A stretch of DNA of 64,000 bases from contig JACSSC010000039.1 of NCBI GenBank assembly GCA_014879445.1, forward strand, positions 62,001 to 126,000, given 5' to 3'. The stretch comes from Candidatus Competibacteraceae bacterium. Lineage in GTDB: Bacteria; Bacteroidota; Bacteroidia; CAIKAF01. Position numbers and translations under genes: made by a program. The stretch's first letter is position 1, and the number at the start of each line of letters is the position of its first letter. Positions 1 through 64,000 of this stretch are shown piece after piece. The notes below the pieces were generated by a model. The model searched no databases and was not told the origin of the DNA. It was given only the letters and a program-made list of their open reading frames with translations.

Positions 1-2
1 GA

Positions 3-275
3 ATCGGGCCTGCGGCTTTTATTAAAAATTCGGTTGAAATAGGCGAAGGACGCGATAAGAAAAATATACAGAAATTAAAGAAAGCGGTTATAGATTTGCC
101 TAAAGATGCTAACATCGTTATTTATTGCGGATGTTGCCCTTTTGCCGACTGCCCCAATGTGCGCCCTGCTTTTGAATTATTGAATCAAATGAAGTTTACT
201 AATCATAAATTATTGAACTTGTCACAAAACTTCAAAGTGGATTGGTTAGATAAAGGTTATCCTGTAAATGAATAA
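3..275 (+). CDS. Rhodanese-like protein, C-terminal part
   Basis: The open frame enters from the left edge and ends with TAA at 273-275, giving 90 visible residues. The fragment contains a Cys-rich segment, YCGCCPFADCPNVRPA, near its middle. It sits where rhodanese-like domains carry their active-site Cys loop after a short strand (NIVIYCG). The family handles sulfane sulfur or acts in redox or phosphatase-like roles. The three closely spaced Cys in CGCC, plus a fourth in DCPN, are more than a plain rhodanese loop has and could bind a metal or a persulfide. The next gene starts 2 bases downstream, so the two are very probably co-transcribed. The N-terminus lies outside the window, so a signal peptide cannot be judged. 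Confidence 0.6.
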   Translation: MGPAAFIKNSVEIGEGRDKKNIQKLKKAVIDLPKDANIVIYCGCCPFADCPNVRPAFELLNQMKFTNHKLLNLSQNFKVDWLDKGYPVNE

Positions 276-277
276 TT

Positions 278-961
278 ATGAAAAATATTTCTTTACTTTT
301 TGTTATGTTGATTTTAATACCTGTATGGGTGTTTTTCTCTCCACAATCTTCTTCATCATCTTGTAGTGTTTTGCAAACAGACCATAATCAAATTGCTGTA
401 TTGCCTGGTATTTCTACTTTGCATGCATATCCTCCTGCAGTTGGGATCTTGTCTAATGCCGTCAACTGTTTGAATTGTCATATTGATAACGGCCCATGGA
501 AAGATAATGATAATTTGATTATTGACATTATAGATAAACAAACCCAAAAGTCATTTAAGCAGCCCGATGGTAGTTTCTTGATTGATGCAAGGCGTGGTGA
601 AAAAACATCATTACTTACGGTTATCGGATATAAAAAGGATGTCGAGCAACCAATGCCTGAACGGAATGCTTGGTTGTATATTGATCCTGCCACGATTGGC
701 AATAACGCATTGTCGAAATTTGCCCCCGGCTGGGATGTGGACTTGCCAATGTCATGTAGAATTACAGGTGATAATCTTTCGGGATATGAGAATGCCAAGA
801 TTACATGTTTACCAATGACCATTCTACCTTTGGAGTCTGCCCGTAACGCACAGATTGATTTGCAAGTGATGCTTACAAGTGGCGAATCTGTAAAAGCAAT
901 TCCATCTCAGGGCATGCTTGGAAATTATTTTGTTAGAAAAGTAACACTTCGAGTGCAATGA
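278..961 (+). CDS. Secreted protein with one CxxCH haem-binding motif
   Basis: This 227-residue protein starts with a clear export signal: a Lys at residue 2, then a hydrophobic stretch to about residue 20, followed by a Ser-rich segment. Around residue 66 it has CLNCH, the c-type haem attachment motif. Haem attachment would place it outside the cytoplasmic membrane as an electron carrier or redox sensor. The remaining 150 residues do not match a family I recognise. No further CxxCH is present, though Met residues in the second half could supply the distal ligand. It starts 2 bases after the rhodanese-like gene and overlaps the methyltransferase gene by 4 bases (ATGA), which indicates translational coupling. 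The haem motif is seen directly; electron transfer is inferred. Confidence 0.6.
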   Translation: MKNISLLFVMLILIPVWVFFSPQSSSSSCSVLQTDHNQIAVLPGISTLHAYPPAVGILSNAVNCLNCHIDNGPWKDNDNLIIDIIDKQTQKSFKQPDGSFLIDARRGEKTSLLTVIGYKKDVEQPMPERNAWLYIDPATIGNNALSKFAPGWDVDLPMSCRITGDNLSGYENAKITCLPMTILPLESARNAQIDLQVMLTSGESVKAIPSQGMLGNYFVRKVTLRVQ

Positions 962-1590
962 ACGAATCTGCAATGATATTTGATCGGCATGCACAGGAAT
1001 ACGATCGTTGGTTCGATTTACATGATGCTGCGTTTCAATCTGAACTCTTAGCGCTTCGCAAAGTAATGCCGGATGGCGGCCATGCTTTGGAAATAGGTGT
1101 TGGGACAGGTCGGTTTGCACTTGCGCTGAATATCCAAACAGGATTAGAACCCGCAGAAGGTATGGCTGAAATTGCACGTAGCAGAGGCATTCACGTTATA
1201 AATGGTTTTGCAGAACAATTACCATTTCATGACTCTTCTTTTGATACTGTGGTTATGATAACCGTGCTTTGTTTTTTAAAGGATCCTGAAAACGCTCTTG
1301 CCGAAATTAAACGTATTATTAAGCCCAATGGTGTTTTTGTTTTAGCGATATTGGATAAAGAAAGTCCTTTGGGCAAAATGTATCAACAAACGAAAGAAAG
1401 CAACGAGTACTTTCGGAACGCAAATTTTTTTTCGGCAGAAGCATGTGTTAAACTTCTTGATAAAGCCGGTTTTGCCATCGAAGAATCCTGGCAAACACTT
1501 TTTGGTCTTACTGCAGAGGATGTTCAACAACCTCAACCAGGGTATGGCCAGGGTGGGTTTGTGGTATTTAAAACTATATGTAAATATTAA
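958..1590 (+). CDS. Class I SAM-dependent methyltransferase
   Basis: This 210-residue protein has the Rossmann-type methyltransferase layout. Motif I is HALEIGVGTGRFALAL at about residues 42-57, an acidic/aromatic region (DTVVMITVLCFL) marks motif IV, and a later strand (GVFVLAILD) follows. This resembles the ubiE/Methyltransf_11 group. The substrate cannot be read from the sequence. Its start overlaps the end of the CxxCH protein gene by 4 bases. The context is a rhodanese-like protein, a haem-motif protein and a DsrE-like protein, which suggests a small-molecule sulfur or metalloid substrate rather than a quinone, but that is inference. No signal peptide is visible, so it is cytoplasmic. 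Confidence 0.8.
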   Translation: MNESAMIFDRHAQEYDRWFDLHDAAFQSELLALRKVMPDGGHALEIGVGTGRFALALNIQTGLEPAEGMAEIARSRGIHVINGFAEQLPFHDSSFDTVVMITVLCFLKDPENALAEIKRIIKPNGVFVLAILDKESPLGKMYQQTKESNEYFRNANFFSAEACVKLLDKAGFAIEESWQTLFGLTAEDVQQPQPGYGQGGFVVFKTICKY

Positions 1591-1601
1591 ATGATACCAT
1601 C

Positions 1602-1958
1602 ATGAAATCTATTCTTATTCTTATCAATGATGCACCTTATGGAACCGAAAAAGCTTATAACGGTTTGAGAATAGCCAACCAGATAGCTAAAGATTATCCT
1701 GAAGCGGAAGTGAGAATCTTTTTGATGGCTGATGCGGTTGGCTGTGCCATGAAATCGCAGGTAACTCCTAATGGCTATTATAACATAGAAAGAATGGTGC
1801 ATTTCTCTATTCAAAAAGGTGCCAAAGTGAAATTATGCGGAACTTGTGCCCAGGCAAGAGGAATACATGCACATATGTTAATTGAAGGCGCAGAGATGGG
1901 AACGCTTGCTCAACTTACACAATGGGTGGCCGAAAGCGAAAAACAGCTGGTTTTCTAA
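1602..1958 (+). CDS. DsrE/DsrF-like sulfur-relay family protein
   Basis: This 118-residue protein begins with a beta strand (SILILINDAPYGTEKAYNGLR) and has the compact alpha/beta form of the DsrE/DsrF family. Members of that family carry persulfide sulfur on a Cys or act as small redox modules. The conserved Cys candidates are in AVGCAMKS at about residue 49 and in LCGTCAQARG at about residues 72-75, the latter a CxxC pair at the usual active-site position. The start ATG is 11 bases after the methyltransferase stop, so it is probably the last gene of the same operon. Together with the rhodanese-like protein it argues for a sulfur-transfer theme. Family assignment is good; the partner is unknown. 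Confidence 0.75.
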   Translation: MKSILILINDAPYGTEKAYNGLRIANQIAKDYPEAEVRIFLMADAVGCAMKSQVTPNGYYNIERMVHFSIQKGAKVKLCGTCAQARGIHAHMLIEGAEMGTLAQLTQWVAESEKQLVF

Positions 1959-1989
1959 TGAATTATTATCTGCTCATCGTTTGATTTTT

Positions 1990-1997
1990 TACCTTTG
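1990..1997 (+). promoter_or_regulatory. Bacteroidota -7 promoter box for thiL
   Basis: TACCTTTG matches the TAnnTTTG -7 element used by the primary sigma factor of Bacteroidota. It lies 17 bases before the thiL ATG. No convincing -33 TTTG is present at the expected distance. Confidence 0.6.
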
Positions 1998-2014
1998 GCA
2001 GATATAATTACCAT

Positions 2015-3067
2015 ATGTTTGAGAACGTAAACAAAACCCCTTTAGAGGATATTGGCGAATTTGGACTGATTGACCGAATTAAAAGCAGCGTAAAAATTCA
2101 TCATAATCAAACATTGCTTGGTATTGGTGATGATGCTGCAGTATTGAATCCTGAGCAAAAGCATGTGGTTGTTACAACTGATATGCTGGTGGAAGGCATA
2201 CACTTTGATTTGCGATATATGCCTTTAAAATTTTTGGGCTATAAGTCAGTTGCCGTTAATATCAGCGATATATTGGCGATGAATGCCACTCCCTTTCAGA
2301 TTACATGTTCATTGGCTGTTTCTAATCGTTTTTCGGTTGAAGCCATTGAAGAGTTGTATGAAGGTATTCATCGGGCCTGTGATGCATATAAAGTGGATTT
2401 GGTGGGTGGCGATACAACCTCATCCGTAACAGGTATGGTAATTAGCATTACAGCTATTGGATTAGTTAATCCTGAAGAATGGGTTGGTAGATTTGGTGCC
2501 AAAAATGGAGATTTAATTTGCGTTACCGGTAATCTTGGGGCTGCATATGCCGGCTTGCAAATTCTTGAAAGAGAAAAGAAAATTTTTCTTGAAAATCCGG
2601 GTGTTCAGCCCGATTTGGATGGGTATGATTATGTTGTAGAAAGACAACTTAAACCCGAACCGAGAGCTGATATGATTCGTCAGCTTCATGAGCTAGCTAT
2701 CAAGCCCTCATCCATGATTGATATTTCTGATGGCCTTGCCTCTGAATTGCTGCATCTTTGCAAGCAATCTGCATGCGGATGCCGTATAGATGCCGAAAAG
2801 ATCCCTATTGATACACATACATGGAAGGTAGCCGAAGATTTGAATCTGCAGGCCATCACGATGGCGCTTTATGGTGGAGAGGATTATGAACTGCTTATGA
2901 CCATACGTCAAGAGGATTTTGAACAAGCACGCATGATTTCTGATTTGCATGTGATTGGATATATGACCGATGATATCGGGAATTGTCATGTCATTGACAG
3001 CCAAAATCAACTTCACCCAATCACAGCTTCAGGTTGGGATACTTTTAGATCTCAATCGAAAGATTAG
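2015..3067 (+). CDS. thiL: Thiamine-monophosphate kinase ThiL
   Basis: This enzyme phosphorylates thiamine monophosphate to thiamine pyrophosphate with ATP, the last step of coenzyme synthesis, in the cytosol. At 350 residues it is the usual length. The N-terminus has GEFGLIDRI and then GIGDDAAVL around residue 42, the metal- and nucleotide-binding signature of the PurM/ThiL (AIR synthase) fold. DLVGGDTTSS around residue 130 and MIDISDGLASEL around residue 235 are further ThiL motifs. The start is supported by a -7 box 17 bases upstream. It appears monocistronic: the preceding gene ends 56 bases earlier and the next gene has its own promoter. No oddities were seen. Confidence 0.93.
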   Translation: MFENVNKTPLEDIGEFGLIDRIKSSVKIHHNQTLLGIGDDAAVLNPEQKHVVVTTDMLVEGIHFDLRYMPLKFLGYKSVAVNISDILAMNATPFQITCSLAVSNRFSVEAIEELYEGIHRACDAYKVDLVGGDTTSSVTGMVISITAIGLVNPEEWVGRFGAKNGDLICVTGNLGAAYAGLQILEREKKIFLENPGVQPDLDGYDYVVERQLKPEPRADMIRQLHELAIKPSSMIDISDGLASELLHLCKQSACGCRIDAEKIPIDTHTWKVAEDLNLQAITMALYGGEDYELLMTIRQEDFEQARMISDLHVIGYMTDDIGNCHVIDSQNQLHPITASGWDTFRSQSKD

Positions 3068-3112
3068 ATTTCAAACATGACGTTTATCATATTTTGAAAA
3101 CTGCATTCATTA

Positions 3113-3120
3113 TACATTTG
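3113..3120 (+). promoter_or_regulatory. Bacteroidota -7 promoter box
   Basis: TACATTTG fits TAnnTTTG and lies 17 bases before the ATG at 3138. A TTTTG run at 3092-3096 could be the -33 element, with a 16-base spacer that is a little short. Confidence 0.55.
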
Positions 3121-3137
3121 TGGAAAATGTATTTACT

Positions 3138-4609
3138 ATGAAAGTTATTTATTTCGCTTTGTTGGGTTTCTTTGTGTTCTGTTTGCAAACGTACCTGGTA
3201 GCTCAAATTGATTCCCCTTATCCGCTTCATTCGGTTGAATATCACACATGGAAACGATCACAACCTATTACGATAGATGAATGGAATGACCTATTGAGAA
3301 GTAAAACGATAAAGCAGAACCAACAGGTACTATGAGGTTAAAAGGTTCGCGTTTTGATTATTGGAGCACCATACCTCCAGAATGGATTTATTTTGATTCA
3401 ACAATATGTTTATATGATTCACAAAACGGTTTGCATACACAATCACTTTCCAAAGGATATGATGCTATAAGTGCTTCTTGGTTTAATTCAACACGCGAAA
3501 ATAGGTCATATACTGTACAAGGATTTCTCTCTCAGCTCTTGTATGAAACATGGACGGGGACTGCCTTTGAAAATTCGAATAAGAATAACTACACAAATGA
3601 TTGTTACGGAAATATTACTGAAGATATTGCATCGGGTTGGAATCTTACCTTTTGGGAACCATATTTTCGCAATACCAATACTTATACATCCTTTCATGCG
3701 GTAGAGGAATATGTGGATTATTATTGGGATTCCGGCACTTCTTCGTGGGCTTCCAACAGCAAAATGCTGTATTCTTATACACCTTCTGAATGGTTGTCGG
3801 GAGGCCTCTCTCAATATTGGAATGTTTCCGACTGGGAGAATAATCAAAAATTTGAAATCATGCATAATGCAAATGGCGATGAGGTTTCTTATCGTTCTTA
3901 TTATTGGGACACCTTTTCATCAGATTGGATGCCGTCTTATCGCGATACTACCATCTTTACTGCTACAGGAAGTGAAAATACAACTTATTTTTGGGATGGG
4001 ATTTCCTCATGGGAACCATCTATTCGAACCATAGCAACGATAAACTCTGGTATAGTTTCGGAATATGTGTATCACTATTGGGATAATATAAGTTCTGTAT
4101 GGATTCCCTATCAAAAATATATGTTTACATATGATGTGAATGATAATCGCATTGTTGAAGAGATGCAAGTTTGGAATACTCTTAATACCATTTGGAAAAA
4201 TAGCAATCGAACAACGATTCAATACAATAACAATAATTATCAAATCTTTTACATCAATGAGCTTTGGGATGATGTAACTACTTCATATACAAATGAGAAC
4301 CAACATTATTTTTGGTACGAAGACGACCCATTCATTTCGGTGCATGAATGGACAGATGTTTCGATTGGCTTGTATCCAAATCCTGCCAAGGATTATACCG
4401 TTTTATCCGTGCATAGTCAGAATGACGAAATCTTACATCTGCATATTTATGATATGTCTGGACAGATTGCCTATCAGCAGGAGTTTTCTCTTTCAGCAGG
4501 GCAACATCAGATTCCTATTTATATGTTCGGAATGAAGCCAGGGTATTACATAATTTCCATTCGATCAAAGTATGGTGCAAAAAACTTACCTCTCCTATGC
4601 AGCGAATAG
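3138..4609 (+). pseudogene. Secreted Trp-rich repeat protein with T9SS type A domain, split by a frameshift
   Basis: Two frames make up one gene. The first part (3138-3335) encodes a signal peptide beginning MKVIYFALLGFFVFC and ending near LVAQ. The second part is open from about 3305 and visible as a 425-residue frame from 3332. It encodes about ten or eleven repeats containing W..W and Y-rich strands, then a C-terminal T9SS type A domain (LYPNPAKDYTVLSV). The next gene (4752-6245) is an intact paralogue. Its DKGTPTGNYRLLGNRYD aligns with DKAEPTGTMRLKGSRFD, which is read here only in the second frame. Adding one A to the AAAA run at 3303-3306 joins both parts with no stop. Without the join the repeat domain has no export signal. 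The cause may be a real mutation or a sequencing error. The function of the repeat domain is unknown. Confidence 0.75.
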
Positions 4610-4721
4610 TTGTTATGGTAGTCATGTATGAACATAAACGAATTTTTTTTGTTTAGGACTTATTAAGATTTCTTTGTTTGCATTTTTTTTAATTGTTATA
4701 AGTATTGAAATAGTTTTAAAG

Positions 4722-4729
4722 TACATTTG
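4722..4729 (+). promoter_or_regulatory. Bacteroidota -7 promoter box
   Basis: TACATTTG lies 22 bases before the ATG at 4752. It supports that ATG over an in-frame start at 4674, which would lie upstream of the promoter. Confidence 0.6.
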
Positions 4730-4751
4730 TGCTAAACTTAAACCTAAAGTT

Positions 4752-6245
4752 ATGATAAAAAGAACCATGATTGCAGGCGTGCTGGCCTTAGCAACACTTA
4801 CTCTTAATGCCCAGCAAAACAATGATGCAGCGCATCTGTTTCAACAATCACGTTTGAGTGATATTAATTGGATGAATGCCGAACGAATGAATCCGGAAAC
4901 TCATCTCCAGAATATCTTACCATCCCTTTCAGCTTTGCCTGATAAAGGAACACCTACAGGTAATTATCGACTGCTCGGTAATCGTTACGATTCTTATAAT
5001 ACGATTACCAGCGCCTGGGTTTTTGGCGATTCCAGCGTATATTCATACAATGCTAATGGCCTTAATAATTTTATTATAACAAAAATATATAATACCACCT
5101 TAAGTACTTGGGATAATTATTATCGATACACCAATACTTTTACTTCTGAGGGATGGGTTTCTCTCTATATTGGCGAATCATGGTCGGGTTCAGCTTGGGT
5201 AAATGATGATAAAGAAGAAACTACCTACAATGCAATCGGACAGGTCACCCAATTTATAGATTATAACTGGTCAGGATCGGCATGGGTTGAATATTACAAA
5301 GAAACATATTCATACAATAGCAATGATTTAGTAGAGTATCATACAATTTTCTATTGGAACACTATTACTAGTACTTGGGATCCTAATACCCGCTATACCT
5401 ATTCATACGATGCCAATGGTAATACTATTATGCAACTTACTCAAACCTGGAATGGAAGTGCATGGGTTAATTATTACAGATATAACTATACATTTAATGC
5501 TTCCAATAAAAATACGTCTTATCGTAGTTTGAGTTGGAATTCGGTTTTGAGCGTTTGGGATAATTCTTATCGTGATACTACCATCTATAATGCAGGTGGA
5601 TATATTAGAAATGCATTTATTTGGAATACAGTTACAACAACTTGGGATAATTATTCTGTTAGTACAGCTACTACGTCTGTATCAGATATGATTTTGACAT
5701 ATCTGATACAATATTGGAATTCCTCATTATCTGTTTTTGAAAATTATTATCGTTATACTTACAGCTACGATGCCAATGATAATTTTTTAACTTCGCTTAC
5801 TGAATCCTGGGATGCTACCAATACCATCTGGAAGAATTATTACAGATATACATCTGCTTATAATGCCGATAATTATATTTTGTATTATTTGAATGAAAAC
5901 TGGGATGATGCTACAACCTCATGGGTAAATTCTTCTCGTACGTATTATCGCTACGAAATCAATCCATTTGCCGGTATCAATGATTTGTCTGCAGCTTATC
6001 AAACGAATCTTTACCCCAACCCCTCACAGGACTTTACCACATTACAATTGACGGTGAGCCACATGCAGGATATTGAGATATCTGTTTTGACTTTAGATGG
6101 CAAACTGTTAACCCAACAAATACTAACACAGGTCTCCGGCCAAATTCAACACGTACTTTATACCCAAGGTTGGGATAAAGGTGTGTATATGGTACGCATC
6201 CATACACGTGACGGGTTCATAACACAAAAACTTATTGTACAGTAA
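4752..6245 (+). CDS. Secreted Trp-rich repeat protein with T9SS type A sorting domain
   Basis: This is a 497-residue protein from the chosen start. The signal peptide MIKRTMIAGVLALATLTLNAQ ends at residue 21. From about residue 75 to 410 it has some eleven tandem repeats of roughly 30 residues. Each repeat carries a Trp-containing turn (GSAW, LSTW, TSTW, NTIW and similar) followed by N-x-Y-R and a strand such as YSYDANGN. The layout resembles YD-type beta repeats without being a clear RHS domain. The last 80 residues are a T9SS type A sorting domain (LYPNPSQDFTTLQL, ending RDGFITQKLIVQ). It should therefore cross the outer membrane through T9SS and be released or anchored at the surface. It follows a frameshifted paralogue and ends at a strong terminator. 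Its ligand or role is unknown. Confidence 0.85.
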   Translation: MIKRTMIAGVLALATLTLNAQQNNDAAHLFQQSRLSDINWMNAERMNPETHLQNILPSLSALPDKGTPTGNYRLLGNRYDSYNTITSAWVFGDSSVYSYNANGLNNFIITKIYNTTLSTWDNYYRYTNTFTSEGWVSLYIGESWSGSAWVNDDKEETTYNAIGQVTQFIDYNWSGSAWVEYYKETYSYNSNDLVEYHTIFYWNTITSTWDPNTRYTYSYDANGNTIMQLTQTWNGSAWVNYYRYNYTFNASNKNTSYRSLSWNSVLSVWDNSYRDTTIYNAGGYIRNAFIWNTVTTTWDNYSVSTATTSVSDMILTYLIQYWNSSLSVFENYYRYTYSYDANDNFLTSLTESWDATNTIWKNYYRYTSAYNADNYILYYLNENWDDATTSWVNSSRTYYRYEINPFAGINDLSAAYQTNLYPNPSQDFTTLQLTVSHMQDIEISVLTLDGKLLTQQILTQVSGQIQHVLYTQGWDKGVYMVRIHTRDGFITQKLIVQ

Positions 6246-6267
6246 ATATTCAGTTTAAATTGTTTTC

Positions 6268-6293
6268 AAGGCGCCTTTAAGGCGCCTTTTTTC
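6268..6293 (+). terminator. Rho-independent terminator
   Basis: An 8-bp perfect stem (AAGGCGCC at 6268-6275 with GGCGCCTT at 6281-6288) has a 5-base loop and runs into TTTT. It lies 23 bases after the stop of the repeat-protein gene. Confidence 0.85.
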
Positions 6294-6434
6294 TTAACAA
6301 AGTGTACCTATACTCAATTTTATCATGTTTAACATCAGGAAATTAGATAGGAATTTAAGAAAAAATTTGCTTAAAAGAAAAAAAAATGCCAAATTGAGCA
6401 CAGAAATAAGTATGAATTAACTAACATTTTAAGC

Positions 6435-7535
6435 ATGAAAAGAAATTTACTATGTGTAGGTCTGTCTTTATTTTTTATAGCCCATCAAGCCATAGCGCAA
6501 AATGTAGGTATTAATGCAACAGGTGCGGCACCACATACCAGTGCCATTTTGGATGTTTCATCAACTACCAAAGGTGTGCTTTTTCCGCGTATGACAACAG
6601 CGCAGCGAAATGCCATTGCCAGTCCTGCAGAAGGATTGATGGTTTACAATACTGATTGTAAGGATATTAATTTCTACAATGGCACAACTTGGATTAGTAT
6701 GCTGCTCTTTAGCCCGGCGGCGCTTTCTGCTACAGGTATTACAAGCACGCAGTTTACGGCTAATTGGACTAATGTTCCCGGAGCTACAGCATATTTTATT
6801 GATGTATCAACCAATTCTGCTTTTTCTAGTTTTGTTATTAATAATTTGAATGTAGGTAATGTAACCACATATAATGTAACCGGCCTATCGTGTGGTATTA
6901 CTTATTATTACCGAGTTAGAGCAGTTAGTTCTTGTGGTACTTCTTCCAATTCAAATACAATTGTAGCAGCAACTACTACGTTGTGTTGTGGCCCTGTACA
7001 AAGATTGGTAGCTACCGCCGGTTCGCCTAATAGTAATAGTTGGGAAACCCCCTATTCAACATTTTGGCATGACTCAAGACGTCAATACATCATTACTGCT
7101 GCTGAGTTGAATGCTGCCGGTTTTTGTGCAGGTGATATTACAGCTATGCAGTTGAATGTATCTGCAACGGGCAGTCCTTGCATGTCAGGATTTACTATCA
7201 AGATTAAAAATACAGCATCAACCACACTTGGTGCATACGAAGGAGGTACTGTTCAAGTATATACAACGGGTAGCCATTGCCCGGCTATCGGTTGGAATAA
7301 TTATGTATTTAGTTCACCTCATTATTGGGATGGTACATCAAGTATTTTGGTAGAAATATGTTTTGATAATAGTTCTTATAGTTCAAACTATACAGTATTT
7401 TGTGAAACGGTTTCTGCGGGACAGGCGTATGGTGGATATACAGATGGAATTTCTGGCGCTTGTACTTACGTTTTTTCTAATACTATTACTAATAATATAC
7501 GACCTGTATTCAGGCTTAATGCGATGGGTTTCTAA
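6435..7535 (+). CDS. Secreted fibronectin type III domain protein
   Basis: This 366-residue protein has a signal peptide to about residue 21 (LFFIAHQAIAQ). It then has the NVGINATGAAPHTSAILDVS / GVLFPRMTTAQRNAI segment common at the start of Bacteroidota surface proteins, which resembles phage tail-fibre N-termini. A fibronectin type III domain lies at about residues 95-180 (ATGITSTQFTANWTNVPGAT to YYYRVRAVSSCG). The last 170 residues are Cys-containing and beta-rich and match nothing I recognise. No T9SS type A or B domain is visible at the end, unlike its neighbours, so the export route past the periplasm is unclear. I found no good TAnnTTTG box upstream. It is flanked by terminators on both sides, so it is a single-gene unit. 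Confidence 0.75.
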   Translation: MKRNLLCVGLSLFFIAHQAIAQNVGINATGAAPHTSAILDVSSTTKGVLFPRMTTAQRNAIASPAEGLMVYNTDCKDINFYNGTTWISMLLFSPAALSATGITSTQFTANWTNVPGATAYFIDVSTNSAFSSFVINNLNVGNVTTYNVTGLSCGITYYYRVRAVSSCGTSSNSNTIVAATTTLCCGPVQRLVATAGSPNSNSWETPYSTFWHDSRRQYIITAAELNAAGFCAGDITAMQLNVSATGSPCMSGFTIKIKNTASTTLGAYEGGTVQVYTTGSHCPAIGWNNYVFSSPHYWDGTSSILVEICFDNSSYSSNYTVFCETVSAGQAYGGYTDGISGACTYVFSNTITNNIRPVFRLNAMGF

Positions 7536-7557
7536 CTGTAATATTCTATCTAATTAG

Positions 7558-7598
7558 CTTCCGTATGTGTGATTACAATACATACGGAAGTTTTTTTT
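7558..7598 (+). terminator. Rho-independent terminator
   Basis: An 11-bp perfect stem (CTTCCGTATGT at 7558-7568 with ACATACGGAAG at 7580-7590) is followed by eight T. It ends the fibronectin-domain gene and separates it from the convergent aldehyde dehydrogenase gene. Confidence 0.9.
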
Positions 7599-7605
7599 AT
7601 CAAAA

Positions 7606-9021
7606 TCACAAAAACCTTTTCAGTAATTCTTTCATGATTTTAAGGCGACTCATGCTATAGGGAGGGAATCGCAAAAGATTATCTAATGGTTGCACTGAGC
7701 GATGCAGTACTGCTTTTTTATGAGAGAATGTATCGAAGCTGTATTTGCCATGATAGCCACCAATCCCACTTTTCCCAACGCCTCCAAAAGGCATTTCGGA
7801 TGAACTGATGTGCAGAACAGTATCATTGATGGTAACACCCCCTGAGCTGGTTTGCTGCAAAAAGGTTTTTTGTACGGATGAGGACCGACTGAACAGATAA
7901 GCGGCTAGGGGCTTTTCGCGTTGGCGGATAAATGTCAATACATCCTCCAGATTACTATAAGTATATAGAGGCAAGATGGGGCCAAAAATTTCTTCCTGCA
8001 TGACAGGGCTGTCTGTAGCCGGATTTTCAATAATGGTAGGTTCAATGCGCAAATGTTCGTCATCATAATTGCCACCTTCAATGATGTTGCCATTCGTCAG
8101 ATATGATTTTAGGCGTTCGTAGTGTCGGCGGTTGATGATTTTGCCATAGTCCTGACTTTGCAATGGATTGCTCCCATAATGAGCGTGAATGGCCTCTTTT
8201 ATTTGTTGAACAAATGTATTTTTTACGTCCTCATGCACAAACAGATAATCAGGTGCTAAGCAGGTTTGACCGCTGTTTATCCACTTTCCCCATGCGATAC
8301 GTTTTGCAGCCAATTTGAGGTTGGCATCTTTATGTACGATGCATGGACTTTTACCACCCAGTTCGAGTGTAACGGGTGTGAGGTGTTGGGCAGCAGATTG
8401 ATATATAATTTTCCCAATTTCGGGACCGCCGGTAAAAAAGATGTAATCCCAGCGCTCGGCGAGTAATGCCTGTGTTTCTTCAATGCCGCCTTCTATTAAG
8501 TGAATATATGATGAATCAAAATGTTTATTGATGATATGGGCCATAACGGCAGATGTATGAGGCGCATGCTCTGAGGGTTTGAGAATAACGCAGTTTCCGG
8601 CAGCCATTGCGCCCAAAAGCGGTGAGAAGGTGAGCAGAAAAGGATAGTTCCAAGGTGCAATAACCATCACATTCCCGTATGGTTCACGGATAATCTGGCT
8701 ACTGCCTGGTGTATTAAATAATGAAGTGGCAACGGTTTCGGGCAGCGACCAATCGCGAATATGTCGGATGAAATGTCGAACTTCCGAGTAAAAAGGACCC
8801 AATTCTGTCATCAGTGATTCGTATGCCGGTTTGTGCAAATCTTTTTGTAATGCATCCATCAACGCTTGTTGGTGTGAATTAACCAATTCATGCAGTTTTT
8901 TTATTTGCGAAATGCGAAATGAAATATCTCGTGTTTTTCCGCTATCGAAAAATGCACGTTGCAGTTTCAGCAGTTCGGCAATACCTGATATTGGAATTTG
9001 TTCCGTTGATTGTATATTCAT
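7606..9021 (-). CDS. NAD(P)-dependent aldehyde dehydrogenase, ALDH3-like
   Basis: This enzyme oxidises aldehydes to carboxylates in the cytosol. At 471 residues it has the length of the class 3 group (fatty or coniferyl aldehyde dehydrogenases). Visible motifs are VIAPWNYPFLL (about residue 120), VTLELGGKSPCIV with the general-base Glu (about residue 218), and NSGQTCLAPDY with the catalytic Cys (about residue 253). Further on are EEIFGPILP and the C-terminal MPFGGVGKSGIGGYHG. The C-terminal extension past the catalytic core, with hydrophobic and basic residues, is seen in ALDH3 members. A TATTTTTG box read on the minus strand lies 20 bases upstream of the start. The gene is divergent from the FAD-linked oxidase gene. 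The substrate is not evident. Confidence 0.9.
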   Translation of the reverse strand: MNIQSTEQIPISGIAELLKLQRAFFDSGKTRDISFRISQIKKLHELVNSHQQALMDALQKDLHKPAYESLMTELGPFYSEVRHFIRHIRDWSLPETVATSLFNTPGSSQIIREPYGNVMVIAPWNYPFLLTFSPLLGAMAAGNCVILKPSEHAPHTSAVMAHIINKHFDSSYIHLIEGGIEETQALLAERWDYIFFTGGPEIGKIIYQSAAQHLTPVTLELGGKSPCIVHKDANLKLAAKRIAWGKWINSGQTCLAPDYLFVHEDVKNTFVQQIKEAIHAHYGSNPLQSQDYGKIINRRHYERLKSYLTNGNIIEGGNYDDEHLRIEPTIIENPATDSPVMQEEIFGPILPLYTYSNLEDVLTFIRQREKPLAAYLFSRSSSVQKTFLQQTSSGGVTINDTVLHISSSEMPFGGVGKSGIGGYHGKYSFDTFSHKKAVLHRSVQPLDNLLRFPPYSMSRLKIMKELLKRFL

Positions 9022-9040
9022 GGAAGAAAAAATTATGTAT

Positions 9041-9048
9041 CAAAAATA
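9041..9048 (-). promoter_or_regulatory. -7 promoter box for the aldehyde dehydrogenase gene
   Basis: CAAAAATA on the plus strand reads TATTTTTG on the minus strand, matching TAnnTTTG. It lies 20 bases upstream of the start codon. Confidence 0.55.
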
Positions 9049-9088
9049 CACATATTGTAGATACTTATCATCACATTCGGCGATTATG

Positions 9089-9096
9089 TATTTTTG
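9089..9096 (+). promoter_or_regulatory. -7 promoter box for the FAD-linked oxidase gene
   Basis: TATTTTTG lies 15 bases before the ATG at 9111. It supports this start over the longer in-frame extension, which would run back into the divergent aldehyde dehydrogenase gene. Confidence 0.55.
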
Positions 9097-9110
9097 TAAA
9101 AAATGTAGGG

Positions 9111-10520
9111 ATGAAATACAATCGTCTTACAGCCGAACACATACATCATCTTTCAGCAATTGTTGGTTCGCACCATGTTGTTCTTGATGAAAATAATTTG
9201 CAGCGATATGCACATGACGAAACCGACGATTGGCAATTTTTGCCCGAAATAGTGCTTTGTCCGGAAAACACGCAACAAGTATCAGACATTATGCGTTATT
9301 GCCATGCACATATAATTCCTGTTACCCCACGAGGTGCTGGCACCGGGCTGAGTGGAGGGGCATTGCCCGTTTGTGGTGGAGTAGTGCTAGCTACTGAGCG
9401 AATGAATAAGATTTTGCGGATTGATGAAAACAACAGTCAGGTAATAACCCAACCGGGCGTAATAACGCAGGTGCTGCAAGAGGCCGTGATAGAAAAGGGA
9501 TTGTATTTTCCGCCTGACCCGGCTAGTAGAGGTTCTTGTTTTATTGGTGGAAATGTGGCCGAAGGTTCAGGAGGTCCGAGGGCTGTGAAATATGGAGTAA
9601 CCAAAGATTATGTATTGAATCTCGAAGTGGTTTTACCTTCGGGAGAGATTATGCAAACGGGAGCCAATGTGCTGAAAAATTCAACCGGATACAACCTAAC
9701 GCAATTGATAGCAGGGAGCGAAGGCACGTTAGGGATTATTACCCAAATCACATTGCGACTGATTCCTTATCCACCCTATCAACTAGTGCTTCTTGTTCCA
9801 TTTACCGATGCTGTAAAGGCCTGCGAGGCCGTCTCAGCAGTATTCAAAGCTGGTGTTACACCATCTGCATTGGAGTTTATGGAACGTGATGCATTGGAGT
9901 GGACTTTGCGATATTGTCATGATGTTGCATTATCATTATCAGAGCAAGAGCAAGCCCATTTGTTAATAGAGGTTGATGGTTTTGATATGGATATGATCAG
10001 AAAAGATGCCGAAAAAGTGGCGGAAGTGATGGATGCCTGTGGCGCGCTTGATGTATTATATGCCGAATCGGAAGACGAGAAAAATCGCTTATGGAAAGTG
10101 CGTCGTAAAGTAGGCGAAGCAGTCAAATCTCATTCTGTGTATAAAGAGGAAGATACCGTTGTGCCGAGATTTGAATTACCCCACTTATTAAAAGGTATCA
10201 AAAAAATAGGTGAGGAATATGGATTTCATTCGGTATGTTATGGCCATGCAGGAGATGGCAATTTGCATGTTAATATTATTCGAGGCGATTTGGACGATTA
10301 TCAATGGAACCATGAATTGCCCAAAGGAATTCGAAAGATATTTGAACTTTGTGTATCGCTTGGAGGAACAATCTCGGGAGAGCACGGCATTGGTTGGTCG
10401 CAAAAGCAATATATGGATGTCGTTTTTTCAACATCAGAATTGGCGCTAATGCAACGTATAAAACAGGCATTCGATCCAAACCAAATTCTAAATCCTGGGA
10501 AGATTTTTCCTGACAAATAG
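9111..10520 (+). CDS. FAD-linked oxidase, GlcD / D-lactate dehydrogenase type
   Basis: This is a 469-residue flavoprotein of the GlcD/D-2-hydroxyacid dehydrogenase family, which oxidises D-lactate, glycolate or similar 2-hydroxy acids. The FAD-binding domain holds TPRGAGTGLSGGALPV (about residue 70), the PPDPAS motif (about 130), GGNVAEGSGGPRAVKYG (about 145) and GSEGTLGIIT (about 205). The C-terminal FAD-oxidase domain ends with CYGHAGDGNLHVNI, SGEHGIGWSQK and NPNQILNPGK-type residues. No Fe-S binding C-terminal half is present, so this is the short form. The ATG at 9111 is chosen because the domain homology and the promoter box both begin there. The electron acceptor cannot be told. Confidence 0.9.
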   Translation: MKYNRLTAEHIHHLSAIVGSHHVVLDENNLQRYAHDETDDWQFLPEIVLCPENTQQVSDIMRYCHAHIIPVTPRGAGTGLSGGALPVCGGVVLATERMNKILRIDENNSQVITQPGVITQVLQEAVIEKGLYFPPDPASRGSCFIGGNVAEGSGGPRAVKYGVTKDYVLNLEVVLPSGEIMQTGANVLKNSTGYNLTQLIAGSEGTLGIITQITLRLIPYPPYQLVLLVPFTDAVKACEAVSAVFKAGVTPSALEFMERDALEWTLRYCHDVALSLSEQEQAHLLIEVDGFDMDMIRKDAEKVAEVMDACGALDVLYAESEDEKNRLWKVRRKVGEAVKSHSVYKEEDTVVPRFELPHLLKGIKKIGEEYGFHSVCYGHAGDGNLHVNIIRGDLDDYQWNHELPKGIRKIFELCVSLGGTISGEHGIGWSQKQYMDVVFSTSELALMQRIKQAFDPNQILNPGKIFPDK

Positions 10521-10558
10521 TACAATATTAGTGGTTTATGTAAATGCCGGAATTTCTG

Positions 10559-10566
10559 TATATTTG
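10559..10566 (+). promoter_or_regulatory. -7 promoter box for the keto-acid dehydrogenase E1 gene
   Basis: TATATTTG matches TAnnTTTG and lies 26 bases before the ATG at 10592. Confidence 0.6.
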
Positions 10567-10591
10567 TCGTAACAGATAATTGAAGAAAAAA

Positions 10592-12988
10592 ATGCAAGAA
10601 GTTATGGCTACTGCGCCGTTGGATACGGTGCGGTTATCGTTTGAAGAGTTTAAGAAGGAAGTGCTGAACGATTATCGGATTGCCAATCAAAGTCGTGAGG
10701 CCAGCTTGTTGGGCCGAAGAGAAGTGCTGACAGGAAAAGCTAAATTTGGCATTTTTGGCGATGGAAAGGAACTGGCACAAATTGCTTTAGCAAAAGTATT
10801 TCGCGAAGGGGATTTTAGAAGTGGGTATTATCGTGATCAGACATTTATGCTAGCTGCCGGACTGATGAGTGTTCGTCAGTTTTTTGCACAGTTATATGCA
10901 CATGCAAATACTGATTTTGAACCGATGACAGCCGGTCGTTCAATGAACGGACATTTTGCTACACAATGGGTGGATGATAAAGGGAACTGGATGCCTCAAA
11001 CCCATATGAAAAATGTGAGCGCCGACATATCGCCCACTGCCGGACAAATGGCTCGATTGCTTGGGCTTGCCCTTGCATCCAAATATTATCGTAATAATAA
11101 AGACATTGACTCTTCCGATTTTTCTGTTCAGGGAAACGAGGTTGCTTTTGGCACAATCGGAGATGCCAGTACATCAGAGGGTGTGTTTTGGGAAAGCATG
11201 AATGCTGCTTCTGTTTTGCAAGTTCCTTTGGCCCTTTCGGTTTGGGATGATGGATACGGTATTTCTGTGCCAAAAGAATTTCAAACGGTTAAAGGTAGTA
11301 TTTCTTTAGCTATGAAGGGATTTGCAAAAGATGAGGATGGCCCCGGTTTGTTGATTTTTAAAGCAAATGCATGGGATTACGTTCAGCTTATTGAAACCTA
11401 TCAGCAGGGGATTGCTACATGCAGACAAAATCATATTCCTGTTTTGTTTCATATAGAAGAATGTACTCAACCACAAGGACATTCTACTTCCGGTTCGCAT
11501 GAACGATACAAGTCGAAGAAAAGATTGCAGTGGGAAGAAAAATATGATTGTATTCGACAATTTCGTCAATGGATTGAGAAAAAAGGTATAGCATCATCTG
11601 AAGAATTGGATGAGATAGAGAAAGACGCGGTTGTGTTTGTGAAGCAGGAGAAGCAACATGCCTGGGATGCATTTCAGCAAGACATCAAAGCCGAACGAGA
11701 TGAGTTGATTTCTGTTCTTCAATCATTGGGTTTAACCGAACGCGTAACAGCGCTTTCTGCTATTTCAGAGCCGCTTCGTCGTGATGTTGTATCGCTGGCA
11801 CGACAGTCACTATGTGATGTGAGGCATATTCAACAAAATGAGAAAATTCAACTCATTAATTGGATTCATAAATATCAGGCCATTAATCATGACAGATACA
11901 GTTCTCATCTGTATTCCGAAACAATACATTCTGCACAACATGTTCAGGTGGTTCCTCCTGATTTTTCTTCAGGCGAGATGGTGGATGGGCGGATTATTCT
12001 TCGTGATAATTTTGATTATATTTTGCAACACAACCCCCGTTTTCTTGCATTTGGAGAAGATGTGGGAGGTATTGGCGGCGTAAATCAAACATTTGAAGGT
12101 TTGCAAAAAAAGTTTGGCGATAACCGAGTATTTGACACAGGTATTCGCGAAGCTACGATTGCAGGTCAGGGTATTGGTTTGGCCATGCGTGGTCTTCGAC
12201 CATATGCAGAGATTCAATATCTCGATTATTTGTTATATGCTATTCAAACATTAAGTGATGATGCCGCAACTTTGAGTTACCGAACTAAAGGTCGGCAGAA
12301 AGCGCCTGTGATAATCAGTACCAGAGGTCATCGCCTTGAAGGTATTTGGCATTCCGGCTCTCCTATGGGTATGGTTATTCATGCTTTGAGAGGCATGCAT
12401 GTTTGTGTGCCCCGCAATATGACACAGGCAGCCGGCATGTATAATACGTTACTTCAGTGCGACGAACCTGCCTTGGTGATTGAACCATTAAATGGTTATC
12501 GCCTGAAAGAAAAATATCCTGTGAATATAGGCGTATTTACTGTTCCTTTGGGGCAGCCCGAAATTTTGAGAGCCGGCGATGATATAACCATTGTAACATA
12601 TGGCTCAACCTGTCGTTTGGTGATGGAAGCTGCACAAAAATTAGAGGATATGGGCATATCTTGCGAAGTGATGGATGTGCAAACGCTGTTGCCTTTTGAT
12701 GTGAATCACATGATTGCATCTTCGATAGAAAAAACCAATAAAATTTTGTTTGTAGATGAGGATGTAGAGGGTGGTGCTACCGGATTTATGATGCAACAGG
12801 TGCTTGAGAAACAGAACGGATTTCGTTATTTAGATGCAGCGCCACGCACTTTGAGTGGAAAAGATCATCGTCCGGCATATGCCAGCGATGGTGATTATTT
12901 CTCCAAACCCTCTGTTGAAGATGTGCTGGAGTCGGCTTATGCACTAATGCACGAATCTCAACCGCATAATTATCCACCGCTCATTTAA
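10592..12988 (+). CDS. Fused alpha-beta E1 of a 2-oxo acid dehydrogenase (branched-chain type)
   Basis: This is a 798-residue thiamine-diphosphate enzyme that decarboxylates 2-oxo acids, most likely branched-chain ones, and passes the acyl group to a lipoyl E2. The first half (to about 380) is the E1 alpha subunit, with GDASTSEGVFWESMNAAS as the ThDP/Mg site and ECTQPQGHSTSGSHERYKS following. The second half (from about 460) is E1 beta, with LRDNFDYILQHNP, AFGEDVGGIGGVNQTFEGL and TRGHRLEGIWHSGSP. In many bacteria these are two genes; here they are one chain. No E2 or E3 gene is nearby. The start could also be TTG at 10580 or ATG at 10604. murQ follows after 5 bases, so the genes probably share a transcript. 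Confidence 0.9.
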   Translation: MQEVMATAPLDTVRLSFEEFKKEVLNDYRIANQSREASLLGRREVLTGKAKFGIFGDGKELAQIALAKVFREGDFRSGYYRDQTFMLAAGLMSVRQFFAQLYAHANTDFEPMTAGRSMNGHFATQWVDDKGNWMPQTHMKNVSADISPTAGQMARLLGLALASKYYRNNKDIDSSDFSVQGNEVAFGTIGDASTSEGVFWESMNAASVLQVPLALSVWDDGYGISVPKEFQTVKGSISLAMKGFAKDEDGPGLLIFKANAWDYVQLIETYQQGIATCRQNHIPVLFHIEECTQPQGHSTSGSHERYKSKKRLQWEEKYDCIRQFRQWIEKKGIASSEELDEIEKDAVVFVKQEKQHAWDAFQQDIKAERDELISVLQSLGLTERVTALSAISEPLRRDVVSLARQSLCDVRHIQQNEKIQLINWIHKYQAINHDRYSSHLYSETIHSAQHVQVVPPDFSSGEMVDGRIILRDNFDYILQHNPRFLAFGEDVGGIGGVNQTFEGLQKKFGDNRVFDTGIREATIAGQGIGLAMRGLRPYAEIQYLDYLLYAIQTLSDDAATLSYRTKGRQKAPVIISTRGHRLEGIWHSGSPMGMVIHALRGMHVCVPRNMTQAAGMYNTLLQCDEPALVIEPLNGYRLKEKYPVNIGVFTVPLGQPEILRAGDDITIVTYGSTCRLVMEAAQKLEDMGISCEVMDVQTLLPFDVNHMIASSIEKTNKILFVDEDVEGGATGFMMQQVLEKQNGFRYLDAAPRTLSGKDHRPAYASDGDYFSKPSVEDVLESAYALMHESQPHNYPPLI

Positions 12989-12993
12989 GCCAC

Positions 12994-13800
12994 ATGTCGT
13001 CAGTTACCGAATCTGATTCACGGCATCAAGGATTGGAGAACAAAACGGTTCGTCAATTACTCGAATCTATTAACGAGGAAGATAAGTCAGTCCCTCTTGC
13101 TGTGGCTGCTTGCATTCCTCAAATCGAATTGCTTGTAAACTCGATTGTTGAAAAGCTTTCAGCAGGAGGGCGTTTGTTTTATCTAGGCGCAGGCACTAGT
13201 GGCCGCCTTGGTATTGTGGATGCTTCCGAATTGCCACCAACTTACGGATTGCCTTTTGATGTGGTTATTGGTTTAATAGCTGGCGGCGATCAAGCTATAC
13301 GTCGAGCTGTAGAGTTCGCCGAAGACAGCGAAGAGCAGGGATGGATGGATTTAAAATCGTATCAGGTATCACAAATGGATGTAGTGATTGGTATTGCTGC
13401 ATCAGGTCGCACCCCATATGTGATAGGTGCGTTGAGAATGTGTAGAGAACAAGGCATATTAACGGGCTGTATTACTTGCAATCCGGATGCTCCTCTTATT
13501 CAACATAGCGATTTCCCTGTGGTGGCTGTTGTTGGGCCTGAATTTGTAACCGGCAGTACACGTATGAAAGCAGGCACAGCACAAAAACTTATTTTGAATA
13601 TGATTTCTACTTCTGCCATGATTCGACTGGGACATGTGCAAAACAATAAAATGGTGGATATGCAGTTAACCAATCATAAACTGATTGAGAGAGGGACAAG
13701 AATGATTATGGAAAAGTCAGGCCTTGCCTACGACGATGCCAAAAAACTTTTGATAACGTTTGGAAATGTTCGAAAAGCATTGGAATCAATCAATAAATAG
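12994..13800 (+). CDS. murQ: N-acetylmuramic acid 6-phosphate etherase MurQ
   Basis: MurQ cleaves the lactyl ether of MurNAc-6-phosphate to give GlcNAc-6-phosphate and D-lactate, in recovery of peptidoglycan sugars. This 268-residue protein has the SIS sugar-phosphate domain with FYLGAGTSGRLGIVDASELPPTYG (catalytic Glu in SELPP, about residue 80) and IAASGRTPYVIGAL. It also has FVTGSTRMKAGTAQKLILNM and MVDMQLTNHKLIERG. It ends soon after these, lacking the last ~30 residues of the E. coli protein; I take this as the normal short form. It starts 5 bases after the E1 gene and is followed within 17 bases by a LOG-family gene. D-lactate release would fit the GlcD-like oxidase upstream, but that link is inference. 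Confidence 0.92.
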   Translation: MSSVTESDSRHQGLENKTVRQLLESINEEDKSVPLAVAACIPQIELLVNSIVEKLSAGGRLFYLGAGTSGRLGIVDASELPPTYGLPFDVVIGLIAGGDQAIRRAVEFAEDSEEQGWMDLKSYQVSQMDVVIGIAASGRTPYVIGALRMCREQGILTGCITCNPDAPLIQHSDFPVVAVVGPEFVTGSTRMKAGTAQKLILNMISTSAMIRLGHVQNNKMVDMQLTNHKLIERGTRMIMEKSGLAYDDAKKLLITFGNVRKALESINK

Positions 13801-13817
13801 CTAGTTTAATTATATTA

Positions 13818-14555
13818 ATGATTATGGATAAAGAACATGCATTTGATGACACGAATGAGAAAAAAATATACGAAGCATTTAAAGAAAAAGATTGGAATGA
13901 GATTCGTGTAAATGATTCATGGGTTATTTTCAAAATCATGGGGGAGTTTGTTACAGGTTTTGAAAAAATGAGCAAAATTGGTCCTTGTGTATCTATCTTC
14001 GGCTCGGCACGCACCAAGCCCGGATCTGAATATTATAAAATGGCTTCTGATATTGCAAATAAACTTACACAACAGGGATTCGGTATCATTACCGGTGGTG
14101 GACCCGGTATTATGGAAGCAGCCAATGAAGGCGCTCATCGAGGTAATGGCAAATCGGTGGGGCTTAATATTGACCTTCCGTTTGAGCAACACGCTAATCC
14201 TTTTATTGATTCTGATAAAAACATTCTCTTCGATTATTTCTTTGTTCGAAAAGTGATGTTTGTGAAATATTCACAGGGCTTTGTCGTTTTGCCGGGCGGA
14301 TTCGGAACATTAGATGAATTGTTTGAAGCATTAACCCTTATTCAAACATTTAAGATCGGAAAATTTCCAATTGTCTTGGTCGGATCTCATTTTTGGGATG
14401 GCTTGATTGACTGGATTAAAAAGATTTTGCTGGAAAAAGAGAACAATATCAGTGCGCCCGATCTCGACTTGTTTAAAGTGGTGGATACTGCTGATGATGC
14501 AGTGAAGATTATTGTTGACTTTTATACGAAATATACGCTTAAGCCCAACTTCTAA
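13818..14555 (+). CDS. LOG family protein (TIGR00730 type)
   Basis: This 245-residue protein has a Rossmann-like fold. It carries the LOG signatures GGGPGIMEAANEGAHRGNG (about residues 94-112) and PGGFGTLDELFEALT (about residues 158-172), the latter being the PGGxGTxxE motif. The characterised family members hydrolyse nucleoside 5'-monophosphates at the N-glycosidic bond, as in cytokinin activation. Older annotations call it a lysine decarboxylase without support. An N-terminal extension of about 50 residues precedes the fold. The start shown is ATG at 13818; an in-frame ATG at 13824 is equally possible. It probably shares a transcript with murQ. The bacterial substrate here is unknown. Confidence 0.85.
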   Translation: MIMDKEHAFDDTNEKKIYEAFKEKDWNEIRVNDSWVIFKIMGEFVTGFEKMSKIGPCVSIFGSARTKPGSEYYKMASDIANKLTQQGFGIITGGGPGIMEAANEGAHRGNGKSVGLNIDLPFEQHANPFIDSDKNILFDYFFVRKVMFVKYSQGFVVLPGGFGTLDELFEALTLIQTFKIGKFPIVLVGSHFWDGLIDWIKKILLEKENNISAPDLDLFKVVDTADDAVKIIVDFYTKYTLKPNF

Positions 14556-14557
14556 AT

Positions 14558-14565
14558 TAGTTTTG
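14558..14565 (+). promoter_or_regulatory. Possible -7 box for a small secreted protein
   Basis: TAGTTTTG fits TAnnTTTG and begins two bases after the LOG gene stop. It suggests that the short downstream reading frame has its own transcript. Confidence 0.4.
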
Positions 14566-14577
14566 TGCCGAAATCTT

Positions 14578-14765
14578 GTGCTAACTTTTTCTTACATTTT
14601 GATTTTCCCGCTCAGCTTCGTTGCTCAAAAAAACAAAAATTCCTTTCGGTTTATTATGATGCTTCTATTCGCATACAAAACAAGAAATATTGGATGAGCT
14701 TCAGAGAGATGAAAGATTCAAAGGGCGGAATAGATGAGCAAATTACCCTGGAGATTGCACAATAG
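14578..14765 (+). pseudogene. Small secreted protein, apparently frameshifted in an A run
   Basis: The frame starting at GTG 14578 encodes a signal-peptide-like segment (LTFSYILIFPLSFVAQ). A different frame, one base off, is open to the stop at 14763-14765. It encodes a plausible small-protein tail containing LSVYYDASIRIQNKKYW and MSFREMKDSKGG. Adding one A to the seven-A run at 14627-14633 joins the two into one protein of about 62 residues: a signal peptide ending at VAQ and a short mature part. This mirrors the one-A deficit in the gene at 3138. No family is recognised. It could instead be two chance frames, so confidence is limited. Confidence 0.4.
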
Positions 14766-14768
14766 CAT

Positions 14769-15449
14769 TTAATTAATAGTGAGCACGTATTTGAGTGAAA
14801 AAATATATTCTCTTAAGGGTTCAGAACGGAATAATTGTGATTGAAAAATAAAACGTGCTTGTATTTTGTGCATTTTACCCAAACTCACTTCCTGAGTTGC
14901 TGAAGCCCTAATGCGACTTAGCCATGCGCCAACTTCTATGGGTATCCAACATTCGGTATCTATCGTTGTTCGTAGTGGAAGATTTGGCCATTTATAGCCG
15001 ATGGCTATCATGTTTCTGTTTTCCAACTTTGGGTATGATTTCTTTGCCGAATATATGTTTTCCCATTCTAATTGGGTGCGATTTCGATATTCAAATTCAA
15101 ATCTTTTGATGGGATATTCAAATCCTATGTTGAAAGCAATACGATGTCGTTGAGTAAAATAATTGCCTTTGGTTTGATAGCGATTGTCGAAACGATACAA
15201 TGTGCTTAGTTTTAACCAGGAAAGAGGTTTATATTGCAAACTCGGTTTAATATAAATATTTTTTAATCGGTTGCTGTTTTCATTTAGTCGCGCTTCGGCT
15301 TCTAACGAAATTCGCAAATCATGTGGCAGTTTTTTTCTAACCTCTACACCCCACCAAGTACCAAAATCATTGTTTTGTGAGCTGACAGAAAATGAAAGTC
15401 CTATCAAGATAATACAGGTAACATACCATCCTTTTACGTTAATCGTCAT
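14769..15449 (-). CDS. DUF2490 family outer-membrane-like protein
   Basis: This is a 226-residue protein from the ATG at 15449. It has a signal peptide (WYVTCIILIGLSFSVSSQ) followed by NDFGTWWGVEVRKKLP, typical of DUF2490. The rest is rich in alternating aromatic and polar residues (LYRFDNRYQTKGNYF, RFEFEYRNRTQLEW), as expected for an outer-membrane beta-barrel. Function is not known for this family. A longer in-frame start at 15494 would place 15 residues ahead of the signal peptide and overlap the upstream gene by more than 50 bases; with the chosen start the overlap is 11 bases. It is the last gene of the operon that begins at 21018. Confidence 0.8.
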   Translation of the reverse strand: MTINVKGWYVTCIILIGLSFSVSSQNNDFGTWWGVEVRKKLPHDLRISLEAEARLNENSNRLKNIYIKPSLQYKPLSWLKLSTLYRFDNRYQTKGNYFTQRHRIAFNIGFEYPIKRFEFEYRNRTQLEWENIYSAKKSYPKLENRNMIAIGYKWPNLPLRTTIDTECWIPIEVGAWLSRIRASATQEVSLGKMHKIQARFIFQSQLFRSEPLREYIFSLKYVLTIN

Positions 15450-16101
15450 CGCCGTCATCACTGCTATTCTGAAATATATCATCATGCGATTCATTCCTTT
15501 TGGAATGATAATAGGCCTTGATAAATGCTACTTGTTTTGACAAATTATACTTAACTATTTCAACCCGCTCCACCTTAATACCCGTTCGATCACGAATGTC
15601 GTCCAATAATTCAGCACTCTGAGGCGATTTTAAAAGGTCTAATCGCTCATAAACGATAAGTTTATACGACTCGGTTCGCAGGTCAAGAATTTTCTCAAAA
15701 ACAAAAACGGTAATCACAATAAATGCATTTAACAGACCGGCTTCGAGTAGTGACAATGTATACTTGTTTACCCCATTTAATACACTCAGTCCAATGATAA
15801 TAAAAAGATAAGTCATTTCTCGAATTGGGATCTGATCGGTGCGGTATCGGATTATACCGAAAATAGCAAATAGGCCAAGTGCAAATCCAACATTGAGGTT
15901 GAGCTTGCTCATAACGTATGAAAGAAAGAAAACCGTTGTGCCAATCAGGAAGAATGTAAAAACAAAATTCTTGTTTCGAAATGTTGAATAATAAATTAGA
16001 AATACGAGTACAAATAATACGACCAAATGGAGCAGATATGAGAGAAGCATGGTGTATAATGCGACGGTATCAACAAAATCCATAAACAGCAGTTGTTGCA
16101 T
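15439..16101 (-). CDS. DUF4956 membrane protein
   Basis: This 220-residue protein has about four membrane helices in its first 130 residues (LLSYLLHLVVLFVLVFLIYY, FVFTFFLIGTTVFFLSYVM, and others). It has the conserved segment LGLFAIFGIIRYRTDQIPIREMTYLF around residues 73-98 that marks DUF4956. A cytosolic domain follows, with a very acidic tail (SSDDGDDD). In other bacteria DUF4956 genes are often found beside CotH-kinase and VTC-type polyphosphate polymerase genes. Here CotH is present in the operon but no VTC gene is seen. The gene begins directly next to the stop of its upstream neighbour. Its biochemical role is not established. Confidence 0.85.
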   Translation of the reverse strand: MQQLLFMDFVDTVALYTMLLSYLLHLVVLFVLVFLIYYSTFRNKNFVFTFFLIGTTVFFLSYVMSKLNLNVGFALGLFAIFGIIRYRTDQIPIREMTYLFIIIGLSVLNGVNKYTLSLLEAGLLNAFIVITVFVFEKILDLRTESYKLIVYERLDLLKSPQSAELLDDIRDRTGIKVERVEIVKYNLSKQVAFIKAYYHSKRNESHDDIFQNSSDDGDDD

Positions 16102-16587
16102 TTATTTATTGTATTGGTAATGTTTGATTTCTTTTATTTTTCCTTTGTTATTGGTGACAGTTTTTTTCATTTTGAACTTGCCGTCATATACATAGTCAAT
16201 GGTTTTATTAATTACACCTTTGCCGTCGTAGTGTTCTTCCTTTATCAGATTGCCTTGGGTGTCGTATGCAAATACAACAGATTTTTGTTCATTGCCGGTT
16301 ACAGGGCTTATCTTTGACTTTTTAATGAGTTTGTTTCCCTCCGAATATTGATAGGTTTCATGTAAACGAATATCACCTTTTTCATCAAATTCTTTTTTTT
16401 CGGTGATGTTTCCGTTCTCATCGTATATTTCAATAGATTCGGTATAGGAGAATGTAATTCCTTTTTTATTGACTTCAATCAGTTCTGTTCTTGAGCGAAT
16501 TCCAGCTTCACGAATATCCTTTTTGTTTTGCGCCTCTCCAGAAAGATAGCATAATACGATTATGATGCAGACCAAAATGTTTTTCAT
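16102..16587 (-). CDS. Secreted protein with YD/MORN-like repeats
   Basis: This 161-residue protein has a signal peptide (ILVCIIIVLCYLSGEAQ). It then has four short repeats of the type IYDENGNITEKKEFDEKG, AYDTQGNLIKEEHYDGKG and VYDGKFKMKKTVTNNKG. The unit is about 20-25 residues and resembles the toxin-wing/MORN-variant or YD class of beta hairpins. No catalytic residues are apparent. It overlaps the upstream lipoprotein gene by 4 bases and abuts DUF4956, so it is part of the CotH operon. It may act as a surface scaffold, but this is a guess from the repeat form. Confidence 0.65.
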   Translation of the reverse strand: MKNILVCIIIVLCYLSGEAQNKKDIREAGIRSRTELIEVNKKGITFSYTESIEIYDENGNITEKKEFDEKGDIRLHETYQYSEGNKLIKKSKISPVTGNEQKSVVFAYDTQGNLIKEEHYDGKGVINKTIDYVYDGKFKMKKTVTNNKGKIKEIKHYQYNK

Positions 16588-16982
16588 TTCAAAAGTATGA
16601 TGGTTGGCACTTCAATCAGTTGGTTGTTTTCTGTGATTTCCACGTGTTGAAATACAGGAAATTGTCCGCCAGGAATGGTGAATGTTGAGTCATCGGAATA
16701 GGCGAAAACAGTGTACTGACCTGGTCGTAAATACGAAAATTCATAAGTACCATCATAGGAAGTTCTGATATTGTCATCATAGAATAGATGGTCGCCGTAA
16801 ATGATATATACTCTTTCCTCCTGTGCATAATATGCAGAATGTAGAAGTGTAAAGTTGCTATTGTAATTTCGAATAAAAACTTTACCTCGAATAGTAGAAG
16901 TGCCTCCTTCTCCAGCCGGTTTTTCGCAAGCCGTTATAAAAACTAACATGAGTAATACCAAAAGTGCAATGTAGTGTCTCAT
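16584..16982 (-). CDS. Small lipoprotein with carboxypeptidase-regulatory-like fold
   Basis: This 132-residue protein begins with a lipoprotein signal (MRHYIALLVLLMLVFITAC), the Cys at residue 19 being the likely lipid-modified residue. The mature part, STIRGKVFIRNYNSN, followed by DGTYEFSYLRPGQYTVFAY, is a beta-sandwich of the carboxypeptidase-regulatory (CarboxypepD_reg) kind common in Bacteroidota envelope proteins. No active site is expected. It overlaps both neighbours by 4 bases, which argues that it is made in step with the CotH protein and the repeat protein. Confidence 0.7.
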   Translation of the reverse strand: MRHYIALLVLLMLVFITACEKPAGEGGTSTIRGKVFIRNYNSNFTLLHSAYYAQEERVYIIYGDHLFYDDNIRTSYDGTYEFSYLRPGQYTVFAYSDDSTFTIPGGQFPVFQHVEITENNQLIEVPTIILLK

Positions 16983-19729
16983 CGTATTAAAGTTATATGT
17001 CCATATAGTACTTGATCCATATTTCCATCCTCATCAGAATATTTTAACCGATAGGCATATACACCAAGTGGGAGTGGGATGTCGTTATATACGCCGTTCC
17101 ATTGGAACTGGATATCATGAGAAGAGAAAAGCGTATTTCCCCAACGGTCAAAGATGGAAATTTCCAATTCGATGATACGATCATTAAAATACAATTGAAA
17201 CCAATCGTTTATTCCGTCGTCGTTAGGTGTGAATGAGTTGGGGATATAGAGAGTGGCGGGTTCAATATATGGTGGGGGAGGCGGGGGAACAAAAGTGAAG
17301 TATGCTGTGATGGTGTCGGAGTTGAATACTGTAAAATTTCCGGAAGAATCGGTCATGGAAGGAGAAATAGAATGATGGTTGGCGCCCCAGTGGTCAAAGA
17401 CATATTGGGGTGAAGGAACGGCAGCTAGTGAATATGATTCACCCGGTGCTACATTATCATTAAATGGATAAAATGGAAGAGTATTTCCGTTATGAACAAT
17501 AGTACCTCCGTTGGCAGGCACCACTCTGTATTGAATTCTCATTGAATCGTTTTGGGAGAAGTGAGCGATAATCGTATCTCCAGTGTTGAATGTGAATGAA
17601 ACGGATGATGCATTGATAGATGGATTTACGGTGTGATTTGATAATTCCCAGTAATCAAAGTTCCAACTCACAGCAGGGATGGCATCCATTTGTATTTGTG
17701 TAGGGCTAAAATATGTTGAACTCCAGGGATAAGTGCTTAGCAGATTATTAATAAAATTCACATTTCCACTGCCGGGTGGTTCAACCAAAACAACAACAGG
17801 ATACGGTCCGGTTACATCATAGCAATCAACAATTCCTTGATTAATAACATTACATCGTCCCTCAATTTGTGTTCTTAGGTGGTCGAGATTATTTTGCCAA
17901 CCTGCCATACTTCCGCCCCATCTTGCAATTTGCCCTGGCATTTCGGGTGTTAATACGTTTATGATACTATCAAGGTGAGCTAATATACGATTGCAACTTA
18001 AAGGGCCGTTAAGCAGGTCGGCATAGCGTGTAATGTAAAGATTTTTAAATCCATCATTGTCCATCAGCGCGTTGAATATGTCTAAATGCCCCATGTTGGG
18101 TCCTGTGTTTTGAAAGATGTTGTCTAAATCACATGGGTCGGCTTGATAGCCGGTGGTCGGCCATCCTGAGAAGTTCTCCCCCAAGTCATACACATTATCC
18201 ATATCCCACATGATGTATTTCCATTTTACGCCCGGATTGCCAAATCCTCTCCACCACATTGAATTCCAATTAATCCAGTCGCTATTCACAACATATGTGT
18301 TGTAAATGTAATGATCAATCACACTCATAACGTCTATGCGTGATGCAGCCACATCATAATTAGCTTGAACGGCCATACTGTTTGTCATGATGTAGTTATA
18401 CAGATTATTCCAGTCGGCCGTGCTTCCATATCTTACGATCATCCCGCCCCAAAATGAAAGTATATCAATTTCATCTTCATCCTGATTGTAATAGTATTTT
18501 GTATAATCATGATCGCTGGCTTTTTCTCTTATTTCATATAATCCCCAGTATTGGCCATTGATATATAGTATGCAAGATTCGAATCTTCTTCCATCCATAT
18601 GCAGGCCACTCTTAAACGCATACGATTGTATAAAGGCGTCACGCAGATGGCAGCCGGGATTATTTTGGAAAGGGTAGTTGTCGGAAGCTGCTGCTTTAAT
18701 GATAAGACGTTTGTAGCTTGGACGGGGCGTGGTATGAAATATCTGATATTGCATCTCATCATCATACCCTTCTTCATCACGTGTGATAAAATCTATACCT
18801 TTTTGTGGATATGCCCAGGAATCATTCCCATGTCCGTTTACTTCACCATAGCTTTCAAATTGAAATACTTCATTGGCATCAAAATATTCAATGGATGATC
18901 TTATTTCCAACATGGTGTTCCCAAAGAGTTGTGTGTAATTGTTTGATGCAACAGAGAGAATTGGAATGCTATGATTTACATTTATAAAATACGTGTTGGT
19001 TTCGATGAATCCGGGTAATATTTGCGGATCGGAAGAGAAAGCACGTGCTCTGATAACGGTGGTTGAATTTACGGCAATGGGTACCGTGTATGCTGTAGAA
19101 GCTGCCGTTGGTTCACTACCATTGGTTGTATAACGAATAGTAACATTGGGATCAGGTGAAGAGATAGAAACGGCAATGGGGCCGGGATAATTTCCGGGTG
19201 ACATATCCAAGGTTGGGGTGGTTGTATATCCGGCAAATGAGCCGGCATTTGCAGCGTTGGGATTGGGGGTTGAAAATACACCCCAGGTTGCAGAGCCATC
19301 CGAAATTCTTCCACGCGAATGATTTCGTAACGTCGGTTCTATTGTTACTTGATCAATAATGTTGGCGCTATTGTCTGATAAAACAATGACATCATTTCCT
19401 TCGCTTTGTGTAAGTTTGAAATTGGTATGATAGGGCGCTGCTGCTGTGATATTACGCTTGCTGGCAAAAATTACAATACGCTGTCCGGCCGCCAAATTTA
19501 CGCTGGGCATTTGCCACTTAAGCGGATTGGTCATTTTATCACTTAGATAATAATTGGAAAGATTTACTGGCGCTCCGCCTGCATTATACAACTCTATCCA
19601 GTCAGGCGTTTTGCCGAAATTGTCGGGCAAATGTCCCATATTGGCACATGAATATTCATTAATCAACAATTGTGCATGCAGTGTTTGGGCAAGGGCAATT
19701 CCAATAATAATTATTAAAAATTTTTTCAT
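16979..19729 (-). CDS. Secreted CotH-kinase protein with lamin-tail, chitobiase-like and T9SS type B domains
   Basis: This is a 916-residue multidomain protein. Signal peptide to residue 20; a lamin-tail domain at about 20-135 (LLINEYSCANMG, GKTPDWIELYNAGGAPVNLSNY); a chitobiase/beta-hexosaminidase C-terminal-like domain at about 170-245 (RYTTNGSEPTAASTAY). A CotH domain lies at about 280-620, with the kinase-type acidic motif WKYIMWDMDNVYDLGEN near residue 500. Two InlB-like bacterial repeats (FDYWELSNHTVNPS, FDHWGANHHSISPS) and a poly-Pro linker follow. A CHU_C / type B T9SS domain ends the chain (YIPNSFTPNDDGINDWFQ). CotH proteins are atypical kinases that phosphorylate spore-coat proteins in Bacillus. 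A substrate here could be its operon partners. It overlaps both neighbours by 4 bases. Confidence 0.85.
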   Translation of the reverse strand: MKKFLIIIIGIALAQTLHAQLLINEYSCANMGHLPDNFGKTPDWIELYNAGGAPVNLSNYYLSDKMTNPLKWQMPSVNLAAGQRIVIFASKRNITAAAPYHTNFKLTQSEGNDVIVLSDNSANIIDQVTIEPTLRNHSRGRISDGSATWGVFSTPNPNAANAGSFAGYTTTPTLDMSPGNYPGPIAVSISSPDPNVTIRYTTNGSEPTAASTAYTVPIAVNSTTVIRARAFSSDPQILPGFIETNTYFINVNHSIPILSVASNNYTQLFGNTMLEIRSSIEYFDANEVFQFESYGEVNGHGNDSWAYPQKGIDFITRDEEGYDDEMQYQIFHTTPRPSYKRLIIKAAASDNYPFQNNPGCHLRDAFIQSYAFKSGLHMDGRRFESCILYINGQYWGLYEIREKASDHDYTKYYYNQDEDEIDILSFWGGMIVRYGSTADWNNLYNYIMTNSMAVQANYDVAASRIDVMSVIDHYIYNTYVVNSDWINWNSMWWRGFGNPGVKWKYIMWDMDNVYDLGENFSGWPTTGYQADPCDLDNIFQNTGPNMGHLDIFNALMDNDGFKNLYITRYADLLNGPLSCNRILAHLDSIINVLTPEMPGQIARWGGSMAGWQNNLDHLRTQIEGRCNVINQGIVDCYDVTGPYPVVVLVEPPGSGNVNFINNLLSTYPWSSTYFSPTQIQMDAIPAVSWNFDYWELSNHTVNPSINASSVSFTFNTGDTIIAHFSQNDSMRIQYRVVPANGGTIVHNGNTLPFYPFNDNVAPGESYSLAAVPSPQYVFDHWGANHHSISPSMTDSSGNFTVFNSDTITAYFTFVPPPPPPYIEPATLYIPNSFTPNDDGINDWFQLYFNDRIIELEISIFDRWGNTLFSSHDIQFQWNGVYNDIPLPLGVYAYRLKYSDEDGNMDQVLYGHITLIR

Positions 19730-21018
19730 GGTAGTATGGTAATTCTGCAGTAATATTTTTGATGATTGCTATCAATTGCTATGATATAAACGCCTGCCGG
19801 ATATGATTGAACATTATACACATCGTTAGCTGATTGCAATAAGCTGATTTTTCCATGCATGTCAATCATTGTAACGGTTTGTAATGTGCTTAGCTCGCTA
19901 TCAATCCTGAAATAATCTCGGGTAGGATTGGGATAGATGATAAAGGGAAATGTTGATACTGATTCAATTGAACTATTACAATCGGGATTGAATTTAACAC
20001 CCGGACTGCCTTTTGGACAACCTGCAAACCATGAATTATGATGGTTTACATCGCGGCTGAACGAAAAATTGGTATCGGCTTCTAATGTATATCCATTGCC
20101 ATCAGGTAATTCAGACCATGGGTCATCATCGTCATAACAGATTGAGAAAATTACCTTGTCGTTGGCATTATATAATCGAATACAATCACCACCGCCCGAC
20201 AGGTTAAAAAAGAATGGACCTGTTTTATTGGTTACCCACGGAAACTGATTGTTGAATTTGGTGGGGTTATCAAATACAACCAGTGACGCCTGTGGTGCCA
20301 AAATAGTATTGGAGGGTATTTGATACATGTTTTCATTTTTATTATCTCTAACTCTGAAATTGCCTATATCCACTGATGTGGAGCCAATATTTCGTATCTC
20401 AAACCAATCGCCGGCATCATGCAAAGGCGACGACTTGTAGTTGATTTCGCTAACAACAAGCGTTTCCGAAGTGCAAGGCGTGAATGCAGTACCCGGTGAG
20501 CCTAAGACGCAACCTGTTCGCCAGTTTTCTGGCAAAGAGGGATCAAGCGATGTGTTGATGATTTCTAATGTGCGACCGTAACCATCTGCTCCGGGAGGCC
20601 AGGGCAAACTGTCGGTATAAAAAACTTCAAGTATTAAATTGTTGCTTGCATCAAATATTCGTATCCCATCTGATTTGTTATTTAATCCATATCCTAAATT
20701 GCCCATACGGTTTGAGATAGAGTAATGCGCATCGAAGCGTGATAGATCTGAACAAAATACAAGATATTGTTGAGCACCAAGTATAGTACCCGATGGAACT
20801 AAATAAAGCCCCGTAGCGCTGCTGTCTCTAATTCTGAAAAGAGATATGTCAATATCAGCCGAGCCATAATTGTAAAGCTCAAACCAATCTCCTGTATTTC
20901 TTGTTGAGTCGGAGTTGTAATGAATTTCAGTGATGGTAAGCGTATGCTGACTATTAAGTTTTTGAGTATATGTCAAGCATAGTACACAAAATAATCCAGC
21001 CATGTATTTCATTTTCAA
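19726..21018 (-). CDS. Secreted protein with two lamin-tail domains and T9SS type A domain
   Basis: This 430-residue protein has a signal peptide ending near QKLNSQ (residue 24). Two lamin-tail (LTD) domains follow: LTITEIHYNSDSTRNTGDWFELYNYG at about 27-165 and LVVSEINYKSSPLHDAGDWFEIRN at about 185-335. Both have the D-W-F/I-E core. The last 75 residues are a T9SS type A sorting domain (IIYPNPTRDYFRID). Lamin-tail domains are immunoglobulin-like folds often fused to nucleases or CotH in secreted proteins. It is the first gene of the CotH operon and overlaps the CotH gene by 4 bases. No catalytic site is seen, so an adhesive or scaffolding role is most likely. No TAnnTTTG box was found upstream. 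Confidence 0.8.
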   Translation of the reverse strand: MKMKYMAGLFCVLCLTYTQKLNSQHTLTITEIHYNSDSTRNTGDWFELYNYGSADIDISLFRIRDSSATGLYLVPSGTILGAQQYLVFCSDLSRFDAHYSISNRMGNLGYGLNNKSDGIRIFDASNNLILEVFYTDSLPWPPGADGYGRTLEIINTSLDPSLPENWRTGCVLGSPGTAFTPCTSETLVVSEINYKSSPLHDAGDWFEIRNIGSTSVDIGNFRVRDNKNENMYQIPSNTILAPQASLVVFDNPTKFNNQFPWVTNKTGPFFFNLSGGGDCIRLYNANDKVIFSICYDDDDPWSELPDGNGYTLEADTNFSFSRDVNHHNSWFAGCPKGSPGVKFNPDCNSSIESVSTFPFIIYPNPTRDYFRIDSELSTLQTVTMIDMHGKISLLQSANDVYNVQSYPAGVYIIAIDSNHQKYYCRITILP

Positions 21019-21122
21019 ACGGGAAATTTAAAATAAATTTAATACAAACTTTTTAATTACCAAACATCCATGACAATTAATCTTAAAAAAGATAGGTTTA
21101 ATAAAAAAAGGATTGTTATATA

Positions 21123-23144
21123 TTAAAACTGAAAATAGATAAATGCCTGCAAGTCGGATGTGATAAACTGATAAATGAGGAAAACGGTTGCCGTTACGCA
21201 GAGCACTTTAAAAGCTGGATGGGAGCGGATAAAGTAATTTCTATATACTTGTTTTATGCTTACAGGCAGCCAGTGGATAATCATTCCAATCAGAAAGATT
21301 ACAAATACCCCCCAGTGATTTGCTAAAATCTTAATGGCGGCATCTGCACTCCAGTTGTGAAGCAATTGTTGCATCATTCTATCCACCAGTTCCATCCCAT
21401 TTCCTGTGTTTTTGATATCTCCGGCTCTAAAGAATAATCGTGTAAAGGAAATAAATGTGAAAGTGAAGAATACTTTCCAGCCGGTACTCAGCCAGTGATA
21501 GTTTTTCTCATAGGGAGATATTTTCTTCCATTCTTTGTATATAACCAATGCAATACCGTTTAGTGCGCCCCATATTACAAAATTCCAGCTGGCTCCATGC
21601 CATAGCCCTCCTATCACCATTGTAATCATCAGATTAATATTTGTAATAATAGCATTTTTCATCGGCTTGTACACTAGAGATAACAATAATGAAAGTAAGG
21701 TGAGTGATGAAAAAATAATGAGAGATGCGAGCCAGTAACTTCCCGAAATCAGTATTACAAACAACATAATCACCAAGGCCCAAAAGTATGTACCGAATGT
21801 GCTTTTGCGATTCCCACCTAAAGGAATGTACAGATAATCTTTTAGCCATGTACTGAGCGACATATGCCATCTTTTCCAAAATTCAGCTACGCTGCGTGCT
21901 TTGTACGGAGAGTTGAAATTGGTTGGCAGCCGGAAACCCATCCATAACGATACGCCAATGGCTATATCTGTATATCCTGAAAAATCGGCATACACCTGTA
22001 ATGAATAAGTGAAAAGGGCCATTAATACTCCAAATCCGGTATAGTTCTCGGGATAATCAAAAACCCTGTCAATGAAATTTACAGCCATATAGTCGCCGAT
22101 AATCATTTTTTTTATTAATCCGTTGAGTATCCAAAACAAGGCCATCCCAAATTCGTAATGTGTAAGTTTGTATGGCTTGTAAATTTGGGGAACAAATTCG
22201 TTGGCTCGAACGATGGGGCCGGCAACAAGTTGAGGAAAGTATGATACATAAAATGCGAAATCACTGATTTTTTCTACAGGTTTAATCAATCGTCTATATA
22301 CATCAACCGAATAACTTATGGTTTGAAATGTAAAAAACGAAACACCAACAGGGAGCAAAATTTCATCTATGTCAAAGTGCGTGCCTGCATATCCGTTACT
22401 CCAATGTGCCAGCCAGTTTATAACATGAAAGTCGGTTTGAAATATTTGATTATAGGCATCCGTGAAAAAATATGCATATTTGAAATAGATGAGTGTGCCC
22501 AAATTGAGAAAGATACTGGTGGCTACCAATATGTTTCGCTTTACCTGTTTTTCGGTTTTGCCAAGGCCTCTTCCTATCCAGTAATCAGTAATGGTGCTAA
22601 ATATGAGTAGCAGAAAAAACAGTCCGCTTGTTTTGTAGTAAAAAAACAAACTGACAATACCCAGAAAGGCATTTCGAATACCAATTTTTTGATAAATGCT
22701 GCTGTATAGGGTGAGCACAATGGCAAAGAATGCCCAAAAGAAAAATTTTGTAAATATGAGTGGAGATGCGGGATTGAATGAGAAGATATCGCCTAATCCC
22801 TGAAAAATAAACGGGAGTAGTTGGTGAATGATGACAATAGTCAATCCTGTGAGAGCATTAATGAGATAGCGTTGCAGCGATGTAAGGTGTTGGGAAATGT
22901 ATGCTTGTTTGTAATGGTGCAATAGCATGCCAATAATGATAGCAGGAAATATAAGTCCGAGTGATTCAAATAGTGTTCCTGCAGCTGATATCGTATAGAA
23001 AATGGAAGAAGCCCAGTTTCGTTTTTCTGCGAATGTGTAAAACAACACCAGAACAATGTGTAAAACAATAAATGATACATTGAGCCATGTATCGGGTTGT
23101 GTTGGATTGAGTCGTAAGATATCAGCCAGTTGCGACAGATACAT
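21123..23144 (-). CDS. MBOAT-family membrane O-acyltransferase
   Basis: This 673-residue polytopic membrane protein belongs to the AlgI/PatA/DltB group, which moves acyl groups across the cytoplasmic membrane onto periplasmic acceptors. Core motifs are FWKRWHMSLSTWLKDYLYIPLGG at about residues 422-444 and the invariant catalytic His in GGLWHGASWN near 515. It is longer than the usual ~480 residues because of about 150 extra N-terminal residues forming several added helices. It is the last gene of an operon with two SGNH hydrolases and a LysM protein. MBOAT plus SGNH pairs are known for alginate and peptidoglycan O-acetylation. The acceptor here is not known. Confidence 0.88.
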   Translation of the reverse strand: MYLSQLADILRLNPTQPDTWLNVSFIVLHIVLVLFYTFAEKRNWASSIFYTISAAGTLFESLGLIFPAIIIGMLLHHYKQAYISQHLTSLQRYLINALTGLTIVIIHQLLPFIFQGLGDIFSFNPASPLIFTKFFFWAFFAIVLTLYSSIYQKIGIRNAFLGIVSLFFYYKTSGLFFLLLIFSTITDYWIGRGLGKTEKQVKRNILVATSIFLNLGTLIYFKYAYFFTDAYNQIFQTDFHVINWLAHWSNGYAGTHFDIDEILLPVGVSFFTFQTISYSVDVYRRLIKPVEKISDFAFYVSYFPQLVAGPIVRANEFVPQIYKPYKLTHYEFGMALFWILNGLIKKMIIGDYMAVNFIDRVFDYPENYTGFGVLMALFTYSLQVYADFSGYTDIAIGVSLWMGFRLPTNFNSPYKARSVAEFWKRWHMSLSTWLKDYLYIPLGGNRKSTFGTYFWALVIMLFVILISGSYWLASLIIFSSLTLLSLLLSLVYKPMKNAIITNINLMITMVIGGLWHGASWNFVIWGALNGIALVIYKEWKKISPYEKNYHWLSTGWKVFFTFTFISFTRLFFRAGDIKNTGNGMELVDRMMQQLLHNWSADAAIKILANHWGVFVIFLIGMIIHWLPVSIKQVYRNYFIRSHPAFKVLCVTATVFLIYQFITSDLQAFIYFQF

Positions 23145-23154
23145 AAATGAAGGA

Positions 23155-24423
23155 TTATTTCTGTTTGTTATAAGTATGCATTAAGTATATCTCGTATTCT
23201 TTCAGGATGGCTTCAAACAATAAGTCGCCCATGAGTTTATAACCGGGCGTAGAAAAGTGTACCCTGTCTTTTTTCCCTAGTCCGTTGTTCATCCATGTTT
23301 CCATACTGCCCAATCCTCCCATGATGGAGAAAAAATCCCAAACGCTAATATTTTTTTCCTTGGCTATTTGTAACATGATACGTTGTACGGATTCCCCATT
23401 TTTGTTTACATAATACTTTTTTTTGTATTTTCTGAAGCTGTCATTATTAGTAATTAAAATGATGGCGGCATCCGGATTGGCTATTAAAACTGAGTCAATC
23501 AGCTTCCTGTAGTTTCTTTCAAATACACTACCGTCAAAATCTTTCGAGGCCGCATCGTTGATGCCTAATCCAAAAATTACAAGGTCGGGTTTGAGAATTC
23601 GTAATTGTGATGTAAGTAAAACACAGCGAATAAATGAATATGTGCCAGCTCCATTTACTCCGGCAGCATGATAGGTTATTCCGGGGTCGTTGTTTTCGAG
23701 TTGTAGTCCATATAACGTAAATCCCCATTGTAGCGAATCGGTTTGTTTGAATCCTAATGTGATGCTATGATAATATCCGGTGAAAAGGATATCAGTGTAT
23801 CCATTAGGCATATTATTTACTATTCGGTAAAAATTAGTATCAACATCAACCGGATATATCGAAAATTGATTTGAATCGTTTTTGTGAAATACTCGAATGC
23901 GATTGAAGTCGTAGGATTGGTAATAGTCGGTTTTCAGCGATAAACTTATACTGGCTGTTGTGTCTTTTGTGGTTGCTGAGATTCCTGTTATGCCTAATTC
24001 GCAGAATGTGCCGTGCTGTGTGTTTTTACATGATTCCCATTTGCCGGTGTAGCCGGCTACATAGTTGTATGGATTGTTGGTATTGGCAATGCGGTATGGG
24101 AAAACTAATCCCCGACTGCCTTTGTTGCCCGGGAAAAATGTACTGAAACGCTCACGAATGCGACCTGAAAAAATATCGGCTTGTACATGCGATCCTCCAA
24201 TATGCAGAATATGGATATTCCCTTTACCGGAGAAAATCAGTTGGTCGAGTTTTTTGAAAAATGGAAGAAATCTGTGATTGTTGTTCGGAGAAATCAAATG
24301 GTTTTTTTCATATTGAATGAAAGGATAGGTATTGTACATATATGGATATTGACCATACGAAAGTGTGAATGATGCTTGCATGCACATTAGTAGCGATAGT
24401 AAAATATGTTGAATAAACTTCAT
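23155..24423 (-). CDS. Secreted SGNH/GDSL hydrolase or acyltransferase, partner of the MBOAT protein
   Basis: This 422-residue protein has a signal peptide to about residue 24 (SLLMCMQASFTLSYGQ). SGNH blocks are visible: HIGGSHVQAD around residue 77 with the nucleophile Ser (the usual GDS reads GGS), VIFGLGINDAAS around 287 supplying the Gly/Asn oxyanion residues, and DRVHFSTPGY around 386 supplying Asp and His. The triad looks intact. In alginate (AlgJ/AlgX) and peptidoglycan (PatB) systems such proteins take the acyl group from the MBOAT protein and transfer it to the polymer; others are esterases. The neighbours start 10 bases after and end 5 bases before, so this is one operon. Confidence 0.8.
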   Translation of the reverse strand: MKFIQHILLSLLMCMQASFTLSYGQYPYMYNTYPFIQYEKNHLISPNNNHRFLPFFKKLDQLIFSGKGNIHILHIGGSHVQADIFSGRIRERFSTFFPGNKGSRGLVFPYRIANTNNPYNYVAGYTGKWESCKNTQHGTFCELGITGISATTKDTTASISLSLKTDYYQSYDFNRIRVFHKNDSNQFSIYPVDVDTNFYRIVNNMPNGYTDILFTGYYHSITLGFKQTDSLQWGFTLYGLQLENNDPGITYHAAGVNGAGTYSFIRCVLLTSQLRILKPDLVIFGLGINDAASKDFDGSVFERNYRKLIDSVLIANPDAAIILITNNDSFRKYKKKYYVNKNGESVQRIMLQIAKEKNISVWDFFSIMGGLGSMETWMNNGLGKKDRVHFSTPGYKLMGDLLFEAILKEYEIYLMHTYNKQK

Positions 24424-24428
24424 TAATT

Positions 24429-25889
24429 TTACGGCTGTTGTTTTAAATCATGAATTGCTTCGATTCGTTTTTCAATTCTGTATTCATTATAGTCATTCAT
24501 CAATGCCTCAAAAAACAGTTCGGCAATTTTTTGTGCACCTTTGTTAGTAAAATGAATATAATCTTTCCCGGCTAGACCTTGCTCTACCCAAGCAGGCATG
24601 GAGTTTATGCCTCCCATAACATCCAGCATATCCCAGTAAGCACCCTTCGCATCAAATGTTGCCTTCTTTAAGTTGTTACGCACATCTTCTATGTATGGAT
24701 AGGATTGCATTTGCCCGTCAATGCGTTTCGACATATCAGCTAATCCAATAACCAGTATTGATAAATCTTTCTTTAAACTTCTCAAATACATGATTTGATC
24801 ATAGAATTTCCGACCGTAATCTGCTGCATTCTTTTCACCTTTGATGGATGGCATCATGTTACCGCCAAATTGAAGTATAAGTAGTTTTACATTTAATGCT
24901 TCAAAACTTTCTTTTAGCAATGCCGAATCGGCACGGGTAAAGATGGTGCCTGAGCATCCACGCATAGGTAAATTATCAACCGAAACACCTGATTTCCCAT
25001 CTAATGCTATGCCATATACTTCCGGCGAACCTCCGCCAGAGAACTGTAGAGTGATGGTTTTGGGAAAGGTGTCTAACTCCCATTCTAATATATGAAGTGC
25101 TTTGCCGGGTGTTGCTTGCTGTGTGCCGTATGTTTTGCCATGTGCAGAAAGCGAAACTGTAGCAACCGATTCAAGATTTCCAATGAGAACCTTCACTCGA
25201 TTAATCATCTTGGCTCGTTCGTATGATTGATGGCTGAGTGTAAATGTAATGTTGGCATGATCGGTATATTCTGACATATTGAGCATCAATCCGTATCTTT
25301 TATGATTAGCACGCAAATCAGTATCCATTCCCCAGCATGCATATCGCCGCCACGAACCTCCCGACGATTGCCTGATGGATGTGGATGGAATCACTTGAAC
25401 GGGTGGATGCAGCCCCGGCCCACTTCCTCCAAAACGTATCTGAAGCTGCTCCCTTACATATCCGGTAATGCGATCCATCTCAATCTGTGAATCGCCATAA
25501 TGCATGATGCGTAACGTGCCTTGCCTTTCTTCTACATTCTCTAGTGCATCAAAGAAATTATGCAGAATACGCTTGTTTGATTTTGGATAATGTATGCGGC
25601 TAGGATTGGATAAGCTGATTTCGCGAAATGCTCGTAAGCTGTCATCTAACGAATGTAACTCTCTAAGCAATGTGCTGTCCTTTTTTCGATTCAATACGTC
25701 ATCTATGTTCGCATAATTAATCCCTTTGTTGTTAAACATGTCAGAAACAGATGGAAACCTAAGAGAAAATGATGGTGAAAATTGAATGCCTTTCGGAAAT
25801 AGATAGGTAAATAAAATCATGATAACAGAAAGCGAAATGAATACAAGCATCATGAATCCCAATATGCGAAATGGCGTAATCTTTTTCAT
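24429..25889 (-). CDS. Membrane-anchored SGNH/GDSL-family protein
   Basis: This 486-residue protein has one N-terminal membrane helix (residues about 8-30) acting as an uncleaved anchor. The large periplasmic part has SGNH blocks: MHYGDSQIEMDR at about residue 133 (nucleophile Ser in GDS), LLILQFGGNMMPS for block III, and DYIHFTNKGA near 446 for the catalytic Asp and His. A beta-rich stretch between blocks I and III (about 190-300) may bind carbohydrate. It is a distant paralogue of the next SGNH gene in the operon, and both share the HFTxxG/HFSTPG ending. The LysM gene lies 3 bases upstream. It probably works with the MBOAT protein, though whether it adds or removes acyl groups cannot be told. 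Confidence 0.78.
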   Translation of the reverse strand: MKKITPFRILGFMMLVFISLSVIMILFTYLFPKGIQFSPSFSLRFPSVSDMFNNKGINYANIDDVLNRKKDSTLLRELHSLDDSLRAFREISLSNPSRIHYPKSNKRILHNFFDALENVEERQGTLRIMHYGDSQIEMDRITGYVREQLQIRFGGSGPGLHPPVQVIPSTSIRQSSGGSWRRYACWGMDTDLRANHKRYGLMLNMSEYTDHANITFTLSHQSYERAKMINRVKVLIGNLESVATVSLSAHGKTYGTQQATPGKALHILEWELDTFPKTITLQFSGGGSPEVYGIALDGKSGVSVDNLPMRGCSGTIFTRADSALLKESFEALNVKLLILQFGGNMMPSIKGEKNAADYGRKFYDQIMYLRSLKKDLSILVIGLADMSKRIDGQMQSYPYIEDVRNNLKKATFDAKGAYWDMLDVMGGINSMPAWVEQGLAGKDYIHFTNKGAQKIAELFFEALMNDYNEYRIEKRIEAIHDLKQQP

Positions 25890-25892
25890 CAG

Positions 25893-27275
25893 TTATTTTC
25901 TTTTGATCTTGAGCCGTTGTCCCGGATAAATCAGATTGTTTTTTATGTTATTATTTTGAATGATATCCGACTCTGATATCCCGTGTTTGTTGGCTATGCG
26001 CCATACCGAATCACCCGACTTTACTGTGTAATATATCCATTCTGTTTTGGTTGCAGTATTGGGTTTGTTCTCGGTTTCTTTTATCGTGGATTCTGTTTCT
26101 TTCTCGTTTTTCTCTGTTTGTGATTTATCGGTTACGCCTTCGTGAATAATAAGCGTCTGACCTACATAAATTACATCTGATTTTAGATTATTTAACCGTT
26201 TCAACTGCTCAATACTGACACGGTATTTTTGTGCAATTTGCCCAAGATTATCTCCTTTCTCAACACGGTATGTAACTTTTTTTTCAGTTTTTGTTGCAGT
26301 ATGCTCTGTCTTTGTTTCCTGATTTGATATGTTTTTTTCTATATGGACGGGCACACTCTGTTTCTGAATTATATTAGAATCTGCCGGCTCTTTGTATCCC
26401 TTGTATTTTTCAATAAGTTCAACAGGTATTTTGATTTGATATGTAGGCGATTGTGGTACGATGCCTCGAATAAATATGGAATTCCAATGTTGCAAATCCT
26501 GTGTTGAAATTTGTAAGTATGTGGCTAAATTTTCAAATTTCAAAAACTGATTACATTCTACGGGTTGTAATACTGGTGTGGGGGGGAGTTTCTTAGGGGT
26601 AAGTTCATATTCGGAATAATAATTTGTTAGATAAATTGCAGACACGTATGCGCCATACATTTTTTGTATTACCGGATGCATTGATTCAAGTAAAATACCA
26701 AAATTTGTATTTCCATGATTGCGACTTATGGCTGCATTGACCTCGGAAGGGCTTGAGATAAATGAAAGCAAAGCTAATCCCCAATCGCCATATAGTTGGT
26801 GTAATGACTCTAGATATTCGATGGCTGCATTTGTTGATTTTTGCAAATCCATTCTTTCATCTATCCAGTACGTTATTTTTAGTCCATATCTAATGGCTGT
26901 AATATATTGCAGATTCCAGTATCCTGCTCCGCCTATTTTGCTATTTTCCGTTGGTGAGTATGCAGATAATGAAAGCGGCAAATGCGATAACTCTTCGGGC
27001 ATGTTTTTTTTACGTAATTCCTCTTCAATCCTTTGTGTATGAAAGGCCGAAAGGGTTAATAATACCTGCGATTCGGTTCTGTTTTGATACATGCGTTCTC
27101 GAATGGATTGAAGTGCATCAACCGTAGGTTCTAGCGGGATTTTCTTTTCTACTTTTTTTAGTCGCCGGTAAATCACCGAATCTACATCATGCCATGCAAA
27201 AACCTGCGTAGTCGTTAATATAGTGACGACTATGACTAGCAATATGCATTTATTTGTGTAAGCGACGATTTGCAT
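25893..27275 (-). CDS. LysM protein with catalytically degenerate lytic-transglycosylase-like domain
   Basis: This 460-residue secreted protein has a signal peptide to about residue 28. Residues about 60-220 align with MltD/SLT-type lytic transglycosylases (MPEELSHLP, GYWNLQYITAIRYGL, GDWGLALLSF). However, the family's catalytic Glu in LPxVESxFxP is replaced: the segment reads LPLSLSAYSP, with Leu at that place. The AYN-type motif is also lost (SFISSPSEV), and the Q of G-W-Q is N. Two LysM domains follow (YRVEKGDNLGQIAQKYRVS and YTVKSGDSVWRIANKHGIS), with a weaker LysM-like stretch near 265-310. It probably binds peptidoglycan without cutting it. It begins the MBOAT/SGNH operon, 3 bases from the next gene. 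Confidence 0.8.
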   Translation of the reverse strand: MQIVAYTNKCILLVIVVTILTTTQVFAWHDVDSVIYRRLKKVEKKIPLEPTVDALQSIRERMYQNRTESQVLLTLSAFHTQRIEEELRKKNMPEELSHLPLSLSAYSPTENSKIGGAGYWNLQYITAIRYGLKITYWIDERMDLQKSTNAAIEYLESLHQLYGDWGLALLSFISSPSEVNAAISRNHGNTNFGILLESMHPVIQKMYGAYVSAIYLTNYYSEYELTPKKLPPTPVLQPVECNQFLKFENLATYLQISTQDLQHWNSIFIRGIVPQSPTYQIKIPVELIEKYKGYKEPADSNIIQKQSVPVHIEKNISNQETKTEHTATKTEKKVTYRVEKGDNLGQIAQKYRVSIEQLKRLNNLKSDVIYVGQTLIIHEGVTDKSQTEKNEKETESTIKETENKPNTATKTEWIYYTVKSGDSVWRIANKHGISESDIIQNNNIKNNLIYPGQRLKIKRK

Positions 27276-27355
27276 TCTTCAAAGATTGTACATTATAACA
27301 CAAATTGAGGACGGTGATTTGAAAACTTTTCAACCGGATATTGTGGGTTGATTGC

Positions 27356-28081
27356 TTATTTCATATATGGATGTATAATCTCGGCCCATTTGCTGTAAAC
27401 CGTACTTCGAATATGTATCCCATCACTTAAAAATTGTACTGAATCAACTATCCCCGATGATTTAAGCAGAGTTTGGGTTAAGTCAATATATGTTAGTCGC
27501 TCTGTTTCGCGTTGTTGAATATATTTTTTTATAAGTTGATTGGCCGTCTGAATTTTAGGCCAATAATTCCAGCTTTTGGGGCAGGGTTTGATAGATAAAT
27601 AGTATATTTTTGTTTGTGGCAAATGTGTTTGTATCAGTGTGTCGAATTGTGCAAATGAGTACCATACATCGCCGGGTAAGGTGTAGGGTAGTGTCATGTC
27701 GTTTTCGCCACAATACACAAATATACGACTAGGGGCATATGCTAATACCAATCGTTTTGCATAGTGCAATAACTCCACAAATGTGGAACCTCCAAATCCT
27801 CTTCCTAATACAGGGTGTTCTTTGAAATCAGTTTTGAGTGTTTTCCACCCTCGTATGGATGAACTGCCAACAAATAAATAGCCACCGGCTTGTGGAGGGG
27901 TTAGTGAGTCCTGTTTTTCAAATTGCCTTACTTGTTTTTCAAATCTATGGATAACCTTATTTACCGAATCTCGAATAGAGCTCCTTCGGTACAGCGTGTC
28001 TGACGTAGATTGCGCACAACACATCCGGCCTGAAACGGATAGCGAAATTACAAAACATACAATGATTATTCTATGCATCAT
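27356..28081 (-). CDS. Secreted SGNH/GDSL hydrolase, short form
   Basis: This 241-residue protein has a signal peptide (IIIVCFVISLSVSGRMCCAQ). SGNH blocks are LFVGSSSIRGWKTL (nucleophile Ser, with GSS in place of GDS), GFGGSTF for block II Gly, YCGENDM for block III and LSDGIHIRSTVY for the Asp-His pair. This form resembles the platelet-activating-factor acetylhydrolase-like SGNH enzymes. It lies 80 bases upstream of the LysM gene and 26 bases downstream of the M4 protease gene on the same strand. It could be read with the MBOAT operon or separately. It is smaller than, and only distantly related to, the two SGNH proteins next to MBOAT. A carbohydrate esterase role is likely. Confidence 0.78.
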   Translation of the reverse strand: MMHRIIIVCFVISLSVSGRMCCAQSTSDTLYRRSSIRDSVNKVIHRFEKQVRQFEKQDSLTPPQAGGYLFVGSSSIRGWKTLKTDFKEHPVLGRGFGGSTFVELLHYAKRLVLAYAPSRIFVYCGENDMTLPYTLPGDVWYSFAQFDTLIQTHLPQTKIYYLSIKPCPKSWNYWPKIQTANQLIKKYIQQRETERLTYIDLTQTLLKSSGIVDSVQFLSDGIHIRSTVYSKWAEIIHPYMK

Positions 28082-28107
28082 TCACTATAACCTGACTTCC
28101 TTTTTTA

Positions 28108-31100
28108 TTATTGCTTAACAATCTTCCAAACCCCTAATTTTTGTTTTAGCTGATATATATTCAGCCAATACATTCCCGATGCAAATGATTGTATATCTAT
28201 TGGTATCTGCATCCAGTCAGTCACGGATTTCTCTATATGCCAACGTCGAACAACTCGTCCTAATGCATCAGTAATCTCAAAATCAAGATTGTTTTGCTGA
28301 GATAGTGAAATGTTTACATACACTTTGTCGGTTGATGGATTCGGGTAAATCGAAACAGATGTAGTGGCGGTTGCATTACCATCAATGCCTGATTCAAACA
28401 ATATGATATCTGAGTAGATGGTATCTGTACAGCCGATACCGTTTGCAATGTGCCTAATATTGTATGTGCCCCAGGTAGGAAAAGTGTGGGTTGGATTTTG
28501 TACTGTTGATGAAAATGATGGTCCGTCCCATATCCATGAGGTTGCATTCGTAGCTGTTGAGTAGAAGTCAACTTGCAAGCCATTGATATTGGTTGTGAAT
28601 CCGGCAATAATGTTGCCGATGATGGCTTCAATGGGTACTCTTGGTGATACGCAATCTTCTTCTTGTATTTCCCAGTCATAAAAATAATAATAGTACTGGC
28701 TGCCGGCTGATGATCCTGTGATGCTGATTAGGCCTGCAATAGCATATGGATAGGTGGGGCCGGTGTTGTTTCGGTATAAGTTCATTTCAGAACCTCCCAA
28801 TCTGTAGTTGGTACCTGGTAGTAAATCAAAGTTAAGCGATATTCGGCTTTGTCCCGAAGGGATATAGACATACCTTGTGTCAATAATGTTTCCGGCGTTA
28901 TCCCATAATGTAACAGTACGGTTTCCGGCACTGCCTGAATTAACCCATACTGATAGTAATGTAAGTGGTTTGTTCACAGTAAAAGTGAGATATTGTGTTG
29001 ATGTGTTATTGTGCATGCCTCCTGAGCCAAATGATGAATTGACAGGGCCGACATATTGCAGAGGGGCACTTACAACCTGCTCTACATAATAGGTAGTGCT
29101 GTTGTTTAGCAAAGGAGTAGTAAAGCTACTGCCTGAATGAAACGGGTTATTGTCACTTAATTGGTAGTACCAGTTGATTAGCCCTGTTGCGGATGCATTG
29201 AGTGTGAAACTGGAACTGTCGCATGCACCCTGATTGAATACAATGGGCGCATCAGGTCGGTCAATGGTAATGTAAGCGGGTTTTATGATGGTGTTTGAGC
29301 CAATGTTATTGGTTACGGTCAATGTTACATCATACACCCCATCATTTAGGTATGTATGTGATGGGTTTTGAATATTGGCTTGGTTGCCATCGCCAAAGTC
29401 CCAAAGCCATGTATTGGCACCTTGTGTGGTTAGGTCAATAAACTGAACAAATCCATTGCAGGATGTTAAGGCAGTTGCATTAAAATCGGGTGAGGGTGGT
29501 GTAGTAGGAAGTGTGCATTGCCAGTGACATATGAATCCTTGGTCAGTTACGCTTACATCTGAATATTGACGTAGGGTGATGCTGCCACCTGAAGAAACGA
29601 TAGTACCGCCGTTGGGTAATGACGTGCCGGAATATTGACCGATTAAAGGACTGGTTATATCTGGTCCGTCGTAAATATAGAGGTAATCATAATCTTGTTC
29701 GAATCCAAATTGGGTAAATTGCAGCGTAATATATGATGCACCATTGGGGGCAATGGTAATCACGGCATTGGAATTGTCTTGATAATTGCCGTTTAGTCCA
29801 CCCGAATCATATAATGTGCCTGAACAACTGGTTTGTGTTTGGCTGGCGCCTGTAGGATTTAATGTGATAGCACAGGGGATGCTGTCGTGTATGATGATAT
29901 ATTGGGTTTGTATAATGCTGTCGAGCCCGCATGCGCCACCGTTGGCTACTAGCTTAACATTATATGCGCCGGGATTCATGTATATATGGTTGGGATTGAT
30001 GGATGTACTGGTATTTCCATCTCCAAAGTTCCAAAGAAATGAGCCCGCATTGGTACTTTGATTATAAAACTGAACGCTGACTGGCGCTGCACAAAACAGC
30101 GTGGAAGGGGTTGAAAATCCGGCTGCAACGGTAGGCGAATAAGGCATGCCAACTCCTACGGCATACCATGCATTTGTAACGGCTTCTACTTGTGGCGTGC
30201 ATGGCCCGTACAGATCAATCGCTGATTGTATGGCGTAGTATCTTGCATCGGCATAATTGCTGTTGGGTGTCAGATATACACTGAGATTACGGTAAGCCAC
30301 AGCTGATGCTATACCAAATCCTTGACCGGTAACATTGAATGAATTGCTTAAGTCATTGGTGCCTGATCCTCCCATCACCAATAAATAAAACCAATAATTT
30401 TGTACGCCTGAGTTGGTATGCACACCTCCATTATCTGCTGTGCCGGTGTACCAGTGCGTGCCTGTATAAGTATCGGGATCGCTGAAGAGATTGGGATTGT
30501 TCATGCTCCGAATTCCATTTCCGCTCGGCGTGGCTTCTTCTCCTATTCTCCAAATAGGGTTTTGATTCAGATTGCCTCCTCTGGCAAAATAATCAACACA
30601 TACTCCAAATATATCACTGAATGATTCGTTTAATGCCCCTGATTCATTCTGATATATTAGCCCGGCAGTATATTCGGTTAATCCATGTGTGATTTCATGT
30701 CCTGTGATATCAATGGATGTGAGTGGGTAAAATGTTGTACCGTTCCCATCTCCGTATGTCATGCGCTGCCCATCCCAATAGGCATTATTATAATTTACAT
30801 CGTAATGTACATAGCTTCGAAGCTTAAACCCATTATTATCTATACTGTTTCTGCTGAATGTGAGAAAAAAATAATCGTATGACATTTCTGCACCCCAATG
30901 TGCATCTCCTGCATATTGGTCAAGCTGTGCATTTACATTATTCCAATTATTGTCGCTGTCTGTAAAGTCAACAGCGCTTCCATAATTGGTGCCTTGGTTC
31001 ATATTATAGGTTTCTATCCCATTTCCTCGGCCTGTTTCTCTGAGTCGGTATATGCTGCCTGTAAAATCGGCCACAATGTTTCTGGCTCCACTGTAAACGG

Positions 31101-31833
31101 TTTGTGCTGTGCCCGGCACATCTGCCGTATGTATGCGGTTCAATGAAACCAGCACTTCTCCATTTTCTGCGTCTATATATAACCATTGCCTTTGCATTGG
31201 TTGATGTGCATATATATCCATTTTCCATGCCAGTCGAAATCTCGGTTGATTTTCATAATTTGCATCTTTTGCTACAATCACCAACTGTGGCGCAGGATAG
31301 TAGGTGGCCTGCGGATTCATGGTTTCCTGACGTAATAAATTTTCTTCTGTTTCAATCTCCCATTTGTATTGCTGTGCACCTACATACATTAAGGCACGCT
31401 GAATCGCAAAATCCTTGCTTATGGTCGGATTGGTATTTGTTATATCTGTGGCGTATGCTTCTCCATTCATGGATACTATCTTCCCATCGGAACCTATATG
31501 TATGTGATACATAGCAAATTCAACAGGTATATGATGAAAATATTGCTGAAATGTGATGTGATGCATCCCAAGCATATCGGTTTGTTGTTTCATCATCTTC
31601 CAGTCGGATGCATCTTTGTCTTTTGTTAGTTTCTTCAATATTGTGGGTGTATGAATGGCATCTACCGGAGTGTTGAATATAATATGTTGCGGTATGGGAT
31701 TGTCTGATTTTAGACGTATAAGCGATGCATTGCTGAAATATTTATCGGCTTCTGAACCGGTAAGAATGCGCTGCGATAATCCAGAAAGAAATGTTAGCGA
31801 GATAATACAAAGCAGAAGGTAAATGCGATTCAT
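28108..31833 (-). CDS. Secreted thermolysin-like M4 metalloprotease with PKD, CUB-like and T9SS type A domains
   Basis: This 1241-residue protein has a signal peptide to about residue 20 and a fungalysin/thermolysin propeptide (FTP and PepSY-like, about 60-230). The M4 catalytic domain has DITGHEITHGLTEYTAG near residue 380, giving the HExxH zinc site. NESFSDIFG follows about 20 residues later and supplies the third ligand Glu. Then come a PKD domain (FLWNFGDGNTSTSINPNH), a CUB-like domain (YDSGGLNGNYQDNSNAVI, YLYIYDGPD) and a second PKD domain (WLWDFGDGNQANIQNPSH). An Ig-like stretch follows, and a type A T9SS domain (SIYPNPSTDKVYVNI) closes the chain. It should be exported by T9SS and degrade extracellular protein. 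Confidence 0.9.
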   Translation of the reverse strand: MNRIYLLLCIISLTFLSGLSQRILTGSEADKYFSNASLIRLKSDNPIPQHIIFNTPVDAIHTPTILKKLTKDKDASDWKMMKQQTDMLGMHHITFQQYFHHIPVEFAMYHIHIGSDGKIVSMNGEAYATDITNTNPTISKDFAIQRALMYVGAQQYKWEIETEENLLRQETMNPQATYYPAPQLVIVAKDANYENQPRFRLAWKMDIYAHQPMQRQWLYIDAENGEVLVSLNRIHTADVPGTAQTVYSGARNIVADFTGSIYRLRETGRGNGIETYNMNQGTNYGSAVDFTDSDNNWNNVNAQLDQYAGDAHWGAEMSYDYFFLTFSRNSIDNNGFKLRSYVHYDVNYNNAYWDGQRMTYGDGNGTTFYPLTSIDITGHEITHGLTEYTAGLIYQNESGALNESFSDIFGVCVDYFARGGNLNQNPIWRIGEEATPSGNGIRSMNNPNLFSDPDTYTGTHWYTGTADNGGVHTNSGVQNYWFYLLVMGGSGTNDLSNSFNVTGQGFGIASAVAYRNLSVYLTPNSNYADARYYAIQSAIDLYGPCTPQVEAVTNAWYAVGVGMPYSPTVAAGFSTPSTLFCAAPVSVQFYNQSTNAGSFLWNFGDGNTSTSINPNHIYMNPGAYNVKLVANGGACGLDSIIQTQYIIIHDSIPCAITLNPTGASQTQTSCSGTLYDSGGLNGNYQDNSNAVITIAPNGASYITLQFTQFGFEQDYDYLYIYDGPDITSPLIGQYSGTSLPNGGTIVSSGGSITLRQYSDVSVTDQGFICHWQCTLPTTPPSPDFNATALTSCNGFVQFIDLTTQGANTWLWDFGDGNQANIQNPSHTYLNDGVYDVTLTVTNNIGSNTIIKPAYITIDRPDAPIVFNQGACDSSSFTLNASATGLINWYYQLSDNNPFHSGSSFTTPLLNNSTTYYVEQVVSAPLQYVGPVNSSFGSGGMHNNTSTQYLTFTVNKPLTLLSVWVNSGSAGNRTVTLWDNAGNIIDTRYVYIPSGQSRISLNFDLLPGTNYRLGGSEMNLYRNNTGPTYPYAIAGLISITGSSAGSQYYYYFYDWEIQEEDCVSPRVPIEAIIGNIIAGFTTNINGLQVDFYSTATNATSWIWDGPSFSSTVQNPTHTFPTWGTYNIRHIANGIGCTDTIYSDIILFESGIDGNATATTSVSIYPNPSTDKVYVNISLSQQNNLDFEITDALGRVVRRWHIEKSVTDWMQIPIDIQSFASGMYWLNIYQLKQKLGVWKIVKQ

Positions 31834-31894
31834 GTTTTAAAATTTATTTAAAGATAGTGATTTTTAGTGTAGGAGAATGAAAAATAACGGTGTG

Positions 31895-33925
31895 TTATTT
31901 CTCAATTCTAATTTCTACACGTCTATTTTTTTGCCGGTTGTTGGGATTGTCTGTTCCATCAACATTCGTGTTTTCTACTGCCGGTTTGGATTTTCCATAC
32001 CATTTTTTCTGAATCCTACCGGCATTTATTCCATTTCGTATGAGCCAATTAGCGGCAGCGTTTACACGATTTTTTGATAATGTTATGTTAAATCCGTCTG
32101 AGCTGATATGGTCGGTATGTCCTTCCAAATATACTTTATAATCAGGATTACGCTTGAGGTAATCTCTTACTTGTTCTAATACACGAATGGACTCTTCTCG
32201 CAGGTCGTACACATGATAATCAAAATAGATATTGGATGGCGTAAACGAATCTGCTGTCTTGGTTTCACTTGCGTCGGCTATGACAGGAGCAGGTTCCAGA
32301 TAAATGTCCAACTCAATGGATGCTTTAAGCGGATTCTCAAAACGAGAATGAAATGATTGCTGATGACTTTTGTATCCGGTGGCTGTGACATCTAGCTTGA
32401 AATTTTTTGAAAATGGTACTTCTCCTTTAAAAACCCCAGTAGCTGATTCTTCTACCTGAATCATTGCATCAATACCACTTTGTAAAATTTCTGTATTTGC
32501 AGATATCGGCTGTTTGGTTGTTGCGTCATATACGCTAATAGTTAACGGAATTTTTACATCATCCAGTAATGTGAGTTTGTAAATATCTTTTTCACCCTCT
32601 CCTCCCTTCCGGTCTGAATCAAAGTATGCAGTTTTTTCGTCTGCTGTGAAGAAAATGAATACATCATTGGATGGCGTGTTAATCGGGTATCCAAAATTAA
32701 TCGGTGTGCTCCATGCTCCATTCTCCCATTTGGATTTGAAAAAATCGAATCCCCCCATCGAATTATGCCCTTGTGAGCTGAAGTAAAGTGTTTTTCCGTC
32801 TGCACTTATGAATACGCAATCTTCGTCATAGGGTGTATTAATGGTGGACCCTATATTACTGGGTTGAGACCATTTTTTGGTTGATGAATTGTACTCGGTT
32901 TTGAATATATCCATGCTGCCATTTGTGGTGAGCTTCTCATGATTGCTGGTGAAATAAATGGTCTTTCCATCTGCCGTCATCGAGGCGTGTGTCTCCCTGT
33001 ATTTGGTGCTTACGGCGCTTAGTTTCTTGGGAGCGCTCCATTCTTTTCCGTCATAGTTCGACTCGTATATATCACCCTTCCCCTTGTAGCGATAGATAAA
33101 AAGTTTCTTGCCATCTGCCGAAAGCCATACCGGCGCTTCGTGATCGGAAGTGTTGATTTTCCCTTTGATCTTCTTTGCTGCCGACCATTCCCCATTTTTG
33201 GCCTTTTGCGAAAAATAAATGTCTTCGTATTGATATACATCGCCCGTTGGCGTTTTGCCACCGGTATTGCCCGACCTGCGTGATGTGAATACCAAAAGTG
33301 TTTCGTCGGCATTTACTACAGCGGTGTAATCAGGGTATTTGGAATTTATTTTCTTTCCTAAGTTTTCAAACACAACCACCATCGTGTCGCGTGTTAGATT
33401 AATACCGTTCTCACATTGCGCAATCCGTAGTTCGCACAACGATATATCATCCCTCAATTCTTGCTTGTTTTTCTTTTTCGCTTTTTCTAATCCTTGTTGC
33501 GCCAAGATGATTACTTCTCTATATTTTGTAATGGCCTTATGAAACATCCCGGCTTGATGTAGGGCTTCGGCTAACTGAAAAAGCGTGGTTTCTTTATATG
33601 TAGGGTCTAGTTCAATCGCTTTCTCTAAGTAGGTTGTTGACTGCATCTTGTTGTTCATTGTGAAATAGATATTGCCAATCTGATAATTAAGTCGGGCATG
33701 GTTGGGATTAAAGTCGTGTGCTTTCAGATACAGGTCTAACGCCTTTTCGTAATACGATGGTCCTTGATCATAATATTTATTTGCCCTGTCGTAATTCGCA
33801 ACGGCTTTCTTAAGCAATTGTTTGTTGAATGGAAAATTCTCTTCCTTAAATTCAACATGCTGTGCAAATGAATATAGCGTGCCGGTTATAATTAGTATGC
33901 CGGTAAGAATGTTTTTTGTTTTCAT
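31895..33925 (-). CDS. porE: TPR / beta-propeller / OmpA-like protein, probable T9SS component PorE
   Basis: This is a 676-residue protein from the ATG at 33925. It has a signal peptide (ILTGILIITGTLYSFAQ), then TPR-like repeats at about 30-150 (YYEKALDLYLKAHDFNPNHA, YLEKAIELDPTYKETTLF). A PD40/WD40-type propeller follows at about 190-430 (EAPVWLSADGKKLFIYR, HASMTADGKTIYFTSN). Next are a carboxypeptidase-regulatory-like domain at about 440-545 and a C-terminal OmpA domain (VYLEGHTDHISSDGFNITLSKNRVNAAANWL) that binds peptidoglycan. This order and length match PorE of Porphyromonas gingivalis, which anchors T9SS to peptidoglycan. Bacteroidota also have other proteins with this architecture, so the gene name is tentative. 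A -7 box lies 19 bases upstream of the chosen start. Confidence 0.7.
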   Translation of the reverse strand: MKTKNILTGILIITGTLYSFAQHVEFKEENFPFNKQLLKKAVANYDRANKYYDQGPSYYEKALDLYLKAHDFNPNHARLNYQIGNIYFTMNNKMQSTTYLEKAIELDPTYKETTLFQLAEALHQAGMFHKAITKYREVIILAQQGLEKAKKKNKQELRDDISLCELRIAQCENGINLTRDTMVVVFENLGKKINSKYPDYTAVVNADETLLVFTSRRSGNTGGKTPTGDVYQYEDIYFSQKAKNGEWSAAKKIKGKINTSDHEAPVWLSADGKKLFIYRYKGKGDIYESNYDGKEWSAPKKLSAVSTKYRETHASMTADGKTIYFTSNHEKLTTNGSMDIFKTEYNSSTKKWSQPSNIGSTINTPYDEDCVFISADGKTLYFSSQGHNSMGGFDFFKSKWENGAWSTPINFGYPINTPSNDVFIFFTADEKTAYFDSDRKGGEGEKDIYKLTLLDDVKIPLTISVYDATTKQPISANTEILQSGIDAMIQVEESATGVFKGEVPFSKNFKLDVTATGYKSHQQSFHSRFENPLKASIELDIYLEPAPVIADASETKTADSFTPSNIYFDYHVYDLREESIRVLEQVRDYLKRNPDYKVYLEGHTDHISSDGFNITLSKNRVNAAANWLIRNGINAGRIQKKWYGKSKPAVENTNVDGTDNPNNRQKNRRVEIRIEK

Positions 33926-33944
33926 GAAGCGGTAATTTGTGTAC

Positions 33945-33952
33945 CAAATATA
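33945..33952 (-). promoter_or_regulatory. -7 promoter box for the PorE-like gene
   Basis: CAAATATA on the plus strand reads TATATTTG on the minus strand. It sits between the RND gene stop and the ATG at 33925, and rules against the longer in-frame start at 33961, which would lie upstream of it. Confidence 0.55.
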
Positions 33953-33996
33953 ATAATTCAATCTATTTGGATACTTTCTAACTCAAATTACTCCCT

Positions 33997-36900
33997 TTAT
34001 GATTTGCCTTTTCTTCTTTCTTTGATGCCATCTACAATCGAATACACTACGGGTACAAGATATACCGTTAGTATCAGCGATGATATCAGTCCGCCAATGA
34101 TTACCCATGCCAATCCGTTTTTCCATTCGCTCGCTGTTCCTTTTGCCATGGCGATAGGCAACATCCCAAAGGCCATGGCTAATGTCGTCATCAGTATGGG
34201 GCGCATCCTACCCTTACCGGCTTTTATCAATGCTTCTCGGTAATGCATGCCGCCTGCCTTGAGTTGATTAGTGAAGTCAACTATTAAAATGGCATTTTTG
34301 GCTACCAATCCCATCAACATAATCATGCCAAGTAAGGCAAATAAACTGATGTTGCTTAATGAAAGATTTAAGGCCAAAAATGCGCCAATAACGGCTACCG
34401 GTATGGAGAATAAAACTACAAACGGATATATGAAACTATCATATAGCGCTACCATGATGAGATAAATTAGAATAAAGGATATAAGCAATACCGAACCTAA
34501 TGCGCCAAAACTATCATTCTGTCGCTTAATGTCACTGCCCCATGCCATCGTGATTTCTTCAGGCAACGGATGCTGTGTCATATAGCTTTTTACATCGTCG
34601 GCTACCGTGCCTGATGGTCGCCCTAATGCCTCGGCTGTTAGTGTTACCGATGATTGCCTGTCTTTGCGTTCTAGCAATGATGGTGAACTGGCCTGCACTA
34701 CTTCGGCAAATTGCCCAACTTCTATAGCTATACCCATCGGATTGACGATAACAAGATGCTGAACATCTTCATAGTGGGCGCGGCTAAATTCATCCAACCA
34801 TATCCTGATTGGATATTCAGTACCACCCTCTGTGATACTCGCCTCGTCGTTGCCTGCATATGCTGTTCGCAAATTTATCCCCGTTAATGATGCATTTAGC
34901 CCCAGCCGCTGCATCTTGTCATAATCGGGTATAACCTGATACTCCGGACTCCCTTCTTCAACTGATAATCTCACATTATCAGCCCCGGGTATTTCACTTA
35001 TCACCTCTTTTAAATGATGTGCTGTGCGCATTACCAAATTCAAATCTGCACCGCTTAATGTAATCTCAATCGGCGCTGATCGGGGTATTAATCCTAATGT
35101 GGCAATGGAATAGTTGATACCCGGATATTTCTCCGATAGGTCGCTGCGCAATTCTTGCATGTAGGCTTCTGTTGATATATATTTTTTCTTTTCCGACGAC
35201 TTGAGCTGTATGGTAAATTCCGTTTTGTATGACAACCCTACACCCAAACTGCCTATCCCTGTGCCCGGCCCGCCTACATTACTGAAAACGGACTCCACAT
35301 AGGGCGACGACAGTATGTATTGCTCAATTTCATTTGAAATCTGATTGTTTTTCGATAGGGGAGTGGTTTTGTCAAATTCCATGCTCATGCGAAATTTTCC
35401 CTGATCTCCGGTCGAAATCAATTCTTTACCAATAATTCCCTGCTTCATCATGATGCCGGTAAGTGCAAACAGAAAAATTACTATGCCCCCAAATATGAGT
35501 TTATGATTCAAAACCCATTGCAGTTGCCTTCCGTATGCTTCTGTAAAACGGTTAAGCTGATGCTCAAACCACAATAAAAATCGATTGAAAAAATTTGTGG
35601 GCTGCAAATCTTCCTTCTTCCCAATTCGTGAAGCCATCCAAGGGGTAAGCGTAAATCCTACTAATAAGCTAGTAAGCGTGGATGTAATCACAACCACCGA
35701 AAATTGCCTGAGCATATCGGCTACAAATACTTCAAGAAATAGAATCGGGAAAAATACGACTACGTCAACCAATGTAATGGATAAGGCCGAAAATCCAATC
35801 TCCATCCTGCCATCCATGGCTGCTTTTTTCTTCTCTTTTCCCATGTCTAAATGCCGCTGTATATTCTCCAATACTACTGTAGCATCGTCAACAAGTATTC
35901 CTATGATTAACGACATGGCCAATAGCGTCATCAGGTTGAGGGTGTATCCAAGTAACCACATTACGGCAAATGCGGTAACCAGTGATGTGGGTATAGCAAC
36001 CAATACAATGAGTGAGTTTCTGAAGCTGCGAAGAAACAATAGCATCACAATGGATACTAATATGACAGCTAAAATCAAATCAAATACAACCGAATTTACG
36101 GCCGCTATCGTGTTGTCCGTACTGTCATCTGCTATGATGAATTTTACTTCCTGTTCTGCATGCTGATTTTCTATCTTGCTGAGGGTTTTTCTTACTTCTT
36201 TTGATACATCTACGGCATTCGCATCACCTTGCTTTTTTATCAGCAATCCAATCCCATCTTTGCCGTTGTATCTGCTGTACGACCCAACCTCTCGGATGGT
36301 GTCGGTTACTGTTGCTACATCTTTTACATATATCGGGCTGCCCGGCACAGGCATGCCTATTTGTACATGCTCGATATCATATACCGAGGTGTATTTTCCT
36401 GTTAATCGAACCGAATTACGCTCGTCTGAGGTTTGCACCTTGCCTGATGGTATATCCATGCCCGAACGCTTAATGGATTCGGTCAGTTGAAGCATGGATA
36501 CTTTGTAATGTCGTAGCTTGTCAGGGTCTGCTTTTACCTGTATTTCGCGTTCATTCCCTCCCAACATGGTAATCTCTGCCACACCTTTGATTTGTTGTAT
36601 CTGTGGCAAAAAATCGTCTTTCATGCGCTGGTAAAATTCTTTGGCCGGCATGTTGCCGGTGGCGCTCACCGACATGATGGGCAAATCGTTGGGCGATACT
36701 TTGCTCATTACTGGATTCTGAATGTCTGCCGGCAAATCTTTGCGTATGTTGTCAATGTAACGCTGCGCATCCTGCATCGTCTTGTCTAAGTCGGTACCAT
36801 ATTTCAAATTGGCTATGACTACCGACGCATTCGGCAGCGATTTGGTTACGATATAATCTACTCCCTCCAAATTCGCCAACGCATCTTCTATCTTTCTCGA

Positions 36901-37089
36901 TACTGATGTCTCTACTTCCTGAGGGTCAGCCCCAGGATATCCCGTTTTTATTACTACCACCGGCTGATTAAAGTCGGGCATGAGTTCATAACTCAGATTC
37001 TTGTACCCTATATACCCCAATAGGATAAAGATACTGAATAATACAATGATGAGTGAGGGTCGCCTGATAGATATTTCGGTTATGTTCAT
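33997..37089 (-). CDS. RND efflux transporter permease (HAE-1 type)
   Basis: This 1030-residue inner-membrane transporter is the proton-driven pump of a tripartite system. It starts with the typical first helix (ISIRRPSLIIVLFSIFILLGYIGYKNL) and has two large periplasmic loops. The helix 4 motif LLAMSLIIGILVDDATVVLENI near residue 400 carries the paired Asp for proton relay. LFALLGMIMLMGLVAKNAILIVDFTNQ near 920 and GKGRMRPILMTTLAMAFGMLPIAMA near 955 follow. It is of the hydrophobe/amphiphile (AcrB/MdtB) kind rather than the CusA heavy-metal kind. The operon order is TetR ... TolC, adaptor, permease. Its substrate cannot be read from sequence. Confidence 0.92.
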   Translation of the reverse strand: MNITEISIRRPSLIIVLFSIFILLGYIGYKNLSYELMPDFNQPVVVIKTGYPGADPQEVETSVSRKIEDALANLEGVDYIVTKSLPNASVVIANLKYGTDLDKTMQDAQRYIDNIRKDLPADIQNPVMSKVSPNDLPIMSVSATGNMPAKEFYQRMKDDFLPQIQQIKGVAEITMLGGNEREIQVKADPDKLRHYKVSMLQLTESIKRSGMDIPSGKVQTSDERNSVRLTGKYTSVYDIEHVQIGMPVPGSPIYVKDVATVTDTIREVGSYSRYNGKDGIGLLIKKQGDANAVDVSKEVRKTLSKIENQHAEQEVKFIIADDSTDNTIAAVNSVVFDLILAVILVSIVMLLFLRSFRNSLIVLVAIPTSLVTAFAVMWLLGYTLNLMTLLAMSLIIGILVDDATVVLENIQRHLDMGKEKKKAAMDGRMEIGFSALSITLVDVVVFFPILFLEVFVADMLRQFSVVVITSTLTSLLVGFTLTPWMASRIGKKEDLQPTNFFNRFLLWFEHQLNRFTEAYGRQLQWVLNHKLIFGGIVIFLFALTGIMMKQGIIGKELISTGDQGKFRMSMEFDKTTPLSKNNQISNEIEQYILSSPYVESVFSNVGGPGTGIGSLGVGLSYKTEFTIQLKSSEKKKYISTEAYMQELRSDLSEKYPGINYSIATLGLIPRSAPIEITLSGADLNLVMRTAHHLKEVISEIPGADNVRLSVEEGSPEYQVIPDYDKMQRLGLNASLTGINLRTAYAGNDEASITEGGTEYPIRIWLDEFSRAHYEDVQHLVIVNPMGIAIEVGQFAEVVQASSPSLLERKDRQSSVTLTAEALGRPSGTVADDVKSYMTQHPLPEEITMAWGSDIKRQNDSFGALGSVLLISFILIYLIMVALYDSFIYPFVVLFSIPVAVIGAFLALNLSLSNISLFALLGMIMLMGLVAKNAILIVDFTNQLKAGGMHYREALIKAGKGRMRPILMTTLAMAFGMLPIAMAKGTASEWKNGLAWVIIGGLISSLILTVYLVPVVYSIVDGIKERRKGKS

Positions 37090-37121
37090 ATTCCTTTTTT
37101 TGAGTGCATCTTCGTTTATTC

Positions 37122-38201
37122 TTAATTTCTTTCGGCAGGTCTAACGGATGCGCCTTCATACAGATTCATATATCCTCCTGTTATGATGATGTCACCCGAC
37201 GATAATCCTGATGATATGATAACCTGGTTTTTGATTCGCTGCTCTATTCGAACCATTCGCAATACGGCCTTCCCGTTTTCTATAACATACACCTGAGTAC
37301 TCGAACCACTACCCGATATGCTTGATGCCGGTATGCTGATCTTCTTTTCTGTTGACGATATTCCCGTATGCACAGTCCCAAACATGCCTGCTTTTATTTC
37401 CATCTCTTTAGTGTTGGCTACTCTAAACTGCACCGGAAAACTATTGCCCTGATTCGATTTGCTGCCTGTCATGCTTACTTTGCCCTCTAACTTCCAATCC
37501 GGATATACATCAGCTGTTATTTGATGCAAATCGCCTACGTGGAACTGTGTTATCTTTTTCTCTGGTACCCATATGGTAAATCGCAAATGACTTATATCCG
37601 TAATCTGCATCACCGGTACGCCAGGCGCTGCATATGCACCAACTTCTGTTAGCTTTTGTGTTACAATACCCGAAAATGGTGCCGTAATCGTGGTCTTAGC
37701 TATTTGTTCGCGTAATGTGTTGCGCTGTACAATGGCAGTGGCTAACCCCAACTCCGCCTTCTCTAATTGAACGCCTTGTATAGCGTCTGCTGCCGCTAAT
37801 ATTTTGTATCGCTTTACATCGGCTTCTAATGATGCAATCTGTAATTCTACACTCTCTAACTGAAGTTTGAGCAGTGTGTTGTCGAGCTGAACCAACGGCT
37901 TGCCCTTCTCTACACGGTCGCCGAATTCTGCATATACGGCTGTTACTTTTCCCTGTACCTCTGCGCTAATCTTACTTTCTCTATCGGGCTCAAATGTGCC
38001 ACTGTAATCATGCGCATGCAGCACATCTCGCATCCTTACGGTATCTACCGGCACTATCATCTCCTGCGCCTTGTCGTATTGATAAACTCTCGATACCGTT
38101 TTTTCTTTGTTCATCTTCAATCGCAATACAATCCCTATTATCATTACGACCGGAATAATAAGCCATAAAATTTTTCTATTTATTCTTCTTTTGGTTTTCA
38201 T
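37122..38201 (-). CDS. RND efflux periplasmic adaptor (membrane fusion protein)
   Basis: This 359-residue protein has an N-terminal membrane segment (KILWLIIPVVMIIGIVLRL). It has a split lipoyl-like domain (SAEVQGKVTAVYAEFGDRVEKGKPLVQL, then ITAPFSGIVTQKLTEVGAYAAPGVP) around an alpha-hairpin, followed by beta-barrel and membrane-proximal domains. This is the HlyD/AcrA architecture that bridges the RND pump and the outer-membrane channel. The first residues are basic (MKTKRRINRK), giving the anchor an inside-positive orientation. It lies 2 bases after the TolC gene stop and 32 bases before the RND start. Confidence 0.9.
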   Translation of the reverse strand: MKTKRRINRKILWLIIPVVMIIGIVLRLKMNKEKTVSRVYQYDKAQEMIVPVDTVRMRDVLHAHDYSGTFEPDRESKISAEVQGKVTAVYAEFGDRVEKGKPLVQLDNTLLKLQLESVELQIASLEADVKRYKILAAADAIQGVQLEKAELGLATAIVQRNTLREQIAKTTITAPFSGIVTQKLTEVGAYAAPGVPVMQITDISHLRFTIWVPEKKITQFHVGDLHQITADVYPDWKLEGKVSMTGSKSNQGNSFPVQFRVANTKEMEIKAGMFGTVHTGISSTEKKISIPASSISGSGSSTQVYVIENGKAVLRMVRIEQRIKNQVIISSGLSSGDIIITGGYMNLYEGASVRPAERN

Positions 38202-38203
38202 GT

Positions 38204-39535
38204 TTACTTGTTTTGATTGTACAATTTATTTCCTGTTAATCTCTTGAGTTCTATGTCTGATTTTAAGTATTCTATTACTGCATTTACATACGTTTGTTCG
38301 GCTTCTCGTAAACTATTGTCGGACATCAATACATCATTGAGTGATGCCAGCCCTTGTCTGTGTTGTAATAAAACCTGATCGTATAGGGTGGTCGCTAATT
38401 GTATTTGCTTCTTCGCATTCTCCACCGTTTGATATGCTTGCTTGCGCTGCCTTATTGCATTTCCGGTTAGCATTTCATTCTGTTCTATTGATAGCTCAGT
38501 TTGTAGCTTACTGTTCTTTATTTCTGTTTTCTTTTGCTTGATCTTTCGTAGCGTTATCGTGCCATCAAATAAGGGATAGCTAAACTGAACACCGGCAAAT
38601 CCCATTGGGTAAAAGTTGATGAACTCATTCGGCGCTTTATCATATCCCAATCCCATTGCTCCATACGTGGCATACATGGATAGCGATGGCAAATATGATA
38701 GCTTCAATGCCTTTAGTTCTGTTTGCAATCGCTTCTCCAGTATCTTGGCTATTTGTATTTCGGTTGTTTCATGCCTCGAATAATCACCCGACTCAAATAC
38801 GCTACCTAACTTTTCTACTTTTATCTCCCGACTCATCTCTATGCCCATCGTAAATAGCATAGCCGATATTACTTGCTCATATCTGTTTGATACGATTTCC
38901 TTCTGGGTGTTTAGTTGCGATATTTGTAATTCAATCTTCCCTACATCGCTTCTCTTAGCCATCTGCTGCGCTTGCAAACTACTCACAATTGTCAATAACT
39001 TCTTCATGTTTGCTATGCTGCTGTCTATATACCCAACCTGATATTCCAATGCTTGTGCATTGTAATACAATTGATGCATGTCGAACAAAAGTTGCTCCTC
39101 TGATTTTTGATATTGCAGCTTGCTGAGATCTATCCCTACTCTACTTCCCTCTATGCCACCAATCAGTTGCGGATTGAAGATCGGCATCGCTATCTGCCCA
39201 TTGAAATTTAGGTTGTGCTGTACCCCAAACTGTACTTCTTTAAATTGCCCATCAGGCCCGCCAAATACTGATAACGGCATGAGCTGATAGGGCAAATCAA
39301 TATAATATTTGTAATCAGCATTCCCCTGTATCTTAGGTATGAAACCGGCCTTCGCTTCTTTGTTCTTTTGCTCGCTAATCTCTATCCCGTTTCTCGATAT
39401 TTCTAATGGCTTGTTATGCGCTATTGCTGTGTCCAAACATTGTTTTAAACTCCAGCTTTGCGACCATACTGATTGCCCACTCCATGCTATTAGCATGATG
39501 AGAATTTTTGCTTGTTTGTGAGTATTTACTAACAT
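38204..39535 (-). CDS. TolC-family outer-membrane efflux channel
   Basis: This 443-residue protein has a signal peptide ending near SVWSQ (residue 25) and long amphipathic coiled helices of the outer-membrane efflux protein family. Examples are WSLKQCLDTAIAHNKPLEISRNGIEISEQKNKEAKAGF-type heptads early and AIRQRKQAYQTVENAKKQIQLATTLYDQVLLQHRQGLASLNDVL late, here cited by their key residues only. The final HRQGLASLNDVLMSDN is typical of TolC repeats. It forms the exit duct for the adjacent RND pump. It lies 20 bases after the small membrane protein gene on the same strand. Confidence 0.88.
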   Translation of the reverse strand: MLVNTHKQAKILIMLIAWSGQSVWSQSWSLKQCLDTAIAHNKPLEISRNGIEISEQKNKEAKAGFIPKIQGNADYKYYIDLPYQLMPLSVFGGPDGQFKEVQFGVQHNLNFNGQIAMPIFNPQLIGGIEGSRVGIDLSKLQYQKSEEQLLFDMHQLYYNAQALEYQVGYIDSSIANMKKLLTIVSSLQAQQMAKRSDVGKIELQISQLNTQKEIVSNRYEQVISAMLFTMGIEMSREIKVEKLGSVFESGDYSRHETTEIQIAKILEKRLQTELKALKLSYLPSLSMYATYGAMGLGYDKAPNEFINFYPMGFAGVQFSYPLFDGTITLRKIKQKKTEIKNSKLQTELSIEQNEMLTGNAIRQRKQAYQTVENAKKQIQLATTLYDQVLLQHRQGLASLNDVLMSDNSLREAEQTYVNAVIEYLKSDIELKRLTGNKLYNQNK

Positions 39536-39555
39536 AATGATATAAATTTTTTTAA

Positions 39556-40041
39556 TTAATCGTCATCCGTTTCTTGTGTCGTATGCCCGCCTGATTGCAC
39601 TTGACTGCTCTTTTCCGGATGCCTTATATGCCCACCTGTATTTCCTACATAATAACTAAGCAATACACTCAGCAGCGAGATAAATATAACAGCCCAAACG
39701 GTATATCTAGCCACTTTCCATTTTAGCCAATGTGCGGTTAGCGTAAATGCTGCAACAAGCAACAGCGCCATTTGAATCATAAAATAGGGCTTGGCGGCTT
39801 CTTCATGGGCCTCAATGTCAGATTCTGATATGCCCGCTATCTGCGCTACTGTATCTTCTGATAATTCGCCCGAAAATAATACAGGAACTGTTGTCATGGC
39901 CGAAATCAGAAGTATAATCAATGCTGCAACTTTAACTCCTTGACTTCTAAATAGCACACTGCCCACAAGTGTCAAAAATCCTATAAAGGTGCCAACAATG
40001 GGCACGTGGGTCAACATTAAATGTACTTGTACAGGGTTCAT
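39556..40041 (-). CDS. DUF2231-like small membrane protein
   Basis: This 161-residue protein has four predicted membrane helices. The first holds HLMLTHVPIVGTFIGF, the His-rich start typical of DUF2231-type proteins. Later helices are VKVAALIILLISAMTTVPVLF, FMIQMALLLVAAFTLTAHWL and YTVWAVIFISLLSVLLSYYV. His residues at both ends of helices (HLMLTH, GGHIRHPE) could bind haem or metal. In other genomes such proteins accompany cytochromes, which fits the c-type cytochrome gene 6 bases upstream. A short acidic, His-containing tail follows. Function unknown. Confidence 0.65.
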   Translation of the reverse strand: MNPVQVHLMLTHVPIVGTFIGFLTLVGSVLFRSQGVKVAALIILLISAMTTVPVLFSGELSEDTVAQIAGISESDIEAHEEAAKPYFMIQMALLLVAAFTLTAHWLKWKVARYTVWAVIFISLLSVLLSYYVGNTGGHIRHPEKSSQVQSGGHTTQETDDD

Positions 40042-40047
40042 CGTTTG

Positions 40048-41058
40048 CTATTTTTTCATTTCTACTACAAAAATTCCTCGTATCTGATTTTCTCCATACC
40101 CATACGCTTTATCATGCGGATACAATCGCTTCAAATTTGTCCATGTCGCCGGCAATATGTCTTTGTCGGGCTGACCGTGACACTGCAAACACATCTTGTT
40201 TGTTTCTATGCCATAATATGCCAAAACTTTATTCCCTTTGTCGGTAATCAGAGGTGCCGGCTTTTCGCCTTTGGCATAAGCTTCTTTCAATGTGCGTATG
40301 TATGCAAGCTCTTCTTCATTGGCCTGATTCTGCTGATTGCGCGGATTGTCACTCACCCTCTTTACCGTTGCGTTGAAACGATTCGCCATGCTATCTGTTA
40401 AGTGTAATGCTCTTGTATTGCAAAATTCTACAGCCCCGGGCGCTCCCCTCTCTTGTATCGCCGCCAACAGATTCTTTCCTAATTCAGATTTGGTGCCATT
40501 CGCTATGTTTCTTCCTATATCTTCATAATTGATTTCTCCTTCTTCCGTTTGTGGCAAATTCTTATACGCATCCCATGTATCATACCATGCATCTGATGCC
40601 AAATCGTTTTCATATATGTATTCAGCCATCAACGCCAAATCCTCTTGCTTAAAACTTAGCTTTGGCATAACCCCAAAATTGCGCACAGCCCCCGGCATAA
40701 TGGATAATTCTTCCGATGGATTGTTTACATAGGCAACAATGCGACCTATAAAATCTTCTCGCTTCACATCATCTGTATAATAATGTTGGCGTATCTTAAA
40801 CATGGGCGGTGCTACTCTTACTTCGCTCTGCATGTCGGGATTGTGACACGAAAAACAGTTGCTTTGCAACAACGCCAACGCCTTGTTGTTTTCTGTTGCA
40901 CTCAACTTCTTCTCCATACCTGCCGGCTTTTGTTCTTCTATTGCATGATGTTGGCAATCGTGTGGCCGGCTCGTTCGGCATCCATCTATCAATATAACTA
41001 CCATCAACACCATGAATATTAGGCCTGCTATGCGTGTATGTTTCTGTGCTGTATTCAT
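40048..41058 (-). CDS. c-type cytochrome with DUF3365 (Tll0287-like) domain
   Basis: This 336-residue protein starts with a lipoprotein-type signal ending at DGC (residue 27). Two haem motifs are present. NCFSCHNPDM near residue 73 begins a class I cytochrome c-like domain, with FGVMPKLSF supplying the Met ligand region near residue 130. MCLQCHGQPD near residue 295 belongs to the DUF3365 domain, which spans about 180-336 and includes EFCNTRALHLTDSMANRF. DUF3365 proteins are haem-binding sensors or electron carriers, as in cyanobacterial Tll0287. It sits in an operon with an RND pump, a His-rich lipoprotein and a DUF2231-like protein, and overlaps the upstream lipoprotein gene by one base. Confidence 0.8.
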   Translation of the reverse strand: MNTAQKHTRIAGLIFMVLMVVILIDGCRTSRPHDCQHHAIEEQKPAGMEKKLSATENNKALALLQSNCFSCHNPDMQSEVRVAPPMFKIRQHYYTDDVKREDFIGRIVAYVNNPSEELSIMPGAVRNFGVMPKLSFKQEDLALMAEYIYENDLASDAWYDTWDAYKNLPQTEEGEINYEDIGRNIANGTKSELGKNLLAAIQERGAPGAVEFCNTRALHLTDSMANRFNATVKRVSDNPRNQQNQANEEELAYIRTLKEAYAKGEKPAPLITDKGNKVLAYYGIETNKMCLQCHGQPDKDILPATWTNLKRLYPHDKAYGYGENQIRGIFVVEMKK

Positions 41059-41534
41059 TATTCAAAATAGGTGTTAAATCGCTCAAATGATGCTTTCAAT
41101 TCTTTTACATGTTCTCCTTTTTCTTCTACGCTTGATGCATGGGCAAAGGCATCTACCAAATCAATGTAGGGCAGCAGCCATTTATGCAATTCATCGTGGG
41201 CCTGCCCCTCCATGGTGCAGTTCGATGTCAGTAAATCCAAATGTTGTTTTAGCGAGGTGGCCAATGCATTGTATTCATTATCTCTATGCCCCGAAAATGC
41301 CTGTAGCTCTTTTTCCATGTTGCGTATATGCACCATCATTGGCGCATCTACTACCCATTTCTTTCCATCCAACAATACAATTTCTTCATGCTCATGGTCG
41401 TGATCATGCATGGCTTGTTGCTCTACTTGCATCGTGTCTAATTTGTCCTTGTCTTCAACCGAACCTCCTGTTCTGCCACACGAAAACAGGGTGTAGGCAA
41501 TAAGTGCGGTGGCTGCCAATCGTGTTTTATTCAT
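41058..41534 (-). CDS. His-rich lipoprotein
   Basis: This 158-residue protein has a lipoprotein signal (ATALIAYTLFSCGRTGG; lipid Cys at residue 19). Next comes an acidic linker holding HDHDHEHEE around residues 43-51, a likely Zn, Ni or Cu binding stretch. The rest is helical and includes one further Cys (LTSNCTMEGQAHDELHKWL), with His residues that could form a four-helix bundle metal site. I do not recognise the family. It overlaps the next gene by 1 base and the membrane-protein gene upstream by 8 bases. The context with a cytochrome suggests a metal- or haem-related envelope function. Confidence 0.6.
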   Translation of the reverse strand: MNKTRLAATALIAYTLFSCGRTGGSVEDKDKLDTMQVEQQAMHDHDHEHEEIVLLDGKKWVVDAPMMVHIRNMEKELQAFSGHRDNEYNALATSLKQHLDLLTSNCTMEGQAHDELHKWLLPYIDLVDAFAHASSVEEKGEHVKELKASFERFNTYFE

Positions 41535-41916
41535 GCTTTTTTCTTTTTAATGTAATGTAGGTTGATAGGGTCATAATCGAACTAAATACCATCCTGAATA
41601 TCATGGCCCGAATGGTCTCTTCTTCATATAGCCCCCCACGTCCTATATGTATCTGCAACGCAACAAAGGCAAGTACTAAAACCAATGTGATAAAGGCAAG
41701 CAACTTGTATGTCCATGGCTCATTACGATTATATCCGTATGCTGCTATAATGTAAAGTACCCCACATATCAAATTGGTGATGACAATAAATTGTACATTA
41801 TTGGCATCTTCTCCATGCAACTGAAATAAATCAAGCAATACCCCCGAAGTAAGTATTACCGATAACAAGCCAAATGCGGTAAGAAGTGTTATTAATATGA
41901 TTCGAAAAGTTTTCAT
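41527..41916 (-). CDS. Small membrane protein, four helices
   Basis: This 129-residue protein has four predicted membrane helices covering most of its length (ILITLLTAFGLLSVILTSGVLL, FIVITNLICGVLYIIAAYGY, LLAFITLVLVLAFVALQIHIG, MVFSSIMTLSTYITL). The tail is basic (KRKKHE). No family motif is recognised. It lies 5 bases after the MOSC gene and overlaps the lipoprotein gene by 8 bases, so it belongs to the same operon. It may serve the neighbouring cytochrome, but nothing in the sequence shows this. Confidence 0.55.
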   Translation of the reverse strand: MKTFRIILITLLTAFGLLSVILTSGVLLDLFQLHGEDANNVQFIVITNLICGVLYIIAAYGYNRNEPWTYKLLAFITLVLVLAFVALQIHIGRGGLYEEETIRAMIFRMVFSSIMTLSTYITLKRKKHE

Positions 41917-41921
41917 GCAAT

Positions 41922-42581
41922 TTATTCTGTCTTGTTTATGTATTTCTTCAATATATATTGTTTCATCTTCTCCGGCAATACTGAATCTTGTATGGCTTTT
42001 TGTATCATCTCCTCGTCCGCCTGCTCAGCATATAACAACGCAAAGATAGCTGCTACACTCAGCCCGCTTGCTCCTTGTTCCAGCATCTGCATCTTGTCGC
42101 CCGGTTTTACATGCCCCGCTTCAAGCACTTTTACATATATACCCGGATATCTGCTGCGCCTAAATTGATCGGGCATTCCATCATCGTTAAATCGTATGCC
42201 CATCTTGTAGCACGGCTGCCTTGGCTGCGTAACCTGTACCTTGGCATCTCCTATGCGATAGATGTCTCCAATCCATATCTCCGACTCTTTCAGTCCATCC
42301 ACCGTCAGGTTTTCGCCAAACATACCCGGCTCAAATTTTAGTGCCGGAAATCGCGACTCCCAATAGGCATAGTTTTCCGTACCATATAGATAACAACTTT
42401 TATTCTCTCCCCCATGATGAACCTTGTCATATACCGTATCGCCAATTACTCCATCGGCACTAAGCCATATACCATCCGCTTGCGGCTCTTTGTAATACCC
42501 CGTAGTCTCCTCCTTCCCCGCATACTCGATGCTGCGTGGCCGCGACTTGTTGGTATATCGTATGGTGTATATCATACTCAT
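41922..42581 (-). CDS. MOSC-domain protein, YiiM-like
   Basis: This 219-residue protein has the MOSC fold, with VHHGGENKSCYLYGTENYAYW, MFGENLTVDGL and the Cys-containing TQPRQPCYKMGIR (about residue 125). A C-terminal helical part follows, as in the YiiM group. MOSC proteins bind the molybdenum cofactor or act in its sulfuration; YiiM confers resistance to base analogues such as 6-N-hydroxylaminopurine. It overlaps the tetR-type gene by 4 bases (ATGA). Its presence in an efflux and cytochrome operon under a TetR regulator suggests a detoxification role. No signal peptide, so it is cytosolic. Confidence 0.88.
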   Translation of the reverse strand: MSMIYTIRYTNKSRPRSIEYAGKEETTGYYKEPQADGIWLSADGVIGDTVYDKVHHGGENKSCYLYGTENYAYWESRFPALKFEPGMFGENLTVDGLKESEIWIGDIYRIGDAKVQVTQPRQPCYKMGIRFNDDGMPDQFRRSRYPGIYVKVLEAGHVKPGDKMQMLEQGASGLSVAAIFALLYAEQADEEMIQKAIQDSVLPEKMKQYILKKYINKTE

Positions 42582-43204
42582 CCCTTTGGCGAAATTAATA
42601 TAATAAGAGATTCTAACATATGGTTGCCCTGCCTCACAATGTCAAACTGAAACGACGATAGTCGCCACTTAAACATCTGTAGCCGAAATGCACCCATCAC
42701 AAAATGTAACATCTCATCTGCCGTTATCTGATTGGTGAATATACCACTACGCTGCCCCTCCATTATCACCGGCATCATGTGCTTCATCTTAATGGCCATA
42801 ATCCGCAATATCGCCTCATTCACCCGCTGGTTGTCTTCTATCAACCCATCGCTGAATACCGCTACCACAAACTGTGGATTCTGCTTGAAAAACTCAAACT
42901 GACGCTGAAATATCTGCAAAAATTTATCCCCCGAATCTATTTTATCATCTCTCGTTATCTCGCTTAAATACATATCCATCCGCCTAGCCAAATAGTTCAA
43001 CATCCCAACCACTATATCTTCCTTCGAGGCAAAATGCCGGTATATAGCACTCTCCGAAAACTTCATCTCCTTCGCCAAGTTTTTTATCGTGAGCCCACTC
43101 ACACCCGATTGCGTAAGGATCTTACCCGCCGCTTCTATAATCTCTAATTGCCTGTCCGATATCTCTACCATATCTCTATTTTCTTTCACAAATATAAAAT
43201 TCAT
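42578..43204 (-). CDS. TetR/AcrR family transcriptional regulator
   Basis: This 208-residue protein has an N-terminal helix-turn-helix (IIEAAGKILTQSGVSGLTIKNLAKEM, then SESAIYRHFASKEDIVVGML; key residues cited) and a helical ligand-binding C-terminal domain. It is most likely a repressor of the operon it heads, which includes the MOSC, cytochrome and RND efflux genes. The start may be ATG at 43204 or the later in-frame ATG at 43171, where the HTH domain proper begins. A palindrome and a -7 box lie within 60 bases upstream, fitting autoregulation. The inducing ligand is unknown. Confidence 0.88.
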   Translation of the reverse strand: MNFIFVKENRDMVEISDRQLEIIEAAGKILTQSGVSGLTIKNLAKEMKFSESAIYRHFASKEDIVVGMLNYLARRMDMYLSEITRDDKIDSGDKFLQIFQRQFEFFKQNPQFVVAVFSDGLIEDNQRVNEAILRIMAIKMKHMMPVIMEGQRSGIFTNQITADEMLHFVMGAFRLQMFKWRLSSFQFDIVRQGNHMLESLIILISPKG

Positions 43205-43236
43205 ACAATATTATTATTCAATCTTTTTTTACGTAT

Positions 43237-43248
43237 GTGAATATTCAC
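43237..43248. promoter_or_regulatory. Probable TetR-type operator palindrome
   Basis: GTGAATATTCAC is a perfect 12-base palindrome, and TCA on one side extends it imperfectly. It lies between the -7 box at 43252-43259 and the regulator start, covering the expected transcription start. Repressor binding there would block the operon. Confidence 0.5.
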
Positions 43249-43251
43249 TCA

Positions 43252-43259
43252 CAAAGTTA
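43252..43259 (-). promoter_or_regulatory. -7 promoter box for the TetR-efflux operon
   Basis: CAAAGTTA on the plus strand reads TAACTTTG on the minus strand (TAnnTTTG). It is the only good match between the regulator gene and the GC-rich repeat. Confidence 0.5.
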
Positions 43260-43349
43260 ACTGCTTTATTCTAAATCGCCATATTCTCAACACGAAAAAA
43301 TGTTAATATCAAGTCAATGTCCTGTATTCGAGTATGTTGTAATATGTAT

Positions 43350-43470
43350 TGGGCGCCCGCCCCGCACTTGCAGCTGCGGGTCGCCGGGCTATCCAGGGCT
43401 TCGCTTTGCTACGGTGCTACGCACCGCTGCCTGTAGGCAGCGCCCTTCCTATCCCTGCCGCTAAACAGCC
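43350..43470. repeat. GC-rich palindromic intergenic element A
   Basis: This is a sharply GC-rich island in an AT-rich gap of about 440 bases (43205-43647). It contains nested hairpins: the palindrome GGGCGCCC at 43351-43358, CCGCA/TGCGG at 43362-43379, CGGTGC/GCACCG at 43412-43426 and GCTGCC/GGCAGC at 43426-43441. The phrases GGGCTATCC and CCTATCCCT resemble a repeat I have seen between genes in several Bacteroidota genomes. No protein is encoded with any confidence. The rest of the gap (43471-43647) shows nothing I can name. Confidence 0.6.
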
Positions 43471-43647
43471 CACAGAGTTCCCACAACCTCCAACAGCCCA
43501 AAATTTCATTCGCAATCAATTTTTTTTAGCCCAAGCGCATCCACAAGAATTCGTCTTTCCGCCTCATAACATTTGCTCGAACTTATTGAGTTGAAAGAGG
43601 AATTGCAGGCAATAATGTTTGGGTGAATTAGCAAATCATGATAGATA

Positions 43648-44874
43648 TTAAAAAGGCCAAAGGATGCGGAGGTATAGTAGGGGGTTGAGCCATTGTGATT
43701 TGTTGGCTGGTTCTTCTATCATTTGTCGCAGTAGGTCTTTGAAGGCGGGGCTTCGGTTGGCTTTTTGTACCACCCTATCGAAGAGGCGTGGGTATTGGAG
43801 TAGTTGTTGGAGGCGATAGCTGGTTTTCATTTCGGAGCCGATGGCTTGATGTAGGAGATGGTTGTAGGCATGCAGGTGAAGCATGGGGTTGGGTGAATGT
43901 AAAGCATGTATGATTGATTGAGCGGCGATTCGGCCGGAGGTCATGGCATATCCTATACCTTCGCCGGTGAAGGGGTCGATGCAAGCGGCGGCATCGCCGG
44001 TGAGCAAGATGGGGCCATGCACCAATGGGCGACGGAGAGAACCGAGTGGCAAAGGGAATCCGCGAGGAGGTTCGAGGGCTGAGGCATATTTGAAGCGTGG
44101 AGAGAGGTGAGGGTGATGGTGGATGATATGTTGGAAGAGGTGGCGCAGGGATATTTTTTTTTGAATCACCACATCAGATCGCATGCCCATACCAACATTT
44201 GCTAATCCGTTGGGGAGCGGAAAAATCCATACATATCCGGGGAGGGTTTCGGGCAGAAAATGAAGTTCGATGAGGGTGGGTGATGGGAGCCCTGTTACGC
44301 CTGTAAAATATTGTCTGACACCTGCGCTAAGGTGAGGGTGTTGATGTTGGATACCGCAGTGTCGGGCGATGATAGATTGAGCGCCATCGGCAGCGATGAT
44401 GAAGCGTGAAGAGAAATGCCCCTGAGAGGTTTGAAGAGTTACATGCTGTTTTGAGGTATTGATGGATTGGACGGTACACTGGGAGATGGTTTGGATGTGA
44501 GGGTGATTGGATGCGAGGTTGAAAAGAAACTGGTCGAAGTGGATACGGGGGAAAAGGTATCCGGGTGCTGAGAGGCCGGGTCGTACTTTGCGCAGGATGA
44601 TATCGAGAGTATGCAGGTTGGGTGATACGAATCGGATGCCTGAGGTAGCGATTTTGGGTTCGGCTTGCATGAATGCTTGCATAACTTGTGGGCCAAGTTT
44701 ATGCAGTTCGTATCCGACAGTACCGCTAAGGGCATCGCCACATATTTTGTCGCGTGGGAAAGTGGCTTTATCCATGAGGCATACCCTTAGTCCACTGTTT
44801 TGCAGGTGCAGTGCGGCGGTGCTTCCGGCGGGTCCGGCGCCAACGATAACGACATCGAATTGTGGATGAGACAT
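43648..44874 (-). CDS. Geranylgeranyl reductase family FAD-dependent oxidoreductase
   Basis: This 408-residue flavoprotein starts right at the FAD-binding fold: FDVVIVGAGPAGSTAALHLQNSG at residues about 6-28, followed by DKATFPRDKICGDALSG. A second FAD motif, PILLTGDAAACIDPFTGEGIGYAM, lies near residue 280. This is the geranylgeranyl reductase/FixC-like group, which reduces isoprenoid chains or hydroxylates quinone-like compounds. The ATG at 44874 is chosen because the in-frame extension to 45069 runs through a GC-rich repeat and adds about 65 unstructured residues. A weak box TACTTTCG (44915-44908, minus strand) could be its promoter. Repeat elements flank the gene on both sides. The substrate is unknown. 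Confidence 0.85.
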   Translation of the reverse strand: MSHPQFDVVIVGAGPAGSTAALHLQNSGLRVCLMDKATFPRDKICGDALSGTVGYELHKLGPQVMQAFMQAEPKIATSGIRFVSPNLHTLDIILRKVRPGLSAPGYLFPRIHFDQFLFNLASNHPHIQTISQCTVQSINTSKQHVTLQTSQGHFSSRFIIAADGAQSIIARHCGIQHQHPHLSAGVRQYFTGVTGLPSPTLIELHFLPETLPGYVWIFPLPNGLANVGMGMRSDVVIQKKISLRHLFQHIIHHHPHLSPRFKYASALEPPRGFPLPLGSLRRPLVHGPILLTGDAAACIDPFTGEGIGYAMTSGRIAAQSIIHALHSPNPMLHLHAYNHLLHQAIGSEMKTSYRLQQLLQYPRLFDRVVQKANRSPAFKDLLRQMIEEPANKSQWLNPLLYLRILWPF

Positions 44875-44916
44875 ATGGGGCGAACATACGTTTTTTTTGT
44901 TGAACGACGAAAGTAT

Positions 44917-45062
44917 GCGGCCGCGATTGCAGCGAAAAGCCCGGAATGCCGGTGGCCTGTCAGCGTAGGCGTGGCAGGGGCTGATGGAGGAAGCCCCCTG
45001 CCACGGCATTACGATGCGGATGCCGGCATGAGGACTTGTAGCGGAAAGCGCGAAATGCCGCC
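44917..45062. repeat. GC-rich palindromic intergenic element B
   Basis: This is a second GC-rich island, in the 319-base gap before ddl. Its centre is a long hairpin: GTGGCAGGGGCT at 44971-44982 pairs with AGCCCCCTGCCAC at 44992-45004, with one bulge. Around it, GCCGGT/GCCGGC and GGAATGCCGG/GAAATGCCGC segments repeat and partly complement each other. AGCGAAAAGCCCGGAATG and AGCGGAAAGCGCGAAATG look like two copies of one unit. It resembles repeats often seen between Bacteroidota genes. It differs in sequence from element A. The rest of the gap holds the ddl promoter box. Confidence 0.55.
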
Positions 45063-45158
45063 CAAGCATAAAAAATACATTGGGTGGGGGAGGGGGTTAT
45101 TAACACTCGTTTATGAATACTGTGTGTGGGTGTATGAAAAATGATGTTGCTAAAGCTG

Positions 45159-45166
45159 TACATTTG
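45159..45166 (+). promoter_or_regulatory. -7 promoter box for ddl
   Basis: TACATTTG matches TAnnTTTG and lies 27 bases before the ddl ATG. Confidence 0.55.
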
Positions 45167-45193
45167 ATTTCGTAAAAGAAAAAAAATCGTTGT

Positions 45194-46171
45194 ATGATAC
45201 AAGTTGCTGTGGTATGTGGTGGATACTCGGGAGAGTATGATATTTCGCTAAAAAGTGCGGATTGCGTGATGGCTGAGTTGCGCAAAAAGAGGTATGCCTG
45301 TTACAAGATAGTGATAGGTCGAGATGGATGGATGCTGTGGGAGGGGAAGAAAAAGTATGAGGTGAACCGTCATGATTTTAGTGTGCAGAGGGGTAAAGAC
45401 AAATTGACGTTTGATGTGGTGTATAACATTGTGCATGGCACGCCGGGAGAAGATGGCAAATTGCAGGGATACTGGGATATGTTGGGATTGCCTTACACAT
45501 CGCCCGGAGTGATGGTGAGTGCGTTGACGATGAATAAATATATAACGAAGCTGGTGTGTAAATCGAAGGGTATGAAAGTGGCAAAGGGAGTGTTACTGAA
45601 GGATACGGATAAGGTGGTGAATGTGGACAAGCTGGCAGAGAAGTTGAATTTTCCATTTTTTGTGAAACCCAATCATGGAGGGAGCAGTGTAGCAACGGTG
45701 AAGTGCTATAGCAAAGAGGAGGCGGTGGCAGCGATAGAAGCGGCATTTGGGCATGATAGGGAGGTGATTGTGGAGCAGTATGTGAAAGGTAGGGAGTTGA
45801 CCTGCGGGGTGTATAAAGACGAAAAGGGCGAAGTGCAGGCATTGCCTGTAACGGAGATTGTACCACATAATGATTTTTTTGATTATGAGGCCAAATACGA
45901 GGGCAAGTCGGATGAAATTACACCGGCGCGAATAGGGAAAAAGTGGTACAAAAAAACGCAGGAATCTGCCTGTAAAATATATGAGTTGCTACACATAGAC
46001 GGGTTGGTTCGGATTGACTTTATATTGCGGGCTGATGATTTGTATTTTATGGAGGTGAATACGATACCCGGGTTTTCGAAAGCCAGCATAGTGCCACAGC
46101 AGATACGAGCTGCCGGCAAGAAAGAATCGGACATACTGGATATGCTGATAAGGCAGGCCCTTCAGGGATAA
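45194..46171 (+). CDS. ddl: D-alanine--D-alanine ligase
   Basis: This ATP-grasp enzyme joins two D-Ala for peptidoglycan precursors in the cytosol. At 325 residues it has the normal length. Visible motifs are VVCGGYSGEYDISLKSA at the N-terminus (HP-type Glu loop), VYNIVHGTPGEDGKLQGYWDMLGLPYTSPGV near residue 80, cited by its key residues HGxxGEDG, and PFFVKPNHGGSSVATVKC near 155. Near 270 is RIDFILRADDLYFMEVNTIPGFS, the metal-binding Asp/Glu/Asn set. cysQ follows after 8 bases. A promoter box supports the start. Confidence 0.93.
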   Translation: MIQVAVVCGGYSGEYDISLKSADCVMAELRKKRYACYKIVIGRDGWMLWEGKKKYEVNRHDFSVQRGKDKLTFDVVYNIVHGTPGEDGKLQGYWDMLGLPYTSPGVMVSALTMNKYITKLVCKSKGMKVAKGVLLKDTDKVVNVDKLAEKLNFPFFVKPNHGGSSVATVKCYSKEEAVAAIEAAFGHDREVIVEQYVKGRELTCGVYKDEKGEVQALPVTEIVPHNDFFDYEAKYEGKSDEITPARIGKKWYKKTQESACKIYELLHIDGLVRIDFILRADDLYFMEVNTIPGFSKASIVPQQIRAAGKKESDILDMLIRQALQG

Positions 46172-46179
46172 GATGTGCG

Positions 46180-47025
46180 ATGTATAAAAAGCATGAATAT
46201 GTGGAGGAGGCATGGAATGCAGCGATTGGCGCGTCGGCCTTGATTATGCGTTATGTGAAATCGGGATTTGATGTGAAGATGAAGGCCGATGGATCGCCTG
46301 TAACGCAGGCCGACATGGAGTCGGGGCGTATGATATCGGATTGGCTTAAGGCAAGCGGCATGATGGTGCTATCGGAAGAAGAGGAGCCGGAGGGGTATGA
46401 GCGGCGTAGAAGTGAGGAATGGATATGGATTGTGGACCCGCTAGACGGAACAAAAGAATTTGCCCGTGGGGGTACAGATTATACGGTAAATATTGGGTTG
46501 GTGTATGGTCAGCGTCCGGTGATGGGTGTGATTGTGTCGCCGGCAACGAATGAGGGCTGGTGGGGCTGCGAAGGCATGGGAGCTTGGTTTGTGCAAGCAG
46601 TGCAGGAGGTAGATTCGATGGCATCGTTACAAAAGATGAGCAGGGCAATCATTCCGACAGCAGAGGTGGGTGATGCATTGCGGATAACAGGCACGCGGTC
46701 GCATCAGACAGAAGAGACGCTGCGCTTGTATGAGATAGTGCGCAGGCATTATCCGCAGTCGCAATTTGGCAGTATGGGAAGTTCGCTCAAGTTTTGTGAA
46801 GTAGCATCAGGTAATGCCGATGTATATATACGCACATCAGGCATACATGAGTGGGATACGGCAGCAGGCGACGCCATAGTGCGTGCAAGCGGAGGCGCGG
46901 TGGTTTCGTTGTCAGACGGGCTACCGTTGTTGTATAACAAGGAATGTTTGCGTCAACCTTCGTTTGTGGCAGCCGGGCTGTCAACTTACGAAAAATTGTC
47001 GGCGCTGTGGCCTGAACTGAAGTGA
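46180..47025 (+). CDS. cysQ: 3'(2'),5'-bisphosphate nucleotidase CysQ
   Basis: CysQ removes the 3'-phosphate of PAP/PAPS-type nucleotides in sulfate assimilation. The fold is that of inositol monophosphatases. This 281-residue protein has the metal-site motifs DGSPVTQADMESGRM (about residue 38), VLSEEEEPEGY (Glu, about 68) and WIVDPLDGTKEFARGGTDYTVNIG (about 87-110), the DPLDGT signature. The C-terminal HEWDTAAGDAIVRASGG (about 223) completes the site. It begins 8 bases after ddl and is probably co-transcribed. Inositol phosphatase activity cannot be excluded, but KEF after DGT favours CysQ. Confidence 0.9.
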   Translation: MYKKHEYVEEAWNAAIGASALIMRYVKSGFDVKMKADGSPVTQADMESGRMISDWLKASGMMVLSEEEEPEGYERRRSEEWIWIVDPLDGTKEFARGGTDYTVNIGLVYGQRPVMGVIVSPATNEGWWGCEGMGAWFVQAVQEVDSMASLQKMSRAIIPTAEVGDALRITGTRSHQTEETLRLYEIVRRHYPQSQFGSMGSSLKFCEVASGNADVYIRTSGIHEWDTAAGDAIVRASGGAVVSLSDGLPLLYNKECLRQPSFVAAGLSTYEKLSALWPELK

Positions 47026-47119
47026 AGCAATGGGCAGTTGGCGAATAAAAAAATCAAAGAGATATTGAGAAGTTGGAGGGATTTGTTAAACTTGTACGCA
47101 ATATGAAAAGTAAGCGTAG

Positions 47120-47905
47120 ATGAAAGATTTGATATTATTTCCGATTCGGTTGATATATACCCTCTATTTCGTGATTTTGTATTTTTTGGGTTTGACATTG
47201 AGTTTTAGTGGCACATTATTGCTAACGATGATGATGGGGAAGAAGGCGCATATGCCGATATATCGTTTTTATAAGGCGTGGATGGCTGTATTTTTTACGA
47301 TTTCGGGCGTTAGGATGAAGGTGTATGGAAAGGAGATACGCGATGCGTGCCCGCCGTGTATTGTAGTAAGCAATCACTCCACCAACATTGATTTGATAAC
47401 GGCGCCACGCATGTTGCCATTGGGAGCAAAGCCCTTAGCCAAGGCAGAAATATTAAAAATGCCGATACTTGGATATCAGTTTAGGGTGATGTCGGTAACG
47501 GTTGATCGCAAGAGTAAGGAGAGTAGAGAGCGGAGCATGAAGAAGCTACGCGATACCTTGGAGACGGGTATTCATATATTTATTTATCCGGAAGGGACTC
47601 GAAATCGGACATCGGCGCCGCTTAAAGAGTTTTATGATGGGGCATTTCGTATAGCCATTGAAACGCAAAAGCCGATATTGCCGGCAGTAACGGTGAATTC
47701 GCGATATATTTGGCCGATGGGTCGCTGGTATGTGAATCCTGGCATGGTGAAAGGCATATATTTGCCGGCCATAGACACTCGTGGTATGACGGAGGCCGAT
47801 GTGCCTGCCTTGAAGCAGCGTGTGTATGATCTTATGGATGCGTGCATACGCGAACACGATGTGTTATTCTCCGGTCGCCGTTTGGGGGAAAACCCAGACA
47901 AATGA
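47120..47905 (+). CDS. plsC: 1-acyl-glycerol-3-phosphate acyltransferase (PlsC family)
   Basis: This 261-residue membrane-associated enzyme adds the second acyl chain to lysophosphatidate. An N-terminal hydrophobic region (LIYTLYFVILYFLGLTLSFSG) anchors it. The acyltransferase motifs are VVSNHSTNIDLITAPRM (NHxxxxD, catalytic His, about residue 84) and FIYPEGTRNRTSAPLKEFYDGAF (EGTR, about 156), with KPILPAVTVNS following as the last block. It starts 94 bases after cysQ. TTAAACTTGTA upstream is only a weak promoter match. Other PlsC-like acyltransferases share these motifs, so the exact acceptor is inferred. Confidence 0.88.
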   Translation: MKDLILFPIRLIYTLYFVILYFLGLTLSFSGTLLLTMMMGKKAHMPIYRFYKAWMAVFFTISGVRMKVYGKEIRDACPPCIVVSNHSTNIDLITAPRMLPLGAKPLAKAEILKMPILGYQFRVMSVTVDRKSKESRERSMKKLRDTLETGIHIFIYPEGTRNRTSAPLKEFYDGAFRIAIETQKPILPAVTVNSRYIWPMGRWYVNPGMVKGIYLPAIDTRGMTEADVPALKQRVYDLMDACIREHDVLFSGRRLGENPDK

Positions 47906-48051
47906 AATGAATTGACTATCTTTACCCTCAAATTTTTGATACAATAAAGAGTAAATTCCGGATTATGAATTTTTTTTTTGGGAGTGATATACTAAAATCA
48001 GGAAAAAGGAGTTTATACGCCGAACCAGGTTTGATAAATGTGTTGAAAGAC

Positions 48052-51000
48052 ATGCCGCGAAGATTGATTTTATGGATTGTATGTGTTGTGATTGGCTCGT
48101 TACAGCTTGTGGCACAGTCGCAACGCGAAGTTTCGTTTGAGATATTTTGGCAAACACCCCAATATCAGCACAGCGAGTTGGGGAATAGAATGGCATTGCA
48201 TGCGCCACATCTTTCGATAGATGAACAGGGTAGGCCTGTTTACATGATTGAGTTGGGGGTGGGTTATCCGGTAAAGCAGGTGCAATGGAGAAATATACAA
48301 ACGATGGTATTGCCTGAGAGTTGGCTGCCTGCGTTGGAAATGGTAGTGATGTGGCCTGATGCTTTTTCGTTGGAGCCGGTGCGCTACGAGATACGCAGAG
48401 AAGAGTTCAATGGGCTGTTGGTGTATCCGTTGCGCAAACAGGCAAATGGTGAGATTGAAATTTTGATTTCCGGAACGGTAGAAATTATATATGCTGATAA
48501 ACCTATTATTTCCGGCGAATCGGTTGCCGAAAAGTCAACATCTCAGTCGGTACTTTCGTCGGGCAGTTGGCAAAAATTGGGAGTTGCACAAGATGGGGTT
48601 TACAGGGTAACATACGAAAGCATGTTGTCGAGTGGATTGTTGTCGGGGCCAGTGGCATCTGCATCGGTTAAGTTATATGGCAATGGAGGCCGGATGTTGC
48701 CTGAGCCGAATGCACAGTTTCGTTACGATGATCTTTTTGAAAATGCCATTCAGGTGGAGGATGGAGGCGACAATCAATTTGGTCCGGGTGATTATTTTCT
48801 TTTTTATGGGCAGTCGCCACACCGTTGGAGCAGAGACCTGACCGACGGCAAATATAAATATACCCATCATCTGTATGCCGATACAGCATGTTATTTTCTT
48901 ACGGTGCAGGGTTCTGGAGGCAAACGCATCTCGTTGAAGAATGAAGAGCCCGGTATAGCGACATACAGCACAACCTCATCAGATGGTTTTTTTGTGATAA
49001 ATCAGGAGCGCACCAATTTGATAAAATCAGGTCGCGCTTGGTTTGGCGATTATTTTAATTTCACGACCTCATTTACTTACAATTTGTCGTTACCCGGTGC
49101 TATCAATGGCAGTTTGGCATCGGTCAAAACCCAGCTGGCATCGCGTTGTGTATCCTGTGGTACCAATATGCTGGTTAAATATAACGGGGTTTCGGCATAT
49201 TCCTTTTCTATTACGGCTGTGGGGTCATCTTACAATGCTCCGTACGCCAATTATGGTAGCAGTTCAGGGAATATAACATTGAGTGGTTCACAGCATACGG
49301 TTGAAATTATCAGGCAATCGGGGCAGGAGGTATGGTTTGATTTTTTGGAGGTGAATTATCGAAAAAGCATTCAGATTTCGTCGGGTCAATTGGATTTTCG
49401 CGATTCTACTACCATAGGAAAGGGATTGGTAAGCTATAATGTACAGTCGCCATCGGGCTCAACGATATGGGATGTAACGCATCCGCTTGAGCCAATGCGT
49501 CAGCAGGCCACGTATGGAGGAAGTGGTTATACATTTCAGGTTACGGCAGATACCCTTCGAGAATATATTGTTTTTGCTCAGGGCGCTTATTATTCACCAA
49601 CATTTTTGGGTGCAGTAACCAATCAAAATCTACATGGATTGACAAGCGAGTCGTTGGCGCCCGACCTGATTATCGTTACACATCCGCTGTTTCAGGCACA
49701 AGCACTACAGCTGGCCGAATGGCATATAGTGCAAGACGGGATGAAAGTGCATACGGTGTCGGTAGATCAGATATACAATGAGTATTCATCCGGTATGCAA
49801 GATATTACGGCCATTCGCGATTATGTGAAGATGTATATGGACAACCATGCACCCGGTACAGGTCCTCGATATCTGCTTTTATTTGGCGATGGCTCATTCG
49901 ATTACAAAACCTATCTGAATCGTACGCAAAACAACACGAATTTTGTGCCCTGTTTTCAATCAACCGAATCATTTGATCGTGGGGGGCAATCATATACATC
50001 CGACGATTTTTTTGGATTGCTTGGTAATAATGAGGGTATAACCGGTAAAATTCAACTGAGTTTAACGAATACCATAGATATTGGAATAGGCCGGATACCT
50101 GTACGCACGGCTACCGAAGCACAAGGAGTAGTGGATAAGATTATTCACTATGATTCGAATAAAGCGTGTTATCGCGATTGGCGTAATGTGGTTACACTGA
50201 TTGCAGATGATATGGAGGCCGGATGGGAAGCCGCATTTTTCTCCAACAGTCAGGCCATCGCCTCTCAAATGCAAAATAATTTTCCGGTATGGAATATAGA
50301 TAAACTATACCTTGATGCCTTTCAACAGGTTACCAATGCCGGTCAGCGATATCCTGAAGCCGAGCGTTATTTAGCCAACCGGATTCACAATGGCACATTG
50401 CTGATTAATTATATTGGACATGGCGGAGAGGCCGGACTTACCAGCGAACGCTTGTTGGGAATAAATGATGTGAATGAATGGGACAATTTCAACAAATTAC
50501 CTGCATTTACTACGGCAACCTGCACCTTTACCCGATTTGATAATCCCGAATATCTTTCGGCGGGCGAATTGATACTGTTGCGACCCGACGGTGGTGGTAT
50601 TGCGCTTTTTTCAACCGTTCGCGCCATTTCGGTAGTGCCCAATTTCAATTATAAATTTTTTCAGGCCGCCTTCAGCTCTATGTCGGATGGCAGCATGCCA
50701 CGCATGGGCGATGTGATACGTATGGCCAAACAACCGACCAATGATTGGGGCGAACAAAACATCTTGCTGTTTGGCGACCCTGCATTGGCCTTGGCTTATC
50801 CTCGATTTAGGGTGATTACCGATGAAATCAATGGATTGGCTACCGATACAGGTGTTGGCGCGCCGGCAACAGATACGCTAAGTGCTTCTCAAATGGTTGT
50901 TATCAAAGGTCATATTGAAGATACAGATGGAAATTTGATGACGGATTTTAATGGTGTGCTATATACAACCGTTTTTGACAAACCCTCCCAATTGGTAACT

Positions 51001-51903
51001 TTAGCTAATGATCCACAGGCCCAATCCTATAATTTTACTTTACAAAAAAACACTCTGTTTAGAGGAAAATCATCCGTTAAGGACGGAGAATTTACGGTTA
51101 GTTTTAAAGTGCCATTAGATATTAATTATATGACAGGCACCGGAAAGATTAGCTATTATGCCCAAAATGAAATATTTGATGCGCAGGGGTATTACAACAA
51201 CTTTATAGTAGGCGGAGCCGAAGAAAATTGTGATGATGATACCCAGGGACCTCAATTACAAATCTTTATGAATGATACCCTTTTTGTGAATGGGGGTATT
51301 TGTCATGCCAATCCTGATCTGTTGATTTTGATGCACGACGAAAGTGGAATGAATATGACAGGCAACGGCATCGGGCACGATATGATGGCATACATTGATG
51401 GAGATTTGAGCAAAGCCCACCGGCTGAACGATTTTTATGAAGCCAACCTGGATGATTTTACACGAGGTGTGATACGTTATCCGCTTACCGGGTTAAGTGC
51501 AGGTTATCATTATGTAGTGGTACAAATTTGGGACGGATGTAATAATTTTTCGTTTGACACCTTGCATTTTGCTGTTACCAATAGCGATCCAGCATTGATT
51601 AATGTCATGGCATATCCCAATCCATTTACCACGCAAACCACTATATCTTTTGAGCATAATCAAGCGGGGAGTGCAGTATCTTTTGATATTTTAATAACCG
51701 ATTTGTCGGGCAGATTGGTGAAGCGATGGCAGATAGATGAAGTGCCCGACGGTTTTCGTCAGATCAATGTAACCTGGGATGGTACGGGTGTGCATGGACC
51801 GAGCCGTGCTGCCGGCATGTATGTTTGCAAAGTGTATATGACTACCTCTCAAGGAACCGTGTTGACAGGTAGTTGTAAAATAATATTAATCAGAGATAAA
51901 TAA
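48052..51903 (+). CDS. porU: Type IX secretion system sortase PorU
   Basis: PorU is the outer-membrane-associated C25-type cysteine peptidase that removes the C-terminal signal of T9SS cargo and attaches it to lipopolysaccharide. This 1283-residue protein has a signal peptide from ATG 48052 (MPRRLILWIVCVVIGSLQLVAQ). The C25 domain spans about 530-900, with LIVTHPLFQAQALQLAEWH at its start, the catalytic His in INYIGHGGEAGLTSE near residue 788 and the Cys in TATCTFTRFDNPEYLSAGE near 822. The C-terminus has its own T9SS-like domain (MAYPNPFTTQTTISF), as known for PorU. An in-frame start at 47965 would add 29 residues before the signal peptide. porV follows. Confidence 0.93.
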   Translation: MPRRLILWIVCVVIGSLQLVAQSQREVSFEIFWQTPQYQHSELGNRMALHAPHLSIDEQGRPVYMIELGVGYPVKQVQWRNIQTMVLPESWLPALEMVVMWPDAFSLEPVRYEIRREEFNGLLVYPLRKQANGEIEILISGTVEIIYADKPIISGESVAEKSTSQSVLSSGSWQKLGVAQDGVYRVTYESMLSSGLLSGPVASASVKLYGNGGRMLPEPNAQFRYDDLFENAIQVEDGGDNQFGPGDYFLFYGQSPHRWSRDLTDGKYKYTHHLYADTACYFLTVQGSGGKRISLKNEEPGIATYSTTSSDGFFVINQERTNLIKSGRAWFGDYFNFTTSFTYNLSLPGAINGSLASVKTQLASRCVSCGTNMLVKYNGVSAYSFSITAVGSSYNAPYANYGSSSGNITLSGSQHTVEIIRQSGQEVWFDFLEVNYRKSIQISSGQLDFRDSTTIGKGLVSYNVQSPSGSTIWDVTHPLEPMRQQATYGGSGYTFQVTADTLREYIVFAQGAYYSPTFLGAVTNQNLHGLTSESLAPDLIIVTHPLFQAQALQLAEWHIVQDGMKVHTVSVDQIYNEYSSGMQDITAIRDYVKMYMDNHAPGTGPRYLLLFGDGSFDYKTYLNRTQNNTNFVPCFQSTESFDRGGQSYTSDDFFGLLGNNEGITGKIQLSLTNTIDIGIGRIPVRTATEAQGVVDKIIHYDSNKACYRDWRNVVTLIADDMEAGWEAAFFSNSQAIASQMQNNFPVWNIDKLYLDAFQQVTNAGQRYPEAERYLANRIHNGTLLINYIGHGGEAGLTSERLLGINDVNEWDNFNKLPAFTTATCTFTRFDNPEYLSAGELILLRPDGGGIALFSTVRAISVVPNFNYKFFQAAFSSMSDGSMPRMGDVIRMAKQPTNDWGEQNILLFGDPALALAYPRFRVITDEINGLATDTGVGAPATDTLSASQMVVIKGHIEDTDGNLMTDFNGVLYTTVFDKPSQLVTLANDPQAQSYNFTLQKNTLFRGKSSVKDGEFTVSFKVPLDINYMTGTGKISYYAQNEIFDAQGYYNNFIVGGAEENCDDDTQGPQLQIFMNDTLFVNGGICHANPDLLILMHDESGMNMTGNGIGHDMMAYIDGDLSKAHRLNDFYEANLDDFTRGVIRYPLTGLSAGYHYVVVQIWDGCNNFSFDTLHFAVTNSDPALINVMAYPNPFTTQTTISFEHNQAGSAVSFDILITDLSGRLVKRWQIDEVPDGFRQINVTWDGTGVHGPSRAAGMYVCKVYMTTSQGTVLTGSCKIILIRDK

Positions 51904-51943
51904 AACCAGATTCCATGAATACAATTAAATCAAGTGAGATTAC

Positions 51944-51951
51944 TATATTTG
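51944..51951 (+). promoter_or_regulatory. -7 promoter box for porV
   Basis: TATATTTG matches TAnnTTTG. It lies 25 bases before ATG 51969 and downstream of the in-frame ATG at 51915, so the longer form is unlikely to be made from this promoter. porV may also be read through from porU. Confidence 0.5.
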
Positions 51952-51968
51952 CCTTTCGAATGAATACT

Positions 51969-53240
51969 ATGTTTTTAAATAGAATACAAACCGGCTTGTT
52001 GCTAGCTCTAACATCAGGGCTGGCATTAGCACAACCCTCCGAGCAGGATTTATCAAATCTTGGAAGTCGAACCATCACGACAGCAGTACCTTTTTTGATG
52101 ATTTCGCCTGATGCCAAAGCAGGTGGTTATGCCGATCAGGGTGTATCTACCGAGCCGGATGCTAACTCCATGCACTGGAACGTGGGAAAATTGGCCTTGG
52201 CTGATAAAGACATGAGCATAGCGGTATCATACACACCTTGGTTGCGCCAATTGGTGCCGGATATCAACTTAGCTTATTTGGGTTTTTATAAAAAAATTGG
52301 CGGAAGAACATGCATAGGAGCATCCATTCGATATTTTTCGTTGGGAGATATCACTTTTACCGACAACAATGGGAATACCATCGGGCAATACAACCCCAAC
52401 GAGTTTGCCATTGATGCCGGTGCCTCTCTTAAACTCAGCGATCACTGGAGCGGAGGTATTGCTTTTCGCTTTATCTATTCCAACCTTACCTTAGGGCAAA
52501 ATGTGCAGGGTGCTGCTACCAATCCCGGATTGGCCGGTGCAGGTGATTTGGGTTTCTTTTATCAGAATCCCGACAAAAAACTGTTCAAACGCCCTGTTAC
52601 TTGGCGCTTCGGCTTTTCGATAACCAATATCGGTAATAAAATTAAATATTCAGAAACGCAACCCGATGGAGATTATATTCCGATTAATTTGCGATTTGGA
52701 ACCAGCAATACCTTGCAAATAGACAAATTCAATAAAATTACGATTTCGTTGGAGTTGTCTAAATTAATGGTGCCTTCTAATCCAGTATATGAGCGCGATT
52801 CGGTTACAAATAATGTGGTGTATGGCCCCGATGGCAAGCCGGTTATTTTGGCAGGCATGGATCCTAATCGTAATGTGATTGCCGGTATGTTCTCTTCTTT
52901 ATGGGATTCGCCAGCCGGATTTGAGGGCGAAATGTCGGAGTTTACGATTTCTTCTGGTGCCGAATATTGGTACAACAATTTGTTTCGTGCCGCTTTTGGC
53001 TTCTTTTACGAACCTAGAGTGAGTGGCAATCGTCAGTACTTTACTTTGGGCGCAGGTGTGCGTTACAAAATTTTTGGATTGGATTTTTCTTATCTAATCC
53101 CAACAGTGCAACGTAATCCGTTGGAGCATACCGTTCGATTTACGCTTTCATTCAACTTCAACAGCTTGAAGAAAAAGACATCCGACGGTGAATCAACACC
53201 CAAAAAAGGGAAAAACAAAGCGCCAATAAACGCAAACTAA
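51969..53240 (+). CDS. porV: Type IX secretion system outer-membrane protein PorV (LptO)
   Basis: PorV is a FadL-like outer-membrane beta-barrel that shuttles cargo from the translocon to PorU. This 423-residue protein has a signal peptide (GLLLALTSGLALAQ) followed by ITTAVPFLMISPDAKAGGYADQGVSTEPDANSMHWN, the conserved PorV N-terminus (key residues PFLxISPDAxxGxxGD-like). Barrel strands follow to the C-terminus (FGFFYEPRVSGNRQYFTLGAGVRYKI), then a Lys-rich tail. The adjacency to porU is the usual arrangement. ATG 51960 is an alternative start. Confidence 0.92.
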   Translation: MFLNRIQTGLLLALTSGLALAQPSEQDLSNLGSRTITTAVPFLMISPDAKAGGYADQGVSTEPDANSMHWNVGKLALADKDMSIAVSYTPWLRQLVPDINLAYLGFYKKIGGRTCIGASIRYFSLGDITFTDNNGNTIGQYNPNEFAIDAGASLKLSDHWSGGIAFRFIYSNLTLGQNVQGAATNPGLAGAGDLGFFYQNPDKKLFKRPVTWRFGFSITNIGNKIKYSETQPDGDYIPINLRFGTSNTLQIDKFNKITISLELSKLMVPSNPVYERDSVTNNVVYGPDGKPVILAGMDPNRNVIAGMFSSLWDSPAGFEGEMSEFTISSGAEYWYNNLFRAAFGFFYEPRVSGNRQYFTLGAGVRYKIFGLDFSYLIPTVQRNPLEHTVRFTLSFNFNSLKKKTSDGESTPKKGKNKAPINAN

Positions 53241-53242
53241 TA

Positions 53243-54118
53243 TTATTTTTTTACAAACATCCCTTTCAGGGTATCGCCTTTCTTGAATAATGTTAGGATA
53301 CCATTCGCTGTATCTTTTAGCATTCGCATATACCATTTATTTTCGGCCATTTGTCTGATTTTTTCATCATCACTTTCTCTGCTAACAGGTTTAGCTGAGG
53401 CAATATGATGACTGATTTTAATTCGGCTGATGCTGATGCCGGTTGTTTGCAAATGCATGACGTCAAATCCATGTTTCTGAAACAAAAACCGGAGCGTGCG
53501 TGGTGTATAATAGCAAAGATGCTCGGGATAAGTTACAACATTCCATTTGTTGCCAGTAATAATTCGGCTCAGCGAATTGAAGTTGGGTGTGGTAATATAC
53601 ACCAAACCGCCTGCTCTGAGCAGCGTAGCAAAGTGCTGTATATCTGTATGAGGGTTATTGATATGTTCAATCACCTCAAAAGAGGTAATCACATCAAAAG
53701 ATTGTGGATTGTAAAGATTAGGATTCAGCGGCCCTTGCTTCATAGATATACCTTTTTGGGTACAAATTTCCATAGCGCGATCTGTAAATTCGGTACCATG
53801 CACCTCCCATCCGCGTTTTGCTGCTTCTTCCAAAAAATATCCGATACCACAACCGACATCCAATATTTTTCCGGTTTTTCTGAACGGTTCAAAACGATCG
53901 AGTAGCTCATGATAGCGTTTTATGGTAATCGGGCTTAAAAAATCGTTTCGGCCATATCCCTGATAGTGCTTCATTAAGGTAGATTCGTCGGGAATAAGTC
54001 GTGCAAAAATAAAAGAGCAAGCTTTGCATCGAGCCAAGTGCGCTCTTTCCCATCCTTTGATATCAACAGGATGTGGATGATTACATAACGGACAATATGT
54101 AAATGAATGAGAATGCAT
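53243..54118 (-). CDS. SAM-dependent methyltransferase with N-terminal zinc ribbon
   Basis: This 291-residue protein begins with a four-Cys zinc-ribbon-like motif (YCPLCNHPHP and RCKACSFIF). A class I methyltransferase domain follows, with KILDVGCGIGYFLEEAAKRGWEVHGTEF near residue 84 and SFEVIEHINNP near 147. This Methyltransf_23 type with a Cys ribbon is common in surface-polysaccharide clusters, where it methylates sugars or lipids. It lies 5 bases after the polytopic membrane protein gene and is the last gene of the polysaccharide block. The C-terminus is basic. The substrate cannot be told. Confidence 0.85.
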   Translation of the reverse strand: MHSHSFTYCPLCNHPHPVDIKGWERAHLARCKACSFIFARLIPDESTLMKHYQGYGRNDFLSPITIKRYHELLDRFEPFRKTGKILDVGCGIGYFLEEAAKRGWEVHGTEFTDRAMEICTQKGISMKQGPLNPNLYNPQSFDVITSFEVIEHINNPHTDIQHFATLLRAGGLVYITTPNFNSLSRIITGNKWNVVTYPEHLCYYTPRTLRFLFQKHGFDVMHLQTTGISISRIKISHHIASAKPVSRESDDEKIRQMAENKWYMRMLKDTANGILTLFKKGDTLKGMFVKK

Positions 54119-54123
54119 GAATA

Positions 54124-55500
54124 TTAGTGAAAGTATTGCGGCTGAATATTAGCTTGCTTTTTCTTAATTACTATATGGTTGAGTATCATAAAGAAAATGA
54201 TAAAAAAAGGCAGCATTTGTATTTTGTAACGCACCAAAGCACCAAAGTTGGCAGTAGTTAGACCAATGATAAATGCAATAAGAATGCTGAATATAAGGCA
54301 AAAGCTGAGAATCGGATTGCGGAACGGTTCTGTGAACAATCGAAAGCGCAATTTGGCTAACGAATACAAAGTAAAAAGTAATAAAGCCAGATTTTCCAGC
54401 CCTGAGATTAATACAACCGGGCTTCGGGCTTCCCATATATAAGGCCTGAACAATCCGGCATTGATGGCTGCCGGTGCTTTTTTCAAAATGCCGGGTATGG
54501 TAGGTTCGAAAGTTCCGATATTGAAATTGTTTTTTCCGTATGCATCTTCGCGAAGCAAATCTTGCTGAATGATGCTGGCTTGATTTAGTACCCTGTCGGC
54601 ACTGTAATATCCTAAATTAGTAGAAGACCTGATATATACAACTAACATAAGCATAACCATGATAGACAACGCTAAAGGAAGCGCCATGATGCGAAAAAAC
54701 CAGATGCGAATACGCTGCACGCGTTCAAAAGTAAACCAAATAATGAGGCCGGGCATGAGTGCCAAAAACAAATAGGGTTTGATGCGAAGTAGCAGTAATG
54801 AAAATAAAATCATCCACATGATAGTAGAAAAACTGCCGCTTCTTTCCATAAATATACGATGAGCATATACAATAACTAAACTGATACTAAAGATAGAAAT
54901 GGTATCTTTCATAATGCCCGAACCCCAAAAGAAAAATGAAGGTGTGTAGAATAAAGCCCAGGCAAACTGCTTGTATAAGTCAGGAAATAATTGAACGAAC
55001 AGATTGTATAATCGCCATATTCCAAAATAACTAAAAAATGACATCAGGATGGTAGAAGTAAGAAAATTACCACCGGTAAGAATGGCAAGCACACTGGCTA
55101 TACGAATAACATTGAAGTTTTCGGTTTTAGTTATCAGATGATAGGGAGGCCAGTAAGTGTGATTGTTGAAATAGGAAAAATATTTTTCGGGTGTAATTTT
55201 AAAAATCATAAGTTCGAAAAAGCGTTCAGGATTATAGTAAAACAGGTTTTTCATGCAGGTCGCACCCGAATAATAATCAATCGTGTCGCCTCCTTTATAA
55301 TAGTATAGATACACCATACCGAATGCCACTCCGCCAAAAATCTTAACGAATAATCCTTTGGCAAAGTAGGAATAGTGAATAAGCGATTCTTTTTTTTGCG
55401 ATTGAATAATCAATCCATATATCATTAAAAGAATAATAATAATACCTGAGAGGGCATAATCAATGGGCGCCAGTGAGAGAAAATAATATTCTTTAGCCAT
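54124..55500 (-). CDS. Polytopic membrane protein, possible polysaccharide polymerase
   Basis: This 458-residue protein has about ten to twelve predicted membrane helices spread along its whole length. It has a soluble loop around residues 290-345 (STNLGYYSADRVLNQASIIQQDLL and onward). This form, and its place in a surface-polysaccharide cluster, fits a Wzy-like repeat-unit polymerase or a membrane glycosyltransferase. I see no clear family motif. A TATCTTTA sequence on the minus strand at 55537-55544, about 40 bases upstream, is a one-mismatch promoter box. The methyltransferase gene follows 5 bases later. Confidence 0.55.
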   Translation of the reverse strand: MAKEYYFLSLAPIDYALSGIIIILLMIYGLIIQSQKKESLIHYSYFAKGLFVKIFGGVAFGMVYLYYYKGGDTIDYYSGATCMKNLFYYNPERFFELMIFKITPEKYFSYFNNHTYWPPYHLITKTENFNVIRIASVLAILTGGNFLTSTILMSFFSYFGIWRLYNLFVQLFPDLYKQFAWALFYTPSFFFWGSGIMKDTISIFSISLVIVYAHRIFMERSGSFSTIMWMILFSLLLLRIKPYLFLALMPGLIIWFTFERVQRIRIWFFRIMALPLALSIMVMLMLVVYIRSSTNLGYYSADRVLNQASIIQQDLLREDAYGKNNFNIGTFEPTIPGILKKAPAAINAGLFRPYIWEARSPVVLISGLENLALLLFTLYSLAKLRFRLFTEPFRNPILSFCLIFSILIAFIIGLTTANFGALVRYKIQMLPFFIIFFMILNHIVIKKKQANIQPQYFH

Positions 55501-55551
55501 CCATTTAGTTTCTGTTAAACGCTTTCATTGGTTACATAAAGATAATGGATG

Positions 55552-56670
55552 TTACGATATTTTTTTTAATTTACGGTAGGTTTTGTAAAGAAATTCTAAG
55601 AATCGCTGATTGTTTGGATAATCTTGATGTGATAGAGGGGGGGCGGACATGATTTTATTTAAGTCATCTTCAGAAATATCTAATTTTTTGCAGATATATG
55701 CTTTATCAGCGGAGGCCCGTTCTGAATCATAGATGGGTTTGGAAAGTTCATTTAAAGCTTGTTCACGACTAATTTTTCCATTACAAATTTGTGTAGAAAG
55801 CGTAGCCCTGCGGTAGTCAATGTTGAATTTATTCGGAAGAATATAAGATTGAACAAAACGCGTATAAATAGATTCGTAATGTTTGCCACCGTAATATTGC
55901 CAGCCGAGTTGATCTATCAAAAGTTTCATGGCTTTTTCTTTATCATAATCCACAAGGTTCAGCAGATAAATGATACGAATTCGTTTGAAATATTTATAAT
56001 ACAACTCTTGTAAAAATCCAAAGAGCGGAATACGTATGCGTTTGGATTTGCCATATTTACGTTGAATGGATTTGATATATCGCAAATCTTTGGCATCATA
56101 ATGCCAACTTTTAGGCAAAATTCCTTCGGTGGCGAAGTTGCCACCACTGATGATGTATTTCACACCGTATCGAGCGGCGACCTGATGCATTGCACCCAAA
56201 ATAGCAATGTCGGTAGGCGTTTCGAGTTCGGGTACTGATGCCTTGAGAAAGGAGAGTTGCAGGTCGCGAAAACTTTCCCAATCCAAAACAAAGCTCTCAT
56301 AATCAAAGCCCAGTTTTTCAACGATGTTGCGTATGTTCTTTACAGAGATGTCGGAGTTCCATCCATTGTCCATGTGCACACTTAATACACGCAATCCGGC
56401 CTCTTTGCAAACATAAGCAGCATAGCAGCTGTCAACGCCACCACTGATTCCAAGCACACAATCGTATTGCGCATTTTGGGATGTTGATTTGATTTCATGC
56501 ACCAATGCCAAAAATTGTTTGTTGCTTTCCTCGCCTCTGTATGTGCGGTGTGACGTGTTCTGAAAATAGTCGGTGCAATGATTGCAATAGCCATTTTCGT
56601 CAAAAGTGATGAAAGCATCGCTGGTATCCATCACACATCTTCTGCATTGTTGATAAGGATGTCGGGTCAT
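55552..56670 (-). CDS. N-acetyl sugar amidotransferase (WbuX/WbpG/PseA family)
   Basis: This 372-residue enzyme converts an N-acetyl sugar to an acetamidino sugar during O-antigen or capsule synthesis, using ammonia from a glutaminase partner. The N-terminus has a Cys pattern typical of the family (CRRCVMDTSDAFITFDENGYCNHC; key residues CxxC and CxxC). The PP-loop ATP site CVLGISGGVDSCYAAYV lies near residue 66, and IISGGNFATEGILPKSWHY near 173. It is upstream of the membrane protein gene and downstream of the HisF-like gene, matching the WbuX-WbuZ pair. No HisH-like glutaminase gene (WbuY) is seen beside it. Confidence 0.88.
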   Translation of the reverse strand: MTRHPYQQCRRCVMDTSDAFITFDENGYCNHCTDYFQNTSHRTYRGEESNKQFLALVHEIKSTSQNAQYDCVLGISGGVDSCYAAYVCKEAGLRVLSVHMDNGWNSDISVKNIRNIVEKLGFDYESFVLDWESFRDLQLSFLKASVPELETPTDIAILGAMHQVAARYGVKYIISGGNFATEGILPKSWHYDAKDLRYIKSIQRKYGKSKRIRIPLFGFLQELYYKYFKRIRIIYLLNLVDYDKEKAMKLLIDQLGWQYYGGKHYESIYTRFVQSYILPNKFNIDYRRATLSTQICNGKISREQALNELSKPIYDSERASADKAYICKKLDISEDDLNKIMSAPPLSHQDYPNNQRFLEFLYKTYRKLKKIS

Positions 56671-56737
56671 AAGGTTTAAATTTCTGCTTAATGAGAAATT
56701 TGCATAAAAGTAATGCGAAAAAAATAAATATGCATCA

Positions 56738-57490
56738 TTAGATAGAAAAAAGTGATCGTGTATTTGTGGGATAAGTAATCAGAACACCATTTCCTTTTAA
56801 GACGAATAAACTACCGGCGGCCAAACCATTTACGGGCACCTGATGGTAAGTATCAATCAGGTGATGGATAGTACCCGCTCCGCCTAGTGCCACAATGGGT
56901 GTTTGAACGGATAGAGCAACCGACTGAAGGAGTGACAGGTCGTATCCGGTTCGCATTCCGTCTCTGGTTACGGATTGAATGATGATTTCTCCTGCACCCA
57001 TAGATTCGATGAGTTGTGCGTATTGAACAGGGTCTTGTGGTATGATCTTGTTTGCATTCAGATAGCAAACTTTTTGCTTCCCACTCCAAGTTTGTTTCAC
57101 ATCCATGCAAACCACGATGGATGATGAACCGTATGTTTCGGTGCAAGCTCTGATAAATTCAGGATTCGTTGCGGCTTCTTTACCAATCACTACTTTCTCT
57201 GCGCCTGCCTGCAGGAGGGATTTGATGGCTGAGATTGAGTTAATCCCTCCGCCAACAGCAAAAGGCATACGAGCTTCTTCACCTACTTTTTTTACAAATT
57301 GAGGCGAAATGCTTCGCTTTTCCCTGCTGGCATCTATATCAAGAAATACCAATTCGTCGGCCATTAGTTCATTAAATATGTGCACTGCGTTGATGGGGTC
57401 GCCGATATAAATTGATTTTCCGAATTGCTTGGTTTTTACAAGCGCTTGTTTTTTTAGCAGCAATACCGGAATGATGCGTGGCCTGTACAT
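56738..57490 (-). CDS. wbuZ: HisF-like glycosyl amidation protein WbuZ
   Basis: This 250-residue (beta/alpha)8-barrel resembles the HisF cyclase subunit of imidazole glycerol phosphate synthase. Motifs are MYRPRIIPVLLLKK, DELVFLDIDASREKRSIS (residues about 45-62), MPFAVGGGINSISAIKSLLQAGAEKVVIG and IVALGGAGTIHHLID. True HisF begins with a conserved KRIIPCLDV segment and uses two catalytic Asp. Here the first segment reads IPVLLL, so the first Asp is missing. This, with the neighbouring sugar amidotransferase, identifies WbuZ rather than histidine synthesis. It is thought to channel ammonia with a HisH-like partner. A TATCTTTG box lies 18 bases upstream. Confidence 0.85.
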   Translation of the reverse strand: MYRPRIIPVLLLKKQALVKTKQFGKSIYIGDPINAVHIFNELMADELVFLDIDASREKRSISPQFVKKVGEEARMPFAVGGGINSISAIKSLLQAGAEKVVIGKEAATNPEFIRACTETYGSSSIVVCMDVKQTWSGKQKVCYLNANKIIPQDPVQYAQLIESMGAGEIIIQSVTRDGMRTGYDLSLLQSVALSVQTPIVALGGAGTIHHLIDTYHQVPVNGLAAGSLFVLKGNGVLITYPTNTRSLFSI

Positions 57491-57508
57491 GGTTTTTTGA
57501 TATGATTA

Positions 57509-57516
57509 CAAAGATA
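57509..57516 (-). promoter_or_regulatory. -7 promoter box for the polysaccharide operon
   Basis: CAAAGATA on the plus strand reads TATCTTTG on the minus strand, 18 bases upstream of wbuZ. It is a full TAnnTTTG match. Confidence 0.55.
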
Positions 57517-57539
57517 AGCGGATGAAATGAATATCGCAG

Positions 57540-58805
57540 TTAGATACTATCTAATGTATGTATAATGGCATCATATACTTGGTCTAATTCATCGTCTGTG
57601 ATACAATAGGGAGGCAAAATATACAGCACGTTTCCTAATGGTCGCATAAGCACTCCTTGATTCATCATCTTGTCGTAAAGCAAATCTTTGATAGGGTGTG
57701 TGTAAAAATATCCGTCATGTGGTGTACTTACATCAAAGGCAAGAATGACTCCTTTTTGTCGAGCATCCTTCACATTTCGGTGTTTAGAAATTCGTGGTAG
57801 GAACATTTGGTGTCGTGCTTCAATATGACGTATTTTCTCCTTCGTTTCGGGCATTAGAAGTAAGTCCAAACTAGCCAAAGCGGCTGTGCATGAAAGCGGA
57901 TTGGCTGTAAACGAATGTCCGTGATAGAATGTATGTGAAGGTAATGTTGAACGAAAAACGGCAGCTATTTTTTCGGTATAGCTTGTTACACCTAAAGGGA
58001 AGTAGCCACCGGTCAATCCTTTTGATAAAACAATAAAATCTGGGTTATGTATGAGTTGATGCACGGCAAACAGTGTTCCTGTGCGATAAAATCCTGTCAT
58101 TACTTCATCGGCAATGGTAAGTACACCATGCGACTGGCAGAGTGATAGAATATGGTCAAGTTGTGCTGCATCATACATACGCATACCACCAGCACCTTGC
58201 ACCAATGGCTCAAAAATAAAAGCAGCTACTGTTTGTGATTCGAGAATATTGCGGAGTTGATAAAAGTCGGTTTCGGGAGGTAAGTCAATGTATTCAACAT
58301 AAAAAAGATGTTCATTGAATGCTTGTGTAAACACATCTCTTTCACTTACCGACATAGCGCCAAAGGTATCACCGTGATACCCGTTTTTGAAGGCCAAAAT
58401 TTTTGTGCGTCGTTCACCCAGATTTGACCAATACTGTATGCTCATTTTAAGCGCTACTTCGATGGCTGTACTTCCATTATCGGAAAAGAAAATTTGGGAG
58501 TATGGCTTACCTAAATGCTCAATTAATTTTTCGGCCAAATTTACGGCAGGGGCATGGGTAAATCCGGCAAAAATAACGTGTTCGAGTTCTTCCATCTGCT
58601 GTGCAATGCGTTTGTTGATATAGGGATTTGAATGTCCATGCAGATTTACCCACCACGAACCGATTGCGTCTATGTAGCTCTTGCCTTGGTCGTCATATAA
58701 CTGTGTGCCTTTTCCTCCCGTTAGTGCAATATTATGCTTGTCATGACGGTATGGACTGAAAGGATGTAAAATGTATCTATGGTCTTTTTCGTGCAAACTA
58801 CTCAT
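57540..58805 (-). CDS. bioA: Adenosylmethionine-8-amino-7-oxononanoate aminotransferase BioA
   Basis: BioA makes 7,8-diaminopelargonate in biotin synthesis, with PLP and S-adenosylmethionine as amino donor. This 421-residue class III aminotransferase has the BioA marker SYIDAIGSWWVNLHGHSNPYIN (SWW and HGH, about residues 44-65). It also has FFSDNGSTAIEVALKMS (about 108), LTIADEVMTGFYRTGTLFA with the PLP Asp (about 232) and VLSKGLTGGYFPLG with the PLP Lys (about 260). No other biotin gene is in the window. It is transcribed away from the class III aminotransferase gene at 58876. Confidence 0.92.
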   Translation of the reverse strand: MSSLHEKDHRYILHPFSPYRHDKHNIALTGGKGTQLYDDQGKSYIDAIGSWWVNLHGHSNPYINKRIAQQMEELEHVIFAGFTHAPAVNLAEKLIEHLGKPYSQIFFSDNGSTAIEVALKMSIQYWSNLGERRTKILAFKNGYHGDTFGAMSVSERDVFTQAFNEHLFYVEYIDLPPETDFYQLRNILESQTVAAFIFEPLVQGAGGMRMYDAAQLDHILSLCQSHGVLTIADEVMTGFYRTGTLFAVHQLIHNPDFIVLSKGLTGGYFPLGVTSYTEKIAAVFRSTLPSHTFYHGHSFTANPLSCTAALASLDLLLMPETKEKIRHIEARHQMFLPRISKHRNVKDARQKGVILAFDVSTPHDGYFYTHPIKDLLYDKMMNQGVLMRPLGNVLYILPPYCITDDELDQVYDAIIHTLDSI

Positions 58806-58875
58806 ACTGCAAAGGTCGGATATTTTCTCTAATGCAAATTCACGTAAAATAATGTATGTTTTGTTATTTTGCAGA

Positions 58876-60066
58876 ATGATTTCACTTCGTACACTTTTTT
58901 TATCCCATCAGGCACAAACCAGTGCGGCGCCCATGATGCTTGAGATTGTCAAAGCCCGTGGTATTATGCTCACGGATTACAAACGCAAGCGCTATATGGA
59001 TTTAATTTCGGGTATTGCCGTGAGCAATCTCGGACATGGATATGCGTCTGTTAATCGAGCAATTCAGAAACAGTTGCGACAATACACTCACCTGATGGTG
59101 TATGGAGAACTCATTCAGTCGCCTCAAGTGCGTTTGGCCGAGCTACTTTGCTCTCAGTTGCCTTCTGCACTACAGTCGGTTTTTTATGTGAATAGTGGTA
59201 GTGAAGCCATTGAGGGTGCGTTGAAGTTGAGCAAACGTATTACCGGTCGCAGAGAAGTAGTTGCTTTTTCCCATGCATATCATGGTAGTACGCATGGCGC
59301 TTTAAGTATTCAGGGTGACGAGTTTTTTAAGCAGGCCTTTCGTCCTTTGGTGCCTGGCCATCGGATGTTACAATATAATCATTGTGATGATTTGGAGCAA
59401 ATAACTGACCATACGGCCTGCGTGGTGGTTGAACCGATACAGGGCGAGGCCGGTTGTTTGCCGGCTGATGCAGATTGGCTCAGCGCTCTGCGAAAACGAT
59501 GTACTCAAACTGGTGCATTGTTGATTTTTGATGAAGTACAGACCGGATACGGAAGAACCGGCACTTTGTTTTCTTTTCAGCATTATGGCGTAATACCTGA
59601 TATTTTAGTGCTGGCTAAAGGATTTGGAGGAGGATTGCCTCTTGGTGCTTTTATCAGCTCACAGGCGAATATGCTTGCATTAACTCAAAATCCCGTATTG
59701 GGCCATATCACCACTTTTGGAGGGCATCCGCTTAGTTGTTCGGCATCCTTGCAAACTTTAAAGGAATTACTATTTTCATCATACATACATGATGTTTCCG
59801 AAAAAGAACAATTGTTCAGAAATGAGCTTCAACATTCAGCAATATTGAGTATTACAGGTAAGGGCTTGATGCTGGCTGTTGAATTTGAAAGTGCTGCATT
59901 GAATATGCGAGTTATTGAGCGCTGTATTCAAAACGGTATCATTACCGATTGGTTTTTGTTTAATGATAGGAAAATGAGAATAACACCTCCTTTAATCATT
60001 TCAAAAAAACAAATTATACAAGCCTGTAAAAAAATAAAGAAGAGTATTGAGGAAGCGTTGTGTTAA
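58876..60066 (+). CDS. Class III aminotransferase (aspartate aminotransferase family)
   Basis: This 396-residue PLP enzyme of class III resembles acetylornithine or 4-aminobutyrate aminotransferases. Motifs are RYMDLISGIAVSNLGHGYASVN (about residue 37), FYVNSGSEAIEGALKLSKR (about 100), LLIFDEVQTGYGRTGTLFSF with the PLP Asp (about 214-233) and VLAKGFGGGLPLGAFI with the Schiff-base Lys (about 248). The start at 58876 is chosen because residues before it (from 58771) overlap the divergent bioA gene and do not resemble the family. The amino donor and acceptor cannot be set from sequence. bioA is head-to-head, 70 bases away. Confidence 0.85.
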   Translation: MISLRTLFLSHQAQTSAAPMMLEIVKARGIMLTDYKRKRYMDLISGIAVSNLGHGYASVNRAIQKQLRQYTHLMVYGELIQSPQVRLAELLCSQLPSALQSVFYVNSGSEAIEGALKLSKRITGRREVVAFSHAYHGSTHGALSIQGDEFFKQAFRPLVPGHRMLQYNHCDDLEQITDHTACVVVEPIQGEAGCLPADADWLSALRKRCTQTGALLIFDEVQTGYGRTGTLFSFQHYGVIPDILVLAKGFGGGLPLGAFISSQANMLALTQNPVLGHITTFGGHPLSCSASLQTLKELLFSSYIHDVSEKEQLFRNELQHSAILSITGKGLMLAVEFESAALNMRVIERCIQNGIITDWFLFNDRKMRITPPLIISKKQIIQACKKIKKSIEEALC

Positions 60067-60084
60067 GCTGAATTTGGTATATAC

Positions 60085-60122
60085 AAAAAAGTCGAAGAGA
60101 GGACCGAAGCCCTCTCCCCGAC
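60085..60122 (-). terminator. Strong Rho-independent terminator with UUCG loop
   Basis: Read on the minus strand, GUCGGGGAGAGGGC pairs with GUCCUCUCUUCGAC, with a few G-U pairs, around UUCG. Six U follow. It would also stop minus-strand transcripts from clpB. Confidence 0.8.
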
Positions 60123-60158
60123 AACCAACCTACTATGAAAAAAACTAATTACGTTTTC
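60085..60158 (-). ncRNA. Probable short RNA gene with UUCG terminator
   Basis: A complete minus-strand transcription unit of about 74 bases fits between two convergent genes. A TATATTTG -7 box at 60172-60165 comes first. About 35 bases of leader follow, including AGTTTTTTTCATAGTAGG and TTGGTT. A 14-bp stem then closes on a UUCG tetraloop (60122-60091), and a six-U tail ends it (60090-60085). No protein of any length is encoded in the transcript. It could be a Bacteroidota intergenic small RNA of the kind in Rfam (for example Flavo-1), but I cannot confirm the family. Alternatively, the hairpin is only the terminator for clpB-side transcription. Confidence 0.5.
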
Positions 60159-60164
60159 GTTTTG

Positions 60165-60172
60165 CAAATATA
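60165..60172 (-). promoter_or_regulatory. -7 promoter box for the short RNA
   Basis: CAAATATA on the plus strand reads TATATTTG on the minus strand. It lies about 43 bases from the start of the terminator hairpin, and no protein gene follows it. Confidence 0.5.
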
Positions 60173-60221
60173 TCAGGGTAACATCTGAAACAAAAATTTG
60201 TTGTACACGCTTAACACTTTT

Positions 60222-62825
60222 TTATTTTTTATACTCATTTCTGAAAATGATTTTTTGCTCTATTTCATCAACAATGATTTTTTGATTTTTGTTCACGGCG
60301 CCTGATAAAATCATTTTAGAGAGTTCGTTCAACACTTGGCGTTGAATGATTCTTTTGAGTGGCCTGGCGCCAAATTGAGGGTCATATCCTAACTGGCTAA
60401 TCCATGCCAGCGCTTCAGGTGTCGTCTCAATCTCAATATCGTTGTGTTCTCTCATCATATCGGCTACTTGTTGCATTTGTATGGTAGCAATATTCAGCAC
60501 ATCATTTCTGTCGAGTGGAAGAAACATGATGGTTTCGTCTATTCGATTCAAAAATTCAGGTCGCATGGTTTTTCTCAATACATCATATACACTATTTTTT
60601 GTCTTCGCTATTACACTATCTCGGTCTTTTAAATCAAGGTCTTCAAAGTTCTCCTGAATGATGTGTGAACCTAAGTTGGATGTGAGAATGATGATGGTGT
60701 TTTTAAAGTTGGCAACCCTTCCTTTGTTGTCAGTCAGTCGTCCATCATCGAGTACTTGCAGCAGAATGTTGAATACATCTGGATGCGCTTTTTCGATTTC
60801 GTCTAATAGAATAACGGAATAAGGTTTTCGTCTAACCGCTTCTGTTAATTGTCCGCCTTCATCATACCCGACATAGCCGGGAGGTGCGCCAACCAATCTC
60901 GAAACAGAATGTTTCTCCTGATATTCACTCATGTCAATTCGGGTCATTGCATTTTCATTGTCAAACAAAAATTCAGCTAATGCTTTGGCTAATTCTGTTT
61001 TTCCAACACCGGTGGTTCCTAAAAAGATGAATGAACCGATGGGCCTTTTTGGATCTTGCAGTCCGGCACGGTTGCGTCTAACGGCGTCTGAAACGGCTTC
61101 GATGGCTTCGTGTTGCCCGACTACTCTTTTGTGTAATTCGTCTTCCAAATGCAGCAGCTTTTCCCTTTCAGTTTGCAACATCTTGTTAATGGGAATGCCG
61201 GTCCAGCGTGAAACAATATCTGCGATATCTTCAGGCGCAACCTCTTCTTTAATCATTGCATTTTCGGCCTGAGCTGCATGTAGCTTTTCCTGTTGAGATG
61301 CAAGTTCATTTTCTTTTTCTTTGATGCGACCGTACCTGATTTCGGCTACTTTCCCGTAGTCGGCTTGTCGCTCGGCCTGCTCGGCTTCAAATTTCAATGA
61401 TTCAATATCTTGCTTTATTTTTTGAATGGACTCAACGATTTCTTTTTCTTCTTTCCATTTGGCCATCAACGAAGATTTTTCTTCATTCAAATTGGCAAGT
61501 TCTTCGTGAATTTTTTCAAGTTTGGTTTCATTGCCTTCTCTTTTGATGGCTTCTCTTTCAATTTCAAGCTGCATAACTTTTCGTTCAATCATTTCCAGCT
61601 CTTCGGGTTTGGAATTGATTTCTAATCGAAGCTTGGCTGCTGCTTCATCCACAAGGTCTATGGCTTTGTCGGGCAAAAAGCGATCTGTAATATAGCGCTG
61701 CGATAATTCTACTGCGGCAATGATGGCATCGTCTTTTATTCTGACTTTATGATGGGTTTCATATTTTTCTTTAATCCCTCTAAGTATTGAGATGGCATCT
61801 TCCACACCCGGTTCATCCACATAAACTTTCTGAAATCTGCGTTCAAGCGCCTTATCATTTTCAAAAAACTTTTGGTACTCATTGAGTGTTGTTGCACCAA
61901 TTGCTCGTAGTTCGCCTCTGGCCAGGGCGGGCTTCATGATGTTGGCTGCATCCATGGCGCCTTGACCGCCACCGGCTCCAACTAAAGTATGTATTTCGTC
62001 AATAAATAGTATGATTTCACCTTCCGAAGATTGCACTTCCTGCACGACGGCTTTGAGCCGTTCTTCAAATTCTCCTTTGTATTTGGCTCCTGCTATGAGT
62101 GCCCCCATGTCTAATGAGAATATGATTTTGCTTTTGAGATTTTCGGGCACATCTCCATTGATGATGCGGTGTGCCAATCCCTCGGCAATGGCTGTTTTCC
62201 CTACGCCCGGCTCCCCAATTAGAATGGGATTGTTTTTGGTGCGTCGCGATAATATATGCAGCACACGCCGTATTTCTTCATCTCGCCCTATCACAGGGTC
62301 GAGCTTTCCTGTTTGCGCCAATTGGTTCAGGTTTTTGGCGTATTTTGCTAATGCATTATAGGTTTCTTCGGCGCTGTGACTCGTAACTCTACTGCCTTTG
62401 CGCAGCTCCTGAATGCCGGATTTGAGGGCTTTTTCGCTTACGCCTTTGTCTTTCAACATCCGGGCTATAGCATCTTTCCCGCTTAATAATGCCAGAACCA
62501 AATGCTCTAATGATACATATTCGTCTTGATATTCGCTTAATAACGAAATGGCTTTTTGCAATACATGGTTACTGTCATTGCTCAGATACGGTTGCCCGCC
62601 TGATACCGATGGATAGGTCTTAATAATCTGATCTGTTGAAAGAGAAATCTCTTCGGGATTCAGATTCATTTTTCTAAACAGAAAGGCAAGAACATGTTCA
62701 TCCACATTGAGCATACCTCGTAAGATATGCCCCGGCTCTATGGCTTGATGATTGTGCTGAAATGCAACCTGTGTGGCTTGCTCTATGGCTTCCTGCGATT
62801 TGATAGTAAACTGGCTTAGGTTCAT
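60222..62825 (-). CDS. clpB: ATP-dependent disaggregase ClpB
   Basis: This 867-residue Hsp100 hexamer dissolves protein aggregates together with DnaK. Domains: Clp-N repeats (1-150), AAA-1 with Walker A GEPGVGKTA near residue 205, and the coiled-coil M domain (about 410-520, long Glu/Lys heptads such as KWKEEKEIVESIQKIKQDIE). The M domain distinguishes ClpB from ClpA/ClpC. AAA-2 follows with GTTGVGKTELAKALAEFLF near 605 and Walker B VILLDEIEKAHPDV. The C-terminal D2-small domain is complete. I found no clear CIRCE or TAnnTTTG element upstream. Length and order are fully typical. Confidence 0.96.
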   Translation of the reverse strand: MNLSQFTIKSQEAIEQATQVAFQHNHQAIEPGHILRGMLNVDEHVLAFLFRKMNLNPEEISLSTDQIIKTYPSVSGGQPYLSNDSNHVLQKAISLLSEYQDEYVSLEHLVLALLSGKDAIARMLKDKGVSEKALKSGIQELRKGSRVTSHSAEETYNALAKYAKNLNQLAQTGKLDPVIGRDEEIRRVLHILSRRTKNNPILIGEPGVGKTAIAEGLAHRIINGDVPENLKSKIIFSLDMGALIAGAKYKGEFEERLKAVVQEVQSSEGEIILFIDEIHTLVGAGGGQGAMDAANIMKPALARGELRAIGATTLNEYQKFFENDKALERRFQKVYVDEPGVEDAISILRGIKEKYETHHKVRIKDDAIIAAVELSQRYITDRFLPDKAIDLVDEAAAKLRLEINSKPEELEMIERKVMQLEIEREAIKREGNETKLEKIHEELANLNEEKSSLMAKWKEEKEIVESIQKIKQDIESLKFEAEQAERQADYGKVAEIRYGRIKEKENELASQQEKLHAAQAENAMIKEEVAPEDIADIVSRWTGIPINKMLQTEREKLLHLEDELHKRVVGQHEAIEAVSDAVRRNRAGLQDPKRPIGSFIFLGTTGVGKTELAKALAEFLFDNENAMTRIDMSEYQEKHSVSRLVGAPPGYVGYDEGGQLTEAVRRKPYSVILLDEIEKAHPDVFNILLQVLDDGRLTDNKGRVANFKNTIIILTSNLGSHIIQENFEDLDLKDRDSVIAKTKNSVYDVLRKTMRPEFLNRIDETIMFLPLDRNDVLNIATIQMQQVADMMREHNDIEIETTPEALAWISQLGYDPQFGARPLKRIIQRQVLNELSKMILSGAVNKNQKIIVDEIEQKIIFRNEYKK

Positions 62826-62961
62826 AATCTTTTCTAATTTTTGACTTCTCCATCCTCAAATTGTTTACCACCTTATGAAATGGTGCTTTTTACAGCCAAA
62901 TGGGCAGTTTAAATCACTTACTGCTGTCAAAATGGCTTATAGAATATGTCTTTCCGTCGTT

Positions 62962-63690
62962 TTATTTTTCGGAAATGATAATTTGTTCTTGCTTCAAAAT
63001 GGGTACAACGGGCGCGGTGTCGCGGGTAAGGCAGTATGCCACATCATCGTCGAGTTGTAGTCGGCTGAGACGTTGGTGATGTGAGGATTGTTTGAGGAAC
63101 TGGCTGATGTTATTGGCCGATTGTTGGTATAGTGAAAGTGCTGTTATGCCGGCATCGCTGTCAATATCCATGTTGTATCCACGATTGAGCAACAAGTGAA
63201 GCAAAGCCCCCGAAAAAATAGTATCCTCGAGATTAATACGGTTTTTCCATCCTGCACAAAGTATCATGACGTGCTGATTGCGTTGTGCAATCCAAGAGGC
63301 AAGGGTGCTGATATTGCTAAATGCGCCAATAACAAGGGTGTGGCTTTCACTAGCAACTTCAATGGCTTGTGTGCCATTGGTTGTAGTGAGCACAAGATGA
63401 CGACCGACAGTTGCAGGATTGTTGATGTAAGAGAGGGGAGAGTTGCCATAAGCAAACCCGTCAACAATTTCGCCTCCACGCTCGGCAGCAATGATGTATT
63501 CATCACCCGAATATTGCTTTGCTTGCTCAATACTCGACACAGGTATAACGCTTTTCATGCCATGATGCAATGCCGTGCAGATGGCCGAGGTGGCACGAAG
63601 TATGTCCACAACTACTACGATGCTTTCGTTGCTGTGGTATATGGGATAAAGAGCTGGGCTTAGACAAATATGTACTGTTGGTTGTGGCAT
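62962..63690 (-). CDS. ComB-like 2-phosphosulfolactate phosphatase family protein
   Basis: This 242-residue protein has the ComB signatures VVVVDILRATSAICTALHHG (about residues 25-44), AAERGGEIVDGFAYGNSPLSY (about 88-108) and LTTTNGTQAIEVA (about 125). A later segment reads LCAGWKNRINLEDTIFSGAL. ComB is a Mg-dependent phosphatase of 2-phosphosulfolactate in coenzyme M synthesis in methanogens. Bacterial relatives are common and their substrate is often unproven. No sulfolactate or coenzyme M genes are beside it. A TACCTTTG box with a spaced TTTTG (-33) supports the start. Confidence 0.85.
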   Translation of the reverse strand: MPQPTVHICLSPALYPIYHSNESIVVVVDILRATSAICTALHHGMKSVIPVSSIEQAKQYSGDEYIIAAERGGEIVDGFAYGNSPLSYINNPATVGRHLVLTTTNGTQAIEVASESHTLVIGAFSNISTLASWIAQRNQHVMILCAGWKNRINLEDTIFSGALLHLLLNRGYNMDIDSDAGITALSLYQQSANNISQFLKQSSHHQRLSRLQLDDDVAYCLTRDTAPVVPILKQEQIIISEK

Positions 63691-63722
63691 GCAAACTCCA
63701 TATATTGGTAAAAAATAAGGAG

Positions 63723-63730
63723 CAAAGGTA
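63723..63730 (-). promoter_or_regulatory. Promoter (-33/-7) for the comB-like gene
   Basis: CAAAGGTA on the plus strand reads TACCTTTG on the minus strand. TTTTG lies 18 bases further upstream at 63753-63749. This is the best-formed promoter pair in the window, 32 bases before the start codon. Confidence 0.65.
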
Positions 63731-63812
63731 GCCCTTTTTTATCATCATCAAAATAAGCTAACTGCATTCCCATGCTTGCAGTAGCTATGCAGTTGTACTT
63801 ATTTATATCAGG

Positions 63813-64000
63813 TTATTTTCCGGTTTTTACTAGAATACCTTCGGAGTGTGATGAGAATTCGGGCGCATACATACATTGGAGTGTTGTGATTCCATTAGAG
63901 AAGATACCTTCGTGTGTAACCCTGACAGGATATTCAAATACATACGTGCCACGAGGAAGATATTCAATAAAAATATGGGTGGCAGCATCTTTTGTTGCTT
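63813..64000 (-). CDS. Alpha-2-macroglobulin family protein, C-terminal end
   Basis: The last 62 residues of a minus-strand gene are visible, with the stop at 63815-63813; the rest lies beyond the right edge. They include HIFIEYLPRGTYVFEYPVRV, then EGIFSNGITTLQCMYAPEF and SSHSEG. This matches the receptor-binding-like end of the large alpha-2-macroglobulin-type envelope proteins of Bacteroidota, which can trap proteases. The thioester and bait regions would be upstream and cannot be checked. Confidence 0.7.
   Translation of the reverse strand, partial: ATKDAATHIFIEYLPRGTYVFEYPVRVTHEGIFSNGITTLQCMYAPEFSSHSEGILVKTGK

Follow-up and report, generated by a model that had tools for sequence, protein, structure and literature searches.

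The open reading frame listing of the window, i.e., the whole 64,000-nucleotide stretch of DNA that was analysed, revealed a four-gene operon carried on the minus strand by a bacterium of the Bacteroidota phylum. From first to last, the genes encode a LysM/transglycosylase-like protein, SGNH-B, SGNH-A, and an MBOAT protein (Table 1). The gaps of 3 bases (LysM gene/SGNH-B), 5 bases (SGNH-B/SGNH-A), and 10 bases (SGNH-A/MBOAT) that a sequence-only reading of this DNA had given were all found, as was the third SGNH gene (SGNH-C) that it had placed 80 bases upstream.

Table 1. Features of the operon and of the adjacent SGNH-C gene, with positions in the window.
Feature	Positions	Strand	Basis or remark
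MBOAT O-acyltransferase, 673 aa	21123..23144	-	PF03062, 79.6 bits; DltB 6bug, E 1.4e-20
FIYFQF hexapeptide, residues 668-673, acyl-tyrosine shuttle motif FxYxxF	21126..21143	-	C-terminal end of MBOAT
SGNH-A, secreted Ape1-type protein, 422 aa	23155..24423	-	PF13472, 61.8 bits; Ape1 4k3u, E 4e-23; profile E 2.3e-38
SGNH-B, membrane-anchored Ape1-type protein, 486 aa	24429..25889	-	PF13472, 24.4 bits, below the 32.9 cut-off
SGNH-B beta-sandwich, carbohydrate-binding-module-like insert, about residues 156-300	24990..25424	-	
SGNH-B N-terminal hydrophobic anchor, residues 9-27	25809..25865	-	Hydropathy 2.83
Pseudo-lytic transglycosylase with two LysM domains, 460 aa, first of the four genes	25893..27275	-	Signal-peptide-like N-terminus
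LysM domain 2, residues 416-458	25902..26030	-	Domain search
LysM domain 1, about residues 334-377	26145..26276	-	Domain search and MltD comparison
SLT (transglycosylase) domain, residues 84-187	26715..27026	-	PF01464, 36 bits, cut-off 21.3
Leu103 codon at the catalytic Glu position	26967..26969	-	Alignment with MltD and homologue columns
SGNH-C, small SGNH protein, 241 aa	27356..28081	-	PF13472, 30.0 bits, below cut-off; 80 bases upstream

The MBOAT protein has an N-terminal extension of three hydrophobic segments ahead of its DltB-like core, and its score against the DltB equivalog TIGR04091 (144.4 bits) lay below the cut-off of 375. Its C-terminus is of the PatA type, FxYxxF, which is the acyl-tyrosine shuttle motif of PatA and DltX whose role is described in PMC12148441, and a C-terminal xxYxxF was found in 163/163 complete MBOAT homologues. 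The protein also reads FWKRWH, in which F, W, R, W, and H were invariant (20/20) and K occupies the variable third letter; the consensus given for the MBOAT of the 'OAP cluster' discussed below is F-W-(R/N)-R-W-H (PMC1199599). Since a second MBOAT gene lies on contig C21, its presence means that the genome would have other acyl pathways as well.

In SGNH-A, the catalytic residues S78, N289, D386, and H389 were invariant in 20/20 aligned sequences, and in SGNH-B the catalytic S134, block II R310-G311, block III N344, and block V D443/H446 were invariant in 36/36. The motifs in the window are GGSH and DRVH for SGNH-A and GDSQ and DYIH for SGNH-B, to be read beside motif I, GDS(H/F), and motif VII, Dx(V/T)H, of the OAP cluster; in 32 of 64 relatives of the class set, block I of SGNH-A is GDSH. 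SGNH-B was nearest to Ape1 by sequence and predicted fold, and is fused to LysM in some relatives. Judged by sequence, and for the anchored SGNH-B also by its predicted fold, both proteins are members of the Ape1 family of peptidoglycan esterases and not of AlgJ/AlgX or PatB. The analogy with AlgJ, AlgX, and PatB drawn in the sequence-only reading thus had to be given up, these proteins being ruled out as the SGNH partners by motif order, Pfam, and fold. In AlgI/AlgJ/AlgX as in the window, an MBOAT protein has an anchored and a secreted SGNH-like partner. However, the catalytic Asp/His of AlgJ come before the Ser, in a DxH motif (PMC4148444), whereas in the SGNH proteins of the window the Ser comes first and DxxH last, and a Pfam scan gave no match to the AlgX family among the operon proteins. 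With PatA/PatB/Ape1 of Neisseria and Campylobacter, as described in PMC12148441, the window shares the MBOAT C-terminal FxYxxF, periplasmic SGNH partners, and an Ape1 homologue in the operon; it differs in that its genome gave no match to the PatB family (DUF459) at E<=0.001, its two SGNH proteins are of the Ape1 type (SGNH-B with a membrane anchor), and a pseudo-transglycosylase is added. Across the order, weak DUF459 matches under the cut-off occurred in 3/16 genomes, two of the three falling within the operon's own SGNH-A gene.

The product of the first gene combines a predicted MltD fold with LysM. In an alignment with P. aeruginosa MltD (8rhe), Leu103 of LPLSLSAYSP replaces the catalytic Glu of LPVIESAYNP, and the Asn of AYN is lost (8rhe/8rhf), which bears out the earlier suggestion that the transglycosylase is apparently non-catalytic. 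A strongly supported branch separated the transglycosylases without the Glu (51) from those with it (53), in a tree built under the simpler LG+G4 model and accompanied by a warning of joined long branches. Three long-branch rows (L014, L027, and L052), two short ones (X_L132 and X_L149), and rows gapped at the catalytic column were kept out of this tree and of an earlier one; another tree, which included L014, L027, and L052, again gave a single Glu change. We also compared alignment columns, with rows labelled by the catalytic column so that '0/37 Glu' among the non-Glu rows (L014, L027, and L052 included) holds by construction; independently of that label, the Asn of AYN was lost, a Phe-to-Leu and a Gly column also differed, and the fold residues were kept. 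For six pairs of pseudo-transglycosylases dN/dS was 0.11-0.34, with dS >1 in three pairs and infinite in one, and the proteins look to be under purifying selection; they evolve faster than their operon neighbours in 5/5 pairs with finite dS. Taken together, the trees, the column comparison, and dN/dS make simple decay a less favoured reading. Elsewhere in these genomes the Glu was present in 32 of the 33 transglycosylases examined, a count drawn from 20 of 32 matches, 30 of 50 matches, and L131-L133, with repeats merged; 19 of the 53 best transglycosylase matches were operon copies, and four stretches were looked at among the weaker matches.

The neighbourhood check that the sequence-only reading had proposed was run, and the operon was found to recur across Bacteroidota, both in the best 80 related loci and in a class-wide draw. 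Among the best 80, a list skewed toward close relatives and with some loci cut by contig ends, the SGNH-A gene was present in 74, the MBOAT gene in 70, and the transglycosylase gene in 42 (41 within 500 bases), with gene order unchanged. The four-gene arrangement is not there by chance. In the class-wide draw the SGNH-B gene was present in 124/247 genomes, of which 80, mostly from the top of the list, supplied the class loci (15 were already in earlier sets and 29 were left out); some genomes are shared between locus sets, e.g., L197 repeats L037. The MBOAT gene follows SGNH-B in 55 of the 70 usable class loci, all 55 of which also have the SGNH-A gene, fused to the MBOAT in seven loci of one family; neither gene follows SGNH-B in 11/70, and SGNH-A occurs without the MBOAT in 4/70. 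SGNH-B as the sole obligate partner of the MBOAT, which had first been favoured from distant phylum loci where SGNH-B and the MBOAT gave a match and SGNH-A did not (e.g., L090, L092, L101), was weakened by these class counts and by the finding that block I of SGNH-B is GDSQ in only 6/33 rows of a phylum draw. The transglycosylase gene adjoins SGNH-B in 26/77 class loci and in 1/33 loci of the phylum draw, and it is not obligatory for the module. The Glu is kept in 8 of these 26 class copies and in 15/50 operon copies of an earlier locus set. One scan of viral contigs confirmed no viral carriers of the module, and no homologue named Bacteroides stood among the best 120 matches in each listing.

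The sequence-only reading knew of no described system with this combination of genes, which did not stand for the core of the operon. A Pat/Ape1b/Ape1c 'OAP cluster' was proposed in 2005 for Bacteroides and Porphyromonas: the accessions of Pat, Ape1c, and Ape1b run consecutively in P. gingivalis and in B. thetaiotaomicron (NP811593-NP811595 in the latter), and B. fragilis has a similar set (PMC1199599); like the window, it unites an MBOAT gene and two Ape1-family genes in Bacteroidota. The window has an MBOAT gene of the AlgI/PatA kind and two adjacent Ape1 homologues, and since this core matches the 2005 cluster, by gene content and not by sequence comparison, it is not new. The same source reports O-acetylated peptidoglycan in Bacteroides with the OAP cluster (PMC1199599, Table 1), assigns the genes in Bacteroides by sequence only, and names a cation-efflux transporter upstream in two Bacteroides OAP clusters. 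Unlike in the window, no LysM/transglycosylase gene is named in its account of the cluster, and all SGNH genes are called esterases there. A literature search, with subscription journals and bioRxiv outside its scope, gave no account of a LysM/transglycosylase gene as part of a Pat/Ape operon; the pseudo-transglycosylase as fourth operon gene is thus the part for which no description was found, the core having been proposed in 2005. A 2024 review credits some Bacteroidota with OatA/OatB-type enzymes instead (PMC11382707); the word stem 'Bacteroid' is absent from the 2025 PatA/PatB paper (PMC12148441), as are five Bacteroidota name stems from PMC6174289.

By analogy with its relatives, we consider that the operon probably serves to O-acetylate peptidoglycan: its proteins would work as one machine, and the dead transglycosylase would keep the glycan strand in place while it is modified. 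The sequence-only reading had proposed peptidoglycan or surface-glycan O-acylation guided by the LysM protein; its peptidoglycan half is the one retained, and the surface glycan is kept as a rival below. As suggested by PatA, the MBOAT would move acetyl from acetyl-CoA onto the Tyr of FIYFQF at the periplasmic face, and this Tyr would pass it to an SGNH serine. Since the MBOAT in the class sample never occurs without SGNH-A and is fused to it in one family, SGNH-A would be the likelier first acceptor. SGNH-B, with its membrane anchor and the LysM fusion of some relatives, would be a second, wall-facing enzyme, either a transferase onto MurNAc or an editing esterase. The pseudo-transglycosylase, tethered by LysM, would bind MurNAc-GlcNAc strands without cutting them and offer their MurNAc to the SGNH enzymes. 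The 6-O-acetyl-MurNAc so formed would stop lysozyme, and also the cell's own active MltD, since transglycosylases need that hydroxyl free. Since the known activity of Ape1 is deacetylation, either SGNH protein, or both, may be an esterase. The acceptor could also be another polymer.

An ordinary Pat/Ape cluster would account for part of these data: the MBOAT and one SGNH protein would acetylate peptidoglycan, the other SGNH protein would be an Ape1 esterase that takes the acetyl off, and the transglycosylase would be an allosteric activator of this esterase, like LtgA, and would neither dock nor present the glycan. Both SGNH proteins do resemble Ape1, the 2005 list shows Ape genes in pairs next to Pat (PMC1199599), some operon transglycosylases bear the Glu (the class and earlier-set counts above), and in the LtgA-Ape1 complex of Neisseria a transglycosylase partner stimulates an Ape1-type SGNH enzyme (PMC7083599). 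LtgA is described as an active enzyme of another architecture (PMC7083599), whereas the transglycosylase of the window is Glu-less, MltD-type, and operon-encoded. Considering that this model leaves unexplained both the SGNH-MBOAT fusion and the loss of the Glu and the AYN Asn in the operon copy, with Glu-bearing copies kept elsewhere, we regard it as rather unlikely. Less probable still is a machine that acylates a surface glycan or secreted polymer, with the LysM/transglycosylase protein only a wall anchor: the LysM and MltD parts and the SGNH-LysM fusions point to peptidoglycan, and the nearest relative of both SGNH proteins is Ape1 and not AlgJ/AlgX, although MBOAT-SGNH systems are also known with alginate, cellulose, and secondary wall polysaccharides as substrates (PMC12148441), DltB is the nearest solved MBOAT, and 51/77 class loci are without the transglycosylase gene. 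That the Glu-less protein stands outside acetylation, either as a passenger in decay or as an inhibitor of active MltD, is very improbable given its low dN/dS, the single deep branch that sets such proteins apart, their retained fold residues, and the repeated adjacency in unchanged order, even though many homologous clusters have no such gene beside them, the protein evolves faster than those encoded next to it, and protein inhibitors of transglycosylases exist (IltA, PMC10746161).

The O-acetylation machine that we prefer would bear on wall biology, as peptidoglycan O-acetylation affects lysozyme resistance and the activity of the cell's own transglycosylases, and Bacteroides walls are heavily acetylated. 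PatB is described as having no canonical carbohydrate-binding domain for wall targeting (PMC12148441), and a module that recurs in the phylum with a pseudo-transglycosylase and with SGNH-MBOAT and SGNH-LysM fusions offers handles on how acetyl groups reach particular strands. The same arrangement in many relatives makes the acetylation idea testable. More tentatively, the dead transglycosylases as a whole family might grip MurNAc and hold out its C6 hydroxyl to an SGNH enzyme that carries acetyl received from the tyrosine peptide of the MBOAT, an extension that we hold to be possible but doubtful; if it were true, a copy of the cutter would mark exactly the sites that the living MltD would otherwise cut.

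The sequence-only reading had passed over the acyl-shuttle motif at the MBOAT C-terminus, the fusions of SGNH with MBOAT and with LysM, and the standing of the dead transglycosylase as a separate protein group. SGNH-C was found upstream of the transglycosylase gene in 0/80 of the nearest named loci, which ruled it out as a general core member, and in 6/15 genomes of the order (window included); it is a lineage-specific addition.

The sequence-only reading had described four minus-strand genes separated by gaps of 3, 5 and 10 bases, plus another SGNH gene lying 80 bases upstream, and open reading frames read from the window confirmed this arrangement (see table). The first gene encodes a 460-aa LysM protein with a predicted MltD fold, in which the catalytic Glu is absent and Leu103 occupies its position (hence "pseudo-transglycosylase"). 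SGNH-B, an Ape1-type SGNH protein of 486 aa, carries an N-terminal membrane anchor by hydropathy, while the N-terminus of the second Ape1-type protein, SGNH-A (422 aa), reads like a signal peptide. The 673-aa MBOAT O-acyltransferase has a DltB-like core and an N-terminal extension containing three hydrophobic segments, as judged from hydropathy. The small upstream gene, SGNH-C, matched at a level under the Pfam cut-off and is common to the window and five other genomes of its order. The window's genome comprises 2.69 Mb in 62 contigs; among the matches listed in a contig scan, its nearest named relative was a Flavobacteriales MAG (best segment, 86% identity).

Operon and neighboring features in the window
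Feature	Coordinates	Strand	Basis
Flank: large secreted CotH-like protein, T9SS-like C-terminus	16979-19729		Sequence reading
Four-gene set, transcribed in the order LysM/transglycosylase-like, SGNH-B, SGNH-A, MBOAT	21123-27275	minus	ORF reading
SGNH-C, small SGNH gene	27356-28081		ORF reading
Flank: large secreted protein, M4-like metalloprotease with PKD-like repeats	28108-31833		Sequence reading

SGNH-B was present in all 15 genomes sampled from the window's order (each at least 80% complete). A phylum-wide draw gave it in 30 of 148 genomes (E<=1e-10), and a class-wide draw in 124 of 247 genomes, representing 71 of 141 genera (E<=1e-30). A contig scan of genomes matched at least 578 loci. 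Of the 80 best, several of them cut by contig ends, 74 had SGNH-A, 70 had MBOAT and 42 had the transglycosylase gene, and gaps between neighboring genes were mostly near zero. From the 124 matching genomes of the class, 80 loci were fetched, and genes were counted where the stretch reached 4.5 kb or more downstream (70 loci) or 2 kb or more upstream (77 loci). Separate SGNH-A and MBOAT genes were found in 48 of the 70, a fusion of the two in 7, SGNH-A without MBOAT in 4, and neither in 11; MBOAT without SGNH-A was seen in none of the 70. The transglycosylase gene was found in 26 of the 77 class loci and lay directly upstream in 1 of 33 phylum-draw loci (L087). Of the 15 genomes of the order, the window's included, 10 have it beside the operon and two others have it away from the operon.

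Some loci depart from this arrangement. In seven distant phylum loci (L105-L108 and L110-L112) the gene order is SGNH-B, MBOAT, SGNH-A; in two of these, L106 and L107, the last gene is encoded on the other strand. Twelve SGNH-B homologues (L234, L236-L244, L263 and L266) had no MBOAT or SGNH-A match within the fetched stretch, and some genomes (e.g., G213, G245 and G270) contain two SGNH-B copies.

Two kinds of fusion were observed. At seven loci (L216, L217, L225-L227, L230 and L231; family code f45), SGNH-A and MBOAT form a single protein of 931-970 aa, with SGNH on the N-terminal and MBOAT on the C-terminal side, and SGNH-B is encoded separately upstream. In the other, a LysM domain is part of SGNH-B itself, giving proteins of ~585-596 aa (P0011, P0014, P0016-P0028 and the protein at locus L118).

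The window's MBOAT protein ends in FIYFQF, and xxYxxF closes all 163 complete MBOAT C-termini (161 distinct) across the locus sets, the first place being F in 147 and P in 16; this count leaves out six genes cut by contig ends and three fragments of one broken gene. The latter, at L250 (G229:C1), is an MBOAT gene read as three ORFs, apparently a broken gene or a sequencing error. The motif in the seven distant phylum loci is PIYLxF. In PatA, the Tyr of the C-terminal motif is auto-acetylated and then donates to PatB (PMC12148441), and by analogy the MBOAT Tyr probably undergoes the same chemistry. The transferred group is probably acetyl and the target probably peptidoglycan, with acetyl passing from acetyl-CoA to the MBOAT Tyr, then to an SGNH serine and finally to MurNAc. 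One of the two SGNH proteins would perform the transfer and the other would edit. The pseudo-transglycosylase, with its LysM domains, would serve for docking, keeping the complex on the glycan strand. In Neisseria, LtgA binds and stimulates Ape1 (PMC7083599).

The observation made in the sequence-only reading proved right, and its interpretation half right. The core is of a known kind. A 2005 paper proposed O-acetylpeptidoglycan clusters (PMC1199599): Pat, Ape1c and Ape1b have consecutive accessions in B. thetaiotaomicron and P. gingivalis, with a like set in B. fragilis, and this content equals the operon core here, the likeness being one of gene content alone. A cation-efflux transporter is named upstream of the Bacteroides clusters, and O-acetylation was measured at 27.0% and 69.4% in these two Bacteroides (PMC1199599); a 2024 review gives 56-66% MurNAc O-acetylation for three (PMC11382707). 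For the transglycosylase part of such an operon, no account was found in the literature searched. What is new relative to the known core is the group of pseudo-transglycosylases together with both fusions (SGNH-A-MBOAT and SGNH-B-LysM), which make this variant merit experiment.

The same review assigns Pat enzymes to Pseudomonadota and Campylobacterota, and OatA/OatB-type enzymes to some Bacteroidota (PMC11382707); the window's genome yielded no AT3 match. The PatB family likewise had no match there. The genome has another MBOAT gene, AlgI-like and truncated, at the end of contig C21 (L001, G000:C21), its partners falling beyond the contig end; therefore, the operon MBOAT is not the sole MBOAT of the genome.
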